A DNA stretch of 64,000 nt. It comes from Klenkia soli. GTDB taxonomy: Bacteria; Actinomycetota; Actinomycetes; Mycobacteriales; Geodermatophilaceae. Below are positions 1 to 64,000 of this stretch, one piece after another. The position numbers were made by a program, and so were the translations under genes. How positions within the stretch are numbered: the first letter of the stretch is position 1; each line of letters starts with the position of its first letter. The notes under the pieces are model-generated. The model ran no database searches and was not told where the DNA came from. It saw nothing but the letters and a program-made list of their open reading frames with translations. The DNA is taken from contig NZ_FNIR01000015.1 of assembly GCF_900103975.1 (NCBI RefSeq), positions 1-64,000 on the forward strand. The letters run 5' to 3'.

Positions 1-1676
1 CTGGAGGGCGTCGAGCTGGATGCCGAGCTCGCCTCGGTGCACCGGCAGATGTCCGCGCTGGCCGCGTACCGGGCGGGGTTGATCGAGCGCAAGGCCACCC
101 TCGGTGCTCGACAGCCGTTGCCGTTCGCCCCCGGTGCCCGCACCGACACCCGCCCGGACGCCGATGTCGATGACCCGTCGCTGCAGGCGGCCGATGACTT
201 CCTGCCCGACGAGGTGGCGGTCCTGCTGAACATGTCCGTGGCCTCCGCCCGCTACCTCGTGGACGACGACCTGGCGCTGGTGCGGCAGTTCCCGGTGGTG
301 TGGCACGCGTTGGCCGACGGGCGCATCGACGAGGCCCGGGCGAAGGTGGTCGTGAAGGCCCTGCGCTACCAGGCCGCGACCTGGGGCGGGCCGGTCGACG
401 ACGCGGTGATCGATGCGATCGCCGCCCAGGCGGTGGGATGGGCAGCGGCCGGGTGCCCACCCACCACGCTGAAGGAGCGGATCGACGCCGCGCTGATCGC
501 GGCCGATCCCGAGGCTGCGGATCGGCGGAAGGCGCTGCGCAAGCGGGAGGCCGGCGTCAGGGTGCAGGGCACCGGCGACGGCCTCGCCGACCTCCGGGCC
601 ACGAACCTGGAGGCCGCCGACGCCAGCTGGTGAAGGCCCAGCTGGGTGCGTTCGTGCGCAAGCTGAAGGCCGACGGGGACACCCGCCCGTCCGGGGAGAT
701 CGAGACCGAGCTGGTGGTCACGTTGCTGACCCGGCCGTGGGAGCAGCTGGACCCGGCGATCGCGCACCTGACCATCAACGCCGACCTGGCCGACCTGCTG
801 GTGCCCGACCTCAGCGGCCTCATCGCCCACGCCGAGGCCCGCAGCGCATCCGCCGGGGCCGGGGACGACGACGGGACCAAGACCGAAGCCGATACCGACG
901 ACGAGGCTGAGGCCAGCGCCGATGCTCTGGCCGAGACCGCGGTCGAGGCTGCCGGGGATGTCGCAGCCGAGGGCGCGGTCGCCGCCGACACCTCCGAGCT
1001 CAGGCGCCCTGAGGCGTCAGCAGCGAGGACCGGTCCGCCCGATGGCGGGACCGGTCTGCCCGCCGGCGGGGTGGTGGCCGCCTGGGGTGCGCAGGTGGGG
1101 CACGTGGATGGGTTGCCGGTCACCCCGGCCGCTGTCAGGTCCCTGCTGACCTGGATCGACGCGCTGGGGCTCACCCACCCCGACGGCGGTGAGCTGGCGT
1201 TCACCATCACCGGCCAGCACGGCCGGCTGCTGGCCGTGGCCACCCCCGAGGAACTGGCCGCCGCTGCCAAGGCCGGGCGCGGGATCGGGCCACCACCGGC
1301 CACACCCGGCTACACCCCGACCGCCGCGCAGTACCGGTACCTGCGCGCCCGCGACCGGCACTGCCGGTTCCCCGGCTGCCGGCAGGTCGCCCGGGCCTGC
1401 GACGCCGACCACGTCGTTCCCTACGACCACCACAAGCCCAGCGCAGGCGGGCCCACCTGCGTCCGCAACCTGGCCATGCTCTGCCGCCGACACCACCGGC
1501 TCAAGACCCACTCCCCCGGTTGGTGGTTCGCCGTGGGCGCCGACGGCACCCTGCGCGTCACCACCCCGGGCGGCACCACCCGCACGACCAGGCCACCGGC
1601 CATGGGCGAGGTCCTCGACCTCGAGACCGAACCACCACCGTCCTCCGACCCCGCCGACGACCCACCACCGTTCTGA
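1..1676 (+). pseudogene. DUF222/HNH endonuclease-like protein (13E12 family), 5'-truncated by window edge and frameshifted
   Basis: Reading frame 1 is open from the left edge and carries a DUF222-type helical domain (ending near 'DGLADLRAT'), then stops at 631-633. The continuation (QLVKAQLGAFVRKLKADGD) lies in frame 3 and runs to 1676. Adding one C near 621-624 turns 'GAC GCC AGC TGG TGA' into D-A-Q-L-V-K and joins the halves, so I read a 1-nt deletion or sequencing error. An acidic Ala/Glu/Asp linker (about 835-1010) leads to a C-terminal HNH domain: CRFPGC, CDADHVVPYD, NLAMLCRRHHRLK (about 1360-1510). Proteins of this family are common in actinobacteria, often multicopy; their function is unproven. 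The true start lies outside the window. Confidence 0.85.
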
Positions 1677-1743
1677 GCAGCCGGGCGGCGCCGGGCGGCA
1701 CCGTCCGCCGACGTCCTGGGACCGGGAGCGACCGGCGCATGCC

Positions 1744-1749
1744 TAGGCT
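1744..1749 (+). promoter_or_regulatory. -10 hexamer TAGGCT, probable leaderless promoter of the deaminase gene
   Basis: TAGGCT is followed by 7 nt and then GTG at 1757. The same geometry recurs upstream of many genes here. Leaderless transcription is well documented in actinobacteria; applying it here is inference. Confidence 0.5.
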
Positions 1750-1756
1750 CGCGACC

Positions 1757-2233
1757 GTGATCGACTCCGACCACCTCCCGCTGCTCCGGCAGGCCGTCGC
1801 GCTCGCCGCCTCTGCCCGCGCGGCCGGCAACCACCCCTTCGGCGCCCTGCTGGCCGACGCGTCCGGGCAGGTGCTGCTGACCGCGGAGAACACCGTGGTC
1901 ACCGACCGGGACGTCACCGGGCACGCCGAGACCAACCTGGTCCGACTGGCGTCCGCGCGGTACGGCGCCGTCGAGCTGGCCGACCTGGTGCTGGTCGCCA
2001 GCACCGAGCCGTGTCCCATGTGCGCCGGGGCGATCTTCTGGGCGGGCATCGGGACCGTCGTCTACGCGCTGTCCGAGGAGGGCCTGTACGGCATCACCGG
2101 CGACGAGCCCGGTGACGACGCGCTGCTGCTGCCGTGCCGCGAGGTGTTCGCCCGCGGCCGACGTCCTGTCACCGTGCACGGCCCCTACGACCTGCCCGAG
2201 GCCGTCGAGGTGCACGCCGGCTTCTGGAGCTGA
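1757..2233 (+). CDS. Nucleoside/cytidine-type deaminase (zinc-dependent, tadA/guanine deaminase-like)
   Basis: About 158 aa, the usual length for the CMP/dCMP deaminase superfamily. The zinc site is complete: GHAETNLV supplies the His and catalytic Glu, and STEPCPMCAGAI supplies the PCxxC cysteines. Such enzymes hydrolytically deaminate a base or nucleoside (guanine, cytosine, or tRNA adenosine); the substrate cannot be told from sequence. GTG 1757 is preferred because a TAGGCT -10 lies 7 nt upstream. An in-frame ATG at 1739 is the alternative. The gene converges on hrpA with only 17 nt between stop codons. Cytosolic, apparently monocistronic. Confidence 0.85.
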   Translation: MIDSDHLPLLRQAVALAASARAAGNHPFGALLADASGQVLLTAENTVVTDRDVTGHAETNLVRLASARYGAVELADLVLVASTEPCPMCAGAIFWAGIGTVVYALSEEGLYGITGDEPGDDALLLPCREVFARGRRPVTVHGPYDLPEAVEVHAGFWS

Positions 2234-2241
2234 GCACGCCG

Positions 2242-2262
2242 GCCCCGGGCTCAGCCCAGGGC
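2242..2262. terminator. Possible bidirectional terminator hairpin
   Basis: GCCCCGGGC-tca-GCCCAGGGC forms a 9-bp stem with one mismatch between the convergent deaminase and hrpA genes; the hrpA stop codon sits in the loop region. No U-tract. Weak evidence. Confidence 0.3.
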
Positions 2263-5200
2263 GTCGACCGCCTTGTGGATGCGCTGCTCGCTGATCGAGC
2301 GGGGGGTGCCGACGGACGGCGCGAACAGGCTCACCCGCAGCTCCTCGACCATCCACCGGATCCGGGCCACCGGGTCGTCGGGGCCGCCCACCGAGGGCAC
2401 CCGGGTGGCCAGCTGGCGGTGCTCCTCGGTGACCGCCTCCACCTGCTCCTGCCAGAGGGCGTCGCGTCCGGCGGCGGCCGGGAGCTTCTCCAGCCGCACC
2501 GCCATCGCCGCGAGGTACCGGACGGCGTCGCGCAACCGCCGGAACCCGAGGGTGGCCACGAAGCCGCGGTGCAGCAGGCCGGTCATCTGCGCCCGCAGGT
2601 CGGCCACCGCCGAGGCCGGCACCCCGCGCCCAGGCGCGGCACCGATCGCGATCGCGGTCTCGCGCGCCTGGGTGAGCACGGCCTCGACGCGGCGCACGGC
2701 CTCGGCGGTCAGCGTGTGCAGCTGGGTCCGCGAGGCCTCGACCAGCCCGGCGAAGGCCTCGGCCGTGCGCGGCGGCCCGCCGTGCAGCGCGATCAGCTCG
2801 TCGGCCGCGGCGTCGACGCAGTCGGCCACCAGCGCGGGGATCTCGCCGTCGGGGTTGAACTGCAGCGCCAACCGGGTGCGCGGCTGCAGCGACTTCACGA
2901 CCTTCGCCGCGGGTGACCCGACGGCGAGCAGCAGCAGCCGGCGGGCACCCAGCCAGGTCAGCCGCGAGGCCTCGGCCGCGGTCGGCACCACCCGCACCCC
3001 GGCCGTCGGGCCCTCGTCCACCAGCGCCGGGTACGCCGTCACCAGGTGGCCCTGCCGGTCGACCTGCACGGTCTCGGGGAGCGTGCCGAGCGTCCAGGAC
3101 GTGAGACCGGTCCGTGAGACGTCGGCCGACGCGCGCGCCAACGACCTCCGCGACTCCCCCGCCACCTGGGCCCGCAGTGCGTCCAGGTCCTTGCCGCTGG
3201 CCAGCGGCCGGTCCCGGTCGTCGAGCACCCGGAACGTGGCCCGCAGGTGGTCGGGCACCGACGACGGCACCCACGCGTCGTGCGGGATCAGCACGGCCAC
3301 CGCCCGGCGGACCTCGCGCTCGAGGGCGGGCAGCAGCGGCTCGGTGGGGTCGATGTGCGGCAGCACCTCGCGCACCCGGTCGGGGATCGGCACCAGACCG
3401 CGGCGCACCTGCTTGGGCAACCCGCGCAGCAACGCCGTCACCAGCTCCTCGCGCTGCCCGGGCACGGTCCACGCCAACGAGGCACCCGAGGTCTGCGCGG
3501 CCACGGTGTCCAGCACGCCGAGGGGGACGTCGACGGTCACGCCGTCGTCCTCGGCACCGGGGTCGAAGGCGTACGAGAGCGGCAGCACCAGGCCCTGCGT
3601 CAGGTGCACCTCGTCGGGGAAGTCGCCGGCCGCGACCTGCTCGGCGACGCCCGCGTCGGTGACCATCGCCGGGGTGAAGTCGAGCAGGTGCGGGTGCTGG
3701 CGGCGGGCCTGCTTCCACCAGGTGTCGAAGTGCCGGGCGCTGACCACCTCGGCGCCGACCCGGGCGTCGTAGAGCTCGAAGACCGCCTCGTCGTCGACCC
3801 GCAGGTCGCGCCGGCGGGCACGCTCCTCGAGCTCGGCGACCTGGGCCAGCACCTGCTGGTTGTGCGCCCAGAACCGGTGGTTGGTCTGCCACTCCCCCTG
3901 CACCAGGGCGTGCCGGATGAACAGCTCGCGGCTGACCACCGGGTCGATCGAGCCGTACTGCACCCGGCGGCCGACGACCAGCGGGATGCCGTAGAGCGTG
4001 ACCCGCTCGGTGGCGACCACCGAGCCGCGCTTGGCGTCCCACCGGGGCTCGGAGTACTGCCGCTTGACCAGGTGGTCGGCCAGCTTCTCGATCGTCTCGG
4101 GGTCGACGCGGGCGACCGTGCGGGCGAACAGCCGGCTGGTCTCGACCAGCTCGCCGGCGACCACCCAGCGCGGCGGCTTGCGGGTGAGCACCGAGCCGGG
4201 CGCGATGACGAACTTCGCGCCCCGGGCACCCAGGTACTCCCGCGAGCCGCGGCGCTTGTCCCCCGGAGAGGCGTCCTTGCCGAGGTCCTGCTGCAGCCCG
4301 ACCTGGGAGAGCAGCCCGGCCAGCAGCGCGGCGTGCACCCCGCGCTCGTCGGGTTCGGCGGCCAGCTCGCCGCGCCCGTCCTGCAGGGTCATGCCGAGCC
4401 GGCGGGCGGTGCCGCGCAGCTGGCCGTGCAGGTCCTGCCACTCGCGGATGCGCAGCCAGTGCAGGTACTCGCGCTTGACGGTGCGCCGGAACTGGTTGCC
4501 CGACAGCTCGGCCTGCTTCTCGCCCAGATAGCGCCACAGGTTGAGCAGCGAGGTGAAGTCGGAGTCCTCGGCGGCGAACCGGGCGTGCAGCTGGTCGGCG
4601 GCGGCCTGCGCGTCGGCCGGCCGCTCGCGGACGTCCTGCACGGTGAGCCCGGCGGCGATGACCAGCACCTCCTCGAGCACCCCGCGCCGGTCGGCCTCCA
4701 CGACCATGCGGGCCAGCCGGGGGTCCAGCGGCAGCGCGGCCAGCGCCCGGCCGGTCTCGGTGAGCCGGCCGTCGGCCAGCGCGCCCAGCTCGTCGAGCAG
4801 CGCGTACCCGTCGGCCACCGCGCGGCGGTCCGGCGGGTCGAGGAACGGGAAGTCCTCCACGGCGCCGAGCCCGAGGGAGGCCATCTGCAGCAGCACCGAG
4901 GCCAGCGACGTCCGCAGGATCTCGGGGTCGGTGAACTCCGGCCGGCCCGCGAAGTCCTCCTCCGAGTAGAGCCGGATGGCGATGCCGTCCGAGGTGCGCC
5001 CGCACCGGCCCGAGCGCTGCCGGGCCGAGGCCTGGCTGATCGCCTCGATCGGCAGCCGCTGCACCTTCGTGCGCGCCGAGTACCGGCTGATCCGCGCGGT
5101 GCCCGGGTCGACGACGTAGCGGATGCCCGGCACGGTCAACGACGTCTCGGCGACGTTGGTGGCCAGCACGATCCGGCGACCGGTGTGCGGCTGGAAGACC

Positions 5201-6198
5201 TTGTGCTGGTCGGCCGCCGACAGCCGCGAGAAGAGCGGCAGGATCTCGGTGCTGCCCAGCGCCGCCTCGCCGAGGGCGTCGGCGGTGTCGCGGATGTCGC
5301 GCTCGCCGGCCAGGAACACCAGGACGTCGCCGGGACCCTCGGCCACCAGCTCGCGGCAGGCGTCGACGATCGCCGTCGTCTGGTCGCGGTCGGGGTCGGC
5401 CTCGGCGTCGTCGGGGTCGACGACCGGCCGGTACCGCACCTCGACCGGGAACGTGCGCCCGCTGACCTCGACCACCGGCGCGTCGCCGAAGTGCTTCGCG
5501 ATGCGCTCGACGTCGATGGTCGCCGAGGTGATCACGACCTTGAGGTCGGGACGCCGGGGCAGCAGCTGGGCCAGGTAGCCGAGCAGGAAGTCGATGTTCA
5601 GCGACCGCTCGTGCGCCTCGTCGACGACGATCGTGTCGTACTGGCGCAGCAGCCGGTCGCGCTGCACCTCGGCCAGCAGCACGCCGTCGGTCATGAGCTT
5701 GACCAGGCTGGTGTCGCTGACCTGGTCGGTGAACCGCACCTTGTAGCCGACCACCTCGCCGAGCGAGGAGCCGAGCTCCTCGGCGATGCGCTCGGCGACG
5801 GTGCGGGCGGCGATGCGGCGCGGCTGGGTGTGCCCGATGCGCCCGCGCACGCCGCGCCCGAGCTCGAGCAGGATCTTCGGCAGCTGGGTGGTCTTGCCCG
5901 ACCCGGTCTCGCCGGCGACCACGACCACCTGGGCGTCGCGGATCGCCGCGGCGATGTCCTCGCGCCGGCCGCTGACCGGCAGCTGCTCGGGGTAGGTCAC
6001 CACGGGGACGGCGGCCGCGCGAGCAGCGACGCGGGCCTCGGCCCGGACGACGTCGGCGGCGAGCTGCTCGTGCTTGCGGGCCCGGGCCGCCGGGTCGCGC
6101 ACACCGCGCAGCTGGTCCAGCCGGCGGCGGAGGCGGTGCTCGTCCTCGAGGGTCAGCGCGGGCAGCCGGGACCGCAGTTCGTCGGTCTCGGTGCTCAC
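2251..6198 (-). CDS. hrpA: ATP-dependent DEAH-box RNA helicase HrpA
   Basis: About 1315 aa, matching the roughly 1300-aa length of E. coli HrpA. Helicase motifs are in order: Walker A GETGSGKTT (residues 96-104), DEAH (193-196), SAT (225-227), and motif VI QRSGRCGRT (396-404). The HA2/OB-fold region and the long HrpA-specific C-terminal domain (DUF3418 type) follow. In E. coli HrpA unwinds RNA and rescues stalled or collided ribosomes; that role here is by homology. I place the start at GTG 6198, since upstream in-frame codons (to 6351) run through the MarR operator region and look non-coding. It is transcribed divergently from the marR-exporter pair and converges on the deaminase gene. Cytosolic. 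Confidence 0.95.
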   Translation of the reverse strand: MSTETDELRSRLPALTLEDEHRLRRRLDQLRGVRDPAARARKHEQLAADVVRAEARVAARAAAVPVVTYPEQLPVSGRREDIAAAIRDAQVVVVAGETGSGKTTQLPKILLELGRGVRGRIGHTQPRRIAARTVAERIAEELGSSLGEVVGYKVRFTDQVSDTSLVKLMTDGVLLAEVQRDRLLRQYDTIVVDEAHERSLNIDFLLGYLAQLLPRRPDLKVVITSATIDVERIAKHFGDAPVVEVSGRTFPVEVRYRPVVDPDDAEADPDRDQTTAIVDACRELVAEGPGDVLVFLAGERDIRDTADALGEAALGSTEILPLFSRLSAADQHKVFQPHTGRRIVLATNVAETSLTVPGIRYVVDPGTARISRYSARTKVQRLPIEAISQASARQRSGRCGRTSDGIAIRLYSEEDFAGRPEFTDPEILRTSLASVLLQMASLGLGAVEDFPFLDPPDRRAVADGYALLDELGALADGRLTETGRALAALPLDPRLARMVVEADRRGVLEEVLVIAAGLTVQDVRERPADAQAAADQLHARFAAEDSDFTSLLNLWRYLGEKQAELSGNQFRRTVKREYLHWLRIREWQDLHGQLRGTARRLGMTLQDGRGELAAEPDERGVHAALLAGLLSQVGLQQDLGKDASPGDKRRGSREYLGARGAKFVIAPGSVLTRKPPRWVVAGELVETSRLFARTVARVDPETIEKLADHLVKRQYSEPRWDAKRGSVVATERVTLYGIPLVVGRRVQYGSIDPVVSRELFIRHALVQGEWQTNHRFWAHNQQVLAQVAELEERARRRDLRVDDEAVFELYDARVGAEVVSARHFDTWWKQARRQHPHLLDFTPAMVTDAGVAEQVAAGDFPDEVHLTQGLVLPLSYAFDPGAEDDGVTVDVPLGVLDTVAAQTSGASLAWTVPGQREELVTALLRGLPKQVRRGLVPIPDRVREVLPHIDPTEPLLPALEREVRRAVAVLIPHDAWVPSSVPDHLRATFRVLDDRDRPLASGKDLDALRAQVAGESRRSLARASADVSRTGLTSWTLGTLPETVQVDRQGHLVTAYPALVDEGPTAGVRVVPTAAEASRLTWLGARRLLLLAVGSPAAKVVKSLQPRTRLALQFNPDGEIPALVADCVDAAADELIALHGGPPRTAEAFAGLVEASRTQLHTLTAEAVRRVEAVLTQARETAIAIGAAPGRGVPASAVADLRAQMTGLLHRGFVATLGFRRLRDAVRYLAAMAVRLEKLPAAAGRDALWQEQVEAVTEEHRQLATRVPSVGGPDDPVARIRWMVEELRVSLFAPSVGTPRSISEQRIHKAVDALG

Positions 6199-6243
6199 AC
6201 GTCCCAGTTTCCCACCCCACCGCCACCCGGTTGCCGGTGCAGC

Positions 6244-6319
6244 GCGCAACCAGTTGCGCACATCACAGGAACATGCACCCTGCAACTGATTGCATGTACC
6301 GCACAACGAGTTGTACCGT
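6244..6319 (+). promoter_or_regulatory. Three CAAC-NN-GTTG palindromes over the marR promoter (probable MarR operators)
   Basis: Site 1 (6244-6259) is a perfect palindrome, GCGCAAC-CA-GTTGCGC. Site 2 (6282-6293) is GCAACTGATTGC, with one mismatch. Site 3 (6303-6314) is ACAAC-GA-GTTGT, perfect. Centres lie 36 and 21 bp apart. A TTGCAT (6290-6295) and a TACCGT (6314-6319), spaced 18 bp, make a plausible -35/-10 pair that overlaps sites 2 and 3. Bound repressor would block this promoter, which suggests autoregulation of the marR-exporter operon and perhaps of hrpA on the other side. Confidence 0.7.
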
Positions 6320-6368
6320 CCAACCGTTCCGCCGCCGCGGGGCCGTTCCACCCAGCTCCGGAGTCCGC

Positions 6369-6947
6369 ATGACCGATTCCCTCCTCGCCCCGGGCGAGGT
6401 CGACCACCCGGCCACGAGCCGGCGCGGCGACGTCCACGACGTCTCCGACCAGGTGTCCCGCCTGATGCGGGTCGTGCACGCGCTGAAGAACGCGATCACC
6501 GCCGGCGGCGACCAGTCCCGCGAGCGGGCCGCCCACGTCCTGCTCTTCCCGCTGGTCCGGCTCGGCCCCCAGCGGCAGAGCGCACTGGCCGAGCTGGTGC
6601 ACGCCGACCCGTCCACGATCAGCCGGCACGTCGCGGTGCTGGTCGAGGCCGGCCTCGTGCGGCGGGTCGCCGACGCCCACGACGGCCGGGCCAGCCAGCT
6701 GGTCGTCACCGCGGCCGGCGAGTCGGTCGTCGTGACCATGCACCGCGAGCGCGAAGCCCTGTTCGACTCCGTGACCGCCGACTGGTCCGACGACGAGCTG
6801 ACCACGTTCGGCGCCCTGCTCAGCCGGTTCGTCGACGACCTCACCGAGGCCATCCCGGCCGTCGCCGACGCGGCCCGCCTCCCCCAGAACCCTGCTGCCG
6901 CCGCCGGCGACCAGTGGACCCGACCCACCCCCGAGAAGGACCGATGA
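6369..6947 (+). CDS. MarR family transcriptional regulator
   Basis: 192 aa. It has the MarR winged-helix layout: helix dimer arm, then 'SALAELVHADPSTISRHV' as the helix-turn-helix, then 'RRVADAHDGRASQLVVT' as the wing with the typical D-x-R-x3 strand, and a C-terminal dimerisation helix. Upstream in-frame codons from 6231 run through the operators, so ATG 6369 is chosen. Its stop overlaps the exporter start (ATGA, 6944-6947), which is classic translational coupling. Such pairs usually have the regulator sensing a toxic ligand and releasing operators upstream; the three palindromes at 6244-6314 fit this. The ligand is unknown. Confidence 0.9.
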   Translation: MTDSLLAPGEVDHPATSRRGDVHDVSDQVSRLMRVVHALKNAITAGGDQSRERAAHVLLFPLVRLGPQRQSALAELVHADPSTISRHVAVLVEAGLVRRVADAHDGRASQLVVTAAGESVVVTMHREREALFDSVTADWSDDELTTFGALLSRFVDDLTEAIPAVADAARLPQNPAAAAGDQWTRPTPEKDR

Positions 6948-8896
6948 CCCAGACCACCGACCGCGCATCCGCGTCGGCCGACAAGCGGGACGCCCGCGCG
7001 GCAGCCGCCGCGCCGGACGCCTCCGGGGCCTTCACCCACCGGCAGATCATGACCATCCTGGTCGGCCTGCTGCTGGGCATGTTCCTGGCGGCGCTGGACC
7101 AGACCGTCGTCTCCACCGCCATCCGCACGATCGCCGACGACCTGCAGGGCTACGACCTGCAGGCCTGGGCGACCACCGCGTTCCTCATCACCTCGACGAT
7201 CGCCACGCCGCTCTACGGCAAGCTCAGCGACATGTACGGCCGCCGGCCGTTCTTCCTCTTCGCGATCAGCGTCTTCGTCGTCGGGTCGTTCCTCTGCGGC
7301 ATCTCGACCTCGATGTACGAGCTCGCCGCGTTCCGCGCCCTGCAGGGCATCGGCGCCGGTGGCCTGATGTCCCTGGCGCTGACGATCATCGCCGACATCG
7401 TGCCGCCGCGGCAGCGGGCCAAGTACCAGGGCTACTTCATGGCCGTCTTCGGCACCTCCTCGGTGCTGGGCCCGGTCATCGGCGGCTTCCTCGCCGGCCA
7501 GGACTCCATCCTGGGCCTGGACGGCTGGCGCTGGATCTTCTGGGTCAACGTGCCGCTGGGCGCCCTCGCGCTGGGCGTGGTCTTCAAGAACCTGCACCTG
7601 CCGCACCGCAGCAACAAGCACAAGATCGACTGGCCGGGCGCGCTGGGCCTGATCGTGTTCCTCGTGCCGCTGCTGATCGTCGCCGAGCAGGGCCGCACCT
7701 GGGGCTGGACCGACCCGAAGTCGCTCATCGCCTACGTCGTGGGCGCCCTGGGCTTCGTGTGGTTCTTCCTCGCCGAGCGCTCCTACGGCGACGACGCCCT
7801 GCTGCCCATCCGCATGTTCAAGAACCGCACGTTCACCATCAGCGCCCTGTCCAGCATCGTGCTCGGCGCCGGCATGTTCGGCGGCATCCTGCTGCTGCCC
7901 CAGTACCTGCAGATCGTGCACGGCTCCAGCCCGACCGTGGCCGGCCTGCAGATGATCCCGCTGGTCGGCGGCATCATGCTCGGGTCGATCTCCGCCGGCC
8001 AGATCATCGCCCGCACCGGCAAGTACCGGCTGTTCCCGATGGTCGGCGTCGTGCTCATGGTCATCGCGCTGGTCAGCCTGTCGTTCATCGTCGACGCCGA
8101 CACCTCGGTGTGGTCGCTGGTGCCCTTCATGGTGCTGCTGGGCCTGGGCCTGGGCTGGAACTTCCAGCCGATCATCCTGGCCGTGCAGAACGCCGTCAGC
8201 CCCCGCGAGATCGGCGTGGCCACCTCCTCGGTGACCTTCTTCCGCCAGATGGGCGGCACCCTGGGCACCGCGGCGTTCCTGTCGGTGCTGTTCTCCGCCC
8301 TGGGCGACAAGGTGCCCGCCGCCTACGCCGCCGCCAGCGGTACCCAGGCGTTCCAGGCCGCGGCCGCCGCGAACCCCGACCAGGCCGCCCAGCTCCAGGG
8401 TGCCGGCACCAACCTGGCCGACACGTCGATCTTCCAGCGCATCGACGCGACGCTGGCGGCCCCGTTCAAGGACGGGTTCTCCAGCTCGATCGACCTGGTG
8501 TTCCTGATCGCCGCGGGCGTCGTCGCCCTGGGCTTCTTCGTCCTGGTCTTCCTGCCCCAGCTCGAGCTGCGCACCACCTCGGGCATGCAGGGCCAGCAGG
8601 AGGGCGCCGGCGAGGCCGCCACCCGGTCGGCGAACGCCGCCGGCGCCGCGGCACCGACCTCGGCCGCCGCCACGGCGGCTCCGTCCCAGGACGGCGCCCC
8701 CGCGGTCGACACCCCGGCGAGCAGCACCTCGACGACCGACACCGGTCGGCACGCCGTGGTGACCGACCAGCCCGTGGGCCGGCACGAGGACGTCGCGGCG
8801 CCCGAGCACGGCAAGCACGAGGGGGACGACGACACCCCGACCGGCCTGGCCAGCATCCCGGCCGACCACCTGCCGAGCGGCCGCCCGAAGGACTGA
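6944..8896 (+). CDS. MFS drug:proton antiporter, DHA2 (14-TM, EmrB/QacA) family
   Basis: 650 aa. Transmembrane segments begin near residue 35; signatures include LDQTVVSTAIRTI (TM1), motif A GKLSDMYGRRP, and motif C-like GPVIGGFLAG. The 14-helix DHA2 family exports drugs, dyes or metabolites using the proton gradient at the cytoplasmic membrane. The last 110 or so residues form a cytoplasmic tail rich in Ala, Ser, Thr, His and Asp that has no recognisable domain; it is longer than in typical family members. ATG overlaps the marR stop by 4 nt. A strong terminator hairpin follows at 8912. Confidence 0.92.
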   Translation: MTQTTDRASASADKRDARAAAAAPDASGAFTHRQIMTILVGLLLGMFLAALDQTVVSTAIRTIADDLQGYDLQAWATTAFLITSTIATPLYGKLSDMYGRRPFFLFAISVFVVGSFLCGISTSMYELAAFRALQGIGAGGLMSLALTIIADIVPPRQRAKYQGYFMAVFGTSSVLGPVIGGFLAGQDSILGLDGWRWIFWVNVPLGALALGVVFKNLHLPHRSNKHKIDWPGALGLIVFLVPLLIVAEQGRTWGWTDPKSLIAYVVGALGFVWFFLAERSYGDDALLPIRMFKNRTFTISALSSIVLGAGMFGGILLLPQYLQIVHGSSPTVAGLQMIPLVGGIMLGSISAGQIIARTGKYRLFPMVGVVLMVIALVSLSFIVDADTSVWSLVPFMVLLGLGLGWNFQPIILAVQNAVSPREIGVATSSVTFFRQMGGTLGTAAFLSVLFSALGDKVPAAYAAASGTQAFQAAAAANPDQAAQLQGAGTNLADTSIFQRIDATLAAPFKDGFSSSIDLVFLIAAGVVALGFFVLVFLPQLELRTTSGMQGQQEGAGEAATRSANAAGAAAPTSAAATAAPSQDGAPAVDTPASSTSTTDTGRHAVVTDQPVGRHEDVAAPEHGKHEGDDDTPTGLASIPADHLPSGRPKD

Positions 8897-8911
8897 AGAA
8901 GGACCTCGTCC

Positions 8912-8944
8912 GAGGCCCCGACCGCATCCTGCGGCCGGGGCCTC
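8912..8944 (+). terminator. Strong hairpin terminator after the MFS exporter
   Basis: GAGGCCCCG pairs with CGGGGCCTC, and the interior CCGCA-tcc-TGCGG extends the stem to about 14 bp with one unpaired base on each side. No U-tract, as is usual in actinobacteria. Confidence 0.75.
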
Positions 8945-9001
8945 GCCCGTTCCGGGAGGAGGCGGGTGGCGGCGCGGAGAGGGCGGTGGCAGCGTCGGGG
9001 G

Positions 9002-9913
9002 ATGGGCGATCCGTTGTTCCCCTCCTTCGACGTCGTCGACCGGCACGTCGAGCACCCGCACGGGGGCACGCTCGTGCACGCCGTCACCGGGGGCGAGGGG
9101 CCACCGCTCCTGCTCCTGCACGGGTACCCGCAGACGCACGTGATGTGGTCGACGATCGCGCCCGAGCTGGCCCGCGACCACACGGTGGTGATCCCCGACC
9201 TGCGTGGCTACGGCGACTCCGGCAAGCCCGCGGACGGCGAGGGGCACGCCGGGCACTCCTTCCGCGCGATGGCCGCCGACGTCGCGGCCCTCATGCGGGA
9301 GCTGGGCCACGAGCGGTACGCCGTCGTCGGCCACGACCGGGGCGCCCGGGTCACCCACCGGCTGGCGCTGGACCACGCCGCCGCGGTCACCCGCGCCGCC
9401 GTCCTCGACGTCCTGCCGACGACCCACGTCTACGCGCACGTCGACCGGCGGCTGGCCACCGCCTACTACCACTGGTTCCTCTACCTGCAGCCCGAGCCGG
9501 TGCCCGAGAACCTCCTCGCCGGCGACCCGGTCGGCTACCTGCACAGCCTGCTCGGCGGGTGGGGCAGCGCGGCGCTGGACGCCTACTCCCCCGCGCAGCT
9601 GGCCGAGTACGAGCGCTGCTTCGCCGACCCGGCCACCCGGCACGCGATGCTCGAGGACTACCGCGCCGGTGCGTCGATCGACCTCGAGCACGACGAAGCC
9701 GACGCCGCGGCCGGCCGGCGGGTCACCTGCCCGCTGCTGGTGCTGTGGGGGGCGAAGGGGGTCGTCGGCACCGGGCCGGACGACGTCCTGGCGGTCTGGC
9801 GCGAGCGGGCCGACCGCGACGACCTGGTCACCGGCCAGGCCCTGGACACCGGCCACTTCCTGGTCGACGAGCGCCCGGGCGAGACCCTCGCCGCCCTCCG
9901 CGCCTTCCTCTGA
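9002..9913 (+). CDS. Alpha/beta hydrolase, haloacetate dehalogenase/epoxide hydrolase-like
   Basis: 303 aa, single alpha/beta-hydrolase domain. LLLLHGYPQTH carries the oxyanion-hole HG; the nucleophile elbow is GHDRGAR, so the nucleophile is Asp rather than Ser, as in fluoroacetate/haloacetate dehalogenases and epoxide hydrolases. RGYGDS matches the Arg that binds the carboxylate in dehalogenases, and TGHF near the C-terminus supplies the catalytic His. Dehalogenase is therefore the best guess, but substrate is not proven. An ATG at 9002 is preferred over an upstream in-frame start at 8966 that would add basic residues. Monocistronic, between a terminator and a palindromic repeat pair. Confidence 0.82.
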   Translation: MGDPLFPSFDVVDRHVEHPHGGTLVHAVTGGEGPPLLLLHGYPQTHVMWSTIAPELARDHTVVIPDLRGYGDSGKPADGEGHAGHSFRAMAADVAALMRELGHERYAVVGHDRGARVTHRLALDHAAAVTRAAVLDVLPTTHVYAHVDRRLATAYYHWFLYLQPEPVPENLLAGDPVGYLHSLLGGWGSAALDAYSPAQLAEYERCFADPATRHAMLEDYRAGASIDLEHDEADAAAGRRVTCPLLVLWGAKGVVGTGPDDVLAVWRERADRDDLVTGQALDTGHFLVDERPGETLAALRAFL

Positions 9914-9921
9914 CACCCGGC

Positions 9922-9993
9922 GATCCCGGAAACCGCGGTTCCCGGGATCCGGTCGCACCCCACCCGATCCCGGGAACCGCGGTTTCTGGGATC
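9922..9993. repeat. Two tandem 28-bp palindromes (REP-like or bidirectional terminator)
   Basis: Copies at 9922-9949 and 9966-9993 both run GATCCCGG...CCGCGG...GGGATC; each is nearly self-complementary across its full 28 bp, with copy starts 44 bp apart. Imperfections fall in opposite arms of the two copies (AAACC/GGTTC in one, GAACC/GGTTT in the other). They fill the gap between the hydrolase and acyl-CoA dehydrogenase genes. Confidence 0.75.
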
Positions 9994-10001
9994 GTGGTGA
10001 G

Positions 10002-11792
10002 GTGGCTGCCTCCCTGATCCTGTCCCGTCGCGACCTGGACTTCCTGCTGCACGAGTGGCTGCAGGTCGAGCAGCTGACGAAGCGGGAGCGGTTCGCCGGG
10101 CACGACCGGGAGACCTTCGACGCGGTGGTCGACCTGGCTGCCGAGATCGCGACCGAGCACTTCGCACCGCACAACCGCAAGGCCGACGAGAACGAGCCGC
10201 ACGTCGTCGACGGCAAGGTCGTGCTCATCCCCGAGGTCGCCGCGGCGCTCAAGGTGTTCGGCGAGGCCGGGCTGGCCGCGGGCACGCTGCCCGAGGAGCT
10301 CGGCGGCATGCAGCTGCCCCAGGTGGTCAGCAAGGCCGCCACCGCCTGGTTCCAGGCCGCCAACGTGGGCAGCTCGGCCTACCCGTTCCTGACGATGGCC
10401 AACGCCCACCTGCTGCTCGCCCACGGCAGCCCGGAGCAGATCGAGACCTACGTGCGCCCGATGGCCGAGGGCCGCTGGTTCGGCACGATGGCGCTGAGCG
10501 AGCCGCAGGCCGGCTCCAGCCTCGCCGACATCACCACCAGGGCCGAGCACCAGGACGACGGCAGCTTCCGGCTGACCGGCACCAAGATGTGGATCTCGGG
10601 CGGCGACCACGAGCTCAGCGAGAACATCGTCCACCTCGTGCTGGCCAAGGTCCCGGGCGGTCCGGCCGGGGTGAAGGGCATCTCGCTGTTCGTCGTCCCG
10701 AAGTTCCTGCCCGAGGGCGACGGCGTCGGCGAGCGCAACGACGTCGTGCTGGCCGGGCTCAACCACAAGATGGGCTACCGCGGGACGACGAACACCCTGC
10801 TCAACTTCGGCGAGGGCGTGCACACCCCGGGTGGCGCGCCGGGCGCGGTGGGCTGGCTGGTGGGCGAGGAGAACCGCGGGCTGGCCGCGATGTTCCACAT
10901 GATGAACGAGGCACGGGTGGGCGTCGGCCTGGGCGCGACCGCGCTGGGCTACACCGGCTACCTGCACGCGCTGGACTACGCGAGGACCCGCACGCAGGGA
11001 CGACCCCCGGCCGGCAAGGACCCGTCGGCACCCCCGGTCCCGATCATCGAGCACAGCGACGTCCGGCGGATGCTGCTGGCCGCGAAGAGCTACGTCGAGG
11101 GCGGCCTGGCGCTCGGGCTGTACTGCGCGAAGCTGGTCGACGAGGAGGAGACCGCGGAGACGGAGGACGAGCGCGCCCGGGCGCACACGCTGCTCGAGGT
11201 GCTCACCCCGATCGCGAAGAGCTGGCCCTCGCAGTGGGGGCTGGTGGCCAACGACCTGGCGATCCAGGTGCACGGCGGCTACGGCTACACCCGCGACTTC
11301 CCGGTCGAGCAGTTCTACCGGGACAACCGGCTGAACCCGATCCACGAGGGCACGGTCGGCATCCAGGGCCTGGACCTGCTGGGCCGCAAGGTCGTGGCCG
11401 GGGGCGGCGAGGGCCTGCGGGTGCTCGCCGAGACGATCACGGCGACGACGGCCCGGGCCGCGGGCACCGAGTGGGCCGAGTTCGCCGCCGAGGTCGACGC
11501 GGCCGTGACCCGGGTGGGCGAGGTGACGGCGACGCTGTGGTCGGCCGGTGACCCCGACGTCACGCTGGCCAACGCGACGGTCTACCTGGAGGCGGTCGGC
11601 CACGTCGTCGTGGCCTGGCTCTGGCTGGAGCAGGTGCTGGCCGCGGGTGACGCGGCCGGGGACTTCTACGCCGGCAAGCGGGCGGCGGCCCGGTACTTCC
11701 AGCGGTACGAGCTGCCCCGCACAGGCCCGCAGCTGGACCTGCTGGCCAGCCTGGACCAGACCACGCTGGACGCGCAGCCGGGGTGGTTCTGA
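10002..11792 (+). CDS. Acyl-CoA dehydrogenase (long form, about 600 aa)
   Basis: 596 aa, longer than the usual 380-400-aa acyl-CoA dehydrogenase and matching the subfamily with an extra C-terminal domain (3-methylmercaptopropionyl-CoA dehydrogenase DmdC type). Visible signatures: MALSEPQAGSSLADI and TGTKMWISGGDHEL (FAD/substrate region), and LAIQVHGGYGYTRDFPVEQ with FYRDNRLNPIHEGTVGIQ near the C-terminus of the core. It oxidises an acyl-CoA to the 2-enoyl-CoA, passing electrons through FAD to ETF. Chain-length preference cannot be read from sequence. Start at GTG 10002; no clear ribosome-binding site is seen. Cytosolic. Confidence 0.9.
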   Translation: MAASLILSRRDLDFLLHEWLQVEQLTKRERFAGHDRETFDAVVDLAAEIATEHFAPHNRKADENEPHVVDGKVVLIPEVAAALKVFGEAGLAAGTLPEELGGMQLPQVVSKAATAWFQAANVGSSAYPFLTMANAHLLLAHGSPEQIETYVRPMAEGRWFGTMALSEPQAGSSLADITTRAEHQDDGSFRLTGTKMWISGGDHELSENIVHLVLAKVPGGPAGVKGISLFVVPKFLPEGDGVGERNDVVLAGLNHKMGYRGTTNTLLNFGEGVHTPGGAPGAVGWLVGEENRGLAAMFHMMNEARVGVGLGATALGYTGYLHALDYARTRTQGRPPAGKDPSAPPVPIIEHSDVRRMLLAAKSYVEGGLALGLYCAKLVDEEETAETEDERARAHTLLEVLTPIAKSWPSQWGLVANDLAIQVHGGYGYTRDFPVEQFYRDNRLNPIHEGTVGIQGLDLLGRKVVAGGGEGLRVLAETITATTARAAGTEWAEFAAEVDAAVTRVGEVTATLWSAGDPDVTLANATVYLEAVGHVVVAWLWLEQVLAAGDAAGDFYAGKRAAARYFQRYELPRTGPQLDLLASLDQTTLDAQPGWF

Positions 11793-11793
11793 G

Positions 11794-11961
11794 CTAGGCG
11801 GAGACGGGCGCCGAGGCCGACTCGGCGGCGTGCCGGGCGCGCGGCGCGGTGGCCGTGCGCTTCTCGGCCTCGTAGCGGGAGGTCGAGTGGGTGCCCATGG
11901 CGATCACCACTCCGGTCAGCAGCAGGAACCCCACGAGGGTCACGAGCGGCCACAACACCAT
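11794..11961 (-). CDS. Small single-TM membrane protein
   Basis: 55 aa starting MVLWPLVTLVGFLLLTGVVI, one membrane helix, followed by a soluble basic/Ala-rich tail. A GGGGAG Shine-Dalgarno sits about 10 nt upstream of ATG 11961, which decides this start over a longer in-frame version from 12081. Only 1 nt separates its stop from that of the convergent acyl-CoA dehydrogenase. Function unknown. Confidence 0.65.
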   Translation of the reverse strand: MVLWPLVTLVGFLLLTGVVIAMGTHSTSRYEAEKRTATAPRARHAAESASAPVSA

Positions 11962-12095
11962 CAGGTCTGTCTCCCCATCCTCTCGGGCCACCGCCGGGGT
12001 CTCCGGCAGCACGTCCGCGATGACATCTGCCCGCATCTTCGGCAGCCCAACCCCCGTCCTGGGCAGAACCGAGGTGAACAATGGGTAACGCTGCT

Positions 12096-12114
12096 CACGA
12101 TCCGGTCGATCGTG
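12096..12114. promoter_or_regulatory. Perfect 7-5-7 palindrome upstream of MFS gene
   Basis: CACGATC-CGGTC-GATCGTG, exact 7-bp arms, lies 45 bp before the GTG at 12159 and between the divergent small membrane protein and MFS genes. The size fits a TetR/MarR-type operator, but no such regulator gene is adjacent. Confidence 0.5.
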
Positions 12115-12158
12115 GTCTGATTCGGGGGTCCGCCCGCCGATCCACCCCTGGAGGACCC

Positions 12159-13628
12159 GTGCGCACCCGCACCCCCGCGGCCGGGCTGCTGGTGCTCACC
12201 CTGGCGCTCGCGGTCACCACGCTGTCGTTGCTGCAGTCCCTCGTCGTCCCCATGCTGCCGGTCATCGCCGAGCAGCTCGGCGTCGGCGCCGGTGCGGCCG
12301 GGTGGGTGCTGACGGCCAACCTGCTCGCCGCTGCCGTGCTCACCCCGGTCATCGGCCGGCTGGGCGACACCCTGGGCGAGCGCCGGGTGGTGCTCGGCGT
12401 CCTGGTGGTGATCAGCATCGGCACGCTGCTCGCGGTGCTGACCACCTCGCTGCCGCTGCTGCTGGTGGCCCGGGTGCTGCAGGGCGCCTCGTACGGGCTG
12501 TTCCCGCTGTCGATCTCGATCCTGCGGCGCGAGCTGCCCGCGGCGCGGCTGACCGTGGCGATGTCGATCGTGTCCAGCACGCTGGCCGTCGGCGGCGTGA
12601 TCGGGCTGGTCGTCACCGGTCTGCTCACCTCGGACGGCGGCAACTACCACCGGCCGTTCTGGCTGGGCCTCGGCATCTCCCTGGTCGCGCTCGCGCTGGC
12701 CGCCTGGGCGCTGCCCGACCGGCCGGCCAGCGCCTCCGGCGGTGTCGACTGGTGGGGGGCCGTCGTCCTGGGCGTCGGCCTGGTGCTGCTCCTGCTGCCG
12801 CTCTCCCAGGGCCACACCTGGGGCTGGGGCTCCCCGGCCACGGTCGGCTGCCTGGTCGGCGCGGTCCTCGTGCTGGCCGGCTGGGTGGTGCTGCAGCGCC
12901 GGCGCACCCACCCGCTGGTCCGCCCGCAGCTGCTCACCGACCGCCGCATGCTGGTGCCCAACATCGCCGGGCTGATGACCGGGTTCGGGCTGTTCGCCTC
13001 GTTCCTGGCCGTCACCCAGTTCGTGCAGGTGCCCGCGGCCGCCGGCTACGGGTTCGGCGCCAGCACGCTCGAGGCCGCGGTGGTCTACCTGCTGCCCGGC
13101 GGCGTGGCGGGGATCGTGCTGGCCCCCTTCGCCGGCCAGGTGGTGGCCCGCATCGGCGGGCAGACCACGCTGCTGATCGGCGCGGCCTCCGGCCTGCTCG
13201 GGTTCACGCTGTTCGCGCTGGCCCGCAGCACCCCGTGGGTGGTCGTGCTGGTGGGTCTGCTCACCCAGCTGGCGGTCACCGTCGCGTTCGCGGCGCTGCC
13301 CGCCCTCGTCGTGCAGGCGGTGGAGCCCGCCGAGACCGGGGTCGCCAACGGGGTCAACTCGATCACCCGGTCGGTGGGCAGCGCCCTGGCCAGCGCGCTG
13401 ATCATCACCGTGGTCGCCGGGTCGGCCGACGCCACCGGCCTGCCCAGCAGCGGGTCGTTCACCGTCGTGGCGGTGCTCGGCGGCGGCAGCGCGCTGGTCA
13501 CCGCCGCCGCCGCGCTCTGGGGCCGCGCCGGCGAACGGCGCGCCGGGCGCCGGCCCGACGAGCTGGCCGACGTCGAGAAGGCGACCGCCTGCGCCGGGGA
13601 GTGGTCCCCGGTCTCCGGGATCCGCTGA
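12159..13628 (+). CDS. MFS transporter (EmrB/QacA-like drug exporter)
   Basis: 489 aa with an almost continuous run of hydrophobic helices, about 14 predicted. Motif A-like GRLGDTLGERRVVLG follows TM2, and ARVLQGASYGLFPLSIS resembles the TM4-TM5 motif. A proton-driven exporter is expected; substrate unknown. GTG 12159 is supported by GGAGGA ending 3 nt upstream; a longer in-frame version from ATG 12081 would overlap a perfect palindrome and add a non-hydrophobic leader. It ends 6 nt from the convergent HxlR gene. The C-terminal 30 residues are hydrophilic. Confidence 0.88.
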   Translation: MRTRTPAAGLLVLTLALAVTTLSLLQSLVVPMLPVIAEQLGVGAGAAGWVLTANLLAAAVLTPVIGRLGDTLGERRVVLGVLVVISIGTLLAVLTTSLPLLLVARVLQGASYGLFPLSISILRRELPAARLTVAMSIVSSTLAVGGVIGLVVTGLLTSDGGNYHRPFWLGLGISLVALALAAWALPDRPASASGGVDWWGAVVLGVGLVLLLLPLSQGHTWGWGSPATVGCLVGAVLVLAGWVVLQRRRTHPLVRPQLLTDRRMLVPNIAGLMTGFGLFASFLAVTQFVQVPAAAGYGFGASTLEAAVVYLLPGGVAGIVLAPFAGQVVARIGGQTTLLIGAASGLLGFTLFALARSTPWVVVLVGLLTQLAVTVAFAALPALVVQAVEPAETGVANGVNSITRSVGSALASALIITVVAGSADATGLPSSGSFTVVAVLGGGSALVTAAAALWGRAGERRAGRRPDELADVEKATACAGEWSPVSGIR

Positions 13629-13634
13629 GCCGGC

Positions 13635-13985
13635 TCAGCCCGCCGAGGGGCAGCGCGGAGCCAGGTTCTCCTGCGCCCACCCGGCCAGCTGGTCCAGCAC
13701 CGGGGTCAGCGACGTGCCCGAGGCGGTGAGCGCGTAGGTCACGCCCACCGGGGGGCCGGCATCGACCGTGCGCAGCACCAGCCCGGCCGCCGCCAGCTCG
13801 GACAACCGGTCGGACAGCACCGAGTCGCTGATCCCCGCCACGGCCCGGCGCAGCTCGCTGAAGGTGGCCGGCCCGCCGCTGAGCACGCCCAGCACCATGC
13901 CGTTCCAGCGCTTGCCCAGGAACCCGAACGCCTGCGCCAGGGCGGCGTCGCACGCGCGGGGCTCGTGCCGGACGTCGTCGACCAC
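13635..13985 (-). CDS. HxlR family winged-helix regulator
   Basis: 116 aa, standard HxlR length. The N-terminus has the family's conserved Cys (RACDAALAQAFGFLGKRW), then a winged helix: FSELRRAVAGISDSVLSDRL as the recognition segment and 'LVLRTVDAGPPVGVTYALT' as the wing. HxlR proteins often respond to aldehydes, quinones or disulfide stress through that Cys. The divergent gene is a flavin-dependent azoreductase/quinone reductase, the classic partner, so this probably controls it. The GTG start is 6 nt from a TACGCT -10 (13997-13992 on this strand), suggesting a leaderless mRNA. Confidence 0.88.
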   Translation of the reverse strand: MVDDVRHEPRACDAALAQAFGFLGKRWNGMVLGVLSGGPATFSELRRAVAGISDSVLSDRLSELAAAGLVLRTVDAGPPVGVTYALTASGTSLTPVLDQLAGWAQENLAPRCPSAG

Positions 13986-13991
13986 GGCAGC

Positions 13992-14057
13992 AGCGTACCC
14001 GTGCTAGCTTCTCCGGCGTCGCTCTGTTTTTCCTAGCGACCCCTACGAACCTAGCGA
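13992..14057. promoter_or_regulatory. Divergent hxlR/azoreductase promoter region with repeats
   Basis: On the minus strand TACGCT (13997-13992) is a -10 for the HxlR gene. Facing the azoreductase gene there is an inverted repeat GTCGCT (14018-14023)/AGCGAC (14035-14040) and a direct repeat CCTAGCGA (14032-14039 and 14050-14057), spaced 18 bp. These are candidate HxlR binding sites. Confidence 0.45.
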
Positions 14058-14064
14058 GGTAGCC

Positions 14065-14718
14065 ATGTCCCTGTTCCGCCTGGACGCCAGCATCCGCACC
14101 GAGGGCTCCGCCAGCCGCGCCGTCGCCGACATCGTCGAGGCGGAGTGGCGGGCCGGGAACGCCGACGCCCCGGTCACCCGTCGGCACGTGGGCACCGAGC
14201 CGCTGCCGGCCACCGCCTGGGCCGCCGCGGTGAACGGTTCCTACGTCGCCGCCGACCAGCGCACCCCCGAGCAGGCCGAGGCGGTCGCCCTGGCCGCCAC
14301 CCTGACCGACGAGCTGGCCGACGCCGAGGCACTGCTGCTGGCCGTCCCGCTCTATAACTTCGGCGTCTCCCAGCACGTGAAGAACTGGGTCGACCTGGTC
14401 ATCACCGACCCGCGCATGGCTCCCGGCCAGCCGCCGCTGCTGGCCGGCAAGCCCGCCGTCCTGGTCACCGTGCACGGCGGCAACTACAGCGCCGGGACCC
14501 CGCGCGAGGACTGGGACCACGCCACCGGCTGGCTGCGCCGCATCCTGGCCGACGTCTGGCAGCTCGACCTGACCGTGGTCACCCGCGAGTTCACCCTGGT
14601 CGGGGTCAACCCGGCGCTGGACGAGTTCACCGAGATGGCCGCGGACCTGAAGGCCTCGGCCGAGCAGGAGGCCGCCGAGCACGGCCGTCGGCTCAGCTCG
14701 GCGCGCCAGCCCGCCTGA
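14065..14718 (+). CDS. azoR: FMN-dependent NADH-azoreductase / quinone reductase (flavodoxin-like fold)
   Basis: 217 aa flavodoxin_2 family protein. LFRLDASIRTEGSASRAV is the N-terminal FMN phosphate-binding strand-loop, AVPLYNFGVSQHVKNWVD matches the AzoR P-x-Y-N-F/W active-site loop, and VTVHGGNYSAG is the second flavin loop. AzoR-type enzymes reduce azo dyes and, physiologically, quinones with two electrons from NAD(P)H, limiting redox cycling. It sits divergent from an HxlR regulator, consistent with quinone or electrophile induction. Convergent with the enoyl-CoA hydratase gene, 2 nt between stops. Confidence 0.87.
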   Translation: MSLFRLDASIRTEGSASRAVADIVEAEWRAGNADAPVTRRHVGTEPLPATAWAAAVNGSYVAADQRTPEQAEAVALAATLTDELADAEALLLAVPLYNFGVSQHVKNWVDLVITDPRMAPGQPPLLAGKPAVLVTVHGGNYSAGTPREDWDHATGWLRRILADVWQLDLTVVTREFTLVGVNPALDEFTEMAADLKASAEQEAAEHGRRLSSARQPA

Positions 14719-14720
14719 GG

Positions 14721-15464
14721 TCAGTCCCGGTCGGCGGACCGGCGCATCGACCACATCTGCGCCGGCCGCTCGAACTGGGTGGCGATCTCCCAGCTGACGT
14801 GCGGCGGGCCGGTCTCCTTGCGGAAGTTGGCGACGGCGACGCGGGCCAGCTCAGGATCGGCCGCCACACGGGCGGCCAGCTCGCGGGCGCGGGGCTCGAC
14901 GTCGTCGGTGGGCAGCGCCGCCCACGCCAACCCCAGCTCGGCGGCCCGGGCACCGCTGACCTCCTCGCCGAACAGCGCCATCGCCGCGGCGGCCTCGCGG
15001 CCGATCAGCCGGGACAGGATGACGAAGTGCCCGCCGCCGGGGTGCAGGCCGCGCTTGAGGAACCCGCAGATCAGCCGGGCGTCGTCGGCCACCACCCGCA
15101 GGTCGGCGGCCAGCAGCATGTTCATGCCGGCACCCACCGCCGAGCCGCGGACGGCGGCGACGGTGGGGACCGTGACCTGGCCCAGCCGGTAGAACGAGTC
15201 GTAGATGGCGCCCATGCCGTCCCAGGCGGCCGCCGCGGCGGGGTCCTGGCCGGCGTCGAGCAGGGTCTGCACGTCGCCGCCGGCGCAGAAGCTCCTGCCC
15301 ACCGCGGTGAGCACCAGGGCGCCGACGTCCGACCGGCCGTCGACCTCCTCCAGCACGCCGATGAACTCCGCGGCCATGGCCGGGGTCAGCGCGTTGCGCC
15401 GGTCGGGGGCGTTCAGGGTGACGACGGCGACGCCGCCGTCCACCTCGAGCAGGACCTCGGGCAT
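14721..15464 (-). CDS. Enoyl-CoA hydratase/isomerase family protein (crotonase fold)
   Basis: 247 aa, typical crotonase length. NAPDRRNALTPAMAAEF and SFCAGGDVQTLLDAG (oxyanion hole) are clear; RGSAVGAGMNMLLAADLRV carries the second oxyanion Gly. The Glu of the classic hydratase pair is not obvious: the segment reads ICGFLKRGLHPGGG, so it may be another crotonase activity rather than true hydratase. Start ATG 15464 follows GGAGGAG. An IclR regulator is divergent 103 nt away and probably controls it. Cytosolic CoA-thioester metabolism. Confidence 0.85.
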   Translation of the reverse strand: MPEVLLEVDGGVAVVTLNAPDRRNALTPAMAAEFIGVLEEVDGRSDVGALVLTAVGRSFCAGGDVQTLLDAGQDPAAAAAWDGMGAIYDSFYRLGQVTVPTVAAVRGSAVGAGMNMLLAADLRVVADDARLICGFLKRGLHPGGGHFVILSRLIGREAAAAMALFGEEVSGARAAELGLAWAALPTDDVEPRARELAARVAADPELARVAVANFRKETGPPHVSWEIATQFERPAQMWSMRRSADRD

Positions 15465-15490
15465 CGGGCTCCTCCGGGTAGGGCCGGCTC

Positions 15491-15526
15491 GTGGTCTGGT
15501 CACCGCCGGCTCGCCGATGAGACCAC
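15491..15526. promoter_or_regulatory. Inverted repeat in the echA/iclR divergent spacer
   Basis: GTGGTCT (15491-15497) and AGACCAC (15520-15526) are perfect 7-bp arms 22 bp apart, in the 103-bp spacer between the enoyl-CoA hydratase and IclR genes. Possible paired half-sites for the regulator. Confidence 0.35.
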
Positions 15527-15567
15527 GCGAGGTCCCACGGGGCCCCACCAGGTGGTTCGATCCCCCC

Positions 15568-16257
15568 ATGCCGGAGGGGAGCGACGGGGTACCGGCGTCC
15601 CAGACGCTGGACCGCGGCATCCGGGTGCTCGAGCACCTGGCCGCCACCCGCGAACCCCAGTCGATCGCGACGGTGGCCGCCGCGGTCGGCGTCCACCGGT
15701 CCATCGCCTACCGCCTGCTGCGCACGCTGGAGGCCCACCGGCTGGTCGAGCGCGACGCCGAGGGCAGCTACGGCGTGGGCCTGGGCGTGGTCGGGCTGTC
15801 CCGCTCGGTGCGGCGGACGCTGCAGGCCGCGGCCACCCCCGAGCTGGCCCGGCTCGTGCAGCAGCTGGGCATGACCGCGTTCCTCGTGGTGCGCGACGGC
15901 GACGAGGCCGTGACGGTGAACGCCGTGGAGCCCCGCGACTCCCCCGCCCACGTGGCCTTCCGCCCCGGCAACCGGCACCCGGTGCACCTGGGGGCCACGG
16001 GCCTGGCCCTGCTCATCCCGGAGGAGCCCGACGCGGCGGACCGGTCGGTGCTCGTGGACGCCCGCGCACGCGGATGGGTCTCCTCGCTCGGCGAGGTCAT
16101 CCCGGGCATGCGGTCGGTGGCCGCCCCTGTCCGGCGGCCCGACGGCTCGACCGCCGGCGCCCTCGCGGTGATCTTCGTGGACCAGGCCGTCGACGACGCC
16201 GTGATCGGCCCGGTGCTCGTGGCCGCCGCCGACCGCGTGTCGGCGGCGCTGGGCTGA
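15568..16257 (+). CDS. IclR family transcriptional regulator
   Basis: 229 aa. The N-terminal winged helix (TLDRGIRVLEHLA, then the HTH AAVGVHRSIAYRLLRTLEAH and wing LVERDAEGSYGVG) is followed by an IclR effector (GAF-like) domain. It is slightly shorter than the usual 240-270 aa. Divergent from the crotonase gene, so the effector may be a CoA ester or its precursor acid; that is inference. ATG 15568 has no Shine-Dalgarno; TTCGAT lies 6 nt upstream, a weak leaderless -10. Confidence 0.87.
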   Translation: MPEGSDGVPASQTLDRGIRVLEHLAATREPQSIATVAAAVGVHRSIAYRLLRTLEAHRLVERDAEGSYGVGLGVVGLSRSVRRTLQAAATPELARLVQQLGMTAFLVVRDGDEAVTVNAVEPRDSPAHVAFRPGNRHPVHLGATGLALLIPEEPDAADRSVLVDARARGWVSSLGEVIPGMRSVAAPVRRPDGSTAGALAVIFVDQAVDDAVIGPVLVAAADRVSAALG

Positions 16258-16258
16258 C

Positions 16259-16264
16259 TACCGT
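16259..16264 (+). promoter_or_regulatory. -10 hexamer TACCGT, leaderless promoter
   Basis: TACCGT, 6 nt, then ATG at 16271. The hexamer begins 2 nt after the end of the iclR gene. Confidence 0.5.
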
Positions 16265-16270
16265 GCAGCC

Positions 16271-16495
16271 ATGACCGAGCCCGCCCCCGACCCGGCCCCC
16301 GACGAGACCCCCGAGCCGCAGAAGACCCCCGTCTGGTGGACGGCGGTCCCGGTGCTGGTCGGCGCCTACGCGGTGTACGGCCTGGCGCAGGGCGACACCG
16401 GCTCGATCTGGCCGTGGGGCGACCTGGTCATCCTGGCCGTCGCGCTGGTGCTGCTGGGGGTCGTGCTGGCCCCCCGGCTGCGCGGACGCCGCTGA
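16271..16495 (+). CDS. Small two-TM membrane protein
   Basis: 74 aa: a Pro/Glu/Asp-rich cytoplasmic leader (about 20 residues), two hydrophobic segments (VWWTAVPVLVGAYAVYGLA and LVILAVALVLLGVVLAP) and a basic tail LRGRR. Function unknown. It overlaps the 3' end of the convergent FAD oxidoreductase gene by 68 nt. Confidence 0.65.
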   Translation: MTEPAPDPAPDETPEPQKTPVWWTAVPVLVGAYAVYGLAQGDTGSIWPWGDLVILAVALVLLGVVLAPRLRGRR

Positions 16496-17609
16496 CCCGG
16501 TCGGGGAACGAGCGGTCGCCGAACAGCACCGCCCGGGCCGCGGCCCGGCCCGGTGGGGTGGCCAGCAGCGGGAACGCGGCGTCCACCAGCCGCGGCGACC
16601 GGACGGCGGCCAGCCCCCGGCGCAGCAGCAGCCGGCCGCGGAACCGCGCGCGCAGCTCGGCCCCGTCGTAGCCGGCCAGCGCGGCCGCCGACCCCGTGCG
16701 CAGCGCCGCGTCGAGCACCTGCGCGGCCAGCGCGGCCTGCCGCAGGCACGGGTCCAGGCCGCCGGCGGTCAGCGGTGAGACCGCACCGGAGGCGTCGCCG
16801 ACCAGCAACCCCTCGGGGCTGCTGATCCGCCGCAGCAGCCCGCCGACCGGGATCGGCCCGCCCCGGTGCTCGGCGTCGGCCGGGACGGCGTGCGCGAGCC
16901 CCGGCGCGGTGGCGGTGAACCGGCGCAGCGCCGCCCGCAGGCCCTCGGGGTAGCGGTCGGGGTAGCCGGCGACGCCGACGTGCACGTGCCGGCCGTCGTC
17001 CACCACCCAGGCCAGGTAGCCGGGGGCGAGCACCGGGTCGAGCACGCAGTGGAAGGCCGGGGGCCGGTCGTGGGCGGGGACGGCGAACACCGCCTCGGCG
17101 CCCACCAGCAGCTCCCGGTTGCGGTCCAGGCCCAGCTCGGCGGCCACCCGTGAGCGGGCACCGTCGGCCCCGACGAGGAAGCGGGCCCGCACCCGCCGCT
17201 CGCCCTCCGGGCCGCTCTCCGGGCCGCTCAGCCGCCAGCCGCCGGCGTCCCGGCCGAGGAACCGGGTGCCCAGCGCGATGCGCACACCGGCCTCGACCGC
17301 GTCGGCGGCGGCCGCCAGGTAGAGCCCACCCATGTCGCCGACCCGGTACTCGTCGCGCGGGCTGTCGAGGGTCACCGACCGGCGGAGCCCCGGCGGGTGC
17401 AGGACCACCCGCCGGATCGGCGGCCCCAGGTGCTCCGGCGGGAGCGGGAAGTCCTCGAGGGTCTTCGCCACGAAGATGCCGGTGGTGCGCACCGCGCCGT
17501 CGAGCCGGCGGCGGCGGTCGACGAGGAGGACGTCGTGCCCGCGGCGGGCCAGGTCGGTGGCCAGGTGCAGGCCGGCCAGGCCGGCACCGACCACCAGGAC
17601 GTCGGTCAT
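16428..17609 (-). CDS. FAD-dependent oxidoreductase (geranylgeranyl reductase/monooxygenase-like)
   Basis: 393 aa. N-terminal dinucleotide fold VLVVGAGLAGLHLATDLARR with GxGxxG, then an acidic/basic strand end VLLVDRRRR; GADGARSRVA matches the second flavin motif (GADG) of PHBH-fold enzymes, and LLVGDASGAVSPLTAGG the third (GD). The 'SPLTAGGL' form is typical of geranylgeranyl reductase and lycopene-cyclase-like members, so isoprenoid or lipid saturation is possible; substrate not assigned. The final 25 residues are Pro/Ala/Arg-rich. It starts inside the stop of the XRE gene (ATGA at 17606-17609), so it is probably co-translated with XRE and DUF2975. Confidence 0.82.
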   Translation of the reverse strand: MTDVLVVGAGLAGLHLATDLARRGHDVLLVDRRRRLDGAVRTTGIFVAKTLEDFPLPPEHLGPPIRRVVLHPPGLRRSVTLDSPRDEYRVGDMGGLYLAAAADAVEAGVRIALGTRFLGRDAGGWRLSGPESGPEGERRVRARFLVGADGARSRVAAELGLDRNRELLVGAEAVFAVPAHDRPPAFHCVLDPVLAPGYLAWVVDDGRHVHVGVAGYPDRYPEGLRAALRRFTATAPGLAHAVPADAEHRGGPIPVGGLLRRISSPEGLLVGDASGAVSPLTAGGLDPCLRQAALAAQVLDAALRTGSAAALAGYDGAELRARFRGRLLLRRGLAAVRSPRLVDAAFPLLATPPGRAAARAVLFGDRSFPDRVSGVRAAGGPARPPAAPARRPG

Positions 17610-17830
17610 CCCGGCACCTGTGCGTCCTCGTCGACCCACTGCAGGAGGTCGCCGGGCTGGCACTCGAGCACCCGGCAGATGGCCTCCAGGGTGCTGAACC
17701 GCACGGCCTTGGCCCGCCCGTTCTTGAGGACGGCGACGTTGGCCGGGGTGAGCCCGACCTTCTCCGCGAACTCCCCCACACCCATCCGCCGCTGCGCGAG
17801 CAGCACGTCGATGCGCACGACGATCGGCAT
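17606..17830 (-). CDS. XRE/Cro-type HTH regulator (YozG-like)
   Basis: 74 aa, nearly all helix-turn-helix: DVLLAQRRMGVGEFAEKVGLTPANVAVLKNG as HTH, then the conserved FSTLEAICRVLECQPGDLLQW of the small Cro/YozG group. Quotes are split here: recognition region 'AEKVGLTPANVAVLKNG', tail 'LEAICRVLECQPGDLL'. It follows the DUF2975 gene with a TGATG overlap and precedes the FAD gene with an ATGA overlap. DUF2975-XRE pairs are widespread. The perfect palindrome at 18319-18338 in the operon promoter is the obvious target, implying autorepression. Confidence 0.85.
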   Translation of the reverse strand: MPIVVRIDVLLAQRRMGVGEFAEKVGLTPANVAVLKNGRAKAVRFSTLEAICRVLECQPGDLLQWVDEDAQVPG

Positions 17831-18309
17831 CAGATGACCTGCTCGAGGTCGCTGCGCAGGGTGGTGGCCTGGCGCAGCAGCGAGCGCAGCACCAGCACGA
17901 CCAGCTCGACGACGACGATGCCGACCAGGACCAGGAACAGCAGCAGCGGCAGTCCGGGGTCCTGCGCGGCGAGGCCCACCAGCCCGACCCCGACGGCGAA
18001 CACGACGCCCCCGGCGGCCGTGGCCCGCACGACGAGGTCGACCCACGGCAGCGCGTCGGTGGTGAAGATCCGGTCGCGCTCGACCATGCCCAGCAGCTTC
18101 CAGGTGGCGACGAGGACCACCTCGAACCCCAGGAGGGTGAGGACGGCGACCCCGGTCAGCGGCCAGCGCAGCCAGGCCAGCTCGGCGTCCTCCCGGGCCA
18201 TGGCCGCGAACTGCCCGGGGAAGGAGGAGGTCTGCAGCAGCAGCACCAGCGCGAACAGGACGACCAGGAAGACCCGGAGCAGCGGGACGACCCCGACACG
18301 GCGTGACAT
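17830..18309 (-). CDS. DUF2975 family membrane protein
   Basis: 159 aa with four hydrophobic segments: near residues 10-27, 50-68, 90-113 and 118-141. The pattern (short N-terminus, 4 TM, 'LVVRATAAGGVVFAVG', C-terminal basic helix) matches DUF2975, which nearly always sits next to a tiny XRE regulator, as here. Function unknown; perhaps a membrane partner that sequesters or signals to the regulator. The ATG at 18309 lies about 30 nt downstream of a TTGACA -35. Confidence 0.8.
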   Translation of the reverse strand: MSRRVGVVPLLRVFLVVLFALVLLLQTSSFPGQFAAMAREDAELAWLRWPLTGVAVLTLLGFEVVLVATWKLLGMVERDRIFTTDALPWVDLVVRATAAGGVVFAVGVGLVGLAAQDPGLPLLLFLVLVGIVVVELVVLVLRSLLRQATTLRSDLEQVI

Positions 18310-18314
18310 GCATC

Positions 18315-18344
18315 GATCATCGATAGCAATCTATCGATTGTCAA
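18315..18344 (-). promoter_or_regulatory. Promoter with embedded perfect 8-4-8 operator for the DUF2975-XRE-FAD operon
   Basis: Reading leftward, consensus -35 TTGACA is at 18344-18339. A perfect palindrome ATCGATAG-CAAT-CTATCGAT (18319-18338) fills the spacer, and GATGAT follows 17 nt after the -35 as the -10. The patch is strikingly AT-rich for this genome. A repressor bound here would block RNA polymerase; the XRE protein of the operon is the likely ligand. Confidence 0.7.
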
Positions 18345-18359
18345 TGGGCAGCGCCGGGG

Positions 18360-19025
18360 TCAGGCCAGTCCGTGCTGGTGGGCGAAGACGACGACCTGCA
18401 CCCGGTCGCGCAGCCCGAGCTTGCGCAGCACCGCCCCGACGTGGGTCTTGACCGTCGACTCCGACAGGTAGGCCTGACCGGCGATCTCGGCGTTGGACAG
18501 CCCCCGGGCGACGGCGGCGAACACCTCGCGCTCCTTGTCGGTCAGCTCGCCGAAGGCCGCGGGCACCGGCTCGCGCGCCGGTGCCCGGCTGTCCAGCAGG
18601 GTGGCCAGGTCGCGCGGGGCCAGCACGGCGTTGCCGGCGTGCACGGTGCGGATCGCGTCGCGCAGCTGCACCGGGGTCGTGTCCTTGAGCAGGAACCCGC
18701 TGGCCCCGTGCCGGATCGCCGCCGCCGCCCGGTCGTCGAGGTCGAAGGTGGTCAGCACGACCACCCGGACCGGACGGGCGCGGGCGGCCACCGCCTCCGG
18801 CGCCAGGATCCGGCGGGTCGCCTCGACGCCGTCCAGGTCGGGCATCCGCAGGTCCATGAGCACGACGTCGGGCGCCAGCTCGTCGACCGCCCGCACCGCC
18901 TCGTGGCCGTCGCCGGCGACCCCGACGACGTGCATGCCCTCCTGCGCGTCGACGATCACCCGCACCCCGGCGCGGAACAGCTCCTGGTCGTCGACGAGCA
19001 GCACCCGGATGTCCTCGCTCGCCAT
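18360..19025 (-). CDS. NarL/LuxR-family response regulator
   Basis: 221 aa. Receiver domain with VLLVDDQ acidic pocket, phospho-acceptor Asp58 in VVLMDLRMPD, Thr in VVVLTTFD, and Lys in GFLLKDTT. C-terminal LuxR HTH: ELTDKEREVFAAVARGLSN, then EIAGQAYLSESTVKTHVGAV. Activated by the kinase encoded just upstream. ATG 19025 gives the family-standard short N-terminus; GTG 19037 (with AGGA upstream) and GTG 19055 (GTGA overlap with the kinase stop) are alternatives. Targets unknown; no target gene is in the same operon. Confidence 0.9.
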   Translation of the reverse strand: MASEDIRVLLVDDQELFRAGVRVIVDAQEGMHVVGVAGDGHEAVRAVDELAPDVVLMDLRMPDLDGVEATRRILAPEAVAARARPVRVVVLTTFDLDDRAAAAIRHGASGFLLKDTTPVQLRDAIRTVHAGNAVLAPRDLATLLDSRAPAREPVPAAFGELTDKEREVFAAVARGLSNAEIAGQAYLSESTVKTHVGAVLRKLGLRDRVQVVVFAHQHGLA

Positions 19026-19051
19026 GTCCTCGGTCACGGGAGGATCCTGCG

Positions 19052-20302
19052 TCACCGGCGGACCGGCAGCCGCGCGGTCACCGCGAACCGGTCGGCGCCG
19101 GGCTGCACGTCCAGCCGGCCGCCCACCGACGCCAACCGGTCCCGCATGCCGGCCAACCCGCGGCCGCCGGGGGTGGGCGCGGCACCGTCGCTGCCGTTGT
19201 CCACGCGGATGCGCAGCTCGTCGTCCCACGACCGCTGGACCAGCACCGGGGCGTCCCGCCGGCCGTGCCGCAGCGCGTTGGTGACCATCTCCTGCAGCAC
19301 CCGGTAGGCCACCTGGGCCAGCTCGGGCGGCAACGGCTGCGGGCGGCCGGTCTGCTCGTCGACGACCTCCCGCCCGCTGCGCCGGATGCCCTCGACCAGG
19401 TCGTCGAGGTCGGCCAGGACGGCGACGGGGACGGCGGCGGGGGCGGTGTCGTCCGAGCGGGTGACCTGCAGCACCGCGCGGACGTCCTGCAGGGAGGTGC
19501 GCGCCGACGTCGCGATCACGGCGAGGGTCTGCTTCAGCCGCGCCGGGTCGTCGTCCGGGAGGTACTGGCCGGACTCCGCCTGCGCCAGGATCACCGCCAG
19601 CGAGTGCCCGACGACGTCGTGGACGTCCGCGGCCAGCCGGGCCTGGTCGCTGCGCAGCCGGGCCACCTCGGCGCTCTCCTGCTCGCGGGCCTCCGCGGCC
19701 AGCTGCTGCTCCTGCGACCTGCGGGCCCGGGCCAGGAACCGCACCGCGAGCCCGGCCAGCCACGGCAGCGCCAGCGTGCCCAGCCCCAGGAGGACGACGC
19801 CGACCTGGATCGTCGTGCTGCTGGAGGTGAGCGGGGCCAGCGCCTCGCGGAAGCTGCCCCCGCTGGCCGGGAACCAGCCGTCGCGCAGCAGCAGCAGGCC
19901 CACGAGCACCCCGAGCGGCAGCGAGACCCCGGCGACCACGACCGTCACCGGGCGCCCCCAGCGAGCCGCGCCGAAGGCGACCAGCGCGAGGGCGACCTGG
20001 GTGACCAGCGGCGGCACGTAGGTGACGACCTGCAGGGCGCAGGTCAGCCAGGCCAGCCCGATCCCCAGCGCCGGCAGCCGCCGCCAGGTCGCCACGGCCG
20101 CGGTCGTGCCCACCACCACCCACGCCAGCGCCGAGGTCCGGCCCTCGAGCAGCTGCGCCGTGCGGACGGCGTCCACCAGTCCGAACCCGGCGACGAGCAG
20201 CGCGGGCAGGACGTCGACGACCCACCCGCGCCGACCGGGGGGCGGGGTCTGCGGCGGCGGGTGCACCCCCGCAGCATCGCGCGCCGTCGTCCTCCTCGGC
20301 AT
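19052..20302 (-). CDS. Sensor histidine kinase, HisKA_3 type
   Basis: 416 aa. Six or so hydrophobic segments in the first 190 residues, a short coiled linker, then HisKA_3 with phospho-acceptor His228 in ARLAADVHDVVGHSL, and an HATPase_c domain (EMVTNALRHG N-box, GRGLAGMRDRLASVGG G-box). Pairs with the NarL-type regulator downstream. The sensing part is purely membrane helices with almost no extracellular loop, as in DesK- and LiaS-like kinases that read membrane state or cell-wall stress; the signal is inferred, not known. Confidence 0.9.
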   Translation of the reverse strand: MPRRTTARDAAGVHPPPQTPPPGRRGWVVDVLPALLVAGFGLVDAVRTAQLLEGRTSALAWVVVGTTAAVATWRRLPALGIGLAWLTCALQVVTYVPPLVTQVALALVAFGAARWGRPVTVVVAGVSLPLGVLVGLLLLRDGWFPASGGSFREALAPLTSSSTTIQVGVVLLGLGTLALPWLAGLAVRFLARARRSQEQQLAAEAREQESAEVARLRSDQARLAADVHDVVGHSLAVILAQAESGQYLPDDDPARLKQTLAVIATSARTSLQDVRAVLQVTRSDDTAPAAVPVAVLADLDDLVEGIRRSGREVVDEQTGRPQPLPPELAQVAYRVLQEMVTNALRHGRRDAPVLVQRSWDDELRIRVDNGSDGAAPTPGGRGLAGMRDRLASVGGRLDVQPGADRFAVTARLPVRR

Positions 20303-20395
20303 CCCCCCGAGGTACCGGTCCCGCGGTACCGGCGGCCCGCTCCCGGCACCACGGGTGGAGGTGGAGCGGGTGCCCGACGGTCGAGCGTGCTCGCC

Positions 20396-20959
20396 ATGAC
20401 TCGCACCCGCGTCCCCGCCCTGCTGATCGGCTGCCTCGTGCTGGCCGCGTGCGCCACGACCGCCGTGGCTGCGCGGACGCCCTCACCGACCCTGACGACC
20501 ACGGAGGGCACCGTGCTCGGCCCCGCCGACGGGTACCTGCCCGACGGCGAGGGGCTCTCGCCCTTCGACACCGCCGAGCCGGCCGTCGGCAACCTGGAGC
20601 GGGCCCTGCTCGACGCCCTGCAGGACGCCACGACCGCCGCCCGGGACGACGGGGTGACCGTGCAGGTGACCAGCGGGTGGCGCAGCGCCGCGCTGCAGCA
20701 GGCGCTGTTCGACCAGGCCGTAGCCGAGCACGGCAGCGTCGAGGAGGCCCGCCGCTTCGTGCTCACCCCCGAGCTCTCCCAGCACGTCACCGGCCGGGCG
20801 GTCGACGTCGCGCCCTACGACGCGATGGACTGGCTCAGCCGGTTCGGCTCGGACTACGGGCTCTGCCGCACGTACGCCAACGAGGCCTGGCACTTCGAGC
20901 TGGTGACCTCCCGCGGCGGCGAGTGCCCCGAGGAGCTCACCGATGCCACCGCCGGCTGA
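20396..20959 (+). CDS. D-Ala-D-Ala carboxypeptidase-like M15 (VanY) lipoprotein
   Basis: 187 aa. N-terminal signal with possible lipobox LAAC (Cys19), then an M15 peptidase domain: zinc ligands His130 and Asp137 in SQHVTGRAVDV and His166 in NEAWHFE, with Glu163 as candidate catalytic residue. VTSGWRSAALQQALF is the conserved substrate-side region. Such enzymes trim the terminal D-Ala from peptidoglycan stem peptides outside the membrane. Convergent with the GGDEF gene, the two stop codons directly abutting. Confidence 0.85.
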   Translation: MTRTRVPALLIGCLVLAACATTAVAARTPSPTLTTTEGTVLGPADGYLPDGEGLSPFDTAEPAVGNLERALLDALQDATTAARDDGVTVQVTSGWRSAALQQALFDQAVAEHGSVEEARRFVLTPELSQHVTGRAVDVAPYDAMDWLSRFGSDYGLCRTYANEAWHFELVTSRGGECPEELTDATAG

Positions 20960-21736
20960 TCAGACGGTGCGCACGGCTCGTTTGCGCTCGTACATCCCGC
21001 CGTCGACCACGGCCAGCGCCTGGTCCACCGTCTGGCCGGCGGTCAGCGTGGTGATGCCGACCGAGGCGGAGGTCTGCACGCTGTCCTCGTCGGGCAGCAG
21101 CACCTCCAGGTGGGCGAGCCGGTCGCGGAGCCGGCCGGCCACCGCCTCGCTGCCCGGCGGCAGGAGGACGACGAACTCGTCACCGCCCAGGCGACCCACC
21201 ACGCCGCCGCCGAGCTCGACGCCGTCCTCGACGACCGACACCACCGCCTGCAGGACGACGTCGCCCGCGGCGTGCCCGAACGTGTCGTTGACGGCCTTGA
21301 AGTCGTCCAGGTCGAGCAGCACGAGGACGCAGCCGTCGGTCGCGGTGCCCTCGACCGCCTCGAAGAACCCGCGCCGGTTGGCGACCTCGGTTGGCGGGTC
21401 GACCCGGGCCTGCCGCTCCAGCTCGTCCTGCAGGTGGGTGCGCCGCCGGACCTCGTCGGCCAGGCGGGCGTTGGCCTCGGCCAGCCGGGTGTGCAGGCGC
21501 AGCCAGGGGATCGCGGTGATCGGGGCGAGGACCAGCGGCATCAGCACCGGTGCGCCGTGCGCGACCAGCCGCACCGGCAGCGCGTCGAAGGTCAGCCCGA
21601 ACGCCCAGTAGACGAGGTGCGTGATCACCACCACGGAGCCCGCGGTCGCGGCCGCGGTGAACCGCACGACCGACTGGAGCGCGGACGGCGGCGGCACGTC
21701 GTCCGCACGGGTGGCGTCGGGGCCGGCCGTGGTCAC
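20960..21736 (-). CDS. Diguanylate cyclase, membrane-bound GGDEF protein without I-site
   Basis: 258 aa. Two hydrophobic segments (about residues 20-65), a short helix linker (LAEANARLADEVRRR), then GGDEF. The active-site loop is RLGGDEF and the metal-binding LLDLDDFKAVND is intact, so cyclase activity is expected. The inhibitory RxxD motif five residues before GGDEF is absent (LGGG there), suggesting no c-di-GMP product inhibition. The usual DPLTGLxNR is altered to DPPTEVANRR. GTG 21736 is chosen; an in-frame upstream start at 21772 is possible. Confidence 0.85.
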   Translation of the reverse strand: MTTAGPDATRADDVPPPSALQSVVRFTAAATAGSVVVITHLVYWAFGLTFDALPVRLVAHGAPVLMPLVLAPITAIPWLRLHTRLAEANARLADEVRRRTHLQDELERQARVDPPTEVANRRGFFEAVEGTATDGCVLVLLDLDDFKAVNDTFGHAAGDVVLQAVVSVVEDGVELGGGVVGRLGGDEFVVLLPPGSEAVAGRLRDRLAHLEVLLPDEDSVQTSASVGITTLTAGQTVDQALAVVDGGMYERKRAVRTV

Positions 21737-21797
21737 GGGAAGATGATCGACTGCCCCCTGCCCGCGGTGCACACCGCCTGCGGCCGGCCACGCCCGG

Positions 21798-21870
21798 TGG
21801 GCCCCGTGGGGATCGAACCCACAACCCGCGGATTAAAAGTCCGCTGCTCTGCCAGTTGAGCTAGAGGCCC
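21798..21870 (-). tRNA. tRNA-Lys (TTT)
   Basis: Cloverleaf complete: acceptor GGGCCTC/GGGGCCC (one G-T), D-arm GCTC/GAGC, anticodon stem GCGGA/TCCGC with loop CTTTTAA (anticodon TTT), T-arm GTGGG/CCCAC with TTCGATC. 73 nt, A73; CCA is not fully encoded (ACCG). Confidence 0.95.
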
Positions 21871-22006
21871 CGTGGCCCGTCGGCCACCGTCGGAGCCTAC
21901 GGGCCCTCGCCGGTGGGGAGCGGCCCGTGACCGTCCGGGGACCCGGTCACCCGTTCAGGGCCGGGGCGGCACCGAACGAGGGATGCCGCGACCACGCAGC
22001 GTCACC

Positions 22007-22012
22007 TAGCGT
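22007..22012 (+). promoter_or_regulatory. -10 hexamer TAGCGT upstream of GT2 gene
   Basis: TAGCGT about 40 nt before ATG 22052, so here a leader of about 33 nt with GGAAG ribosome-binding site is expected. The 21871-22006 stretch before it shows nothing else I can identify. Confidence 0.45.
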
Positions 22013-22051
22013 CGAGCGCGTCCCGGTGCACCTGCAGGAAGCGAGCCCGCC

Positions 22052-23209
22052 ATGACCGGCAAGGACCAGGTCGTCACGACCCGGCCGCTCGTCCGCGGCA
22101 GCGTCCTGCCCCGGCGTGCCGGCCGTCGTCCCCTGCGGATCCGGTTCGGCCGGCGTCCGCCGGCCCGGGTGACCCCGCAGCCGGGCTCGCGACTGCTGGT
22201 GCTGGTGCCGGCGCACGACGCCGAGGCCACCGTCGCGCGCACCCTGGCCTCGCTGCGGGCCCAGACCCGCCGACCCGACCGGGTGGTGCTGCTCGCCGAC
22301 GACTGCACCGACGCCACCGAGGATCTGGCCCGGCGGTTCCCCGAGGTCACCGTCATGCGCACCGTCGAGAACACCGGCGGCCGTGCGGGCGCCCTCGGCC
22401 AGGGTTGGCGACGCTGGCGGGCCGGCCACGACCTGGTCGCCGTCGTCGACGCCGACACCGTGCTGGCCCCCGACTGCCTCGACCAGCTCACCGCCGACCT
22501 GGCCGCCGCGCCCTCCCCCGGCGTGGTCACGGTGCGCTTCGGGGTCGACCAGGGCCTGGGCTCCGACGCCGTCGCACGCCTGCTGGTGCGCCGGCACCGG
22601 GCCGAGACCACCGCCTGGACCACCAGCGCGCTGCAGGGCGACCGGTCCGCCTACGCGCTCGGCGGCCAGGTGGCCCTGCACCGCGCCGGCAGCCTCCGCG
22701 AGCTGGCGGGCGAGCACGGCACGCCCTGGACCGGCACCGACGACCAGCTGGTCCGGGCCCTCCGCCGCACCGGTCACCACACCGCGAGCTCACCGGGGGC
22801 GCGGGTCCACACCGGCCCGGTGCTCACCCTCCGCTCGCTCGCCGCCCGCCGCCTGGCCTCGGACGAGAACACCGCCCGGGCGCTGCGCACCCGTTTCCGG
22901 CGCGGCGCCGCGGCGGGGCTGCTCCGCCCCCAGCTCGCCCTGCTCGGCGGCCTCGCGGTCCGGCTCGTGGTGCTCGGCGCGCTGGCCGGCGTCGTCCCCC
23001 TCGCGCCGTGGTCCTGGGCCCTCCCGCTGCTGGCCGCCTCGGTGGTCGGCACCGTCCGGGCGCTGCGCACCCCGCACCGCACCGCGGCCGACGTGCTGGC
23101 CGGCCTGCTGGTGCTCCCCGCCGAGCTGGACTTCTGGATGCGCCTGGGGTGCGCGGCCACGGCCTGGGTGCGGGCGCTGCGCCGACCGGCCCGACGGTCC
23201 GGCCCCTGA
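22052..23209 (+). CDS. Family 2 glycosyltransferase, membrane-associated
   Basis: 385 aa. GT-A fold start LLVLVPAHDAEATVARTLASL, donor-binding DDCTDAT, and DxD metal site VVDADTVLAPDCL; DDQLVRALRR resembles the catalytic ED/QxxRW region in degenerate form. Two hydrophobic segments near residues 300-345 anchor the C-terminus in the membrane. Likely transfers sugar from a nucleotide donor to a lipid or polysaccharide on the cytoplasmic face; substrates unknown. About 30 basic residues precede the catalytic domain. A GtrA-like gene follows 141 nt later. Confidence 0.82.
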   Translation: MTGKDQVVTTRPLVRGSVLPRRAGRRPLRIRFGRRPPARVTPQPGSRLLVLVPAHDAEATVARTLASLRAQTRRPDRVVLLADDCTDATEDLARRFPEVTVMRTVENTGGRAGALGQGWRRWRAGHDLVAVVDADTVLAPDCLDQLTADLAAAPSPGVVTVRFGVDQGLGSDAVARLLVRRHRAETTAWTTSALQGDRSAYALGGQVALHRAGSLRELAGEHGTPWTGTDDQLVRALRRTGHHTASSPGARVHTGPVLTLRSLAARRLASDENTARALRTRFRRGAAAGLLRPQLALLGGLAVRLVVLGALAGVVPLAPWSWALPLLAASVVGTVRALRTPHRTAADVLAGLLVLPAELDFWMRLGCAATAWVRALRRPARRSGP

Positions 23210-23225
23210 CCACCGCGGGACCAAA

Positions 23226-23256
23226 CGTCCGTTGCCCGTGACAACCATCACGGACG
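23226..23256. terminator. Nested inverted repeats after GT2 gene
   Basis: CGTCCGT (23226-23232)/ACGGACG (23250-23256), with an alternative inner pair CCGTGA (23236-23241)/TCACGG (23248-23253). Could be a terminator for the GT2 gene or an operator for the GtrA gene; the two stems are mutually exclusive. Confidence 0.4.
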
Positions 23257-23350
23257 GCGAGCAGGCCATCGGGAATGCACAGGGCGAACACTGGTGATCG
23301 AGTAGGAAGTTCCTCGAAGCAACCATCTGCGCGCACCGCCTGGAGACACC

Positions 23351-23878
23351 GTGACCTGCCCGAGCCTGCTCCGCCGCCACCCCGCGGTGGAGGTCGTCTC
23401 CGAGGCGGCCGAGGATCTCCGCGCGCAGTCCGAGCACCGCGCGGCCCACCTCCTGCAGCGGCTGCGCGACGGCGACCAGGGCGGGGCCCAGTTCGTCCGC
23501 TTCGCCTTCGTCGGGGCGATCTCCAGCGTGCTCTACGCCGTCCTGTTCGTGGCCTTCGACGGCATCGGCGACCAGCCGGCCAACATCGTCGGGGCGATCG
23601 CCTCCACCCTGCTGGCCAACGAGCTGCACCGCCGGCTCACCTTCCACGCCGGCGACCGCGTCGGGTGGTTCACCGCGCAGTGGGAGGGCGGCGGTCTCGC
23701 CGTCGTCGGCCTGGTGGCCACCTCGGTGGCCCTGGCCGGGCTCGACCAGGTCGTCGTCGACGCCTCGTGGCAGGTGCAGGTGCTGCTCATCGGTGCCGTG
23801 ACCGGGGCGATCGGCGCCTGCCGGTTCGTCGCCCTGCGGGCCTGGGTCTTCACCTCCCGCGCGCTGCAGCGCAGCTGA
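23351..23878 (+). CDS. GtrA-like membrane protein
   Basis: 175 aa, with four hydrophobic segments from about residue 50 on. QFVRFAFVGAISSVLYAVLF is the GtrA N-terminal signature, followed by ANELHRRLTFH, the conserved loop in which N and RxxTF recur in the family. C-terminal RFVALRAWVF is also typical. GtrA proteins are thought to flip undecaprenyl-phosphate-linked sugars for cell-surface glycosylation; this fits the upstream GT2. A 45-residue soluble N-terminus is longer than usual. GTG 23351 follows GGAGA. Confidence 0.82.
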   Translation: MTCPSLLRRHPAVEVVSEAAEDLRAQSEHRAAHLLQRLRDGDQGGAQFVRFAFVGAISSVLYAVLFVAFDGIGDQPANIVGAIASTLLANELHRRLTFHAGDRVGWFTAQWEGGGLAVVGLVATSVALAGLDQVVVDASWQVQVLLIGAVTGAIGACRFVALRAWVFTSRALQRS

Positions 23879-23887
23879 CGCCCCCAC

Positions 23888-23893
23888 TACCGT
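23888..23893 (+). promoter_or_regulatory. -10 hexamer TACCGT, leaderless promoter
   Basis: TACCGT, 7 nt, then GTG 23901 of the phosphoesterase gene; it begins 9 nt after the gtrA-like stop codon. Confidence 0.5.
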
Positions 23894-23900
23894 TCTCCGG

Positions 23901-25427
23901 GTGACCGACCCGACGCCCGCGCCGGACGAGCTCCCCGAACCCGCCCGCACCGGTCTGCGCACCACCGTCCGCTGGCTGCAGCGGGTCGTCGTCGCCGTGG
24001 TCGGTGCCGCCCTCGGCGTCCTCCTGCTGGGCCGGGTCGACGCACCGATCGGGCCCTTCGACGCCACCGTCGCGTTCACCCCGGCCGTCGGCGGCGGGGC
24101 CGAGCTGGAGATCCCGCCGCTGGGCGCGCTGTCGGTCGACGCCTACGACGGCCCGCTGCGGCTGGACGTGCAGCTGCGCCGGGTCGACCAGCTGCGGGCC
24201 CAGGCCCTGGCCACCGACCCCGGCCAGCTCGACGGCGTCGTGGACCGGGTCAGCGCCGACCTGCGCGACGCCGTCACCGAGCTGGCCTGGCGCACCGCGG
24301 CCGCCGGGCTCGGCGGGGCGGCGCTGTTCTCCCTGGTCGCCCTCCGCCGCAGGCGGGAGCCGCTGATCGCCGTCGGGCTGTCGACCGCGCTGCTGGCCGG
24401 CACCGCCGGGCTGGGGGCGGCGACCTGGCGGCCCGAGGCGCTGAGCCAGCCCACCTACACCGGGCTGCTGGTCAACGCGAACAGCCTGATCGGCAGCGCG
24501 CAGGACATCGTCGCCCGCTACGACGCCTACCGGGCCTCGCTCGAGGACCTGGTGGCCAACGTCAGCACGCTCTACTCCGCGGTGTCGACGCTGCCCGACC
24601 CCACCGGGACCGGGGACGGCGTGACCCTGCTGCACGTCTCCGACATCCACCTCAACCCGGCCGGCGCCGACCTGATCGGCCAGGTGGTGACCCAGTTCGA
24701 CGTCGACGGCGTGCTGGACACCGGCGACGTCGTCGACTGGGGCAGCCCGGTCGAGAACCAGACGTTCGGCTGGATCGGCGACCTCGGGGTCCCCTACGTC
24801 TACATCCGCGGCAACCACGACTCCGCCGTCACCGCGGCCGCCGTCGCCGCCCAGCCGAATGCCGTCGTACTCGACGACACCGCGACGACGATCGACGGCA
24901 TCGAGGTCGTCGGCGCGCCCGATCCCCGCTTCACCCCCGACAAGGACGCCACCGGCGGCACCCAGTCCCTCGAGGAGACCGGTCAGGAACTGGTCGACCA
25001 CATCGGCACCCTCGACGACCCGCCGGCGATCGCGATGGTGCACGACCCCAAGCAGGCCCCGCCGCTGGACGGCGTCGTCGACCTGGTGCTGGCCGGGCAC
25101 ACCCACGAGCGCGACGTCTCGGTGCTCGACGACGGCACCCGGCTGATGGTCGAGGGATCCACCGGCGGCGCCGGGCTGCGCGGGCTGCAGGGCGAGGACC
25201 CCACCCCGCTGTCGTGCACCGTGCTCTACCTGGACCCCGCGGGCGAGCTGACCGCCTACGACGAGATCACCCTGGGCGGGCTGGGTCAATCCGAGGTGAT
25301 GATCCAGCGCACCTACGTCGACCCCCTGCCCACGGGGGACGACGGCGGGGACGGCGGCGGGGACGACGGCGGCGGGGACGACGGCGACCAGCGACCCACC
25401 GAGGGTCCCGCGCTGCCGACCGGCTGA
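23901..25427 (+). CDS. Membrane-anchored metallophosphoesterase
   Basis: 508 aa. N-terminal TM (about 28-48), an extracytoplasmic stretch, two further TM segments (about 133-175), then a calcineurin-like phosphoesterase domain. All metal motifs are visible: HVSDIHLN (DxH), DTGDVVDWG (GDxxD), RGNHDS (GNHD), and AGHTHERD (GHTH). The C-terminus is Asp/Gly-rich (GDDGGDGGGDDGGG) without a domain. The active site probably faces outside, judging from three TM segments. Substrate unknown; family members cleave phosphodiesters of lipids, nucleotides or teichoic polymers. Confidence 0.85.
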   Translation: MTDPTPAPDELPEPARTGLRTTVRWLQRVVVAVVGAALGVLLLGRVDAPIGPFDATVAFTPAVGGGAELEIPPLGALSVDAYDGPLRLDVQLRRVDQLRAQALATDPGQLDGVVDRVSADLRDAVTELAWRTAAAGLGGAALFSLVALRRRREPLIAVGLSTALLAGTAGLGAATWRPEALSQPTYTGLLVNANSLIGSAQDIVARYDAYRASLEDLVANVSTLYSAVSTLPDPTGTGDGVTLLHVSDIHLNPAGADLIGQVVTQFDVDGVLDTGDVVDWGSPVENQTFGWIGDLGVPYVYIRGNHDSAVTAAAVAAQPNAVVLDDTATTIDGIEVVGAPDPRFTPDKDATGGTQSLEETGQELVDHIGTLDDPPAIAMVHDPKQAPPLDGVVDLVLAGHTHERDVSVLDDGTRLMVEGSTGGAGLRGLQGEDPTPLSCTVLYLDPAGELTAYDEITLGGLGQSEVMIQRTYVDPLPTGDDGGDGGGDDGGGDDGDQRPTEGPALPTG

Positions 25428-25431
25428 CCCC

Positions 25432-25437
25432 TACGCT
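25432..25437 (+). promoter_or_regulatory. -10 hexamer TACGCT, leaderless promoter
   Basis: TACGCT, 8 nt, then ATG 25446 of the small lipoprotein gene. Confidence 0.45.
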
Positions 25438-25445
25438 CCCGGGCC

Positions 25446-25763
25446 ATGACGACCCTCCGCGCCGCCCGGTTCGCCGTCCCCCTGCTGGCCGCCGTGGCCG
25501 TGGCCGGTTGCTCGTTCACGTCGAACAACGTGAGCTGCTCGGGCAACGAGTGCACGGCCACCCTGACCGGCGAGGGCAGCGAGGCCTCGATCCTGGGCAA
25601 CTCGCTGGTGTTCGCCGGGACCCAGGACGGTCGGGCCACCCTCTCCGTGGGCGACGCCGAGGTGTCGTGCGCCGCGGGCGAGAGCGTGACCGCCGGCCCG
25701 CTGTCCCTGACCTGCACCACCGTCGAGGACGACTCCGTGGAGCTGACCGCCTCGCTCGGCTGA
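25446..25763 (+). CDS. Small cysteine-containing lipoprotein, unknown function
   Basis: 105 aa. Signal peptide with lipobox AVAGC (Cys22), so secreted and lipid-anchored. The mature part has four further Cys (CSGNEC, then SCAAG and LTCTT), enough for two disulfides, in a small beta-rich protein. I do not recognise the family. Convergent with the AMIN-like lipoprotein gene; a hairpin lies between them. Confidence 0.75.
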   Translation: MTTLRAARFAVPLLAAVAVAGCSFTSNNVSCSGNECTATLTGEGSEASILGNSLVFAGTQDGRATLSVGDAEVSCAAGESVTAGPLSLTCTTVEDDSVELTASLG

Positions 25764-25766
25764 GAC

Positions 25767-25790
25767 GGGACGCGCACCGCGCGCGGTCCC
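25767..25790. terminator. Bidirectional terminator hairpin
   Basis: GGGACGCGC pairs with GCGCGGTCCC (one bulge) around a short ACCGC loop, in the 35-nt gap between two convergent lipoprotein genes. Confidence 0.55.
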
Positions 25791-25798
25791 GGGGAGGA

Positions 25799-26404
25799 TC
25801 AGTCCTGGACGTCGACCACGATGCGGGTCGGGTCCGTCAGCGAGAACACCCGGAACGGACGCTCCGCGGTCAGGCCGACGTAGGCCAGCGCCTGGCCCTC
25901 GTACACGGAGGCGTAGAAGAGGCCGACCACCGGCCCGGTCTCGGCGGGGATGCCTCCCGTCGCGGCCTCGGCCACCCCGGGGTCCATGTAGGGGTTCGCG
26001 ACCGGCCGGATGCTGACCTGGAGGAATGCCGAACCCGGGACGTCGAAGAGGGCGCCGTTGGCGTCATCGACCGGCGCGTCCACGTAGGTCACGTACCAGC
26101 CCGGGACGGTGGTGCCCGAGATGTCGAACACCACCCGGGCGAAGCCGTCCTGCGTCCCGGCTCGGATGCCGGTGACCACCGTCGGTCCCTCACCCAGGAC
26201 CGCGTCCGCGGTGTCCAGCGCCGTGTCTGCCGGGAAGGGCGGGGCGTCGGTGGTCTCCTCGCTCACCACGGTGCTCGAGGTCGCCGTCGTCGTGGCCGGA
26301 GTAGCCGCCTCGGTCTGCGCGGCCCGCTCGCCGCAGCCTGCGACCAGCACCAGGGCGCAGACCGGGACGACGGCCAGGACGTGGGCGGGCCGGGGACGGC
26401 GCAT
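25799..26404 (-). CDS. AMIN-like domain lipoprotein, copy 1
   Basis: 201 aa. Lipobox LVAGC (Cys24), a Thr/Ser/Ala-rich spacer to about residue 60, then a C-terminal domain with GEGPTVVTGIRAGTQDGFAR, VVFDISGTTVPGW, and the ending PTRIVVDVQD, the pattern of AMIN-like domains that bind peptidoglycan or envelope partners. It lies beside a clear paralogue; the two share segment order and the identical C-terminal motif PTR[IV]VVDVQD. ATG 26404 gives a clean signal peptide. The sequence GCCAGGGTG just upstream is shared with copy 2. Confidence 0.78.
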   Translation of the reverse strand: MRRPRPAHVLAVVPVCALVLVAGCGERAAQTEAATPATTTATSSTVVSEETTDAPPFPADTALDTADAVLGEGPTVVTGIRAGTQDGFARVVFDISGTTVPGWYVTYVDAPVDDANGALFDVPGSAFLQVSIRPVANPYMDPGVAEAATGGIPAETGPVVGLFYASVYEGQALAYVGLTAERPFRVFSLTDPTRIVVDVQD

Positions 26405-26489
26405 GCACCACCCTGGCACCCGGGACGCCCCGGCGGAAGTGCACGACCAGCCGGGTGCGCGCCGGGGTGGTGGGGGTTCGGTGACCCGG

Positions 26490-27143
26490 TCAGTCCTGGA
26501 CGTCGACCACGACGCGGGTGGGGTTGCTCAGCGCGTAGACCCGGAACGGGTGCGGGGCGTCCAGCCCGACGTAGGCCAGCGCCTGGCCCTCGAACACCCC
26601 GTCGTAGTAGACGCCCAGCACCGAGCCGCTCTGCACCGCCTGGTTGCCCGACGCGAGCTCGGCCACGCCCGGGGCCTCGTAGGGGTTCGTGACGCCCGTG
26701 AGGGTGATCCGCAGGTAGGCCGAGCCGGGCACCTCCAACGTCGTCCCGCTGCCCTCCTGGGTGGGCGTGTCGGTGTACGCGACGTCCCACCCGGGGGTCG
26801 CCGTGCCGGAGATGTCGAGGACCAGCCGGGTGAAGCCGTCCTGCTCCGCGACCCGCGCGGCGGTGACCACCGTCGGGCCGTCGCCGGCCACAGCGGGCGC
26901 GGAGTCCGGGGAGGTGTCCGCGGGGAAGGTGGCCGCACCGGTCGGGCCGTCGGTGCCGGTGGCCGCTCCGGACGGCGGCGCGGCCGTCGTGCTGGGGGCC
27001 GTCGACGGTGCGCTGGTCGTGGACGACGCGGCGGTGCCGGTCGACGACGTCTCGTCGGTGTCCCCGCCCCCGCACCCGGCGAGCAGCACCAGGGCGGACA
27101 GCGGAACGGCGGTCATGCCACGGGCCAGGGCGGAGCGGCGCAT
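26490..27143 (-). CDS. AMIN-like domain lipoprotein, copy 2
   Basis: 217 aa, tandem paralogue of the gene ending at 25799. Lipobox LLAGC (Cys24) is at the same position; the Ser/Thr/Pro linker is longer. The domain repeats GDGPTVVTAARVAEQDGFTR, LVLDISGTATPGW and PTRVVVDVQD. Exported and lipid-anchored. Duplication followed by divergence is inferred from aligned order; AMIN domains in other proteins localise cell-wall amidases or secretins, but no enzyme domain is present here. CAGGGT lies 6 nt before the ATG, a weak leaderless -10. Confidence 0.78.
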   Translation of the reverse strand: MRRSALARGMTAVPLSALVLLAGCGGGDTDETSSTGTAASSTTSAPSTAPSTTAAPPSGAATGTDGPTGAATFPADTSPDSAPAVAGDGPTVVTAARVAEQDGFTRLVLDISGTATPGWDVAYTDTPTQEGSGTTLEVPGSAYLRITLTGVTNPYEAPGVAELASGNQAVQSGSVLGVYYDGVFEGQALAYVGLDAPHPFRVYALSNPTRVVVDVQD

Positions 27144-27288
27144 GGGAGCACCCTGGCAGCCCACGAGCCCGGACCGGGAGAGCGGCACGCGGACACCTCG
27201 CCCGGACAGGTGAGGCTGCCCTGCCGTTTGCACCCGGTGGGCGGCGGGGAGATCTCCGCGGTCCCGCCCATCACCTGGAAGGTCCCCC

Positions 27289-27873
27289 GTGCTCGACGTC
27301 ACCGACCTGGTCCTCGAGGACCACCACACCATGCGCCGCCAGTTCGCCCTGCTCGACGACGTCTGGGACGACCCGCGCGCGCTCGGCCTGATCTGGAAGG
27401 GCCTGGCCCGCCTGCTCGACGTGCACGCCGCGTGCGAGGAGGAGGTGTTCTACCCCTACCTGCTCAAGTACGGCGACTCCGGCGACGACGACGCCACCGA
27501 GGGCGACGTCGTGGACGAGACCGACGACGCGATCGGCGACCACAACGAGATCCGCGACGCCGTGGCTGCCGCGGGCAAGGAGGAGCCGGGCACCGAGGCC
27601 TGGTGGACCGCGGTGCGCAAGGCCCGCGAGGAGAACGACGACCACCTGGCCGAGGAGGAGCACGACGCGCTGCCGGACTTCCGCCGCAACGCCTCGGTCG
27701 AGCTGCGGGCCGAGCTGGCGCTGCGCTGGCTGGACTGGCGCTACGCGCACGACTCCGGCGAGGGGATCACCTACGACAAGGACCCCGAGGAGTACATCGA
27801 GCAGTACCGCGCGGAGCCCGTCGCCGACCCGGTCGAGCACCCGGTCGCGGCCACCTCGGTGACCCGGGACTGA
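27289..27873 (+). CDS. Hemerythrin-domain protein
   Basis: 194 aa, four-helix hemerythrin-like domain. Candidate di-iron ligands follow the family order: His in LVLEDHHTMRRQF, His and Glu in LDVHAACEEEVFYPYL, His in IGDHNEIRDAV, and His/Glu in DDHLAEEEHDALPDF. These cytosolic proteins bind oxygen, NO or iron; in mycobacteria some influence the oxidative-stress response. About 45 residues beyond the domain (DSGEGITYDKDPEEYIEQY) are common in actinobacterial members. GTG 27289, preceded by GGAAGG. A strong terminator follows. Confidence 0.87.
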   Translation: MLDVTDLVLEDHHTMRRQFALLDDVWDDPRALGLIWKGLARLLDVHAACEEEVFYPYLLKYGDSGDDDATEGDVVDETDDAIGDHNEIRDAVAAAGKEEPGTEAWWTAVRKAREENDDHLAEEEHDALPDFRRNASVELRAELALRWLDWRYAHDSGEGITYDKDPEEYIEQYRAEPVADPVEHPVAATSVTRD

Positions 27874-27886
27874 GCCCTCCACGGCG

Positions 27887-27920
27887 CGCCCCGGCCCCCC
27901 TCGTCACGGGGGCCGGGGCG
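27887..27920 (+). terminator. Strong hairpin terminator after hemerythrin gene
   Basis: CGCCCCGGCCCCC and GGGGGCCGGGGCG form a perfect 13-bp stem with an 8-nt loop, just upstream of the tRNA cluster. No U-tract. Confidence 0.8.
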
Positions 27921-27956
27921 GCCATGTATGGTTCCTCCTGCCTCCAGCGAGCACGA

Positions 27957-28029
27957 GCCCTCATCGTCTAGTGGTCCAGGACGCCGCCCTTTCAAGGCGG
28001 TAGCACGGGTTCGAACCCCGTTGGGGGCA
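27957..28029 (+). tRNA. tRNA-Glu (TTC)
   Basis: Acceptor GCCCTCA/TGGGGGC, anticodon stem CCGCC/GGCGG with loop CTTTCAA (TTC), T-arm CGGGTTCGAACCCCG. 73 nt, A73. First of three clustered tRNAs. Confidence 0.95.
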
Positions 28030-28059
28030 CGCACCACAGCAGCACAGCACCACCAGCAA

Positions 28060-28133
28060 GGCCCTGTAGCGCAGTTGGTTAGCGCGCCGCCCTGTCACGG
28101 CGGAGGTCGCGGGTTCGAGTCCCGTCAGGGTCG
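28060..28133 (+). tRNA. tRNA-Asp (GTC)
   Basis: Acceptor GGCCCTG/CAGGGTC, D-arm GCGC/GCGC, anticodon stem CCGCC/GGCGG with loop CTGTCAC (GTC), T-arm GCGGG/CCCGT. 74 nt, discriminator G73 as required for Asp. Confidence 0.95.
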
Positions 28134-28175
28134 CCGACCGATGTCCACGGACCACGTCCGCGGATGCCGGCAGCG

Positions 28176-28249
28176 GGCCAGGTAGCTCAGTCGGTACGAG
28201 CGCTCGCCTGAAAAGCGAGAGGTCGGCGGTTCGACCCCGCCCCTGGCCA
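28176..28249 (+). tRNA. tRNA-Phe (GAA)
   Basis: Acceptor GGCCAGG/CCTGGCC, anticodon stem CTCGC/GCGAG with loop CTGAAAA (GAA), T-arm GGCGG/CCGCC with TTCGACC. 74 nt, A73. Glu-Asp-Phe clustering is common in actinobacteria. Confidence 0.95.
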
Positions 28250-28349
28250 CACACACTGCAGCTGCCGGTCCACAGGATCGGCACATCCTCCCCACCGGGT
28301 CCTCCCTGGCTCGGCGCGCACCGTCCTCCTCGTCACCCGAGGAGGACCC

Positions 28350-28616
28350 GTGGACCCGAACGACCCCCGCCGCGCCGGTACCCGCCGGCTGCGCCTGGCC
28401 ACCGCCGCCGTCGCCGGCGGCGCCCTGGTCGCCACCGGTGCGCTGACCGTCGTCGTCGCGGCCGAGCACCCCGCGGCCGCCGCCGAGACCGGTGGCACGG
28501 CGAGCACCACCGGGACGTCGGGCAGCACGAGCGAGCGGGACCAGCACCCCGCTCGCCCCGGCGGCTTCGGCGGCTCCTCCGGCGGCGGCTCCCACGCGTC
28601 GAGCGGTGGGTCGTGA
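28350..28616 (+). CDS. Small exported/anchored Ser-Gly-rich protein upstream of apbE
   Basis: 88 aa. Basic start (RRAGTRRLRLATAA), one hydrophobic segment (GGALVATGALTVVVAA), then a low-complexity Thr/Ser/Gly tail ending HASSGGS. No known domain. GTG 28350 follows GAGGAGG. Its stop overlaps the apbE start (GTGA at 28613-28616), so the two are co-translated. Position suggests a periplasmic-side partner of the redox module; it lacks an obvious FMN_bind domain, although a Ser/Thr in the tail could be a flavinylation site. Confidence 0.7.
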   Translation: MDPNDPRRAGTRRLRLATAAVAGGALVATGALTVVVAAEHPAAAAETGGTASTTGTSGSTSERDQHPARPGGFGGSSGGGSHASSGGS

Positions 28617-29533
28617 CCGCCGTCCGCGACCGCCCGGTCGGCACCGCCGACTGGACCGCCTGGACCTGCCGGGTCCGGTTGGCGGTCACCGACCCCGATG
28701 CCCTGCCGGCGGCACGGGCGCTCCTCACCGCCGAGCTGGCCGCGGTCGACCTGGCCTGCAGCCGGTTCCGCGCCGACAGCGAGCTGTCGGGCCTGGCCAC
28801 CGGCCGGTGGACCACGGTCAGCCCGGTGCTGGCCGAGGCCCTCGCCGTGGCCCTGCGCGCGGCCCGGCTCACCGACGGCGACGTCGACCCCACCGTGGGC
28901 GGCGCGATGGTCGCGCTGGGCTACGACCGGGACCTCGACTCCGTCGACCCCGGCACCGTGCCCCCGGTCCTCGCACCGGTGGCCGGCTGGACGACCGTCG
29001 AGCTGGACGGCGACCGCGTCCGGGTGCCCTGGGGGGTGCGGTTGGACCTCGGCGCCACCGCGAAGGCGTGGACCGCCGACCGGGCGGCCGCCGCGATCAC
29101 CGCCGCCACCGGCAGCGGCGTCCTGGTCTCCATCGGCGGGGACGTCGCGGTGGCCGGACCAGCCCCCGAGGGCGGCTGGCGGGTGCGGGTGGAGGACGTC
29201 ACCGGCGACCCCGACGGCCCGGCACCGGCCGGGTCGACCGTGGTCGCGCTGACCGACGGCGGCCTGGCCACCTCGGGCACCCGTGCCCGGCGCTGGCAGC
29301 GCGGCGGCGTCGAGGTGCACCACGTGCTCGACCCGCGCACCGGGCTGCCCGCCTCCCCCGCCTGGCGGACGGTCAGCGTCGCCGCCGGCAGCTGCACCGA
29401 CGCCAACACGGTCAGCACCGCCGCCGTGGTCCGCGCCCACGCCGCGGTGCCGTGGCTCGAGGGCCTGGGGCTGCCGGCCCGGCTGGTCACCGACGCCGGC
29501 GACGTCCTGACCGTGGGTGGGTGGCCGTCGTGA
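28613..29533 (+). CDS. apbE: FAD:protein FMN transferase ApbE
   Basis: 306 aa, typical ApbE length without a signal peptide. Landmarks: CSRFRADSELSGL (FAD-binding start), DVDPTVGGAMVALGY, LDLGATAKAWTADRAAA (catalytic DLG.xAK region), VSIGGDVAVAG (metal/flavin site), and TDANTVSTAAVV near the C-terminus. ApbE uses FAD and Mg2+ to attach FMN to Ser/Thr of redox proteins. Start GTG overlaps the upstream stop, and its stop overlaps the ferric-reductase start (GTGA, 29530-29533). No FMN_bind target is encoded in the operon, which is unusual. Confidence 0.9.
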   Translation: MTAVRDRPVGTADWTAWTCRVRLAVTDPDALPAARALLTAELAAVDLACSRFRADSELSGLATGRWTTVSPVLAEALAVALRAARLTDGDVDPTVGGAMVALGYDRDLDSVDPGTVPPVLAPVAGWTTVELDGDRVRVPWGVRLDLGATAKAWTADRAAAAITAATGSGVLVSIGGDVAVAGPAPEGGWRVRVEDVTGDPDGPAPAGSTVVALTDGGLATSGTRARRWQRGGVEVHHVLDPRTGLPASPAWRTVSVAAGSCTDANTVSTAAVVRAHAAVPWLEGLGLPARLVTDAGDVLTVGGWPS

Positions 29534-30162
29534 GCGTGCTCTCGGACGGCGCCTTCCTCTGGTACCTCAACCGGGCCACCGGCCTGGTCTCGCTGCTGCT
29601 CATGACCCTGACGATCGTGCTGGGCGTGGTCGTGCGGCGGCAGGGCCGCCTGCCCGGGTTCGCCCGGTTCGGCGTCGTCGGCCTGCACCGCAACGTGTCG
29701 CTCGTGTCGGCGGTGCTGCTGGTCGTGCACGTGGTCAGCGCGGTCGTCGACGGCTACGTCAGCATCGGCTGGCTGGACACCGTGGTGCCCTTCGTCTCGG
29801 GGTACGAGACCTTCTGGGTGGGCCTGGGCACGCTCGCGATCGACCTGACCGCGCTGGTCGTGGTCACCAGCCTGCTGCGCGGCCGGCTGCCCGTCCGGGT
29901 CTGGCGCGGGGTCCACCTGACCTCCTACGCCCTGTGGCCGCTGGCCTTCGTGCACGGCCTGGGCGCGGGCACCGACCTGGGCTCGGGCTGGGTGCTCGCG
30001 GGGGCGGTCGGCTGCGCCGTCGCCGTCCTCGTCGCCTCGGCCGTGGCGCTCTCCGGTCGGCTGCGCACCCGACCGGCCGAGGACCGGGCCGCCGACGCCC
30101 TGGCCCTGGCCCGCACCTCCCTCGCCACCGGCCGCCCCGCGGCCGCCTTCCGGAACAGGTGA
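29530..30162 (+). CDS. Ferric reductase-like transmembrane heme protein
   Basis: 210 aa, six hydrophobic segments. LHRNVSLVSAVLLVVHVVSAV and RVWRGVHLTSYALWPLAFVHGL carry His pairs spaced as heme b ligands in ferric-reductase/NOX-like membrane domains (FRD). No FAD or NAD domain is fused, so electrons must come from partner proteins. The adjacent NuoF-like and ferredoxin genes are the obvious donors; it would then carry electrons across the membrane. GTG 29530 overlaps the apbE stop. Confidence 0.85.
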   Translation: MSVLSDGAFLWYLNRATGLVSLLLMTLTIVLGVVVRRQGRLPGFARFGVVGLHRNVSLVSAVLLVVHVVSAVVDGYVSIGWLDTVVPFVSGYETFWVGLGTLAIDLTALVVVTSLLRGRLPVRVWRGVHLTSYALWPLAFVHGLGAGTDLGSGWVLAGAVGCAVAVLVASAVALSGRLRTRPAEDRAADALALARTSLATGRPAAAFRNR

Positions 30163-30167
30163 CCGCC

Positions 30168-31367
30168 ATGAGCGCCCCTCCCCTGACCCGTGGCCTGCTC
30201 GGCACCGGGGACCCCTCCCTCGCCGCGCACCTGGCTGCGCACGGTCCGCTCACCGCGGTCCCCGACCTGGCCGGGGTCGCGGCCGACCTCACCGGCCGGG
30301 GTGGTGCCGGCTTCCCCGCCGCCCGCAAGCTGCGTGCCGTCGCCGAGGCGGCCCGCGCTGCCGGGACGACGGCCGTGGTGGTCGGCAACGGCGGCGAGGG
30401 CGAGCCCGCGGCCGCCAAGGACGCCACCCTGCTGTCCCGCTCCCCCCACCTGGTGCTCGACGGCCTGCAGCTGGCCGCGGGGTACCTGGGGGCGGGCACG
30501 GTGGTGCTCGCCGCGGGGTCCGCCGCCCTGCCCGGGCTGGACCGGGCGCTGGCCGAGCGCGGTGACCGCGGCCGCGTGCGGCTGGTCGCACTGCCCGACC
30601 GGTTCCTGGCCGGGGAGGAGTCGGCGCTGGTCGCCGCGGTCGACGGCGGCCCGGCCCTGCCCCGCACGAAGGTGCCCCCGGTGCGCGAGCGCGGGGTCGG
30701 CGGCCGGCCGACGCTGGTGCAGAACGTCGAGACCCTCGCCCGGCTGGCGCTGCTGGCCCGGGGCGACGCCGCGGCGGGGCACACCCTGGTCACCCGGCAC
30801 ACCGCCGGGCCGCACGGCCGCGTCGTCGACGTCGCGGAGGTGCCGCTGCACGCACGGCTGGGCGACGTCCTGCCCCTGCACGGCGGCACCCAGGCCGTGC
30901 TGGTCGGCGGCTACCACGGCAGCTGGCTGCCCACGGCGGTCGCCGCCGAGGTGGCCCTGGACCGGGCCGGCCTCGCCTCCGTCGGCGCGGCCCTCGGCGC
31001 CGGCGTGCTCGCCGCCCTGCCCGGCGACCGGTGCGGGGTGCGCGAGACGGCGTCGGTGGTCGGCTACCTGGCCGAGCAGTCGGCGGGGCAGTGCGGCCCG
31101 TGCCTGAACGGGCTGCCCCGCATCGCCGCCGCGCTGGAGCTGCTGGCCCGGCCCGGCCCCCCGCGCCGCGGCCTGCTCGAGGACGTGCAGCGCTGGTCGG
31201 GCCTGGTCGTGGGCCGCGGCGCCTGCTCGCACCCCGACGGCAGCGTCCGGTTCGTGGCCAGCGCCCTGCGGGTCTTCGCGCCCGAGCTCTCGGCGCACGC
31301 CGCCGGCTGGTGCACCGCCGCGCCGTCCTCCGCGCCGTTCCTGCCGGTGCCGGGCGGTACCCGGTGA
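30168..31367 (+). CDS. NuoF-like NADH dehydrogenase/flavoprotein with SLBB and 4Fe-4S site
   Basis: 399 aa, close to NuoF length. LTGRGGAGFPAARKL is the FMN/NADH glycine loop; VVVGNGGEGEPAAAKD matches the second flavin segment; a central SLBB-like region follows; the cluster motif SAGQCGPC and a later Cys in RGACSHPDGS give the N3-type 4Fe-4S ligands. NuoF oxidises NADH and passes electrons to FeS clusters. Here no other complex I subunit is present, so it is a stand-alone module feeding the ferredoxin and the cytochrome-like protein. ATG 30168 is 5 nt after the previous stop. Confidence 0.85.
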   Translation: MSAPPLTRGLLGTGDPSLAAHLAAHGPLTAVPDLAGVAADLTGRGGAGFPAARKLRAVAEAARAAGTTAVVVGNGGEGEPAAAKDATLLSRSPHLVLDGLQLAAGYLGAGTVVLAAGSAALPGLDRALAERGDRGRVRLVALPDRFLAGEESALVAAVDGGPALPRTKVPPVRERGVGGRPTLVQNVETLARLALLARGDAAAGHTLVTRHTAGPHGRVVDVAEVPLHARLGDVLPLHGGTQAVLVGGYHGSWLPTAVAAEVALDRAGLASVGAALGAGVLAALPGDRCGVRETASVVGYLAEQSAGQCGPCLNGLPRIAAALELLARPGPPRRGLLEDVQRWSGLVVGRGACSHPDGSVRFVASALRVFAPELSAHAAGWCTAAPSSAPFLPVPGGTR

Positions 31368-31645
31368 GCGAGCGGCTGCGGGTGGACCCGATCGCGTGCA
31401 CCGGGCACGGCGCCTGCGCCGACCTGCTCCCCGAGGTGGTCCGGCTCGACGAGTGGGGATACCCGCTGCTCACGGCCGGGGAGCTGCCGGCGGGGCTGCA
31501 CCGGCCGGCCCGCCGTGCGGTCGCCGCCTGCCCCGCGCGGGCCCTGCTCCTGGAGCGGGCGTCCACGCCTGGGCCCCGCACCGCGGCGCGACAGGCACTT
31601 CCTGGACAGCTCACAGGAAGCACGCAGGATCGGGGCCCACAGTGA
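31364..31645 (+). CDS. Ferredoxin, single [3Fe-4S]-type
   Basis: 93 aa. Three cysteines: Cys12 and Cys18 in ACTGHGACADLLPEV and Cys56 in AVAACPARAL. The CxxHxxC...CP pattern, with His where a fourth-ligand Cys would be, is typical of actinobacterial [3Fe-4S] ferredoxins. The remaining 30 residues are an unusual basic, non-conserved tail. GTG overlaps the NuoF-like stop (GTGA at 31364-31367). Likely electron acceptor of the NuoF-like protein. Confidence 0.83.
   Translation: MSERLRVDPIACTGHGACADLLPEVVRLDEWGYPLLTAGELPAGLHRPARRAVAACPARALLLERASTPGPRTAARQALPGQLTGSTQDRGPQ
31612..31629 (+). promoter_or_regulatory. 11-bp-spaced direct repeats upstream of OmpR-type regulator
   Basis: CAGGA at 31614-31618 and again at 31625-31629, in the wider context CACAGGA/CACGCAGGA. 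Direct repeats one helical turn apart are the usual site for OmpR-family dimers, so autoregulation is possible. The repeats lie within the last codons of the ferredoxin gene. Confidence 0.4.
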
Positions 31646-32400
31646 TGTCCATGACCGCGATCGACGCCCGCCCCGTCTCGAGCTCCCGGGCCCAGCTCAC
31701 CCGCCCCGACGGCAGCGCGCTGCGGGTCCTCGTCGTCGACGACGAGCGCTCCATCTGCGAGCTGCTCTCCCTGGCCCTCCGCTACGAGGGCTGGGACGTC
31801 AAGACCGCCGCCGACGGCACCGAGGCCGTCAAGGTGTCGCGGGACTTCCGCCCCGACGCCGTCGTGCTCGATGTCATGCTGCCCGACATGGACGGCCTGG
31901 AGGTGCTCCGCCGGCTGCGCGCGGACTCCCCGCTGGTGCCGGTGGTCTTCCTGACAGCCAAGGACGCCGTCGAGGACCGCATCGCCGGGCTCACCGCCGG
32001 CGGCGACGACTACGTCACCAAGCCCTTCTCCCTCGAGGAGGTGGCCGCCCGGCTGCGCGGCCTGCTGCGCCGCACCTCCCGCGTGGTGGCCGACGACGGC
32101 CTGCTGGTCGTCGGCGACCTCACCCTGGACGAGGAGTCGCACGAGGTCACCCGCGGCGGTGACGACATCCGGCTGACCGCCACCGAGTTCGAGCTGCTGC
32201 GCTACCTGATGCGCAACCCCAAGCGGGTGCTCTCCAAGGCCCAGATCCTGGACCGCGTGTGGCAGTACGACTTCGGCGGCCAGGGCAACATCGTCGAGCT
32301 GTACATCTCCTACCTGCGCCGCAAGATCGACGCCGGTCGCACCCCGATGATCCACACGCTGCGGGGCGCCGGCTACGTGATCAAGCCGGCCGCCGTCTGA
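31645..32400 (+). CDS. OmpR/PhoB-family response regulator
   Basis: 251 aa. Receiver domain: VLVVDDE acidic pair, phospho-acceptor Asp76 in VVLDVMLPDMDG, VVFLTAKD with the Thr, and YVTKPFSLEE with the Lys. C-terminal winged helix: LTATEFELLRYLMRNPKRVL, then VWQYDFGGQGNIVELYISY and the wing IHTLRGAGYVI. A 25-residue N-terminal extension precedes the receiver; TcrA/MprA-like actinobacterial members share this. ATG 31645 overlaps the ferredoxin stop (TGATG), linking regulation to the redox operon. The cognate kinase follows 8 nt later. Confidence 0.92.
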   Translation: MSMTAIDARPVSSSRAQLTRPDGSALRVLVVDDERSICELLSLALRYEGWDVKTAADGTEAVKVSRDFRPDAVVLDVMLPDMDGLEVLRRLRADSPLVPVVFLTAKDAVEDRIAGLTAGGDDYVTKPFSLEEVAARLRGLLRRTSRVVADDGLLVVGDLTLDEESHEVTRGGDDIRLTATEFELLRYLMRNPKRVLSKAQILDRVWQYDFGGQGNIVELYISYLRRKIDAGRTPMIHTLRGAGYVIKPAAV

Positions 32401-32408
32401 CAGGACCC

Positions 32409-33962
32409 ATGACCGGCCCCTCCGCGCCCGCACCGAGCACCGCCCCCCGTCGGCGGCTCTCGCTGCGGGCGCGGTTGCTGGTGGCCTTCCTGGTGCCCAC
32501 CGTCGTCGTCCTCGCCCTGGTGGCCTTCGTGTCGACGACGGTGCTGCGGCACGAGCTGATGCGCCAGGTCGACGACCGCCTCGAGGGCGCCGGGTCGCGG
32601 ACCGAGCAGTACGCCGGCGACCTGGACGACCGGCCGACCGAACCCGGCGGCAGCGGCCCCTCCGACCGCGGGTACCCGCCCGGGCAGGGCGAGGGCACCC
32701 TGGTGGCGAGCTTCGAGGGCGGGGTGTGCACGTACTCCGCCGTCATCCAGCGCTCCGGTTCGGAGCTCGCCCTGACGTCGGCCCAGACCGCCGCGCTGGA
32801 CGGGGTGGCCGGCGACTGGTCGGCGACCACCGTGGACGTCGGCGGCGGGCTCGGCGAGTACCGCGTGGTCGGCGCGACCACCCCCGACGGCGACCTGGTC
32901 GTGACCGGGTTGCCGCTGGACAGCGTCGACGAGGCGGTGCACTCGCTGATCCTGGTCGAGGCCCTCGCCGGGCTGCTGGCCCTGCTGGCCGCCGCCGGCG
33001 CCGCGACCGTGGTCATCCGGCGGCAGCTGCGGCCGCTCGACCGGGTCGCGGCCACCGCCACCCGGGTGTCGGAGCTGGAGCTGTCCACCGGTGAGGTGCA
33101 GCTGGCCGAGCGGGTGCCGCCGGCCGACACCGACACCAGCACCGAGGTCGGCCAGGTCGCCACGGCGCTCAACCGGCTGCTGGACCACGTCGAGACCTCG
33201 CTGTCGGCCCGCCAGGCGTCCGAGACCCAGGTGCGGCAGTTCGTCGCCGACGCCAGCCACGAGCTGCGCACCCCGCTGGCCTCCATCCGCGGCTACGCCG
33301 AGCTGGTGCGCCGGCAGCACACCGACGTCGAGCCCGAGGTCGGGCACGCGCTGCGCCGGGTCGAGTCCGAGGCGGTGCGCATGTCGGTGCTGGTCGAGGA
33401 CCTCCTGCTGCTGGCGCGGCTGGACGCCGGGCGCGACCTGGTGACCGAGGACGTCGACCTGGCCGCGCTGGTGGTCGACACCGTCTCCGACGCGCACGTG
33501 GCCGGCCCCGACCACCGCTGGCGGGTCGACCTGCCCGACGTCGGCGTCGTCGTCCCCGGTGACGGCGCCCGGCTGCACCAGGTCCTGGCGAACCTGCTGG
33601 CCAACGCCCGCACGCACACCCCCGAGGGCACCACGGCCACGGTGCGGCTGCGCAGCGAGGACGGCTGGGCCGTCGTCCAGGTCGTCGACGACGGCCCGGG
33701 CATCCCGCCGGCCCTGCTGGCGCACGTGTTCGAGCGGTTCGCCCGCGGCGACTCCTCGCGGTCCCGGCAGGCCGGGTCCACCGGGCTCGGGCTGGCCATC
33801 GTCAGCGCCGTCGTCGAGGCGCACGAGGGCACCGTCGCCGTCGCGAGCGAGCCCGGCCGGACCGTCTTCACCGTGCGGTTGCCGCACGCCACCGAGGTCG
33901 CGGTCGACCCGGACAGCGACCTCGAGGTGGACGCCGACGGCATGCTGGTCGACGAGCGCTGA
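32409..33962 (+). CDS. HAMP-containing sensor histidine kinase
   Basis: 517 aa. TM1 about residues 22-43 and TM2 about 178-203 enclose a 135-residue extracellular sensor of no recognised family. HAMP follows, then HisKA with phospho-acceptor His284 in FVADASHELRTPLASIRG, and HATPase_c with NLLANARTHTPEG (N-box), DDGPGIPP (G1) and GLGLAIVSAVVEAHEG (G2). The partner regulator is immediately upstream, and both follow the redox module. The signal is unknown; redox or flavin state is a reasonable inference from context only. Confidence 0.92.
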   Translation: MTGPSAPAPSTAPRRRLSLRARLLVAFLVPTVVVLALVAFVSTTVLRHELMRQVDDRLEGAGSRTEQYAGDLDDRPTEPGGSGPSDRGYPPGQGEGTLVASFEGGVCTYSAVIQRSGSELALTSAQTAALDGVAGDWSATTVDVGGGLGEYRVVGATTPDGDLVVTGLPLDSVDEAVHSLILVEALAGLLALLAAAGAATVVIRRQLRPLDRVAATATRVSELELSTGEVQLAERVPPADTDTSTEVGQVATALNRLLDHVETSLSARQASETQVRQFVADASHELRTPLASIRGYAELVRRQHTDVEPEVGHALRRVESEAVRMSVLVEDLLLLARLDAGRDLVTEDVDLAALVVDTVSDAHVAGPDHRWRVDLPDVGVVVPGDGARLHQVLANLLANARTHTPEGTTATVRLRSEDGWAVVQVVDDGPGIPPALLAHVFERFARGDSSRSRQAGSTGLGLAIVSAVVEAHEGTVAVASEPGRTVFTVRLPHATEVAVDPDSDLEVDADGMLVDER

Positions 33963-34004
33963 CCCCGCACGCTTGATCGTCGCCGCTGCGGGTAGGGGCT
34001 GCTG

Positions 34005-34385
34005 GTGACGAATCCCACCGATCCGCCGCCGACCGCCACCGAGTCCCCCGTCCCCGAGGTGGCGGTCGAGCGGACCAGCCACGGCACGGTCCGCGTGACC
34101 GTCACCGGCGAGTTCACCGCCGAGGCCCGGCGTCCGGTGATCCGGGCCGTCACGGACCTCCTCCTCGGCGAGGACCCGCCGACCCACCTGCTCCTGGACA
34201 TGAAGCCGGTGACGTTCCTGAACTCGGCCGGGCTGTCGACCGTGGTGCAGCTGCACCGCATGCTCGAGGGCCGGGGCTCCGAGCTCGAGCTGCTGGTGGG
34301 CAGCACCGTCGTCGCCCGCCCGTTGCAGCTCTCGGGCCTGTGGCACCGCTTCCACGTGCGCGACGAGCGGGCGCCCGGCAGCTGA
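34005..34385 (+). CDS. STAS-domain protein (anti-anti-sigma factor-like)
   Basis: 126 aa. The STAS core has the phosphorylatable Ser74 in TFLNSAGLSTVVQL, the position used by SpoIIAA/RsbV. Such proteins free sigma factors by binding anti-sigma kinases of the RsbW type. No such kinase or sigma factor is adjacent, so the partner is elsewhere. A TAGGGG hexamer 6 nt before GTG 34005 may be a leaderless -10. Confidence 0.8.
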   Translation: MTNPTDPPPTATESPVPEVAVERTSHGTVRVTVTGEFTAEARRPVIRAVTDLLLGEDPPTHLLLDMKPVTFLNSAGLSTVVQLHRMLEGRGSELELLVGSTVVARPLQLSGLWHRFHVRDERAPGS

Positions 34386-34398
34386 GCCGGCGGCACCC

Positions 34399-35112
34399 TC
34401 AGCCCGGCAGCAGCTCCGCCGGGCCGCCCAGGGTCCACCGGCCGCCGCCGGCGGCCTTGGCGCGGTACATCGCCTCGTCGGCACGGTGCAGCACGCCGTC
34501 GGCGGTGTCCCGCCCGGTCCCCGTCACCGCCACGCCCACGCTCGCCGTCACCCGGACCGCACCCGACGTCAGCTCGAAGGGCACGGCAACGGCCTCGACG
34601 ACCCGGGCGGCCAGCGACGTCGCACCCGCCCGGTCGCCGCCGTCGGCGCCGACCACCACGAACTCGTCCCCGCCCAGCCGGCCCAGCACGTCGTCGGCGC
34701 GCAGGCAGGCGCGCACGCGGTGCCCGACCCGCACGAGCAGCTCGTCGCCGGCCGCGTGCCCCCGCCGGTCGTTGACCGCCTTGAACCCGTCCAGGTCGAA
34801 GAACAGCACGCTCACGCCCGGCCCGCCGTCCCGGGCGCGGGCGAGGGCCCGCTCCAGCCGGCCGACCAGCGCCGCCCGGTTGGGCAGCCCGGTCAGCGGG
34901 TCCTGGTGGGCCTGCCGGCGCAGCTCGTCGTGCAGCCCGCGCATCTCGCGCGAGGAGATGTCGATGGACCGCTCCAGCAGGTAGCGCTCGTCGTCGACCT
35001 CGGCGTAGGTGCGGGCGACCACCTCGAGGACGGCGGCCCACTGCTCGCGGTCCGGGAGGTCCGCGATGCCCAGCCGACGAAGCTGACGGGCGAGCAGCCG
35101 GTGCGCGGTCAT
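34399..35112 (-). CDS. Diguanylate cyclase, soluble GGDEF protein with I-site
   Basis: 237 aa. A helical N-terminal 70 residues (no TM) leads into the GGDEF domain. Active-site RLGGDEF is intact, FFDLDGFKAVND binds metal, and RADD five residues before GGDEF is a complete RxxD inhibitory site, so feedback by c-di-GMP is expected. Its start overlaps the FIST gene stop (ATGA at 35109-35112), implying that the FIST sensor and this cyclase are made together and may interact. Confidence 0.88.
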   Translation of the reverse strand: MTAHRLLARQLRRLGIADLPDREQWAAVLEVVARTYAEVDDERYLLERSIDISSREMRGLHDELRRQAHQDPLTGLPNRAALVGRLERALARARDGGPGVSVLFFDLDGFKAVNDRRGHAAGDELLVRVGHRVRACLRADDVLGRLGGDEFVVVGADGGDRAGATSLAARVVEAVAVPFELTSGAVRVTASVGVAVTGTGRDTADGVLHRADEAMYRAKAAGGGRWTLGGPAELLPG

Positions 35113-36266
35113 GCCGCCGACCGGGGGCGCTCGCCGAACACGGTCACGGTCATCGTCTGGTTCTCCAGGTGGCAGGCCCCGCTGGGCAGGGTGGTGAGCT
35201 CGCCGTAGGAGTAGAAGCCGACGGCCGGGGTGCGCGGGCCCAACGCCTCGACCACCACCTCCAGCTCCTCCTCGGTGCGCTGGCCCAGGTACTGCCGTCG
35301 TCCCACGCAGGAGACCAGCAGGGCCAGGGAGTCACCGGCGTCGGCGTCCCGGCGGACCTGCTGCCCGGCGTCCTCGGCGCCGTCGACGAGGCGGTCGGTG
35401 GTGCTGCGCATGAGCTGGGCGGTCGCGCCCTGCGGGATCTCGCCGGCGTAGGTGATCGACCGGGTGTCGTGGTCGACGCCCAGGATGGTGCGGACCACCT
35501 CGCGGCCGGAGCCGTCGAGCAGCCGCACCCCCAGCGGGAACAGCAGGCCGGTCGCGGGCAGCCCGTCGGCCAGGTCGCCGAGGTACTCGCGGTACAGGTC
35601 GAGCACGGGGCGGCCGTCGAGCTCGTGGAGCACGGTGCCGGCGGAGCGGGTGACGAGCCGCTCGGGGCCCAGCGGCGACCAGCCGCCGCGGGAGGCGTGG
35701 CCGACCTCGAGGTCGGCGCCGAAGAGGCCGACCGCGGCGACCGCACCCGCGCGGGGCACGCCGTCGACCAGGACCCAGGTGCGGGCGAAGCGCGGGCCGT
35801 CGCCGGCCAGGCCGCCGGCCACGAGCGCGCCGGCCGGCACGGTCTCCGACACGCCCCGCCCGAGAGCGGAGCCGTTGACCGCGAGGCCGTCGCTGAGCAC
35901 CAGGGCCAGCGCGAGGTCGGCGCCGGACTCGGCCAGGCGCTTGCCCAGCAGCCGGCCGACGTCGTCGGACCCGCGGCCCTCGACCGGGGTGGTCTCGACG
36001 ACGACCCGGGTGGTGGCGAAGCGGACGACGGCCACGGCCAGGGTGTCGTCGGACAGCTCGGCCCCGAGCACCTCGCCCGCGGTCGAGCAGCCGGCCAGCG
36101 ATGCCACCGGGTACGTGCGGCGGAGATCGGCCAGTCCCGCGTGGTCGGGTTCGTCCACCAGCGCGGACGGCCCGAAGACGAGGACGAGGGTGCGGGCGGA
36201 GTCCCAGCCGGGCAACGCGGCCGACCACCCGGCACCGCGGACCCACCGGCCCGTGAACACGTCCAT
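35109..36266 (-). CDS. FIST N/C-domain sensory protein
   Basis: 385 aa. N-terminal FIST domain opens with TLVLVFGPSALVD and carries the typical SLAGCSTAGEVLG; the C-terminal FIST_C has AVGFYSYGELTT near its end. FIST proteins are proposed ligand sensors (small molecules, possibly amino acids) upstream of signalling enzymes. Here the coupled downstream gene is a diguanylate cyclase, which fits. No TM or signal peptide, so cytosolic. ATG 36266; GTG 36269 is an equally good start. Confidence 0.87.
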   Translation of the reverse strand: MDVFTGRWVRGAGWSAALPGWDSARTLVLVFGPSALVDEPDHAGLADLRRTYPVASLAGCSTAGEVLGAELSDDTLAVAVVRFATTRVVVETTPVEGRGSDDVGRLLGKRLAESGADLALALVLSDGLAVNGSALGRGVSETVPAGALVAGGLAGDGPRFARTWVLVDGVPRAGAVAAVGLFGADLEVGHASRGGWSPLGPERLVTRSAGTVLHELDGRPVLDLYREYLGDLADGLPATGLLFPLGVRLLDGSGREVVRTILGVDHDTRSITYAGEIPQGATAQLMRSTTDRLVDGAEDAGQQVRRDADAGDSLALLVSCVGRRQYLGQRTEEELEVVVEALGPRTPAVGFYSYGELTTLPSGACHLENQTMTVTVFGERPRSAA

Positions 36267-36408
36267 CACCCGTCCGTCCCCGGGGGCGCACACCGCCCCT
36301 CGCCCGTCCTTTCGGCACCGACCAGGTCCTCCTTGACCGGCCCACCCGCACGGGGGAGGCACAGCGCGCACCGGGCCCGGTTCCAGGGAGGCCCCCGATC
36401 GTGGGCCG

Positions 36409-38385
36409 GTGACCACCGCACTCCTGGACCAGCCGACCTCCGTCCCGGCCGCGCGCCCGCCGCGCCCGCGGTGGGTCCGCCCGTCGACGGCCGGCCTGCT
36501 CGCCGGCACGGCCGTGCTGTACCTGTGGGGCCTGTCGGCGAACGGGTACGGCAACGACTTCTACGCCGCCGCCGTGCAGGCCGGGTCGCAGAGCTGGAAG
36601 GCGTTCTTCTTCGGCTCGCTGGACGCCGGCAACGCCATCACCGTCGACAAGACCCCGGCCTCGCTGTGGGTCATGGAGCTGTCGGTCCGGCTGTTCGGGC
36701 TGAACCCGTGGGCGCTGCTGGTCCCGCAGGCGCTCATGGGGGTGGGCACCGTCGCGCTGGTGGTGGCCGCGGTCCGCCGCACGACGGGGCGTCCCGGGGC
36801 GGCGCTGGTGGGCGGTGCGGTCATGGCGCTCACGCCGGTCGCCGTCCTCATGTTCCGGTACGACAACCCCGACGCCCTGCTGGTGCTGCTGCTGACCGCG
36901 GCCGGGTACGCGTTGGTGCGGGCGCTGCAGAGCCCCCGGGCGCTGCGCTGGATGGTGCTGGCCGGCGCCCTGGTCGGGGTCGCGTTCCTGGCCAAGATGC
37001 TGCAGGCGTTCCTGGTGCTGCCCGGGTTCGCGCTGGTGTACCTCGTGCTCGCCGAGGGCGCCCTCCGCCGCCGGTTCGGCCACCTGCTGGCCGCCGGGGC
37101 GGCGATGCTGGTCGCCGGCGGCTGGTGGGTCGCGGTGGTGCAGCTGTGGCCCGCGGACTCCCGGCCCTACGTGGGCGGGTCGACCGACGACTCGGTGCTG
37201 GAGCTGGCCCTGGGCTACAACGGCATCAGCCGGCTGTCCGGCGGCGAGGGCGGGCCGCAGACCGGCACACCCGGCCTGCTGCGGCTGGTCGGCGCCGACC
37301 TCGGCGGCCAGGTGGCCTGGTTCCTGCCGGCCGCGCTGGTCGCGCTCGTGGCCGGTCTGGTCTGGACGGCGCGACGCCCGCGCACCGACCCGGTGCGGGC
37401 CGGGCTGCTGGTGTGGGGCGGCTGGCTGCTGGTGACGGGGCTGGTGTTCAGCCTGATGGCGGGCACCTTCCACGGCTACTACACGGTGGCGCTGGCGCCG
37501 GCGATCGCCGCGCTGGTCGGCATCGGGGTGGCCCTGGTCGGGGACCGACCGCGCACGGGCCCGCCGGTGCTGGCGGCGACGGTGGCGCTCACGGCGGTGT
37601 GGTCCTTCGTCCTGCTCGGCCGCAGCGCCGAGTTCCTGCCGTGGCTGCGGTGGGTCGTGCTGGTCGGCGGGCTGCTGGCCGCGGCGGGCCTGCTCGTCGG
37701 CCGGTTCGGCGCCGGCCTGCGGCGCGGGGCGGTGGTGGTGGCGCTGCTCGCCGCGCTGGCCGGGCCCGCGGCCTACTCGGTGCAGACGGTCGCGACGGCG
37801 CACACCGGGTCGATCCCCACGGCCGGGCCGACGGTCAGCGGGGGGACCTCCGGGTTCGGCGGCGGGCGCGGTGGGGGCGGCGCGCCGTCCGGCGGGTTCC
37901 CGGGACGCCCGGACGGGGCCGACGGGGCGACACCGGGCGGCGGCGCGACCGGCCTTCCCGGCGGGACGGACGGCGGGACGGACGGCGACGCGGCCGGCGC
38001 TCCCGGAGGGGCGGCCGGCGGTGGGCAGGGCGGGTTCGGCGGCGGCAGCGCCTCCGAGCAGGTCGTGGCGCTGCTGCAGCAGGATGCCGGGTCCTACCGC
38101 TGGGCGGCCGCGACGGTCGGCTCCCAGACGTCGGCGGTCTACCAGCTGGTCAGCGGTGACCCGGTCATGGCCATCGGCGGGTTCACCGGCAGCGACCCGA
38201 GCCCGACGCTGGCCCAGTTCCAGGCCTACGTGGCCGCCGGCGACGTGCACTGGTTCATCGGCGCCGGGCAGGGCCGGGGCGGCGACGGCTCGGCGTCGGA
38301 GATCACGCAGTGGGTGGCGGCCACCTGCACGGCGCAGACCGTCGACGGCGTCACCGTCTACGACCTGACCGCGCCGGCGTCCTGA
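36409..38385 (+). CDS. GT39-like (PMT_2/ArnT-type) membrane glycosyltransferase
   Basis: 658 aa. Around 12 membrane segments, then a Gly-rich linker (about residues 480-560) and a soluble C-terminal domain ending QTVDGVTVYDLTAP. GNDFYAAAVQAGSQSWKAFF holds the catalytic Asp region of dolichol/polyprenyl-phosphate-sugar transferases, and ITVDKTPASLWVMEL is the conserved actinobacterial second loop. Such enzymes move a sugar from a polyprenyl phosphate donor to an exported acceptor. The Gly linker is unusually long. GTG 36409; the 3' end overlaps the convergent epoxide hydrolase by 28 nt. Confidence 0.87.
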   Translation: MTTALLDQPTSVPAARPPRPRWVRPSTAGLLAGTAVLYLWGLSANGYGNDFYAAAVQAGSQSWKAFFFGSLDAGNAITVDKTPASLWVMELSVRLFGLNPWALLVPQALMGVGTVALVVAAVRRTTGRPGAALVGGAVMALTPVAVLMFRYDNPDALLVLLLTAAGYALVRALQSPRALRWMVLAGALVGVAFLAKMLQAFLVLPGFALVYLVLAEGALRRRFGHLLAAGAAMLVAGGWWVAVVQLWPADSRPYVGGSTDDSVLELALGYNGISRLSGGEGGPQTGTPGLLRLVGADLGGQVAWFLPAALVALVAGLVWTARRPRTDPVRAGLLVWGGWLLVTGLVFSLMAGTFHGYYTVALAPAIAALVGIGVALVGDRPRTGPPVLAATVALTAVWSFVLLGRSAEFLPWLRWVVLVGGLLAAAGLLVGRFGAGLRRGAVVVALLAALAGPAAYSVQTVATAHTGSIPTAGPTVSGGTSGFGGGRGGGGAPSGGFPGRPDGADGATPGGGATGLPGGTDGGTDGDAAGAPGGAAGGGQGGFGGGSASEQVVALLQQDAGSYRWAAATVGSQTSAVYQLVSGDPVMAIGGFTGSDPSPTLAQFQAYVAAGDVHWFIGAGQGRGGDGSASEITQWVAATCTAQTVDGVTVYDLTAPAS

Positions 38386-39539
38386 GCCGCGCGCGGCCGG
38401 CGGAGGCCCCGCAGGCCGGTGCGGATCTCCTCGACCAGGAAGCCGGGCTGTTCGAGGGCGGCGAAGTGGCCCCCGCGCGGAGCCTGCCCGTGGTGGACGA
38501 GGCCGGGGTAGGTGGCCTCGATCCAGCTGCGCGGCGGGAGCGGGATGTCGCGCGGGAACACGGTCACCGCCACGGGCAGGTCGAGCCGGGGCCCGGCCAG
38601 TCCGCCCGTCCCGTTCTCCCGGTAGATCCGGGCCGAGGACGCCCCGGTGTTGGTGAACCAGAACAGCGAGACCAGGTCCAGGATCGTGTCGAGGTCGACG
38701 GCGTCCTCGGCACGGCCGGCGTTGTCGGTCTTGGACTGGAACTTCTCGTAGATCCAGGCCGCCTGGCCGGCCGGGGAGTCGGCCAGGGCGAACCCGACGG
38801 TCTGCGGCTTGGTGGCCTGCAGGTGGTTGGACCCGCCGAGCTCGCCCGTGTAGTGCGCGAGGGTGTCCAGCGACCGGCGCTCCTCGGGCGACAGGACGTC
38901 GGGGGCCACCGCGGGGTAGACGTACTGCGTGCTCAGGTGGACCCCGAGCAGGCCCGCCGGTCGCGCTGCCCCGAGGGCGGTGGTGACCGCGGCGCCCCAG
39001 TCACCGCCGTGGGCCGCCCACTCCTGGTAGCCCAGTCGCCGCATCAGGGTGGCCCAGGCCCGGGCCGTGCGTGCCAGGTCCCACCCGGTCCGGGTCGGCT
39101 TGCCGGAGAACCCGAACCCGGGCAGGGACGGGACGACGACGTCGAAGGAGTCGGCGGGGTCCCCGCCGTGGGCCGTCGGGTCGGTCAGCGGGCCGACGAG
39201 CTGGAGGAAGTCGGCGACCGATCCTGGCCAGCCGTGCGTGAGCAGCAGGGGCAGCGCTCCCGGGTGGGGCGAGCGGACGTGCAGGAAGTGGACGTCGATC
39301 CCGTCGATCTCGGTGCGGAACTGGGGGTGGGCGTTCAGGTCCGCCTCGAACCGGCGCCAGTCGTACCCGTGCTGCCAGCGGTCGACGAGGGCACGCAGGG
39401 CGTCGCTGCGGACGCCCTGCGACCAGTCGTCGACGGTTTCGGGGTCCGGCCAACGGGTCCGGGCGAGCCGGTGCTGCAGGTCGTCGAGGTCGGCGTCCGG
39501 GATCTGGACGGTGAACGGGCGGACGGGGGCTGCAGTCAT
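38358..39539 (-). CDS. Epoxide hydrolase (EHN type)
   Basis: 393 aa. N-terminal EHN domain (FTVQIPDADLDDLQHRLART), then alpha/beta hydrolase with LLLTHGWPGS (oxyanion HGWP), nucleophile Asp in AAHGGDWGAAV and catalytic His in RGGHFAALEQP. Microsomal-type epoxide hydrolases open epoxides through an Asp-ester intermediate; the substrate is unknown. A GAGGAG ribosome-binding site lies 9 nt before ATG 39539. Divergent TetR regulator with twin operators in the spacer, so induction by an epoxide or related hydrophobic compound is likely. Confidence 0.9.
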   Translation of the reverse strand: MTAAPVRPFTVQIPDADLDDLQHRLARTRWPDPETVDDWSQGVRSDALRALVDRWQHGYDWRRFEADLNAHPQFRTEIDGIDVHFLHVRSPHPGALPLLLTHGWPGSVADFLQLVGPLTDPTAHGGDPADSFDVVVPSLPGFGFSGKPTRTGWDLARTARAWATLMRRLGYQEWAAHGGDWGAAVTTALGAARPAGLLGVHLSTQYVYPAVAPDVLSPEERRSLDTLAHYTGELGGSNHLQATKPQTVGFALADSPAGQAAWIYEKFQSKTDNAGRAEDAVDLDTILDLVSLFWFTNTGASSARIYRENGTGGLAGPRLDLPVAVTVFPRDIPLPPRSWIEATYPGLVHHGQAPRGGHFAALEQPGFLVEEIRTGLRGLRRPRAAQDAGAVRS

Positions 39540-39561
39540 GGTCTTGTCTCCTCGGAGTCAG

Positions 39562-39607
39562 TTGCACACTGGTGTGCAATCTAGGCTCATTGCACACTGG
39601 TGTGCAA
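39562..39607. promoter_or_regulatory. Twin perfect TetR operators and overlapping divergent promoters
   Basis: Two identical 18-bp copies of TTGCACAC-TG-GTGTGCAA (39562-39579 and 39590-39607), 28 bp apart, with perfect 8-bp arms. Between them lie TAGGCT (39582-39587), a -10 for the TetR gene, and, on the minus strand, TAGATT (39583-39578), a -10 for the epoxide hydrolase, with its -35-like TTGCAC inside the second copy. Occupancy would shut both promoters. Confidence 0.8.
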
Positions 39608-39617
39608 ACATGACCGG

Positions 39618-40190
39618 GTGCCTTCGCCCCGGACGACCCGGACCCGGATCCTCGACGTCGCCCTCGACGTCCTCGGGCAGGACCCCGACGCCTCGATGGC
39701 GGACGTCGCGACCGCCGCCGGCGTCGTGCGCCGAACGGTCTACGGCCACTTCCCCTCCCGCACGGACCTCGTGCTGGCCCTCGCGGAGCAGGCCGCGACC
39801 GAGCTGCAGGGCATCCTCGCCGAGGTCGCCGCGGTGGACCGGGCTGCCGATGCGACCTGGGCCGACTTCGTGGCGCACATCTGGCCCGTCGCGCGCCGCT
39901 ACCGGGTGCTGCTGGCCCTGCGGCGCAGCGAGCACGGGGCCGGGATCCACGCACTGCTGGCACCGGTGGACCAGGCCCTGGCCGACCTGGTCCGGCGAGG
40001 CCAGGACGACGGGACCCTCGGCCGCCACCTGCCGGCGCTCGTGCTGGGCCAGCTGGCCTACGCCACCGTGTTCACGGTCGCGGAGACCGCGCTGACCGAC
40101 GACACGGTCACCGTCGCGTCGGCGACCACCACCAGCCTGCTCGTCCTGGGAGTCCCCACCGCCCGTGCGGAGGAGCTCGCCCGCGCGTGA
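39618..40190 (+). CDS. TetR family repressor
   Basis: 190 aa. N-terminal TetR HTH: TRTRILDVALDVLGQ, then MADVATAAGVVRRTVYGHFPSRTDLV is split here as recognition segment 'AAGVVRRTVYGHF' and anchor 'PSRTDLVLALAEQ'. The C-terminal ligand domain has no named subfamily. It faces the epoxide hydrolase across a spacer holding two perfect palindromes, so it very probably represses both genes. GTG 39618 is chosen; an earlier in-frame GTG at 39600 would lie inside operator 2. Confidence 0.88.
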   Translation: MPSPRTTRTRILDVALDVLGQDPDASMADVATAAGVVRRTVYGHFPSRTDLVLALAEQAATELQGILAEVAAVDRAADATWADFVAHIWPVARRYRVLLALRRSEHGAGIHALLAPVDQALADLVRRGQDDGTLGRHLPALVLGQLAYATVFTVAETALTDDTVTVASATTTSLLVLGVPTARAEELARA

Positions 40191-40193
40191 TCG

Positions 40194-40207
40194 GCTCCGT
40201 GCGGAGC
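40194..40207 (+). terminator. Small terminator-like hairpin
   Basis: GCTCCG-TG-CGGAGC just after the TetR stop codon. Only 6 bp and no U-tract. Confidence 0.35.
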
Positions 40208-40262
40208 GGTTCGAGGTCGCGCAGTTCCCGTCATCCTTGGCCGTTTGAGCTGCACTTTCACC

Positions 40263-40291
40263 TTGTCGACGCACACCAGGTCGGGTAGGAT
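40263..40291 (+). promoter_or_regulatory. -35/-10 promoter of DUF222/HNH gene
   Basis: TTGTCG (40263-40268), 17-bp spacer, TAGGAT (40286-40291), then 8 nt to GTG 40300. A near-consensus, probably leaderless, promoter. Confidence 0.6.
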
Positions 40292-40299
40292 TCGATCAG

Positions 40300-41799
40300 G
40301 TGTTCGACTGGACGGAGGTGATCGGGGTGGGTGAGTACACGGCGCCGGCCACCCAGTCCGACACCTTCCCGGACACCGGCATGCTCAGCGCTGCCGCGGC
40401 GGCCTGGGCGGCGCTGGATGCCGAGGTCGCCGCGACCCGTGCGGCCGAGGAGCAGGCTGCGCCGAGGCGAGCGGAGACGGACCGGGCGGCTCGCACCGCG
40501 GAGCGGGAGGCTGCTCGTCAGCTGTCGATGACCCTCCCCGCCGACGTCGCCGCGGTGCTCGACGCCGCCCGGGGACTGGTCGATGCGCAGGTGCCCCTCG
40601 GTGCGCCGGCCGTCGTGGCACCGGCGCTGCTGGCCCGGGTGCGCGGGCTGGCGCAGCTGGCCAACGTCGTCGACACCGCCCTGGCCCACGCCGTGCGGGC
40701 CGCGGAGTGCGCGCAGGCGGCGGAGTTCGACGGGCACAAGACCATGCGGGCCTGGCTGCCCGGCCACCTGAACATCAGCCCGGCGACCGCGGCCCGGGTC
40801 GTGCGCGCGGGGCGCACCCTGGAGCAGTTGCCGCGCTGGGACGCCGCCGCGCGTGAGGGCCGGGTGACCCCCGACCAGACCGCCACCGTCGCCCGCGTCG
40901 CCACCCCCGCCCGACTCGCCACCGCCACCGAGTTGGGTGTCGACGTGCACGGCGAGGACGGCCTGGACGCCACCCTGCTGGGCTGTGCCACCGGGCAGAC
41001 CCCCGATGCGCTGCCGGCGATGGTCAAGCGGGCCCTGGACTGGATCGACCCCGACGGCCCCGAACCCGACCCCACCAAGCAGCGCGAGTTCCACCTCTCT
41101 CCCTCCCCGAACGGGGGCGGGACCTTCCACGGCCGGCTCGACGCCGTGGGGTTCGAGAAGGTCTCCACCGCCCTCACCGCACACCAGCAAGCCGGCCGGT
41201 GCGCCGCCGACGACCGCACCCACGCCCAGCAGATGGGCGACGCGTTCGTGCAGCTCGCCGACAACGCCCTCGCCGCAGCCACCACCCCGATGCTGCGCAA
41301 GAACCACGCCCACATCGCCGCCACCATCGCAGCCGAGGACCTCCTCGACACCGAGACCGTGGCCGGCGCCGCGCGCCTGGGCTCCGGGCAGCAGGTCTCC
41401 AACGACATCGCCCGCCAGATCACCTGCGACTCGATCATCACCCGCGTCCTCCTCGGCCCCGACGGCATGCCGCTGAACATCGGCCGCGCCCAACGCCTGG
41501 TCCCCGCCCACATCCGCCGCGCCGCCGAGGCCCGCGACGGCGGCTGCGTGTTCACCGGCTGCTCGGCACCGACCTGGTGGTGCGACGCCCACCACGTCGC
41601 CGAGTGGATCGCCGACCACGGCGACACATCGGTCGAGAACACCGCCCTGCTCTGCGAACGCCACCACACCCACGTCCACCACGGCTACTCGATCCGCTGG
41701 GACCCCGACGAACGACGATGGCGCACCCACCGCGAGAACGGCACCGAGATCATCACCGGCTACCCGCCTGACGGCTCCGACCGCAGCTCGACCACGTAG
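40300..41799 (+). CDS. DUF222/HNH endonuclease-like protein (13E12 family), intact
   Basis: 499 aa. An Ala/Glu/Arg-rich N-terminal helix leads to DUF222 (about residues 95-330; FDGHKTMRAWLPGHLNIS and AAREGRVTPDQTATVARV are typical). The C-terminal HNH domain carries CVFTGCSAPTWWCDAHHV, NTALLCERHHTHVH and the end of the finger, giving two Cys pairs and the catalytic His. Only distantly similar to the left-edge copy: the HNH flanks and linker differ, so they are not a recent duplication. The biological role of this family is unproven; a phage- or repeat-associated nuclease is suspected. GTG 40300 has a promoter at 40263. Confidence 0.9.
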   Translation: MFDWTEVIGVGEYTAPATQSDTFPDTGMLSAAAAAWAALDAEVAATRAAEEQAAPRRAETDRAARTAEREAARQLSMTLPADVAAVLDAARGLVDAQVPLGAPAVVAPALLARVRGLAQLANVVDTALAHAVRAAECAQAAEFDGHKTMRAWLPGHLNISPATAARVVRAGRTLEQLPRWDAAAREGRVTPDQTATVARVATPARLATATELGVDVHGEDGLDATLLGCATGQTPDALPAMVKRALDWIDPDGPEPDPTKQREFHLSPSPNGGGTFHGRLDAVGFEKVSTALTAHQQAGRCAADDRTHAQQMGDAFVQLADNALAAATTPMLRKNHAHIAATIAAEDLLDTETVAGAARLGSGQQVSNDIARQITCDSIITRVLLGPDGMPLNIGRAQRLVPAHIRRAAEARDGGCVFTGCSAPTWWCDAHHVAEWIADHGDTSVENTALLCERHHTHVHHGYSIRWDPDERRWRTHRENGTEIITGYPPDGSDRSSTT

Positions 41800-42010
41800 C
41801 AACCGCTCAGGACGTCGCGACTGTGCCCGACGGCCACTGCCCGGTGGGCTCGCACCCAGGGGCAGCAGCCGAGCCCCGGGCGGTCCAGGCCCACCGCGGC
41901 GAGGCTCCATCGCTGGCCCGAGGATCGACGTCCGACCCAGGACGCCGACAATGCGGTTGACGCGTCGCGCGGCGCTGGCGACCCTCGGGGACCGCCGACC
42001 CGAGGAGCCG

Positions 42011-42982
42011 ATGGTGACCCCCCGCTGGAGCCGACTGACCGACGCCGACACCCCGGCGTGGGCCGAGCTGACCGAGGTGCTCGCCCGGCACGACGGCACC
42101 GACGAGGTCTACGGGGCCGACGACCTCCGCGAGGAACTGCGGGAACACGGCTTCGACCCCGCGCAGGACTCGTGGGCCGTCCACGACGGCGACGCACTCG
42201 TGGCCTACGGACAGCTGCGCACCAGCACCGCGCCGACCGCGGAGGGCTGGGGGCGGGCGACCTTGGGGGGTGGTGTCCACCCACGCTGGCGCGGCCGCGG
42301 TGTCGGCACCGAGCTGCTCCGCAGGATGGAGACCCGTGCCCGCACCCTGCTCGCCGCACGCCACCCCGGGCGCACCCTGCAGCTGCGGGCCGACGGCGGC
42401 CCGGCGGGCAGCGACACCTCCGCCCTGCTGTCCCGGCACGGGTACCGGCCGGCGCGGTGGTTCGTCGACATGCAGCTCGACCTGCGCACCCAGACGCCCC
42501 CGCCGGTCGACGACCGCACCGAGGTGTTCACCCCCCACCTGGCCGAGGCCACCCGGCTGGCCCACAACGACGCCTTCGCCACGCACTGGGGCTCCACCGC
42601 CCAGAGCCCCGAGCAGTGGCGGGACTTCGTCGCCGCCCGCTCCACCCGCGCCGACGACTCCTTCGTCGTCCGCGACCACGACGGCACCGTGCTCGCCTAC
42701 GCGCTGACGGCCGAGTGGGTCGACCGCGAGCTCTACGTGAGCCTGGTCGGCACCCGGCAGGGCGCCAGGGGGCAGGGGCTGGCCCGCGCGGTGCTGACCT
42801 CCGTCGTGGGGGCCGCTGCGCGGTCGGGTCGCTACGACGTCGTCGACCTCGGCGTCGACTCGGAGAACCCCGGCGGGGCGCACCAGCTCTACACGTCCGT
42901 CGGTTTCGCGCCGGTCCGCACCACGGCCGTGTTCGCGAAGGTCGAGCCACCGCCGTCGCCGGTCAGCCCGCCCGACCGGTGA
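42011..42982 (+). CDS. Double-GNAT N-acetyltransferase
   Basis: 323 aa with two GNAT domains. The first has GVHPRWRGRGVGTELLRRM (acetyl-CoA loop RGxGxG); the second has VGTRQGARGQGLARAVL followed by DLGVDSENPGGAHQLYTSVG, the motif A/B pair of an active domain. Twin-GNAT proteins include mycothiol synthase MshD, but MshD-specific features are not evident; the substrate is open. ATG 42011 or GTG 42014 is favoured by GAGGAG at 42002-42007; in-frame codons reach back to 41951. The preceding 211 nt (41800-42010) show no other gene. Confidence 0.8.
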   Translation: MVTPRWSRLTDADTPAWAELTEVLARHDGTDEVYGADDLREELREHGFDPAQDSWAVHDGDALVAYGQLRTSTAPTAEGWGRATLGGGVHPRWRGRGVGTELLRRMETRARTLLAARHPGRTLQLRADGGPAGSDTSALLSRHGYRPARWFVDMQLDLRTQTPPPVDDRTEVFTPHLAEATRLAHNDAFATHWGSTAQSPEQWRDFVAARSTRADDSFVVRDHDGTVLAYALTAEWVDRELYVSLVGTRQGARGQGLARAVLTSVVGAAARSGRYDVVDLGVDSENPGGAHQLYTSVGFAPVRTTAVFAKVEPPPSPVSPPDR

Positions 42983-43011
42983 GCTGGTGCGGGCGGGCCG
43001 CCGCCCACGTC

Positions 43012-43031
43012 GGTCCGGGCGCAGGCGGACC
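43012..43031. terminator. Hairpin between convergent GNAT and glycosyltransferase genes
   Basis: GGTCCG-GGCGCAGG-CGGACC, 6-bp perfect stem in the 62-nt gap. Likely serves both genes. Confidence 0.5.
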
Positions 43032-43044
43032 GGACGACAGGACG

Positions 43045-44379
43045 TCAGAGGCGGGGCAACCAGTGCCCCAGGTCGGGGTGCTCGCCCAGCGGCTCGGCGG
43101 GGACCTCGACCGCCGCCTCCCCGAACACGGTCGACATGTCGACACCCCACCGCGCGCAGCGACGCAGGGCACGGGTCGCCGCCACCTCCACCGGCACCCC
43201 GCCGACGGACCCGGTCACCCGGCCGACGCCGCCGGGCCGCACCCGCTCGACCAGGCCCGCCAGGCCGCCGCGGGTCCACAGCACTGGTCCCGAGAGCGTC
43301 ACCTGCGTGCGGCAGCGGGCCAGCACCGCCGCGGCCGGCTCGCCGACGTGCACGCGGGGGTCGCCGTCCAGCAGGTCCGGGTCGACGCCCCAGACCTGCA
43401 GGTCCACCCCGGCCGCGAGGAGCGACCGGACGCCGAGCACCGTCGCGTCGTCGTCGGCACCCGGGGCCATCCGGACGACGACGTCGGGGTACCGCCACCA
43501 GCCGCCGACGCCGCGGGCCGCCGGGTCGGGCAGCAGCCGGGCCAACGCGCGGGTCTCGGCGTTCTTCTCCCGCCGGGCGGCCACCGGGTGGTCGCCGCGC
43601 AGCCCCCAGTCCGGGCCGTCATGCCAGGCGACCGCCCGCTCGCGGTGGGCCAGCACCGCTCCGGCGGTGAACAACCGGTGCGCCAGCTCCCAGTCCTCGC
43701 CGCCGTAGCCGCCGAAGGTCTCGTCGAACCCGCCGACCTCGTCGAACAGCGCCCGCGTCGTCCCCATCACCGCGCTGATCACGAACCGGTACGAGCGGTC
43801 GTCGGCCTCGAGCAGCGAACCCGCGTCGCGCAGCCACGCCGGCTCGGTGAGCTCCTCGGGCGCCGGGCCACCGGCGAACCAGTCACGCAGCCGGTCCGGG
43901 GTCCAACCGGTCAGGTCGGCGTGCCGGCGGCGGCCGGTGACCAGCGCGTCGGGCAGCAGCGCGGGCAGCGCGGACAGCTCCTCGACGTAGGTGGGCTCGG
44001 GCACGGTGTCGCCGTCGACGAACAGCAGGACGTCGCCGTCCGCGGCCCGGGCACCCAGGTTGCGCGCCGCGGCGGCGCGGAACCCCCGGTCCTCCTGCCG
44101 GACGACGACCACCCCGGCCGGCACCCGCGGGGGCTCCGGCGACCCGTCGTCGGCCACCACCACCTGCAGCCGGGTGGCCGGGTGCGTCTGCAGCGCCAGG
44201 CCGGCCAGCACCAGGTCCAGCTGGGCCTGCGCGCGGTAGTACGGCACCACCACGCTGACCGTGGGCGGCACGGCGGGCCGGGCGTCGGCGAGGGCCGACC
44301 AGTCGTTGCCGCGGACGAACCGACGTCCGGGCTCGCCGAGTGGCGTCCCAGGGTTCTCCAGCGGCCCGTCGGGAACCAT
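43045..44379 (-). CDS. Family 2 glycosyltransferase, last gene of six-gene operon
   Basis: 444 aa. GT-A domain: VSVVVPYYRAQAQLDLVLAG, VVADDGS (nucleotide site), FRAAAARNLGARAADGDVLL and DxD in FVDGDTVPEP. GGFDETFGGYGGEDWELAHR holds the ED catalytic pair of GT2 (glycosyltransferase/galactosyltransferase C-terminal type). The last 150 residues form an extra domain without a clear match. ATG 44379 overlaps the preceding stop (TGATG). Probably cytosolic, acting on a lipid- or carrier-linked glycan made with the other five enzymes. Confidence 0.83.
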   Translation of the reverse strand: MVPDGPLENPGTPLGEPGRRFVRGNDWSALADARPAVPPTVSVVVPYYRAQAQLDLVLAGLALQTHPATRLQVVVADDGSPEPPRVPAGVVVVRQEDRGFRAAAARNLGARAADGDVLLFVDGDTVPEPTYVEELSALPALLPDALVTGRRRHADLTGWTPDRLRDWFAGGPAPEELTEPAWLRDAGSLLEADDRSYRFVISAVMGTTRALFDEVGGFDETFGGYGGEDWELAHRLFTAGAVLAHRERAVAWHDGPDWGLRGDHPVAARREKNAETRALARLLPDPAARGVGGWWRYPDVVVRMAPGADDDATVLGVRSLLAAGVDLQVWGVDPDLLDGDPRVHVGEPAAAVLARCRTQVTLSGPVLWTRGGLAGLVERVRPGGVGRVTGSVGGVPVEVAATRALRRCARWGVDMSTVFGEAAVEVPAEPLGEHPDLGHWLPRL

Positions 44380-45287
44380 CAGGCGCCACTCGGCGGGGAG
44401 ACGGCGCGCCAGACGGCGCGGTAGGCGGCCACCGTGTCCGGCATCGACGGGCCGACCGGTGTGCCCGGGGGCAGCCAGGTGAGCGACGGTTCGGCGACGG
44501 CCCGGGCCAACGCCTCGGCCAGGTCGTCGTAGAGCCAGAGCGCACCGGGGCAGCGTTCGGCGACCTCGCGGGTGTAGCCGACGTCGGGCACCAGCGGACG
44601 GCGACCGGCGGCCAGCCACGAGCCGATGGACCCCGACGCCGAGACGTGCCGGTGCGGCGCCAGCGGCACCGACGCCGCCCGCAGCCGCGCCGGCAGCTCG
44701 TCGTCGGGGACGTACCCGGTGACGGTCAACGGGCCGAGCTGCGCCAGCTCGGACACCAGGTCGTCGTGGCCGTCGGAGGGCGTGCCCAGCGCGGTCAGCC
44801 CGACCCCCGGGGGCAGCGCGCGCAACGCCTCGTCGTGGCCCTTGCCGGGGTAGAGGAAGCCCAGCACCACGACCTGCCCGTCCGGCGGCGGCACCGGGCC
44901 CGGGGGCAGCTCGTGCACCGGCAGCGGCACCACGGCCGGGACCACCGCGGAGAAGGCCTGCAACCGGGCCGCCTCGTGGTGGCTGTTCACCACGACCGCG
45001 GCCGCGGCGTCGACCACGGCCGCGTAGGCCGCGGCCCGGCGACGCTGCAGCACCGACCCGTCGTCGGGCGGGACGTCGTGCAGGGTCACCACGACCGGCC
45101 GGCCCAGCTCGGCGACCCGGGCGGTGAACGCCGCGGCCGACTCCTCGGCGGTGCGGCCGAACAGCCGGTCGGTGTAGTGCACCTGCACCAGCTGCCCGCC
45201 CGTGGACCCGTCGGCCTCGGCCAGCTCGCGGGCGTACCGGGCGACGCCGTGCTCGGGCGGTCCGACCAGCAGGTGCTCGACGCTCAC
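44379..45287 (-). CDS. Glycosyltransferase, GT4/GT-B-like (operon gene 5)
   Basis: 302 aa, short for GT-B. N-terminal GPPEHGVARYARELAE resembles the GxGxARY acceptor-side loop of GT4 enzymes; VVVTLHDVPPDD and VVVNSHHEAARLQ mark the interdomain region; VLGFLYPGKGHDEALRAL matches the GxxxxxKG donor loop, and SASGSIGSWLAAGRRPLVPD the EX7E-like C-terminal site, without the second Glu. GTG start with GTGA overlap to the gene upstream. Donor and acceptor unknown. Confidence 0.75.
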   Translation of the reverse strand: MSVEHLLVGPPEHGVARYARELAEADGSTGGQLVQVHYTDRLFGRTAEESAAAFTARVAELGRPVVVTLHDVPPDDGSVLQRRRAAAYAAVVDAAAAVVVNSHHEAARLQAFSAVVPAVVPLPVHELPPGPVPPPDGQVVVLGFLYPGKGHDEALRALPPGVGLTALGTPSDGHDDLVSELAQLGPLTVTGYVPDDELPARLRAASVPLAPHRHVSASGSIGSWLAAGRRPLVPDVGYTREVAERCPGALWLYDDLAEALARAVAEPSLTWLPPGTPVGPSMPDTVAAYRAVWRAVSPPSGA

Positions 45288-46300
45288 GCGCCCGCGCGGT
45301 CGGCGGCGACCCGGCCGTAGACGTGGTCGTGCACGCGGCGCAGCTGCGTGCGCTGCTCGGCCCGCCAGGCCGGGTCGGCCTTCGCCGGCCACGGACGGGT
45401 GACCGCGACGAGGACCGCCGAGGTGAGCGAGCCGGTGTCCAGCCCGCGCACCTCGTCGTTGCCGTAGAGGACGACGTCGTCCCACTGGTCGGCGTAGTGC
45501 CCGCAGGTCGGCGCCACCACCCGGGTGCCGACGTCCCGGCAGACCTCCAGCCAGCCCGAGTGGGTGCCGAACCGGTGCGGGAGCACCGACACGGCCAGGG
45601 TCTGCAGGTAGGTGGTCAGCTCGTCGTCGGTGAACCGGGGGTGCACGACCAGCTCGTACTCCCCCGCGTCGGCGCCCTTCACCAGACCGGGCGCCCGGAG
45701 CTCGAGGTCGACGTCGTCGTGCACGTCCACCCGCAGCCGGCCGCCGGCCGAGACGGCACCCGACGCGGCCGCCCGGACGACGTCCAGCGGGTCGAGCAGG
45801 TTCGGGCGCAGCGACTTCAGGTGCACGCCGACCAGCCGCGGCTCGCGACCGACGTCGGGGAGGGGGGTCACCAGGCCGGGGTGGGCGGCCACGATGCAGG
45901 AGCGGGAGAACCGCTCGGCGATCTCGTCGGCGGCGCCCTCGGTCAGCGTGAGCACCACCTCGGCCGCGCCCAGCAGGGCCGCCAGGTGCCGGTCGTGCCG
46001 CTCGCGGGTGGAGTGGTGCGGGTTGCGCAGGTCGTGGACGGTGACCACCAGCGCGACGTGGCTGCGGCGGACGGCCTCGGTCCAGGCCAGCATCTCGTCG
46101 GGGGTGAGCCCGTCGAAGCCGAAGTGCACGTGGACGATGTCGACCTCGTCGGCGTGCGCGGTCAGGTAGGCGGGGTCCAGCCAGGGGCTGGGCGCCCACG
46201 GGTCGTCCTCGGGCGGCGGCGGACCGACCCGCACGACCGACCGCGGCAGGACGGCGTCCAGGTAGGGGTGGGCGTAGGGGACGGTGGCGACCCGGATCAC
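45284..46300 (-). CDS. Glycosyltransferase, GT4-like (operon gene 4)
   Basis: 338 aa. VDIVHVHFGFDGLTPDEML and VVTVHDLRNPHHSTRERHD are typical GT4 acceptor-half motifs. The C-terminal half is divergent: LPHRFGTHSGWLEVCRDVG replaces the usual E(x7)E loop, and VVAPTCGHYADQ follows. So catalysis is probable but less certain. GTG overlaps the upstream stop (GTGA, 46297-46300). Confidence 0.7.
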   Translation of the reverse strand: MIRVATVPYAHPYLDAVLPRSVVRVGPPPPEDDPWAPSPWLDPAYLTAHADEVDIVHVHFGFDGLTPDEMLAWTEAVRRSHVALVVTVHDLRNPHHSTRERHDRHLAALLGAAEVVLTLTEGAADEIAERFSRSCIVAAHPGLVTPLPDVGREPRLVGVHLKSLRPNLLDPLDVVRAAASGAVSAGGRLRVDVHDDVDLELRAPGLVKGADAGEYELVVHPRFTDDELTTYLQTLAVSVLPHRFGTHSGWLEVCRDVGTRVVAPTCGHYADQWDDVVLYGNDEVRGLDTGSLTSAVLVAVTRPWPAKADPAWRAEQRTQLRRVHDHVYGRVAADRAGA

Positions 46301-47088
46301 GCGGCCACCCACCCGTCGGCCGTGCGCCGGACCAGGCCGCGCTCGGCGAAGGCGTCCAGCCAGCCCTGCATGGGCCACCAGCCCCAGCGGTCGGCGAAGA
46401 CCCGCCCGTTGACCAGCACGTCGTCCAGGTGCTCGACCGGGGGGCGGGAGACCGGGTGGTGCTGGTGGAAGGCCGCGGCCCCGCCCACCCAGCGCAGCGG
46501 GACGCCGGCGGCGTGCGCGGTCTCGGCGAAGTCGGTGTCCTCGCCGCCGTAGCCGGCGTAGGCCTCGCAGAACCCGCCCAGCCGGGTCCAGGTGGCCGCG
46601 GTCAGCGCGAACGACAGCGACCAGAACAGCCGGTGGTCCTCGGCCACGAGGACCTCGCCGTCGGCGGGCACGGGGCGCGCGGGGTGCGGGTCGGCGAGGG
46701 TGTGCAGGGTCGCCAGGTCGTAGCCGTCGGCCTGCGGCAGGTAGCTCACGGGGCCCGAGTCCACCACGTCGTCCTGGGCGGTGCCTGCGTAGCGGGCCAC
46801 CAGCTCCGGCCCGGGGATGCAGTCGACGTCCAGGAACACCAGCAGCTGCGCGCCGGCCGCCAGCGCGGCCGCCGCGCCGGCGTTGCGGGCCGCGGCCAGC
46901 GGCAGCCGGGGACCGCCGGGGACGTCGAGCACCCGGGCGCGGGCACCGACGACACCGCGCACGGCGGGGTCGCCCATCGCCACGACCACGTGGTCGTCGG
47001 GAGCCTGCGTCTGCCGGGCCAGACCGGCAAGCTGCCGGGTGAGGTGGTCGTGCCGGCCGTGCACGACGGTGACGACCGCCGTCCTCAC
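46297..47088 (-). CDS. Family 2 glycosyltransferase (operon gene 3)
   Basis: 263 aa GT-A. VVTVVHGRHDHLTRQLAGLA, LAAARNAGAAAALAAG, and DxD-like FLDVDCIPGPELVARY are clear; GGFCEAYAGYGGEDTDFAE holds the conserved GGxDE-type and ED motifs, as in the operon's other GT2 gene. Hydrophilic, so cytosolic or peripheral. GTGA overlaps on both sides mean tight coupling with its neighbours. Confidence 0.83.
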   Translation of the reverse strand: MRTAVVTVVHGRHDHLTRQLAGLARQTQAPDDHVVVAMGDPAVRGVVGARARVLDVPGGPRLPLAAARNAGAAAALAAGAQLLVFLDVDCIPGPELVARYAGTAQDDVVDSGPVSYLPQADGYDLATLHTLADPHPARPVPADGEVLVAEDHRLFWSLSFALTAATWTRLGGFCEAYAGYGGEDTDFAETAHAAGVPLRWVGGAAAFHQHHPVSRPPVEHLDDVLVNGRVFADRWGWWPMQGWLDAFAERGLVRRTADGWVAA

Positions 47089-48056
47089 GTGCGGGCCACC
47101 GCGGCGATCTCGCGGGCCGCCCGCACCGCGGCGTCGCCGGGCGACCAGCGCGACCAGCCCTCGCCGCCCAGGGCCCGGGCCTGCTCGAGCAGCCGCGGCC
47201 AGGCCGAGGCGTCGGGCCAGCGGGGCAGGCCGACCGCGATGCCCGAGCGGTGCAGGGCGTCGGTGCTGCGGTGCTGCTCGCGGAACGGGCGCTCCTGCGC
47301 CACCACCACGGCCGGACGGCGGGCGGCGGCCACCTCGGCCAGCGCGTTCTGCCCGGCGTGGGTGACCACGACGTCGGCGGCCGACAGCACGGGCCACGGG
47401 TCGTCGGACCACTCCCCCGGCCCGCCGAGCACCGTCCAGGTCAGCCCGGGGGTGACGGCGCGCAGCGCGGCGACGTCGGCCTCGGTCACGACGTTGCCGC
47501 CGCTGCCGGCCAGCAGCACGGCGGTGCCGGGTGCGGGCTCGGCCGGGGTGCGGCCGTCGAACCGGGACACCGCGCCGACGTGCACCACCCGGTCGCCCAG
47601 GCGGGCCAGCCAGGGCGGGTCCAGGACGTCCTGCGGCCAGAAGGCGAGCACGCGGTCGGCGACGGTGTAGCCGGTGGTGTGCGGGGCGTCGGTGCGGTCG
47701 CCGGGCATCGCGGTGACCACCACCGGCACGCCCATCAGCCGGAGGAAGACGCTGACCTCGACCGACACGTCGACCACGACCGCCGCGGGCCGGGCCTCGT
47801 CGACCCACGCGGCGAGCCTGGCCATGCGCTCGCGCATGCCGTCGTGCCCGCGGGGCGCCCAGTGCAGCGCGCCACCCGCGGTGACCTCCTCGACGGGGTG
47901 CCCCGCGTCGTCGGCCAGCGGCACCCAGCCGGCGAACGGTGCGCCGGGGTCGGGCAGCGAGGACAGGCCGGTGACCGGGACGTCGAGCTGCACCGCCACG
48001 GCCGCCGCGCGGTGCAGGTGCCCGCGACCCTGGTGGTGCACGTACCAGCCGATCAC
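47085..48056 (-). CDS. Glycosyltransferase, GT28/MurG-like (operon gene 2)
   Basis: 323 aa GT-B. N-terminal GWYVHHQGRGHLHRAAAVA matches the GxGHxxR/HxxA start of MurG/GT28-type enzymes (GGTGGH in MurG). The C-terminal half has VLLAGSGGNVVTEADV (GSxG donor loop) and VVVTHAGQNALAEVAAARRP, the H-AGQNA-E motif of UDP-sugar binding in GT28. Donor probably UDP- or dTDP-sugar; acceptor unknown. Starts at GTG 48056, 10 nt after the upstream gene. Confidence 0.78.
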   Translation of the reverse strand: MIGWYVHHQGRGHLHRAAAVAVQLDVPVTGLSSLPDPGAPFAGWVPLADDAGHPVEEVTAGGALHWAPRGHDGMRERMARLAAWVDEARPAAVVVDVSVEVSVFLRLMGVPVVVTAMPGDRTDAPHTTGYTVADRVLAFWPQDVLDPPWLARLGDRVVHVGAVSRFDGRTPAEPAPGTAVLLAGSGGNVVTEADVAALRAVTPGLTWTVLGGPGEWSDDPWPVLSAADVVVTHAGQNALAEVAAARRPAVVVAQERPFREQHRSTDALHRSGIAVGLPRWPDASAWPRLLEQARALGGEGWSRWSPGDAAVRAAREIAAVART

Positions 48057-48066
48057 CGGGCCTCCC

Positions 48067-49281
48067 TCACGCAGTAGCCACAGCCGGCGCCGCGAGCGCG
48101 TCGTAGAGCTGCTCGTAGCGGTCGACCATCGTCTCCACCGAGCAGTGTGCCCTCGCCCGGTCGCGGGCCGCAGCGCGCGACAGCTGCTCGGCCTGCGGGA
48201 TGGCCTCGGCCAGCGCGCCGACGTCGCCGGCGGGCACCAGCCGTCCGCAGGCGGGCGTCACGATCTCGGGGATGCCGCCGCGGGCGAAGGCCACCACCGG
48301 CGTGCCGCAGGCCAGCGCCTCGGCGACGACGAGGCCGTAGGGCTCGTCCCAGCAGGGGGTCACCAGGGCCACCGACGCCCGGCCGACGGCCCGCGCGAGG
48401 TCCGGGTGGTCGAGGTGGCCCAGGTGCGTGACGCCGCGGCCCAGGAACGGGGCGATGGTGCGGTCGAAGTAGCCCTGGTCGACGACCGGGCCGGCGATCT
48501 GCAGCTCGCGGCCGGCGGCCAGCGCCGCCTGCACGGCCAGGTGGGTGCCCTTCTCGGGCACGATCCGCCCCGACCAGATGAGCGGGCCGCCGCCGGGCCC
48601 GGCCACCCAGCGGTCCAGGTCGACGCCGTTGGGCACCACGCCGACCTGCCGCCGGACGCCGGCCGCCGTGCGCCAGGTGGCCGCCGTGTGCTCGCTGACC
48701 GCGACCAGGTGCGCGGGGGTGGGCCCGGCGGTCTGCAGCGCGGACTCCAGCCACGGGGTCGGCGGGCAGTGCAGCGTCGAGACCATCGGCACGCGCAGGG
48801 CGGGTGCCATGGCCAGCGGCAGGTAGTGCAGCGCGTGGTTGTGCACCAGGTCGAAGTCGTGGGCCCGGGGCCCGGTCAGCTCGACCATGAGCGACAGGTA
48901 GGCGTGGTGGTCCTCGAGGAACACCTCGGGCGCCATGCTCACGTCGGCCCGGGCAGCCGGGCTCATCTCGAGCCGGCGCACCGCGAGCGGTTCGACGGGG
49001 AGGCCGGGGTCGGAGCCGGGGCCGGCGAAGAGGGTGACCTCGTGGCCGCGGGCGACCAGCGAGCGGGTGAGCTGCCAGACGTGCGACTCGAGCCCCCCGG
49101 CGAAGGGCTCGGCGATCGGGTAGCGGCTGGACGCGATGAGGGCGATCCGCAGGCGTCGTCCGGCATCGAGCTCGGCCCGCTCGGGCGGGGCGGAGGGGAC
49201 GGCGTGCAGCCGCCCGCGGCGGGGGGACGGCACACCGTGGGTACCCGGGGTGCGACTGGGCGTAAGGGTGTTCTCGGGCAC
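48067..49281 (-). CDS. Family 4 glycosyltransferase, first gene of six-gene operon
   Basis: 404 aa GT-B. FAGGLESHVWQLTRSLVARG is the GT4 acceptor loop (GGxE), FDLVHNHALHYLP and VPMVSTLHCPP follow; the C-terminal half has LIWSGRIVPEKGTHLAVQAA (donor loop with the conserved K) and EPYGLVVAEALACGTPVVAF, the canonical E-x7-E. Donor likely GDP- or UDP-sugar. GTG 49281; AGGAGG lies 12 nt upstream, a little far. About 45 residues precede the fold. It is the first of six genes running to 43045 without internal promoters that I can see. Confidence 0.85.
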   Translation of the reverse strand: MPENTLTPSRTPGTHGVPSPRRGRLHAVPSAPPERAELDAGRRLRIALIASSRYPIAEPFAGGLESHVWQLTRSLVARGHEVTLFAGPGSDPGLPVEPLAVRRLEMSPAARADVSMAPEVFLEDHHAYLSLMVELTGPRAHDFDLVHNHALHYLPLAMAPALRVPMVSTLHCPPTPWLESALQTAGPTPAHLVAVSEHTAATWRTAAGVRRQVGVVPNGVDLDRWVAGPGGGPLIWSGRIVPEKGTHLAVQAALAAGRELQIAGPVVDQGYFDRTIAPFLGRGVTHLGHLDHPDLARAVGRASVALVTPCWDEPYGLVVAEALACGTPVVAFARGGIPEIVTPACGRLVPAGDVGALAEAIPQAEQLSRAAARDRARAHCSVETMVDRYEQLYDALAAPAVATA

Positions 49282-49642
49282 GGGCGAGCGGCACCTCCTG
49301 AGCGCGGGGCACCCCGGGCCGTGGGGCCTGGCGGGGTGGGGACAGTGGCCCCCGCCCCGCTTCATGAGGCGACGCACCGGTCGCCACGGCCTCCAGCCGG
49401 CGCCCGGGCCGCGTCGGGCCGAACTGCTCACGATCTTCACAGACCCCCCGCCCCCCCGCACCTCGACCGGGCCCCCCGTGGGCGAGGTCACCCCCCGTCC
49501 GCCCCTGCGTAACCGCCGTTTCCACCCGGGAGGCTTCACCGGACCGGGTGATCGGGCGGGCCGGACACCGGGTGCGTTGGATACCGTCCCGAGGGGCACA
49601 GCTCGGGGCGGAACTGCCTCGTTCCGGCGACGAGGAGGACAC
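49282..49642. promoter_or_regulatory. 361-bp divergent intergenic region
   Basis: Separates the GT operon (leftward) from the exported membrane protein (rightward). TACCGT at 49582-49587 is a plausible -10 for the rightward gene, giving a leader of about 50 nt; GAGGAGG sits just before its GTG. I find no convincing -10 for the GT operon and no gene. Rich in C/G runs (for example 49447-49456). Confidence 0.45.
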
Positions 49643-51328
49643 GTGACCGAGCGCGGCGACGGCGGGGCTCCCGCGGGCGGTCCGGGCGGCTGGCAGTCCT
49701 GGGGCGGCGCACCGGGCGGTGGGTGGCCCGGGCAGGCACAGCCGGGGCAGGCACAGCCGGCGCAGCCGCAGCAGCCACCCGGTCAGCCGGGCTGGCAGCA
49801 GCCGGGCCCCCAGCAGCAGAACCCGCAGCAGCCGTGGCCCCAGCAGCAGGGCCCCCAGCAGCAGAACCCCCAGCGGCCGTGGCCCGCGGCACCGGGCCAG
49901 CAGCCCCAGCAGCCGGCCCCGGCCGGGGCCTGGAACCCGGCGAGCGGTCCGGCGCCGTGGGCGGTCCAGCCCTCCCGCCGCAGCCGGCGGACGCCGCTGC
50001 TGGTCGGCGCCGCGGTGCTGGTGCTGCTGCTCGTGGCCGGTGGCCTGTTCTTCCTCCTCCGCGGTGACGACCTCACCTACGCCGGCCGCACCGTCGCCGA
50101 CCCGCAGGGGGTGCTCGACGACGCCGGGTCGAAGCTGGCCGCCTACGCCGACGGCCGCGGCGGGGCCACCTCCGACGACACCGGCTGCTGGTTCGAGTAC
50201 CGCAGCAAGGACACCTCCGACGTCGAGGACGCCGTGGTCTGCGGCCCGGTGCTCTTCGTCGACGGCGACCCGTCGGCGGCCTACGTCGACCTGCCGCTGA
50301 CCCCGTCGACCGGCTCGGGCGACGTCACCTTCGAGGTGGGGTCCGAGCCCGAGGACCCCGAGCCGCACGCGCTGGACGACGTCGACCTGCTGGTCCGCCC
50401 CGACGGCCGGACGCCGCCCGCGGACGCCGGCGACCTCCAGGTGCCCGAACCGCCGCAGGCCGCCGCCGACTACTCCGCCGAGGGGCCCTTCGACGACGTC
50501 GACCTGACCACCCCCGACGGCCTCGCGACGCTGTCCGGTGCCGCTGCCCGGGTGACCGTCACCGGTGTCGGCCAGGCCGACCGGGTGGGCTCGGGCGACG
50601 ACGCCGTGCGCCCGGCCGACGGCGAGGTGTTCCGGGTGTTCCGGTACTCCATCGGGTCCGGCGAGGGCTACGCCAACAGCGCGCCCACGCTGTCCTACGT
50701 CGTCGACGGCGGCGACCCGGTCGCGGTGGACCCGACCCTGGTCGTCCCGGGTGCCACGGTCGAGGGCTTGCTCTCGGCGCCGGCCGACGCCGACGTCCAG
50801 CTGGTCGTCCTCGACGACGGCGTGACCCAGACCCTCTCGCTGGTCGACGGGAGCCCGGGCGCGGACAACCTGCAGGTCACCACCCGCGAGAACCGGGACT
50901 CCGCCGCCCCGGGGAGCCAGTCGCTGCCCGGGTCGATCAGCCGGGACGGCGCCAGCGCGGACGCCACCTACACGCTGGACGTCAGCGCGGTCCGGATCGG
51001 CTGGTACACCGGCACCGACATCACGGCCACACCGCCTGCGCCCGACCGGGCGTTCCTGGTCATCCAGGACAACCTGGTGGCCGACAACGCCAGCTTCATC
51101 GCCGGCAAGCCGCCGTCGGCCCTCTACACGCTCACGCTGCCCGACGGCACCGTCGTCCCCGGGCAGAACCTGTCCCCGGACCCCGCCTTCGTCGCGACCG
51201 CGTTCGACGTCCCCGCCGACTTCACCACCGGCACCATCACCTTCGGCGGCACCGCCTCCCTCGCCGACGGCTCGGTGCTCACCTTCGGCGAGACCCGGAC
51301 CTTCCCGGTCAGCATCCCGGCCGGCTAG
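49643..51328 (+). CDS. Gln/Pro-rich single-TM protein with large extracytoplasmic domain
   Basis: 561 aa. A cytoplasmic leader of about 110 residues is rich in Gln, Pro, Trp and Gly and contains a 15-residue direct repeat starting GPQQQNPQ (repeat period 45 nt, 49804 and 49849). One TM (about 118-137: LLVGAAVLVLLLVAGGLFFLL) follows, then 420 mostly beta-like residues with no domain I recognise and only two Cys close together (CWFEYRSKDTSDVEDAVVC). Likely displayed outside. Similar disordered Pro/Gln leaders occur in actinobacterial divisome and secretion proteins. Convergent with pcaC, overlapping 4 nt at CTAG. Confidence 0.75.
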   Translation: MTERGDGGAPAGGPGGWQSWGGAPGGGWPGQAQPGQAQPAQPQQPPGQPGWQQPGPQQQNPQQPWPQQQGPQQQNPQRPWPAAPGQQPQQPAPAGAWNPASGPAPWAVQPSRRSRRTPLLVGAAVLVLLLVAGGLFFLLRGDDLTYAGRTVADPQGVLDDAGSKLAAYADGRGGATSDDTGCWFEYRSKDTSDVEDAVVCGPVLFVDGDPSAAYVDLPLTPSTGSGDVTFEVGSEPEDPEPHALDDVDLLVRPDGRTPPADAGDLQVPEPPQAAADYSAEGPFDDVDLTTPDGLATLSGAAARVTVTGVGQADRVGSGDDAVRPADGEVFRVFRYSIGSGEGYANSAPTLSYVVDGGDPVAVDPTLVVPGATVEGLLSAPADADVQLVVLDDGVTQTLSLVDGSPGADNLQVTTRENRDSAAPGSQSLPGSISRDGASADATYTLDVSAVRIGWYTGTDITATPPAPDRAFLVIQDNLVADNASFIAGKPPSALYTLTLPDGTVVPGQNLSPDPAFVATAFDVPADFTTGTITFGGTASLADGSVLTFGETRTFPVSIPAG

Positions 51329-51723
51329 CCCGCCCGGAGCTCGGCGAGGATCGGCCGGGCGACGGCGAGGGCGTGGTTGGCGGCGGGCACCCCGGCGTAG
51401 ACGGCGGTGTGCAGGCACACCTCGGCGATCTCCTCGTCGGTGAGGCCGTTGTGCACCGCGGCCTTCACGTGCAGGGCGAACTCGTCCCAGTGCCGCAGCG
51501 ACGCGGTGATCGCCAGGGTGAGCATCGAGCGGGTGCGCCGGTCCAGGCCGGGGCGCTGCCAGAGGTCGCCCCACGCCACCCGGGTGATGAAGTCCTGGAA
51601 GTCGGCGGTCAGCGGGGTCACCGCGGCGACCGCGCGGTCGACGTGGGCGTCGCCCAGCACCTCCCGCCGGGTGCGCATGCCCGCCGTGCGCCGCTCGTCG
51701 TCGGTGCTCGGGTGCTCGCTCAT
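51325..51723 (-). CDS. pcaC: 4-carboxymuconolactone decarboxylase PcaC
   Basis: 132 aa, exact family size. R-EVLGDAHVDRAVAAVTPL is the PcaC N-terminus, and LHVKAAVHNGLTDEEIAEV with the later HTAVYAGVPAANHAL are conserved; His in HVKAAVHNG is the probable catalytic residue. It decarboxylates 4-carboxymuconolactone to 3-oxoadipate enol-lactone in protocatechuate ring cleavage. ATGA overlap with pcaD. In many actinobacteria pcaD and pcaC are fused (pcaL); here they are separate genes. Confidence 0.93.
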   Translation of the reverse strand: MSEHPSTDDERRTAGMRTRREVLGDAHVDRAVAAVTPLTADFQDFITRVAWGDLWQRPGLDRRTRSMLTLAITASLRHWDEFALHVKAAVHNGLTDEEIAEVCLHTAVYAGVPAANHALAVARPILAELRAG

Positions 51724-52493
51724 CGGTGTCCTCCCAGGTGGGCCAGAAGCGCGTCGGTCACGTGCCGGGGCTGCTCCAGGTTGGCGATGTGCGCGGCGGG
51801 GGCGACGGTCAGCAGCGCGGCGCCCCGGATGCCGGCGGCGATGGCCTCCTGGTGCTCCGGGGGCAGCGCCGGGTCGTCGGCCCCGCTGATCACCAGCGTG
51901 GGGGCGGTGATCGCGTCGAGCTGGTCGCGCAGGTCGAGCGCGCCCACGGCGGCGCAGCAGCTGGCGTAGCCCTCGTCGTCGCAGGCGGCGATCGTCCCGC
52001 GCATGCGGGTCACCAGCTCGGGGTTCGCCTCGGCGAAGGCCGGGGTGAACCAGCGGCCGACCACCGCCTCGGCCAGCGCGCCGGTGCCCTGCGTGCGCGC
52101 GGTGGCAGCGCGGTCGCGCCAGGCGTCGGGGTTGCCCGGGTGGGCCGAGCTGCACAGCACGGCCAGCCGGTCGACCCGCTCGGGGTTGCGCGCGGCCAGC
52201 CGGAGCCCGGTCATGCCCCCGATGGACAGCCCCACGACGTGCGCCCGGCCGATCCGCAGCCGGTCCAGCAGCGCCAGCACGTCGTCGGCCAGGTCGTCGA
52301 CCGTCGAGTCGCCCTGCGGCGCCGGCGAGCAGCCGTGCCCGCGGGTGTCGTAGCGGACCACCCGGAACCGCTCGGTCAGCGCCGGCACCTGCGGCTCCCA
52401 CATCTCGAGCGTCGCGCCCAGCGAGTTGGACAGCAGGACGACGGGGGCGCCCTCGGGGCCCTCCACCACGGCGTGCACGTCGATCGGGGGCAC
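51720..52493 (-). CDS. pcaD: 3-oxoadipate enol-lactonase PcaD
   Basis: 257 aa alpha/beta hydrolase. LLSNSLGATLEMWEPQVPAL is the PcaD-specific start, nucleophile Ser in VVGLSIGGMTGLRL, Asp in ISGADDPALPP, and His in VAPAAHIANLEQP. Hydrolyses the enol-lactone to 3-oxoadipate. GTG 52493 lies 8 nt after the pcaB stop, and the stop overlaps the pcaC start by 4 nt. Confidence 0.93.
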   Translation of the reverse strand: MPPIDVHAVVEGPEGAPVVLLSNSLGATLEMWEPQVPALTERFRVVRYDTRGHGCSPAPQGDSTVDDLADDVLALLDRLRIGRAHVVGLSIGGMTGLRLAARNPERVDRLAVLCSSAHPGNPDAWRDRAATARTQGTGALAEAVVGRWFTPAFAEANPELVTRMRGTIAACDDEGYASCCAAVGALDLRDQLDAITAPTLVISGADDPALPPEHQEAIAAGIRGAALLTVAPAAHIANLEQPRHVTDALLAHLGGHR

Positions 52494-52501
52494 GGGTCTC
52501 C

Positions 52502-53845
52502 TCAGCTCGGGTCGCGCGGCCGGCGGGACTGCTCGGCCACGGTGTGCTCGGCGAGGGCGGCGTCCACCTGGGCACCGGCCTCGCCGACGTCGGGGGTGCT
52601 GGCGGCGACCAGCCGGCCGGCGTCCACGTCGGTGCGCTCGGCGACGACGTCGGCCAGCGCGCGGCCCTCGCGGGCAGCCTGCCGCACGGCGTCCGCGGCG
52701 GCGTCGTGGGCGGGCCCGCGCCCCAGGGAGCCGGTGAGCGCGTCGGCGAGGGCCCCGGCCAGCTGGGCGCCCCCGGCGGCCTCCACGACCGCGGCCGCAC
52801 GCACGATGTCGAACTGCAGCCCACCCAGGCAGTCGGCCAACCAGGCCGCGGCGGACCCGACGGTGGCCAGCAGCGCCGAGAGGGTGGGCCACTCGGCGTG
52901 CCAGGCCCCGGCCGACCGCTCGTGCTCCTGCTCCATGGCGGCGAACAGCGTGCCGACCAGGCCCGGGGCGCGGCGGGCGCAGGCCCGGGCCGAGATCGCG
53001 GCCACCGGGTTGCGCTTGTGCGGCATCGCCGAGGACCCGCCGCGCCCCTCGCCGGACTCGGCGGCCTCGGCCACCTCGGTCTGGGCCAGCAGGACGACGT
53101 CCAGCGCGACCGTGGCCACCACACCGGCCGCGGCGCCCAGTGCCCCGGCGAGGTCGGCGACCGGCAGCCGCACGGTGAACCAGGGGACGGCGGTCGTGGT
53201 CAGCCCCAGCTCGTCGGCGAACGCCGCCCTGAGGTCGACCCCCGAGCCCGAGCTGGCGGCCAACGTGCCGACCGCCCCGCCGTACTGCACCGGCAACGAC
53301 GCGTCGACGGCGGCCAGCCGGGCGCGGGCGCCGTCCAGTCCGCTCAGCCACGCGGCCGCGCGGAACCCGACGGTGGTGGGCAGCGCCTGCTGCAGGAGGG
53401 TGCGGCCCATCGCGACGTCGTCCCGGTGGTCGGCGGCCAGCCGGGCCGCGGCGTCGGCGGCCGTGGCGAGGTCGGCGTCGATCGCGGCGACGGCGCGGCG
53501 GGCCACGAGCACCAGGGCGGTGTCGACGACGTCCTGGCTGGTCGCACCCACGTGCACCGCGGCGGCGGCGTGCGGGCCGACCGCCTCGGTGAGCACCCGC
53601 ACCAGCGGCGGCACCGGGTTGCCGGCGTCGGCCGCCCGGGCGACCACGGCAGCGACGTCCAGGGCCTCGGGCTGCGCGGCGACCCGGGTGACCTCGGCCG
53701 CCGCCGTGTCGGAGACCAGCCCGCAGCGGGCGGCCGCCCGGGCCAGCGCGGCCTCGGCGTCGAGCATGGCCCGCAGCCAGGCGACGTCCGAGACCGCGGC
53801 GGCGGCACCCCCGCGCGCGAACGTGCCGTCCCAGAGTCCCGTCAC
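52502..53845 (-). CDS. pcaB: 3-carboxy-cis,cis-muconate cycloisomerase PcaB
   Basis: 447 aa fumarase/aspartase superfamily. The signature GSSAMPHKRNP is exact, and HVGATSQDVVDTALVL and AVGTLAASSGSG mark conserved regions 1 and the substrate helix. Converts 3-carboxy-cis,cis-muconate to 4-carboxymuconolactone. GTG 53845 lies 25 nt after the pcaG stop. The C-terminal 90 residues vary among PcaB proteins. Third gene of the leftward pca operon. Confidence 0.93.
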   Translation of the reverse strand: MTGLWDGTFARGGAAAAVSDVAWLRAMLDAEAALARAAARCGLVSDTAAAEVTRVAAQPEALDVAAVVARAADAGNPVPPLVRVLTEAVGPHAAAAVHVGATSQDVVDTALVLVARRAVAAIDADLATAADAAARLAADHRDDVAMGRTLLQQALPTTVGFRAAAWLSGLDGARARLAAVDASLPVQYGGAVGTLAASSGSGVDLRAAFADELGLTTTAVPWFTVRLPVADLAGALGAAAGVVATVALDVVLLAQTEVAEAAESGEGRGGSSAMPHKRNPVAAISARACARRAPGLVGTLFAAMEQEHERSAGAWHAEWPTLSALLATVGSAAAWLADCLGGLQFDIVRAAAVVEAAGGAQLAGALADALTGSLGRGPAHDAAADAVRQAAREGRALADVVAERTDVDAGRLVAASTPDVGEAGAQVDAALAEHTVAEQSRRPRDPS

Positions 53846-53870
53846 GCGCCCATCCTGCCGCGCTCGTCCC

Positions 53871-54527
53871 TCACAGCGCGAAGAAGACGGTCTCGGCGTC
53901 GCCCTGCAGGTGGATGTCCAGCCGGTAGCCGTCCTCGGTCGGCGCGGCCACCAGGGTGGCCCGCTGGTCCGGGGTGAGCCCGCGCAGCACCGGGTCGCCG
54001 GCGTGGTCGTCGTCGGCGAAGTAGATGCGCGTGACGACCCGGTCCAGCAGGCCGCGCGCGAACACGGAGACGTCGACGTGGGGGGCCTGCAGGCCCCCGT
54101 CGCCGTCGGGCACCGGGCCGGGCTTGAGGGTGCGGACGGCGTACTCCCCGCCCGGCGTGGCGGACCGGGCGAAGCCGCGGAAGCCCGGGGTGGACGACGA
54201 GCCGCGCGGGTCGTCGGGGTGGGCGAAGCGGCCGTCGGGGTCGGCCTGCCAGGTCTCGACCACCGCGTCGGGGACGACGTCGCCGTTGCCGTCGACCACC
54301 GTGCCGCGCAGCCAGATCTCCCCCGCCGTGCCGGGGGCCACCGCGTCGGGGCCGTCCGGCCAGGTCAGGCCGATCGCGAGGTACGGGCCGACCGTCGCGC
54401 TCGGGGTGGTGTGCAGGGCCGGCGGCTCGTCGAGGAACCCGCTGCCGCGCCGCGGGGTGCCCGGGCGGCGGTCGTTGGTCTCGTCGGCACCGGTCACCAG
54501 CGGGCTGTCGTGCTCGAACGCGCTCAC
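53871..54527 (-). CDS. pcaG: Protocatechuate 3,4-dioxygenase alpha subunit PcaG
   Basis: 218 aa. TPSATVGPYLAIGLTWP is the alpha-subunit start; GEIWLRGTVVDGNGDVVPDA and TWQADPDGRFAHP are the intradiol dioxygenase fold. The iron ligands are in the beta subunit, and here the corresponding residues are lost (APHVDVSVFARG instead of RPAHIHF), as normal for PcaG. GTG overlaps the pcaH stop (GTGA). Confidence 0.93.
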   Translation of the reverse strand: MSAFEHDSPLVTGADETNDRRPGTPRRGSGFLDEPPALHTTPSATVGPYLAIGLTWPDGPDAVAPGTAGEIWLRGTVVDGNGDVVPDAVVETWQADPDGRFAHPDDPRGSSSTPGFRGFARSATPGGEYAVRTLKPGPVPDGDGGLQAPHVDVSVFARGLLDRVVTRIYFADDDHAGDPVLRGLTPDQRATLVAAPTEDGYRLDIHLQGDAETVFFAL

Positions 54528-55264
54528 GCGACATCTCCGTCGTCGTCGGTCTCGAACGGGGTCTGCCCGGTGCCGCGCAGCACGATGTCCCACCGGTAGG
54601 CCAGCGCCCAGTCCGGCTGGGTGCGGGACAGGTCGAACCCGGCGATCGCCCGGTCACGCGCGGTGGGCGGGATGGCGTTGAAGATCGGGTCCTGGCCGAA
54701 TAGCGGGTCGCCCGGGAAGTACATCTGGGTGACCAGGCGCTGGGTGAATGCGGTGCCGAACAGCGAGAAGTGGATGTGCGCCGGCCGCCAGGCGTTGTGG
54801 TGGTTGCCCCACGGGTACGCACCGGGCTTGATCGTTGTGAACTCGTAGCGCCCCAGCGCGTCGGTGACCACCCGGCCCAGGCCGTCGAAGTGCGGGTCCA
54901 GCGGCGCCGGCCAGTTGTCGACGACGTGCCGGTAGCGGCCCGCGGCGTTGGCCTGCCAGATCTCCAGCAGGGCGCCCGGCACCGGGCGCCCGCCGCTGTC
55001 CAGCACGCGGCCGAACACGATGATCCGCTGGCCCTGGGCCTCGCCGCCGGCGCGCAGCGTGAGGTCGCCGTCGCCGGGGGCCAGCCGGTCCTCGCCGAGC
55101 ACGGGCCCGGTGATCTCGGTCAGCCGGTGCGGGAGGTCGACGGGGGTGCGCAGCGGTGCGCGCAGGCCGGTCGAGCGGTAGCCGTCGAAGGCGACGGGGG
55201 TCCGCTGGCCGGCGTCCTCCCGGAGGTAGCTGGGCAGCACCAGCCTCGATGTGGTCCCGGTCAT
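54524..55264 (-). CDS. pcaH: Protocatechuate 3,4-dioxygenase beta subunit PcaH
   Basis: 246 aa. All four Fe(III) ligands fit the Pseudomonas enzyme spacing: Tyr111 (GRYRHV), Tyr150 (GAYPWG), His163 and His165 (WRPAHIHFS). It cleaves protocatechuate between its hydroxyls with O2 to 3-carboxy-cis,cis-muconate. First gene of pcaHGBDC. A TACGTT -10 lies 7 nt before the ATG, so the mRNA is probably leaderless. Divergent IclR regulator 84 nt away. Confidence 0.95.
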   Translation of the reverse strand: MTGTTSRLVLPSYLREDAGQRTPVAFDGYRSTGLRAPLRTPVDLPHRLTEITGPVLGEDRLAPGDGDLTLRAGGEAQGQRIIVFGRVLDSGGRPVPGALLEIWQANAAGRYRHVVDNWPAPLDPHFDGLGRVVTDALGRYEFTTIKPGAYPWGNHHNAWRPAHIHFSLFGTAFTQRLVTQMYFPGDPLFGQDPIFNAIPPTARDRAIAGFDLSRTQPDWALAYRWDIVLRGTGQTPFETDDDGDVA

Positions 55265-55271
55265 GCCGGCG

Positions 55272-55299
55272 AACGTACGACCTGCGCCACACCTCTGGC
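55272..55299 (-). promoter_or_regulatory. pcaH leaderless promoter and possible regulator half-sites
   Basis: On the minus strand TACGTT (55277-55272) is 7 nt from the pcaH ATG. Just upstream, GCCA-cacctc-TGGC (55286-55299) is a short inverted repeat that could be part of the IclR-type operator. Confidence 0.5.
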
Positions 55300-55348
55300 A
55301 CGCTGTGCATCCCGCTGGGCGGAAGGATGCCGACGAGGAGGGGACACG

Positions 55349-56134
55349 GTGGCCGGAGGTGCCGCGACGACCGGGCGGTCGGTGACCTCGCGCGCCCTGG
55401 GGGTCCTCGACGCCTTCGACGCCGACCACCCGAGGCTGACCCTGTCCGAGATCGCCGGGCGCACGGGCACCCCGCTGACCACCGCGCACCGCCTGCTCGC
55501 CGAGCTCGCCGACTGGGGGGCGCTGGTCCGGCGTCCCGACGGCCGGTACGAGGTCGGCCGCAAGCTCTGGGACCTCGGGCTGCTGGCCCCCGTGCAGGCC
55601 GAGCTGCGCCAGGTGGCCAGCCCCTTCCTGCTCGACGTGCACACCGCGACCCGCGACACCGTGCACCTGGCCGTCCGCGACGGGCTGGCCGCCCTCTACG
55701 TCGACCGGGTGTCGGGCCGGGAGTCGGTGCCCGTGGTCAGCCAGGTCGGCAGCCGGTTGCCGCTGCACGCGGTGGGGGTGGGCAAGGTCCTGCTGGCCGC
55801 CGCGCCGGACGACGTCGTCGAGCAGGTGCTGCGCTCCCCCACACGGGCCACCCGGCACACGGTGGTCGACCCGGCCCGGCTGGCCCGCGAGCTCACCGAG
55901 ACCCGGCGCACCGGGTGGGCCCGCACGTCGGAGGAGATGTCCCTGGGGGCCGCCTCGGTCGCCGTCCCCGTCACGGTGGTGCTGCGCGGCGGGCGCACGG
56001 TGGTCGCCGCGGCGCTGGGCATCGTCGTCCCCACGCACCGCGCCGAGCGCGACCTCCCCCGCCTGGTCCCCGTCCTGGAGGTCGCCGCCCGCGGCATCGG
56101 CCGCGAACTGGCCCGCACCCCCGACTTCCGCTGA
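55349..56134 (+). CDS. IclR family regulator of the pca cluster (PcaR-like)
   Basis: 261 aa. N-terminal winged helix: TSRALGVLDAFDADHPRLTL, then HTH AGRTGTPLTTAHRLLAELAD and wing LVRRPDGRYEVG; the IclR ligand domain follows (GSRLPLHAVGVGKVLLA is the typical pocket strand). Position between pcaH and pobA makes it the likely regulator of both; PcaR-type proteins respond to 3-oxoadipate or protocatechuate. Start GTG 55349, with GAGGAGG upstream. Confidence 0.87.
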   Translation: MAGGAATTGRSVTSRALGVLDAFDADHPRLTLSEIAGRTGTPLTTAHRLLAELADWGALVRRPDGRYEVGRKLWDLGLLAPVQAELRQVASPFLLDVHTATRDTVHLAVRDGLAALYVDRVSGRESVPVVSQVGSRLPLHAVGVGKVLLAAAPDDVVEQVLRSPTRATRHTVVDPARLARELTETRRTGWARTSEEMSLGAASVAVPVTVVLRGGRTVVAAALGIVVPTHRAERDLPRLVPVLEVAARGIGRELARTPDFR

Positions 56135-56184
56135 CCGGGAGCCGGGCCTCGCGGTCCGCCTGTACCCGTGGTCACACTCCAGTC

Positions 56185-57357
56185 GTGCGTACTCAGGTGG
56201 GGATCATCGGGGCCGGGCCGGCCGGGCTGCTGCTGTCGCGGATGCTCGCGGTGCAGGGCATCGAGTCCGTCGTGCTGGAGAACCGCTCGCGCGACTACGT
56301 CGAGGCGCGGATCCGGGCCGGCATCCTCGAGCAGCACACCGTCGACACCCTGCGCGAGGTCGGCATGGGCGCCCGGCTGGACCGCGAGGGCCTCGAGCAC
56401 GACGGCATCTACCTGCAGTACCCGGGCACCCGGCACAAGCTGGACTTCCCCGAGCTGTGCGGGCGCAACGTGTGGATCTACGGCCAGTCCGAGGTGGTCA
56501 AGGACCTGATCGCCGCCCAGCTGGACGACGGCCCGCCGCTGCTGTTCGAGGTCTCCGACGTCCAGCCGCGCGACGTGGACACCGACTCGCCCTCGATCGC
56601 GTTCACCGACGCCGACGGCGTGGCCCAGGTGCTGGAGTGCGACGTCGTCGCCGGCACCGACGGGTTCCACGGCGTCTCGCGGCCCATCGTCACCGCCGCC
56701 ACCGACGGTCAGCTGTGGGAGCGCACCTACCCCTTCGCCTGGTTGGGCATCCTGGCCGACGTCGCGCCCAGCACCGACGACCTGATCTACGCCTGGCACC
56801 CCGACGGCTTCGCGATGCACTCGATGCGCTCGCCGTCGGTGTCGCGCCTCTACATCCAGGTCGACCCGACCGAGAAGATCGAGGACTGGTCCGACGACCG
56901 GATCTGGGAGGCGCTGGCCACCCGCATGGCGCTGCCGGGCTGGGAGCTGCAGACCGGGCCCGTGACCGAGAAGTCGATCCTGCCGATGCGCTCGTTCGTG
57001 TCCTCCCCCATGCGGCACGGCCGGTTGTTCCTGGCCGGGGACGCCGCGCACATCGTGCCGCCGACCGGCGCCAAGGGCCTGAACCTCGCCGTCGCCGACG
57101 TGACGCTGCTGGCCCGGGCCCTGGTGCGGTTGCTGGCCGAGAAGGAGACCGACCTGGCCGACGCCTACTCGGACAAGGCGCTGGCCCGGGTCTGGCGGTG
57201 CACCCACTTCTCCTGGTGGATGACGTCGATGCTGCACACCCACGGCGACGACTTCGACGCCCAGCTGCAGCTCTCGCAGCTGCAGCGGGTGTGCACCTCG
57301 GAGGCCGCGGCCCGCGAGCTGGCCGAGATGTACACCGGCCTGCCCGTCGCGCTGTAG
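56185..57357 (+). CDS. pobA: 4-hydroxybenzoate 3-monooxygenase PobA
   Basis: 390 aa, matching Pseudomonas PobA (394). GxGxxG at residues 9-14 in IIGAGPAGLLLSRML, RAGILEQHTVDTLRE is the PobA signature stretch, GTDGFHGVSR the second flavin motif, and LAGDAAHIVPPTGAKGLN the third. Uses NAD(P)H and O2 to hydroxylate 4-hydroxybenzoate to protocatechuate, feeding pcaHG. A CACACT hexamer 6 nt before GTG 56185 may be a weak leaderless -10. Convergent with the DUF3533-like gene, 1 nt between stops. Confidence 0.95.
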   Translation: MRTQVGIIGAGPAGLLLSRMLAVQGIESVVLENRSRDYVEARIRAGILEQHTVDTLREVGMGARLDREGLEHDGIYLQYPGTRHKLDFPELCGRNVWIYGQSEVVKDLIAAQLDDGPPLLFEVSDVQPRDVDTDSPSIAFTDADGVAQVLECDVVAGTDGFHGVSRPIVTAATDGQLWERTYPFAWLGILADVAPSTDDLIYAWHPDGFAMHSMRSPSVSRLYIQVDPTEKIEDWSDDRIWEALATRMALPGWELQTGPVTEKSILPMRSFVSSPMRHGRLFLAGDAAHIVPPTGAKGLNLAVADVTLLARALVRLLAEKETDLADAYSDKALARVWRCTHFSWWMTSMLHTHGDDFDAQLQLSQLQRVCTSEAAARELAEMYTGLPVAL

Positions 57358-57358
57358 C

Positions 57359-58414
57359 TCAGACCCGGACGTCGACCGTCTCGACCGGGTCGGGCTCGGG
57401 GTCGGCGGTCGCCCCCCGCCCGGAACCGACCAGCGTCGCCACCACGCCGACGACCGCGTAGGCCGCGAGCACCCAGCACGCCTGGGCCACCCCGGCGCCG
57501 TCGAAGTAGACGATGCCGCGCACCGCGCCGGTACCCGCGCCCGGCGGCAGCCAGGGGCCGATGGCCGACCAGAACGGCGGCAGCAGGGGCGCGGGATAGG
57601 CGCCGCCGGCGCTCGGGTTGCCCAGGACGACGAAGAGCACGATGGCCAGCCCGATGCCGACCAGCCCGGTCCACACCTGCAGCGCCGTCGTGAACGCGCC
57701 GACCGCGAACACCAGCAGCGCGCCGAACGCGGCGAGGGCGAGCAGGTGGCCGTCGAGGGCGCCGAGCACGGGGCCGGCGATGAGCGCACCGCCCAGGCCA
57801 CTGACCAGCGCGTAGACCGCCAGCGCGCCGAGCCGGGTGGCGCCGCGGCCGCGGGTCGGCGGCCGCGAGCCCGCGCTGACGCCGATGATCGAGGCGGCGA
57901 GGTAGCCGCCGACCACCCAGCCGACGGCCAGGTAGAACGCCGAGAGGCCGCGGGCGTCGCCGTCCCCGGCCGGGATCGCGTCGGTGGTGGTGAGCGTGCG
58001 CTGCTGCGCGCCCTCGACCTGGGTCAGCACCTGCTCCAGCGCGCCGCTCACCGCCCCGCCCTCCGCGCCGGCGACCAGCAGGGTGTCCGCGGTGCCGGTG
58101 CCCGGGAGGAACACCCCGTCGACCTCGCGGTCGGCCAGCGCCTGCCGCGCGGCGTCCTCGTCGTCGTAGGCGGTGGCGTCCAGCGGCGCGCCCCCGAGCT
58201 GGTCCAGCTGGCGCACCACCGAGTCCGTGGCGTCACCCGGGGCGACCACCGCGAGCGGGATGCTGCGCGGGACCGGGGAGTGGAAGGCGCCGACGTAGCT
58301 GAGCACGAAGCCCAGCTGCAGCAGCAGGACCCCGACCACCAGGACGGCGGCCCGGCGGGTCACCCCCGGCAGCAGTTCCCGGCGGGGCGCCTCGTGCAGG
58401 CCGTGCTGGCTCAT
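57359..58414 (-). CDS. Membrane protein, DUF3533/ABC-2-permease-like
   Basis: 351 aa. TM1 (about 22-44), a 130-residue extracytoplasmic domain (VPRSIPLAVVAPGDATDSVV..., with coiled-coil-like LEQVLTQVEGA), then five C-terminal TM segments including the NPSAGGAYP loop typical of YhgE/Pip-like and DUF3533 proteins. These resemble ABC-2 permeases, but no ATPase gene is adjacent. ATG 58414 follows GAGGAG. Two operator-like palindromes lie just upstream (58428-58458). Function unknown; possibly export or envelope maintenance. Confidence 0.78.
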   Translation of the reverse strand: MSQHGLHEAPRRELLPGVTRRAAVLVVGVLLLQLGFVLSYVGAFHSPVPRSIPLAVVAPGDATDSVVRQLDQLGGAPLDATAYDDEDAARQALADREVDGVFLPGTGTADTLLVAGAEGGAVSGALEQVLTQVEGAQQRTLTTTDAIPAGDGDARGLSAFYLAVGWVVGGYLAASIIGVSAGSRPPTRGRGATRLGALAVYALVSGLGGALIAGPVLGALDGHLLALAAFGALLVFAVGAFTTALQVWTGLVGIGLAIVLFVVLGNPSAGGAYPAPLLPPFWSAIGPWLPPGAGTGAVRGIVYFDGAGVAQACWVLAAYAVVGVVATLVGSGRGATADPEPDPVETVDVRV

Positions 58415-58427
58415 CGTCCACTCCTCG

Positions 58428-58458
58428 ATACCAATGCGTATCCGATACCGACCAGTAT
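58428..58458. promoter_or_regulatory. Two tandem ATAC-N6-GTAT palindromes
   Basis: ATAC-caatgc-GTAT (58428-58441) and ATAC-cgacca-GTAT (58445-58458), 17 bp apart, 14 nt before the DUF3533-like ATG. AT-rich against the background. They look like TetR-type operators, but no TetR gene is nearby. Confidence 0.55.
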
Positions 58459-58634
58459 GCTCGCGGTGGGTGGTGGGGCAAGCCCGGACGACGTGACGGT
58501 CCGCACGTGACCCGGCGGTCCGCTGCCCGCCGGGCGGTGACCGTGGGACGGGTGTGACCAGGATTGGCACACTCTCCGCAGCCGGATGGTGATGTTCGGT
58601 GACATCTGTCGGGGCGACGGACCGGTCGGTCACC

Positions 58635-58640
58635 TAGCGT
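58635..58640 (+). promoter_or_regulatory. -10 hexamer TAGCGT, leaderless promoter
   Basis: TAGCGT, 7 nt, then ATG 58648. Confidence 0.5.
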
Positions 58641-58647
58641 CGACCCC

Positions 58648-58872
58648 ATGATGTCGACGCTCGTGATCATCGGTGGTGTGCTCCTGGCACTGGTCGGGCT
58701 GCTCGCGCTGATCGTCAAGCTGAGCGCCCGCCCCGCAGAGCGCCGGGGCTCGACGACGGCCTCGCGCTCGACCCAGCGCACCCCGGGCTGGGTGGTCGAC
58801 ACCGGGCAGAAGCACCCCGACGCGTGGGACCCGCTGTCCCAGACCAGCACCCAGATCCGCGCCACCCGCTGA
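58648..58872 (+). CDS. Small single-TM protein, unknown
   Basis: 74 aa. N-terminal TM (TLVIIGGVLLALVGLLALIV), then about 45 hydrophilic residues (Arg/Ser/Thr-rich) with conserved-looking WVVDTGQKHPDAWDP. No family recognised. Its own leaderless promoter and a convergent neighbour 12 nt away suggest a stand-alone gene. Confidence 0.65.
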   Translation: MMSTLVIIGGVLLALVGLLALIVKLSARPAERRGSTTASRSTQRTPGWVVDTGQKHPDAWDPLSQTSTQIRATR

Positions 58873-58884
58873 GGCCGGGGGGGG

Positions 58885-59961
58885 TCAGCCCGCGCTGCGC
58901 CGCGCCTGCTCCTGCCGGGCACCGGCCAGCCGGGCCCGGGCGACCTGGAGGTCCTGCTCGACGGCAGACCGGTCCCAGCTCTCGGGCAGCGGGCTCATCA
59001 CCCGACCGTGCCGGCGCAGCAGCGGCACCCGGGTGCGGCCGGCCGGCACCAGCGCCAGCAGCTGCTCCCCCGCGTGCACCCCGGCGGCGGCCGCGAACGC
59101 GTAGCGCTCCAGCTCCGGCCGGCCCAGCCCGACCGGGTCGGCGGCGGTGGCGTCCGCGGCGACCCAGGTGAGGTAGAGCCAGTCCGCCCCGCCCATGCCG
59201 GTCCGCGCACCGGCGGCGGCCCGGTGGGCCACGGTCGGCACCGGCTGCCCGCAGGTGGGGCAGTGCCACGACAGCTGCCACCCCTCCCCGGTGTCGTCCG
59301 CGACCGGCTGCAGCAGGTGCGGCACGAGCGGCGGGGTGGTCGGGCAGAGCAGGACCTGCCGGCCCGGGTGCTGACGGGCCGCGCACAGCAGCTGGGCCTC
59401 CAGCTCGTCGGCCACCGCCGTGCCGTGCCGCAGCGCCACCCGGCGCGGCCACGCCCGCGCCGAGGGCAGCTGCAGCGGCAACCAGGGCAGCCACAGGTAG
59501 ACCAGCACCACGTAGGGCAGCACGGCCGTCCACGGCGCGGGCCGGTCGTCGCCCAGCAGCATCGCGACCAGGGCTGCGGTGTAGACCACCGCGCCCACCA
59601 GGCCCAACCGGGCCAGGAAGAAGCCGTCGGCGAAGGCACCGGTGTGCACCACCCGCTTGAGCCCCCGCCAGGCCAGCGCCGCCGCCAGGAACGGCACCCC
59701 CACGACCGGCACCAGGAACACCGCGCGGAAGAACAGCCACAGGTCGCTGCCCAGCAGCTGGTACCCGAGCAGGACGGCGAGGGCCAGCAGCGCCACCGGG
59801 ACCACCGCGAGCAGCGCCGCCGCCGCGAGCACCGGGGCCGGGGGGCGCAGGTGCCGCACCCCGGCCAGCACCACGCCCACCGGCGGCCCGAACCCGCGGG
59901 GCGGCCCCGCACCCTGGACCGCCTTGGCCGACTCCATCAGCGGGGGCAACGGCGCGGACAC
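58885..59961 (-). CDS. Multi-TM protein with C-terminal CxxC domain, unknown
   Basis: 358 aa. Four or five membrane segments between about residues 42 and 170, then a soluble part with one CxxC (SWHCPTCGQP) that could bind zinc or form a thiol pair, and a C-terminal coiled-coil-like RSAVEQDLQVARARLAGAR. No family recognised. GTG 59961 is preceded by GGGAG, about 10 nt upstream; ATG 59937 is an alternative. Divergent from the four-paralogue cassette, 58 nt apart, so the two may function together. Confidence 0.7.
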   Translation of the reverse strand: MSAPLPPLMESAKAVQGAGPPRGFGPPVGVVLAGVRHLRPPAPVLAAAALLAVVPVALLALAVLLGYQLLGSDLWLFFRAVFLVPVVGVPFLAAALAWRGLKRVVHTGAFADGFFLARLGLVGAVVYTAALVAMLLGDDRPAPWTAVLPYVVLVYLWLPWLPLQLPSARAWPRRVALRHGTAVADELEAQLLCAARQHPGRQVLLCPTTPPLVPHLLQPVADDTGEGWQLSWHCPTCGQPVPTVAHRAAAGARTGMGGADWLYLTWVAADATAADPVGLGRPELERYAFAAAAGVHAGEQLLALVPAGRTRVPLLRRHGRVMSPLPESWDRSAVEQDLQVARARLAGARQEQARRSAG

Positions 59962-60006
59962 GGCCCGAGACTCCCACGCCCGGGCACGGTGCCGCACCGC
60001 CGGCGA

Positions 60007-60012
60007 TAGGGT
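60007..60012 (+). promoter_or_regulatory. -10 hexamer TAGGGT, leaderless promoter of paralogue cassette
   Basis: TAGGGT, 7 nt, then ATG 60020. Lies in the 58-nt divergent spacer with the membrane-protein gene. Confidence 0.5.
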
Positions 60013-60019
60013 CGCGTCG

Positions 60020-60655
60020 ATGTCCGCTCCCGGTGTCACCCCGCCGCCCGCGGCCGACCTGCTGCTGCCGATCGGCCACTCCCTCGGGCTGGGCGACCTG
60101 GGGGCCGTCGAGGTCCGGCTCGGTGCCGCGGTCGAGGAGCTGCCCCTCGAGGAGTTCTCGCTGTGGGCACTCGCGCACGGCGACCCCGACGGCGGCGACC
60201 GACCGTGGGGCGCCGACCAGGTCCTCGCCGCCGCTGCCCGGGCCGGCCTGGCCGACGCCGCGGAGCACCTCTCCGCCCTCGAGCAGCGTGGCCTGCTCGT
60301 GCGGGCGACCCCCGGTGCGGCCTCGGCGCGGGCCCTGGCCGACCGGGTGCGGCTGCTGCCGCTCGCGATCGGCCTGGGCAACACCCGGGTGCAGCCGCAG
60401 GTGTACCGCATGGGCCGGTCCGACGAGCTGCTCGCGGTCGGCAGCTCCACCACCTACGACCTGTTCACCTGGGCGCACATGGAGACCAGCCTGTGGCGGG
60501 CCTGCGTCGCCTCCGCCGCCGTCGCGTCGCGAGCCGGGGCGTCCGACCCCGGCCTGGTCGACCCCGACGAGCTGCTCACCGGCCTGCTGTCGACGCTGCA
60601 CCCGCTGCTGGTCACCGGCGCCGTGTGCCTGGACACCTGGGGGGTCGCCGCGTGA
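60020..60655 (+). CDS. Paralogue cassette protein 1, unknown
   Basis: 211 aa, soluble. N-terminal strand-like motif LLLPIGHSLGLGDLG, helical middle with LWALAHGDPDGGDRPWG, then LSALEQRGLLVRATPG, a helix-turn-strand that looks like the end of a winged helix. The C-terminal third has TYDLFTWAHMETSLWR and ends LSTLHPLLVTGAVCLDTWG. The order and motifs (GHxLG start, xxLxxRGLLV, W-containing helix, ...YLD-type end) recur in the next three genes. No known family; possible regulator or scaffold. Confidence 0.7.
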   Translation: MSAPGVTPPPAADLLLPIGHSLGLGDLGAVEVRLGAAVEELPLEEFSLWALAHGDPDGGDRPWGADQVLAAAARAGLADAAEHLSALEQRGLLVRATPGAASARALADRVRLLPLAIGLGNTRVQPQVYRMGRSDELLAVGSSTTYDLFTWAHMETSLWRACVASAAVASRAGASDPGLVDPDELLTGLLSTLHPLLVTGAVCLDTWGVAA

Positions 60656-61224
60656 CGCTGCTGCTGCGGGTGGGCCACGCCCTCGGCCCCTTCCACCCCG
60701 CCCCGGGCGAGTTCGCCCGGCACCACGTCGTCCGCGTCGGGTGGGAGACGCCCAAGCTGGTCGGGGAGGTCGAGCGGAGCGCGTGGGAGCGCGCGCTGGG
60801 CCGGCCCGACCCCGGCACCGACCCCGCCGTCCTCGACGCCCTGGTCGCCCGCGGGCTGGTCGCCCGGGTGGCCGACTCCCGCGAGGCCCGGTTGGCCTTC
60901 GCCCGCACCCACCGGGTGCAGCCCCTGGGCGCGGGCACGCTCCCGACCGACGACGGCGGCCGCGTGCTGGGCACCTGGTCCCGGCCGGGGGCAGACGCCG
61001 ACCCGGAGGCCTTCGACATCTGGGCCTGGGCGCACCTGTTCCCCACGCTCGAGGCCGCGGCGGCAGGGCTGGCCGGGGCGTCCTCGATCGCCGCCGGCGG
61101 TCCGCAGCCACCGACCGGCGACGCCGTGCTGGACCGGTTGCTGGAGCGGTTGCCCGAGCTGATGGCCGCCGAGCTCCTCTACCTGGACCTTCCCCGCGAC
61201 GCCGTCGACGAGCCACGGCCGTGA
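60652..61224 (+). CDS. Paralogue cassette protein 2, unknown
   Basis: 190 aa. Starts LLLRVGHALGPFHPAPGEF, middle LDALVARGLVARVADS, later EAFDIWAWAHLFPTLEAAA, and ends ELMAAELLYLDLP. These align in order with protein 1 (GHSLG, LEQRGLLV, LFTWAHME, VCLD). GTG overlaps the previous stop (GTGA, 60652-60655), so translation is coupled. Hydrophilic; no signal peptide or TM. Confidence 0.7.
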   Translation: MTLLLRVGHALGPFHPAPGEFARHHVVRVGWETPKLVGEVERSAWERALGRPDPGTDPAVLDALVARGLVARVADSREARLAFARTHRVQPLGAGTLPTDDGGRVLGTWSRPGADADPEAFDIWAWAHLFPTLEAAAAGLAGASSIAAGGPQPPTGDAVLDRLLERLPELMAAELLYLDLPRDAVDEPRP

Positions 61225-61877
61225 GCGGGCCGCTCGTCGTCCCGCTGGGCCGCCAGCTCGCCGTCCTCGACCTGTCCCCCGTCGGCGCGCTCGACCCCCG
61301 CGGCGCGCGCGGCTTCGTGCAGGTCGACGGCGGGCCGGTGGAGCTGTCCGGGGCCGCCGCGCACGTCTGGCTGGCCTGCCACGGGCACGCCGCCGACCCC
61401 GCGCCGCACGGCTGGGGGCAGGACGACGCGACCGCGCTCGCCCGGCGCTGGGGGCTCGGGCCCGACGACATCGCCGCCGGCTGGGACGAGGTGCGGGCCG
61501 CCGGGGTGGTCACCGACCTGGTCGACGACGCCGACGGACGCCGCGCCTGGGCGCGGGCGCACACCCTGCACCCCCTCGTCCCCGCCCTGGGCGAGCTGCC
61601 CGACCGGCCCGCCGTGCACCAGGTGGGGCTCCCCGGCCAGCCCCGGGTCGAGCTGTCCCGGGTGCTGCGCGACGTCTGGGCGTGGGGTCCGCTGTTCACC
61701 GACCTCTGGACCGGGGTCCGCTGGCACGCCGAGGGCCACCGGGCCGCCGGCGTCGACGAGCCCCGCGTCGCCGACCCCGACCTGCTGCTCGCCGACCTGG
61801 TCGCATCGCTCCGGCCGCTGCTGCGGGCGAACGCCGCCTACGTCGACCGCGCGGTCGACGGGGGCGGTGCCCGGTGA
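61221..61877 (+). CDS. Paralogue cassette protein 3, unknown
   Basis: 218 aa. VVPLGRQLAVLDLSPVG at the start, ELSGAAAHVWLACHGHAADP, WDEVRAAGVVTDLVDDADG as the helix-turn-strand, LRDVWAWGPLFTDLW and a C-terminus RPLLRANAAYVDRAV. It fits the same template, though more diverged. GTGA overlap with protein 2. Confidence 0.7.
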   Translation: MSGPLVVPLGRQLAVLDLSPVGALDPRGARGFVQVDGGPVELSGAAAHVWLACHGHAADPAPHGWGQDDATALARRWGLGPDDIAAGWDEVRAAGVVTDLVDDADGRRAWARAHTLHPLVPALGELPDRPAVHQVGLPGQPRVELSRVLRDVWAWGPLFTDLWTGVRWHAEGHRAAGVDEPRVADPDLLLADLVASLRPLLRANAAYVDRAVDGGGAR

Positions 61878-62512
61878 CCACCGGTCCGGTGCTGCCGGTC
61901 GGGTTCCGGCTCGGGGCGGAGACCGTGCCCGACCCGGTCGCCGGGTCGGTGCGGCTGGGCTGGCGGCGGCTCGGGCTGGACGCCGCCCAGGCCACGACCT
62001 GGGACCTCGCGCACGGCCTGCTCGACGACGACCCGGCCCGCAGCGGCGAGCTGCTGATCGAGCGCGCGGCGGCCGCCGGGGTGCCCGACCCGGCCGCGGT
62101 GGTGGCCGCCCTGGTCGAGCGGTCCCTGCTGGTGCAGGTGCCGCCTGCGGGCCCGGCCCTCCTCGCGACGGCCGCGGGCCTGCGGGCCCGGCCGCTGCTG
62201 CTCGGTCTGGGCGTGGGCGAGGACGGCACGACCAGCGTCCTCGGGCTGCCCGGGTGGCCGGTCCTCGAGCTGCCGCCGCCGGTGGTGACCCGGTGGGAGG
62301 ACACCGCGGTGTCGCCCGACCTGCGCACGGCGGCCGAGCTGGCCGTGCTGCGGGCCTGGGACCTCGCCCACCCCGACGCCACGGACCCCGACGCCGCCCC
62401 CACCCCCACCGACGACCAGGTGCTCGCCGAGCTGTCCGGCATCGTCGCGGACCTCTCCGCGCTGATCACCCGGCACTGCGGCTACCTCGACCTCGCCGAC
62501 CCCGGCGCCTGA
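61874..62512 (+). CDS. Paralogue cassette protein 4, unknown
   Basis: 212 aa. VLPVGFRLGAETVPDPVAG, TTWDLAHGLLDDDPARSGE, VAALVERSLLVQVPPAG, LAVLRAWDLAHPDATDP, and the end ALITRHCGYLDLADPG. Again the same order of motifs as proteins 1-3. GTGA overlap with protein 3. Last gene; the next gene converges from the right. Confidence 0.7.
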   Translation: MTTGPVLPVGFRLGAETVPDPVAGSVRLGWRRLGLDAAQATTWDLAHGLLDDDPARSGELLIERAAAAGVPDPAAVVAALVERSLLVQVPPAGPALLATAAGLRARPLLLGLGVGEDGTTSVLGLPGWPVLELPPPVVTRWEDTAVSPDLRTAAELAVLRAWDLAHPDATDPDAAPTPTDDQVLAELSGIVADLSALITRHCGYLDLADPGA

Positions 62513-62534
62513 CCCGGCGCACCGGCCCCGCCGG

Positions 62535-62587
62535 TGGTCAGCCCGTGGTCAGCTCGGTGGTCAGCCGGGTGGACGGTCCGTGGTCAG
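62535..62587. repeat. TGGTCAG direct repeats between convergent genes
   Basis: TGGTCAG at 62535, 62546, 62558 and 62581 (periods 11, 12 and 23). About one or two helical turns apart. The last copy includes the stop codon of the leftward gene. Confidence 0.6.
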
Positions 62588-64000
62588 CCGGTGGTCCGCA
62601 CGGGACGCAGCCGGCCCAGCAGGTCGGCCACCGGACGCAGCCGCAGCGCCGCCGTCGCCGCCCCGGCCTCGGCCGGCGGGAGCTGCCGGGGCCCACGACC
62701 CGGCACCAGCTGCGGACCCGGGCCGCCCAGGGTGACCGGCAGCTCGCTGAGCACGGGCTCGCGGCCCCCCCGCTCGCCCAGCACGACGGCGTGCTCCAGC
62801 CGCCCGACCGGGGGGCGCAGCGCACCCAGCGCCTGGGCGGCGGCCTGCAGCACCGCCGCGGGCACGCCCCACCAGAAGCTCGACCCCGGGACGTCGGAGA
62901 GCACCAGGACCGGACGCTGGCCCGGCCCCGGGTCGACCCAGCGGACCAGGAGATCCACCTGCGACCCACCGGGGGCCACCACGGTGACGACGGCGGCCGT
63001 GGTGCGACCGGTGCCGCCGGGCCAGTCGTCCACGTCGACCAGCGGCGCCACCGCCGCCTGCGGCGCGGGCGCGGGGACCGGCCCGGCGGACGGCGGGACG
63101 GGCGACGGCGGCGGCGCGTAGGGCAGCGGCGGCCGCCCGACCGGAGGGGCCGCCGCGGGCGGAGCCGCGGGGGCAGGGGCCGGGCTCGGGGCGGGGCTCG
63201 GGGCGGGGGCCTGGCTCGGGGCGGGGGCCTGGGCGGGTGGCGCGCAGGCGCACGGACCGCCGGGCGGGCAGTCGCAGGCCTCCTCCGGCCACCACCCGGT
63301 CGCGTTGGCCACGGTGCGCACCCACCGCCACAGCTGCTCGTCGTGCCCGACGGCCGCCGCCGAGCCCACCAGGGCCCCGCTGATGGACGCCAGCGCGGTC
63401 GGGAGCGCCGTGCGGCGCCGAGCGGCCTCCGGTCCCGGGTCGAGGAGCCCGAGCCGGCGGGCGTCGGCGAGCACGGCACCGACCCGCTCGGCCCGCGCAT
63501 CGGGAGCCGTCCCGCGCAGCTCCTCGGCCCGGCGGGCCAGCAGCGCCAGCTCCCGGGCGTCGGTGACCGCCGAGGGGTCGGGGGTCGTCGCCGGGCCGGG
63601 GGGCGTGGACCGGGCCAGGGCGCTCCCGGCCGAGGCCACCAGCGCCGCCGCCCGGTCGAGCACCAGCTGCAGCAACCGCGGACGCCGGGACCGCGTGACC
63701 GCGTCGTCCAGCCGCCCCCGGGCCGCGGCCAGGTCGGCCCGCGCGTCGGCGAGCTCGGCCTGCGCCCGCGCCTGCGCCTCGTCCAGGGCCCCCTGCTGCG
63801 CAGCCCGCGCGATCCCCGTCCACCGGGTGCGCCGCGCCTCGACCACCGCGGTGCGCGCCGCCTCCCGGTCGGCACCCGACCGGCGGGCGACGGTGTCGCC
63901 CACGACGGCCACCAGGGACGCCACGGCGGCCAGCCCCGCGGCGGCGGCGCCCCCGACCACCGGCAGCACGGGGGCCGCCAGCGCGTGCCAGGTCGCCGGC
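62584..64000 (-). CDS. Membrane protein with coiled coil, Cys cluster and Pro/Ala linker, 5' end beyond window
   Basis: At least 472 residues; the frame stays open to the right edge, so the start is probably outside (GTG 63969 is possible inside). Order: hydrophobic segment VVGGAAAAGLAAVASLVAVV, an Ala/Arg/Glu coiled coil (about residues 35-95 from GTG 63969), a helical region, then a Cys cluster CDCPPGGPCAC, a Pro/Ala/Ser linker of about 90 residues (about 63060-63250), and a folded C-terminal domain with VLSDVPGSSFWWGVP. No family recognised. Converges on the paralogue cassette. Two other long frames in this region (62538-63875 and 62561-63823) are rejected. Confidence 0.65.
   Translation of the reverse strand, partial: PATWHALAAPVLPVVGGAAAAGLAAVASLVAVVGDTVARRSGADREAARTAVVEARRTRWTGIARAAQQGALDEAQARAQAELADARADLAAARGRLDDAVTRSRRPRLLQLVLDRAAALVASAGSALARSTPPGPATTPDPSAVTDARELALLARRAEELRGTAPDARAERVGAVLADARRLGLLDPGPEAARRRTALPTALASISGALVGSAAAVGHDEQLWRWVRTVANATGWWPEEACDCPPGGPCACAPPAQAPAPSQAPAPSPAPSPAPAPAAPPAAAPPVGRPPLPYAPPPSPVPPSAGPVPAPAPQAAVAPLVDVDDWPGGTGRTTAAVVTVVAPGGSQVDLLVRWVDPGPGQRPVLVLSDVPGSSFWWGVPAAVLQAAAQALGALRPPVGRLEHAVVLGERGGREPVLSELPVTLGGPGPQLVPGRGPRQLPPAEAGAATAALRLRPVADLLGRLRPVRTTG

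What the first reader, a model, noticed from the sequence alone, without database searches (positions are those of the whole stretch)
60020..62512. Four tandem, translationally coupled paralogous genes of unknown function
Seen: four genes, 190-218 aa, joined by three GTGA overlaps behind one TAGGGT leaderless promoter. By eye each product repeats the same order of motifs: a hydrophobic/Gly start (GHSLG, GHALG, GRQLA, GFRLG), a [LV]xxRG/RSLLV-like helix-turn-strand, a Trp-rich helix (FTWAHM, WAWAHL, WAWGPL, RAWDLAH), and a Cys/Tyr-V/L-D ending (VCLD, LYLD, AYVD, GYLD). I recognise no known family. Inference: tandem duplication of an ancestral gene and divergence, giving subunits of a hetero-oligomer, perhaps with a winged-helix-like fold. 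The flanking unknown membrane proteins (58885-59961 and 62584-64000) could be partners.
Basis: partly seen in the sequence, partly recalled or inferred. Interest (0 to 1): 0.78.

Follow-up and report, generated by a model that had tools for sequence, protein, structure and literature searches.

The report
Paralogue quartet beside type VII secretion
Four related genes of unknown function make proteins that each look like two joined peptide-gripping domains, and in three actinobacterial families a set of four often sits beside a type VII secretion system, so they may be a substrate-handling kit for it.

Summary
Four overlapping genes (211, 190, 218, 212 aa) lie behind a TAGGGT promoter kept in 5 of 5 Klenkia genomes compared. 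All six pairwise profile comparisons give 97-98%: they are paralogues. No curated Pfam, NCBIfam or PADLOC cut-off is reached.

AlphaFold (pLDDT 95) shows an internally duplicated winged helix. The N-half's nearest solved structures are RRE/PqqD-type peptide-binding domains (10 of the top 11 chains, five proteins, partly by recalled knowledge), but no E-value is significant.

The array lies tail-to-tail with a large ORF of an EspG-less type VII secretion locus. In 96 family genomes, all 11 with that locus's WXG100_2 domain carry the paralogues; 14 more keep a two-gene pair without it. Of 23 arrays examined (those 14 pairs left out) 19 have four units. Units 3+4 are fused in one family, 1+2 in another.

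Best reading: two modules (A-B, C-D) form a cytosolic adaptor or chaperone in the slot EspG fills elsewhere. Paralogy and linkage are shown; fold class and the four-unit pattern are well supported; the complex and peptide binding are inferred.

The parts
60007..60012 (+). TAGGGT -10 element of a probable leaderless promoter, 7 bases before the ATG of gene A
   Evidence: sequence; kept in 5 of 5 Klenkia genomes compared
60020..60655 (+). gene A, 211 aa, two RRE-like winged-helix halves
60047..60316 (+). N-terminal half-domain of A (residues 10-99), folds alone at pLDDT 93; nearest PDB entries are RRE-bearing proteins
60341..60652 (+). C-terminal half-domain of A (residues 108-211), second repeat
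60652..61224 (+). gene B, 190 aa, GTG start, 4-bp overlap with A
61221..61877 (+). gene C, 218 aa, GTG start, 4-bp overlap with B
61874..62512 (+). gene D, 212 aa, GTG start, 4-bp overlap with C
58885..59961 (-). divergent membrane protein of unknown family; its cluster occurs in 9 of the 20 loci clustered (9 of the 11 family genomes with the secretion locus) and in none of 7 loci that keep only the A-B pair
62584..64000 (-). 3' end (last 471 codons) of the large convergent open frame; relatives of this region in 7 loci; the type VII secretion genes follow beyond the window

Best explanation
The four proteins are paralogues, each made of two RRE/PqqD-like winged-helix half-domains. They work together as two modules, A with B and C with D, probably heterodimers that join into one complex. 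They are soluble accessory factors of an EspG-less type VII (ESX-type) secretion system encoded beside them. Most likely they bind a peptide or helix tip of the system's large substrate (in the window's genome a WXG100_2 protein) or of its small partners, by beta-strand addition as RRE domains do, keep it export-competent and hand it to the EccC machine. Shown: paralogy, co-directional overlapping genes, linkage. Well supported: internal duplication, RRE-like fold, four-unit pattern. Inferred: the complex, peptide binding, the chaperone role.
For: Paralogy: six of six profile pairs at 97-98%. Fold: AF2 pLDDT 95.1, pTM 0.89, two repeats of four strands, helices, one strand; N-half against C-half 80%, E 1.4e-5; N-half alone pLDDT 93.3; 10 of its top 11 PDB chains are RRE-bearing (five proteins; RRE content partly recalled); full-length model 8 of top 11. 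Linkage: WXG100_2 in the large ORF; YbaB, subtilase, two WXG100, EccB, EccD by Pfam; EccE; EccC by homology. Family sample: WXG100_2 query of the own locus found in 11 of 96 genomes, all paralogue-positive (hypergeometric 5e-8); strong EccB in the same 11. Order sample, same single query: the 10 genomes with E below 1e-13 all have the paralogues. Four units in 19 of 23 arrays, units 3+4 fused in 5 arrays and 1+2 in 3. Two-unit remnants and one split array respect AB|CD. EspG in 47 of 150 order genomes, in 0 of the 22 with strong paralogue hits.
Against: All Foldseek E-values are 0.12 or above and TM-scores modest; the sequence link to PqqD is weak (N-half 30%; C-half 0.2%). Fourteen family genomes keep an A-B-type pair without WXG100_2 gene or EccB, and two genomes of another family have 5 and 6 copies and no EccB, so the family is not confined to type VII secretion. 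The WXG100_2 domain alone does not predict the paralogues: 36 of 150 order genomes match the query at E<=1e-3, and 21 of these lack strong paralogue hits. In G107 the large ORF beside the array has no Pfam hit at its start, and in G129 it is just under the cut-off. Co-occurrence counts ignore shared ancestry. In G107 and G129 a gene lies between units 1 and 2. The tree does not group the units of family f3 with the same positions elsewhere. No binding partner was tested.
Confidence: 0.47

Rival explanations
1. The four proteins are immunity proteins that neutralise a toxic part of the large type VII substrate.
For: They lie beside a WXG100_2 protein, a domain I know from toxins, and evolve rather fast (Klenkia median dN/dS 0.39-0.65).
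Against: Paralogue types A-D recur within the family and partly in f13, whereas immunity genes usually change with their toxin. They are convergent with the substrate gene rather than behind it. A small, repeated gene of about 130 aa (cluster c12) sits inside the locus where immunity genes are expected. Pairs persist in genomes without the WXG100_2 gene.
Confidence: 0.14
2. They are a structural or assembly part of the secretion machine itself (a soluble cap or ring) rather than a substrate adaptor.
For: Recurring number of units and linkage to EccB/C/D/E.
Against: Pairs and single copies exist in genomes without EccB; G165, G110 and G158 have EccB but no paralogue hit.
Confidence: 0.16
3. They are DNA-binding winged-helix regulators of the locus.
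For: Winged-helix topology; weak single-member Pfam hits to HTH families (best IclR, E 0.0034, 1 of 40 members).
Against: The proteins are acidic (pI 4.3-5.5; median of 40 relatives 4.8). The N-half profile does not match an IclR winged helix (0.8%; a narrow alignment, so a weak control).
Confidence: 0.08
4. They are true RiPP recognition elements that guide modification of a ribosomal peptide.
For: Nearest solved folds are RRE-bearing proteins.
Against: No member of 40 hits PF05402 at E<=1. The Pfam hits obtained for neighbours are type VII secretion genes; no dedicated search for RiPP enzymes was made. The own genome has no PF05402 match.
Confidence: 0.05

Closest known systems
RiPP recognition element (RRE) / PqqD fold (PF05402)
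   Same: Each half has strands followed by three helices; nearest PDB hits are McbB, TbiB1, CteB, TigE, PqqD and ThcOx (protein names and RRE content partly recalled).
   Different: Two halves in one protein, an extra strand before and one after the helices, no hit to PF05402, four paralogues beside a secretion locus.
EspG chaperones of type VII secretion (PF14011)
   Same: Soluble proteins encoded with the ESX machine; proposed to occupy the same functional slot. EspG is missing from some ESX-4-type systems (PMC11217815, passages).
   Different: No PF14011 hit in the Pfam scans; no EspG entry among the 50 hits shown of 69 or of 409; shorter; four paralogues.
Partner and targeting proteins of T7SSb substrates (Lap proteins, small EsxB/C/D partners, EsaE)
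   Same: Accessory factors encoded near a large WXG/LXG-type substrate (PMC9600955 and PMC10653861, search listing and abstract start only; Lap and EsaE also in passages of PMC11217815).
   Different: EsaE is said to be EspG-like and Lap-LXG complexes to resemble PE-PPE; these are winged helices with a beta-rich start.

Membership tests
RRE / PqqD-like domain | beta-beta-beta then alpha-alpha-alpha order (definition in PMC12710340, passages) | tested here: met
   N-half E5-8 E11-15 E21-25 E28-32 H34-42 H56-65 H71-80 E84-87, with one extra strand before and one after
RRE / PqqD-like domain | match to PF05402 or strong profile similarity to PqqD | tested here: not met
   no PF05402 hit in 40 members at E<=1; profile comparison 30% for the N-half, 0.2% for the C-half
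RRE / PqqD-like domain | significant structural match to a solved RRE | tested here: inconclusive
   10 of top 11 chains, best E 0.12, probability 0.91; PMC12710340 reports about 75% false positives among Foldseek members it inspected (passage)
RRE / PqqD-like domain | binds a leader peptide | not testable with these tools
   needs a binding assay
EspG chaperone | PF14011 sequence family | tested here: not met
   no hit for the four proteins or 40 members; no PF14011 match in the 22 strong paralogue genomes
EspG chaperone | encoded in a type VII secretion locus | tested here: met
EspG chaperone | binds the tip of the substrate helical bundle | not testable with these tools
   needs complex prediction or co-purification
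Type VII (ESX) secretion locus next to the array | EccC, EccB, EccD, mycosin, WXG100 proteins | tested here: met
   EccB, EccD, subtilase and two WXG100 by Pfam; EccC by homology to a relative with FtsK/SpoIIIE domains; EccE
Toxin immunity proteins | specific to one toxin domain and varying with it | not tested
   indirect evidence only

The most novel reading that the evidence does not exclude
A family of tandem RRE-like peptide-binding proteins, unrelated to EspG, has been recruited as a fixed four-subunit (A-B plus C-D) receptor complex that recognises and unfolds or escorts very large type VII substrates, one of them perhaps near 11,000 residues; the same fold serves elsewhere as dedicated partner of small membrane-associated coiled-coil proteins.
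Probability: 0.28. Interest if true: 0.82.

Novelty: new variant of a known kind. Interest (0 to 1): 0.6.

Why it matters
How type VII systems without EspG choose and deliver large substrates is, in my judgement, open (PMC11217815 notes that EspG is missing from some ESX-4 subtypes; passages). A recurring quartet with a peptide-gripping fold beside such systems is a concrete, testable candidate. It would also extend RRE-like domains from peptide natural products to protein export, and the fusions predict which subunits touch.

Tried and rejected
Scans of the four proteins and both flanks against Pfam, NCBIfam and PADLOC gave nothing above curated cut-offs. A profile search of PDB sequences gave 4 marginal hits, best E 0.042. 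DNA search of the own genome gave, besides the locus, 36 short matches with E 5.6e-6 or more. P0001 against plasmids: no match. Class-wide profile search: 1 of 246 genomes, the own one (E<=1e-6); how many of these 246 come from other orders was not shown in full.

I first took the 3195-codon ORF beside the array as one giant gene. Codon-position GC shows a mosaic in the window's genome (frame signature lost around codons 1001-1200, 1401-1600, 1801-2000), so I treat it as a WXG100_2 gene plus other genes.

I first thought the family specific to type VII secretion; copies in genomes without EccB and pairs without the locus rejected that.

Weak test, set aside: a profile (A9) of 12 substrate N-termini gave 15 order genomes with E below 1e-20, 14 of them with strong paralogue hits, G165 the exception. 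But A9 was built from substrates beside arrays and the cut was chosen after the fact, so this is partly circular; at E<=1e-3 the same profile hits 57 of 150.

Controls for profile comparison: N-half against WXG100_2 0.4%, against IclR 0.8%. Alignment A8 mixed strands by my mistake and was not used; A10 replaced it.

Rows dropped before counts: G035 (49 residues, E 2e-4) from the 26 family positives; G115, G134, G152 and G222 (E 1.7e-5 to 8.6e-4) from the 26 order positives, leaving 22. Three of these four (G115, G152, G222) do have EspG matches, so the EspG exclusion depends on reading them as chance HTH hits.

Literature: type VII with PqqD, 0 papers; with RiPP recognition element, 1 paper, on Staphylococcus chromogenes; nothing on this family in the listings seen. 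The library lacks most subscription journals.

Full report
WHAT IS THERE. The window holds four genes on the + strand: A 60020-60655, B 60652-61224, C 61221-61877, D 61874-62512, of 211, 190, 218 and 212 aa. They overlap by GTGA at each junction, and TAGGGT lies 7 bases before the ATG of A; CGATAGGGTCGC is kept in 5 of 5 Klenkia genomes compared, the own one included. The genus name rests on named records: three loci of genome contigs have the contig lengths of genus-mates G045, G040 and G003 and are Klenkia terrae, Klenkia sp. PcliD-1-E and Klenkia brasiliensis.

ARE THEY PARALOGUES? Yes. Profile comparison of the four ortholog sets gives 97.0-98.2% for all six pairs. The A-D match is confined to residues 15-123 of A. 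No curated family covers them; scanning 40 relatives one by one gives only weak hits in one or two members each.

FOLD. AlphaFold2 on a 40-member alignment gave pLDDT 95.1 and pTM 0.89. The order is four strands, three helices, one strand, a linking helix, then four strands, further helices, one strand. The N-halves match the C-halves at 80%, E 1.4e-5, in register, so each protein looks like an internal duplication. The N-half alone folds at pLDDT 93.3. Of its top 11 PDB chains 10 belong to McbB, TbiB1, CteB, TigE and PqqD, which to my recalled knowledge carry RREs; the exception is 8hkr. For the full-length model 8 of the top 11 chains are of that kind, ThcOx first, but with high rmsd. No single E-value is significant (best 0.12 and 0.16), TM-scores of those N-half hits are 0.40-0.61 on the query, and a published survey warns that Foldseek searches for RREs give many false positives (PMC12710340, passages). 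Sequence similarity to PqqD is suggestive for the N-half (30%, E 5e-4, aligned from the Trp helix to the RGLL strand) and absent for the C-half. Controls against WXG100_2 and IclR gave 0.4% and 0.8%. I conclude: RRE-like winged helices, likely; members of the PqqD family, not shown.

SURROUNDINGS. Beyond the window (L009) the convergent open frame begins with a WXG100_2 domain (PF25547, E 1.8e-16). Next to it lie, by Pfam, a YbaB-family protein, a subtilase (mycosin-like), two WXG100 proteins, EccB and EccD; EccC by homology to relatives (FtsK/SpoIIIE domains in the G107 relative); and EccE about 4 kb past EccC. The own genome has no match to EspG, PF14011. The stretch 62584-64000 is the tail of the large frame, which in this genome is a mosaic of genes.

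CO-OCCURRENCE. Of 96 genomes of the family 26 match gene A (25 without one weak hit). The own WXG100_2 sequence matches 11, all paralogue-positive (P 5e-8). EccB matches 12: the same 11 and one distant hit without paralogues. The other 14 positives, all of one genus, show two matches each and neither WXG100_2 nor EccB; in the seven of these loci read, the pair is intact, with median dN/dS 0.24 for A and 0.55 for B. Of 150 genomes of the order 22 have strong paralogue hits. The own WXG100_2 sequence matches 36 of 150 at E<=1e-3: 15 of these have strong paralogue hits and 21 do not; the 10 with E below 1e-13 all do. So it is a close clade of the substrate, not the domain in general, that goes with the paralogues. 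EspG is found in 47 of 150 (41 over the cut-off) and in none of the 22, but three of the four weak paralogue hits that I dropped do have EspG. None of these counts is corrected for phylogeny.

FOUR UNITS. I examined 23 arrays in families f1, f3 and f13; the 14 T7SS-less pairs are not among them. Four units are found in 19 of 23 (G133 gives five matches because one unit matches in two pieces; G141 gives three and four). The rest: G031 has three on a short contig and a further match on another contig; G055, G129b and G137b have two. In f13 units 3 and 4 are one protein of 404-465 aa (G107, G129a, G137a, G120, and the lone double G129b); in f3 units 1 and 2 are one protein of 425-435 aa (G097b, G124, G141), while G097a, G112 and G133 are unfused. 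In a maximum-likelihood tree of 106 units, unit 2 of f1, f13 and G133 falls in one clade (93/90), which also holds unit 4 of f1. The remnants group as A+B (four pairs of genus g6, G137b) or C+D (G129b), and the split array of G036 is C+D and, 5 kb away, A+B. The tree is not well resolved: positions need 9-10 changes each, and most f3 units lie on long branches apart from the same positions elsewhere. Against a strict A-B module, G107 and G129a have a gene between units 1 and 2.

POSITION. In 16 of 23 arrays the last unit is within 80 bp of, or overlaps, the 3' end of a large convergent ORF by my gene calls; in G137a the gap is 475 bp; two arrays end near a contig edge (G040, G141); the other four (G031, G129b, G137b, G112) have other neighbours or a short contig. 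Besides the own locus I scanned the N-termini of ten such ORFs for PF25547: eight pass the cut-off, G129 is just under it (26.4 against 27 bits) and G107 has no hit. Secretion genes related to EccB, EccD and mycosin lie in the fetched stretches of G045, G003, G022, G001, G097 (two loci), G107, G129, G133, G112, G124 and G120, and in part in G036 and G055. In G107 the convergent frame runs for 10,929 residues with coding-type composition throughout.

OTHER COPIES. Two genomes of f5 have 14 and 11 matches and two of f11 have 6 and 5, mostly dispersed. The f11 genomes have no EccB match, the f5 genomes do. Of 30 such genes inspected 15 have a same-strand gene starting within 120 bp downstream. 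In f5 several of these downstream proteins combine a hydrophobic segment, a coiled coil and a Pro-rich tail (read by eye; weak coiled-coil-type Pfam hits), and some upstream neighbours are HTH-DUF5753 regulators (two tested by Pfam). This looks like one partner-binding protein per partner, which fits an adaptor role but is inference.

MECHANISM. RRE domains bind a peptide by adding it as a strand beside their sheet (recalled). A unit here carries two such halves, four units carry eight. I propose that A-B and C-D form two heterodimers that grip segments of the large substrate or its small partners, keep them export-competent and dock them at the EccC machine, the role EspG plays for PE-PPE (PMC11217815, passages). 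Linkage is shown; the modules are supported by fusions and remnants; peptide binding and escorting are inferred. Acidic pI (4.3-5.5) speaks against DNA binding.

VERDICT. I found no description of the family in the searches made. I rate it a new variant of a known kind: an accessory set of type VII secretion built on an RRE-like fold rather than the EspG fold.

Noticed in passing
window 53871-57357: Upstream of the locus lies what looks like a protocatechuate/4-hydroxybenzoate catabolic cluster (two dioxygenase-like subunits, an IclR-type regulator, a flavin hydroxylase); names are recalled from sequence, not from a call. Clusters c1-c3 recur in many of the relatives.
   Followed up: no
L134:16184 through L133 to L110:8973 (G107 C1): A single open frame of 10,929 residues with coding-type composition between an ESX gene set and the array; its start has no Pfam hit.
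   Followed up: partly
L093, L094, L101, L102 and others (G099, G126): Dispersed copies of the family between an HTH-DUF5753-type regulator and a coiled-coil protein with a hydrophobic segment, often with a 4-bp overlap; possibly regulator-adaptor-effector triads.
   Followed up: partly
L045, L046, L047, L052, L057, L058, L059: An A-B-type pair is kept in 14 sampled genomes of one genus without the WXG100_2 gene or EccB; what it does there is unexplained.
   Followed up: partly
L009 about 6150-6540, L042:1251-2246, L051:16629-19586: Small repeated genes (about 130 aa, cluster c12) inside the locus, candidates for immunity proteins.
   Followed up: partly
G000 contig C15:33374-33712: A second match to the WXG100_2 domain in the same genome, without a paralogue match on that contig.
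   Followed up: no
G107 C1:300875, G129 C2:693672, G137 C17:409372: In family f13 the better WXG100_2 match lies at a second place, away from the four-unit array; the relation between the two loci is unexplained.
   Followed up: no
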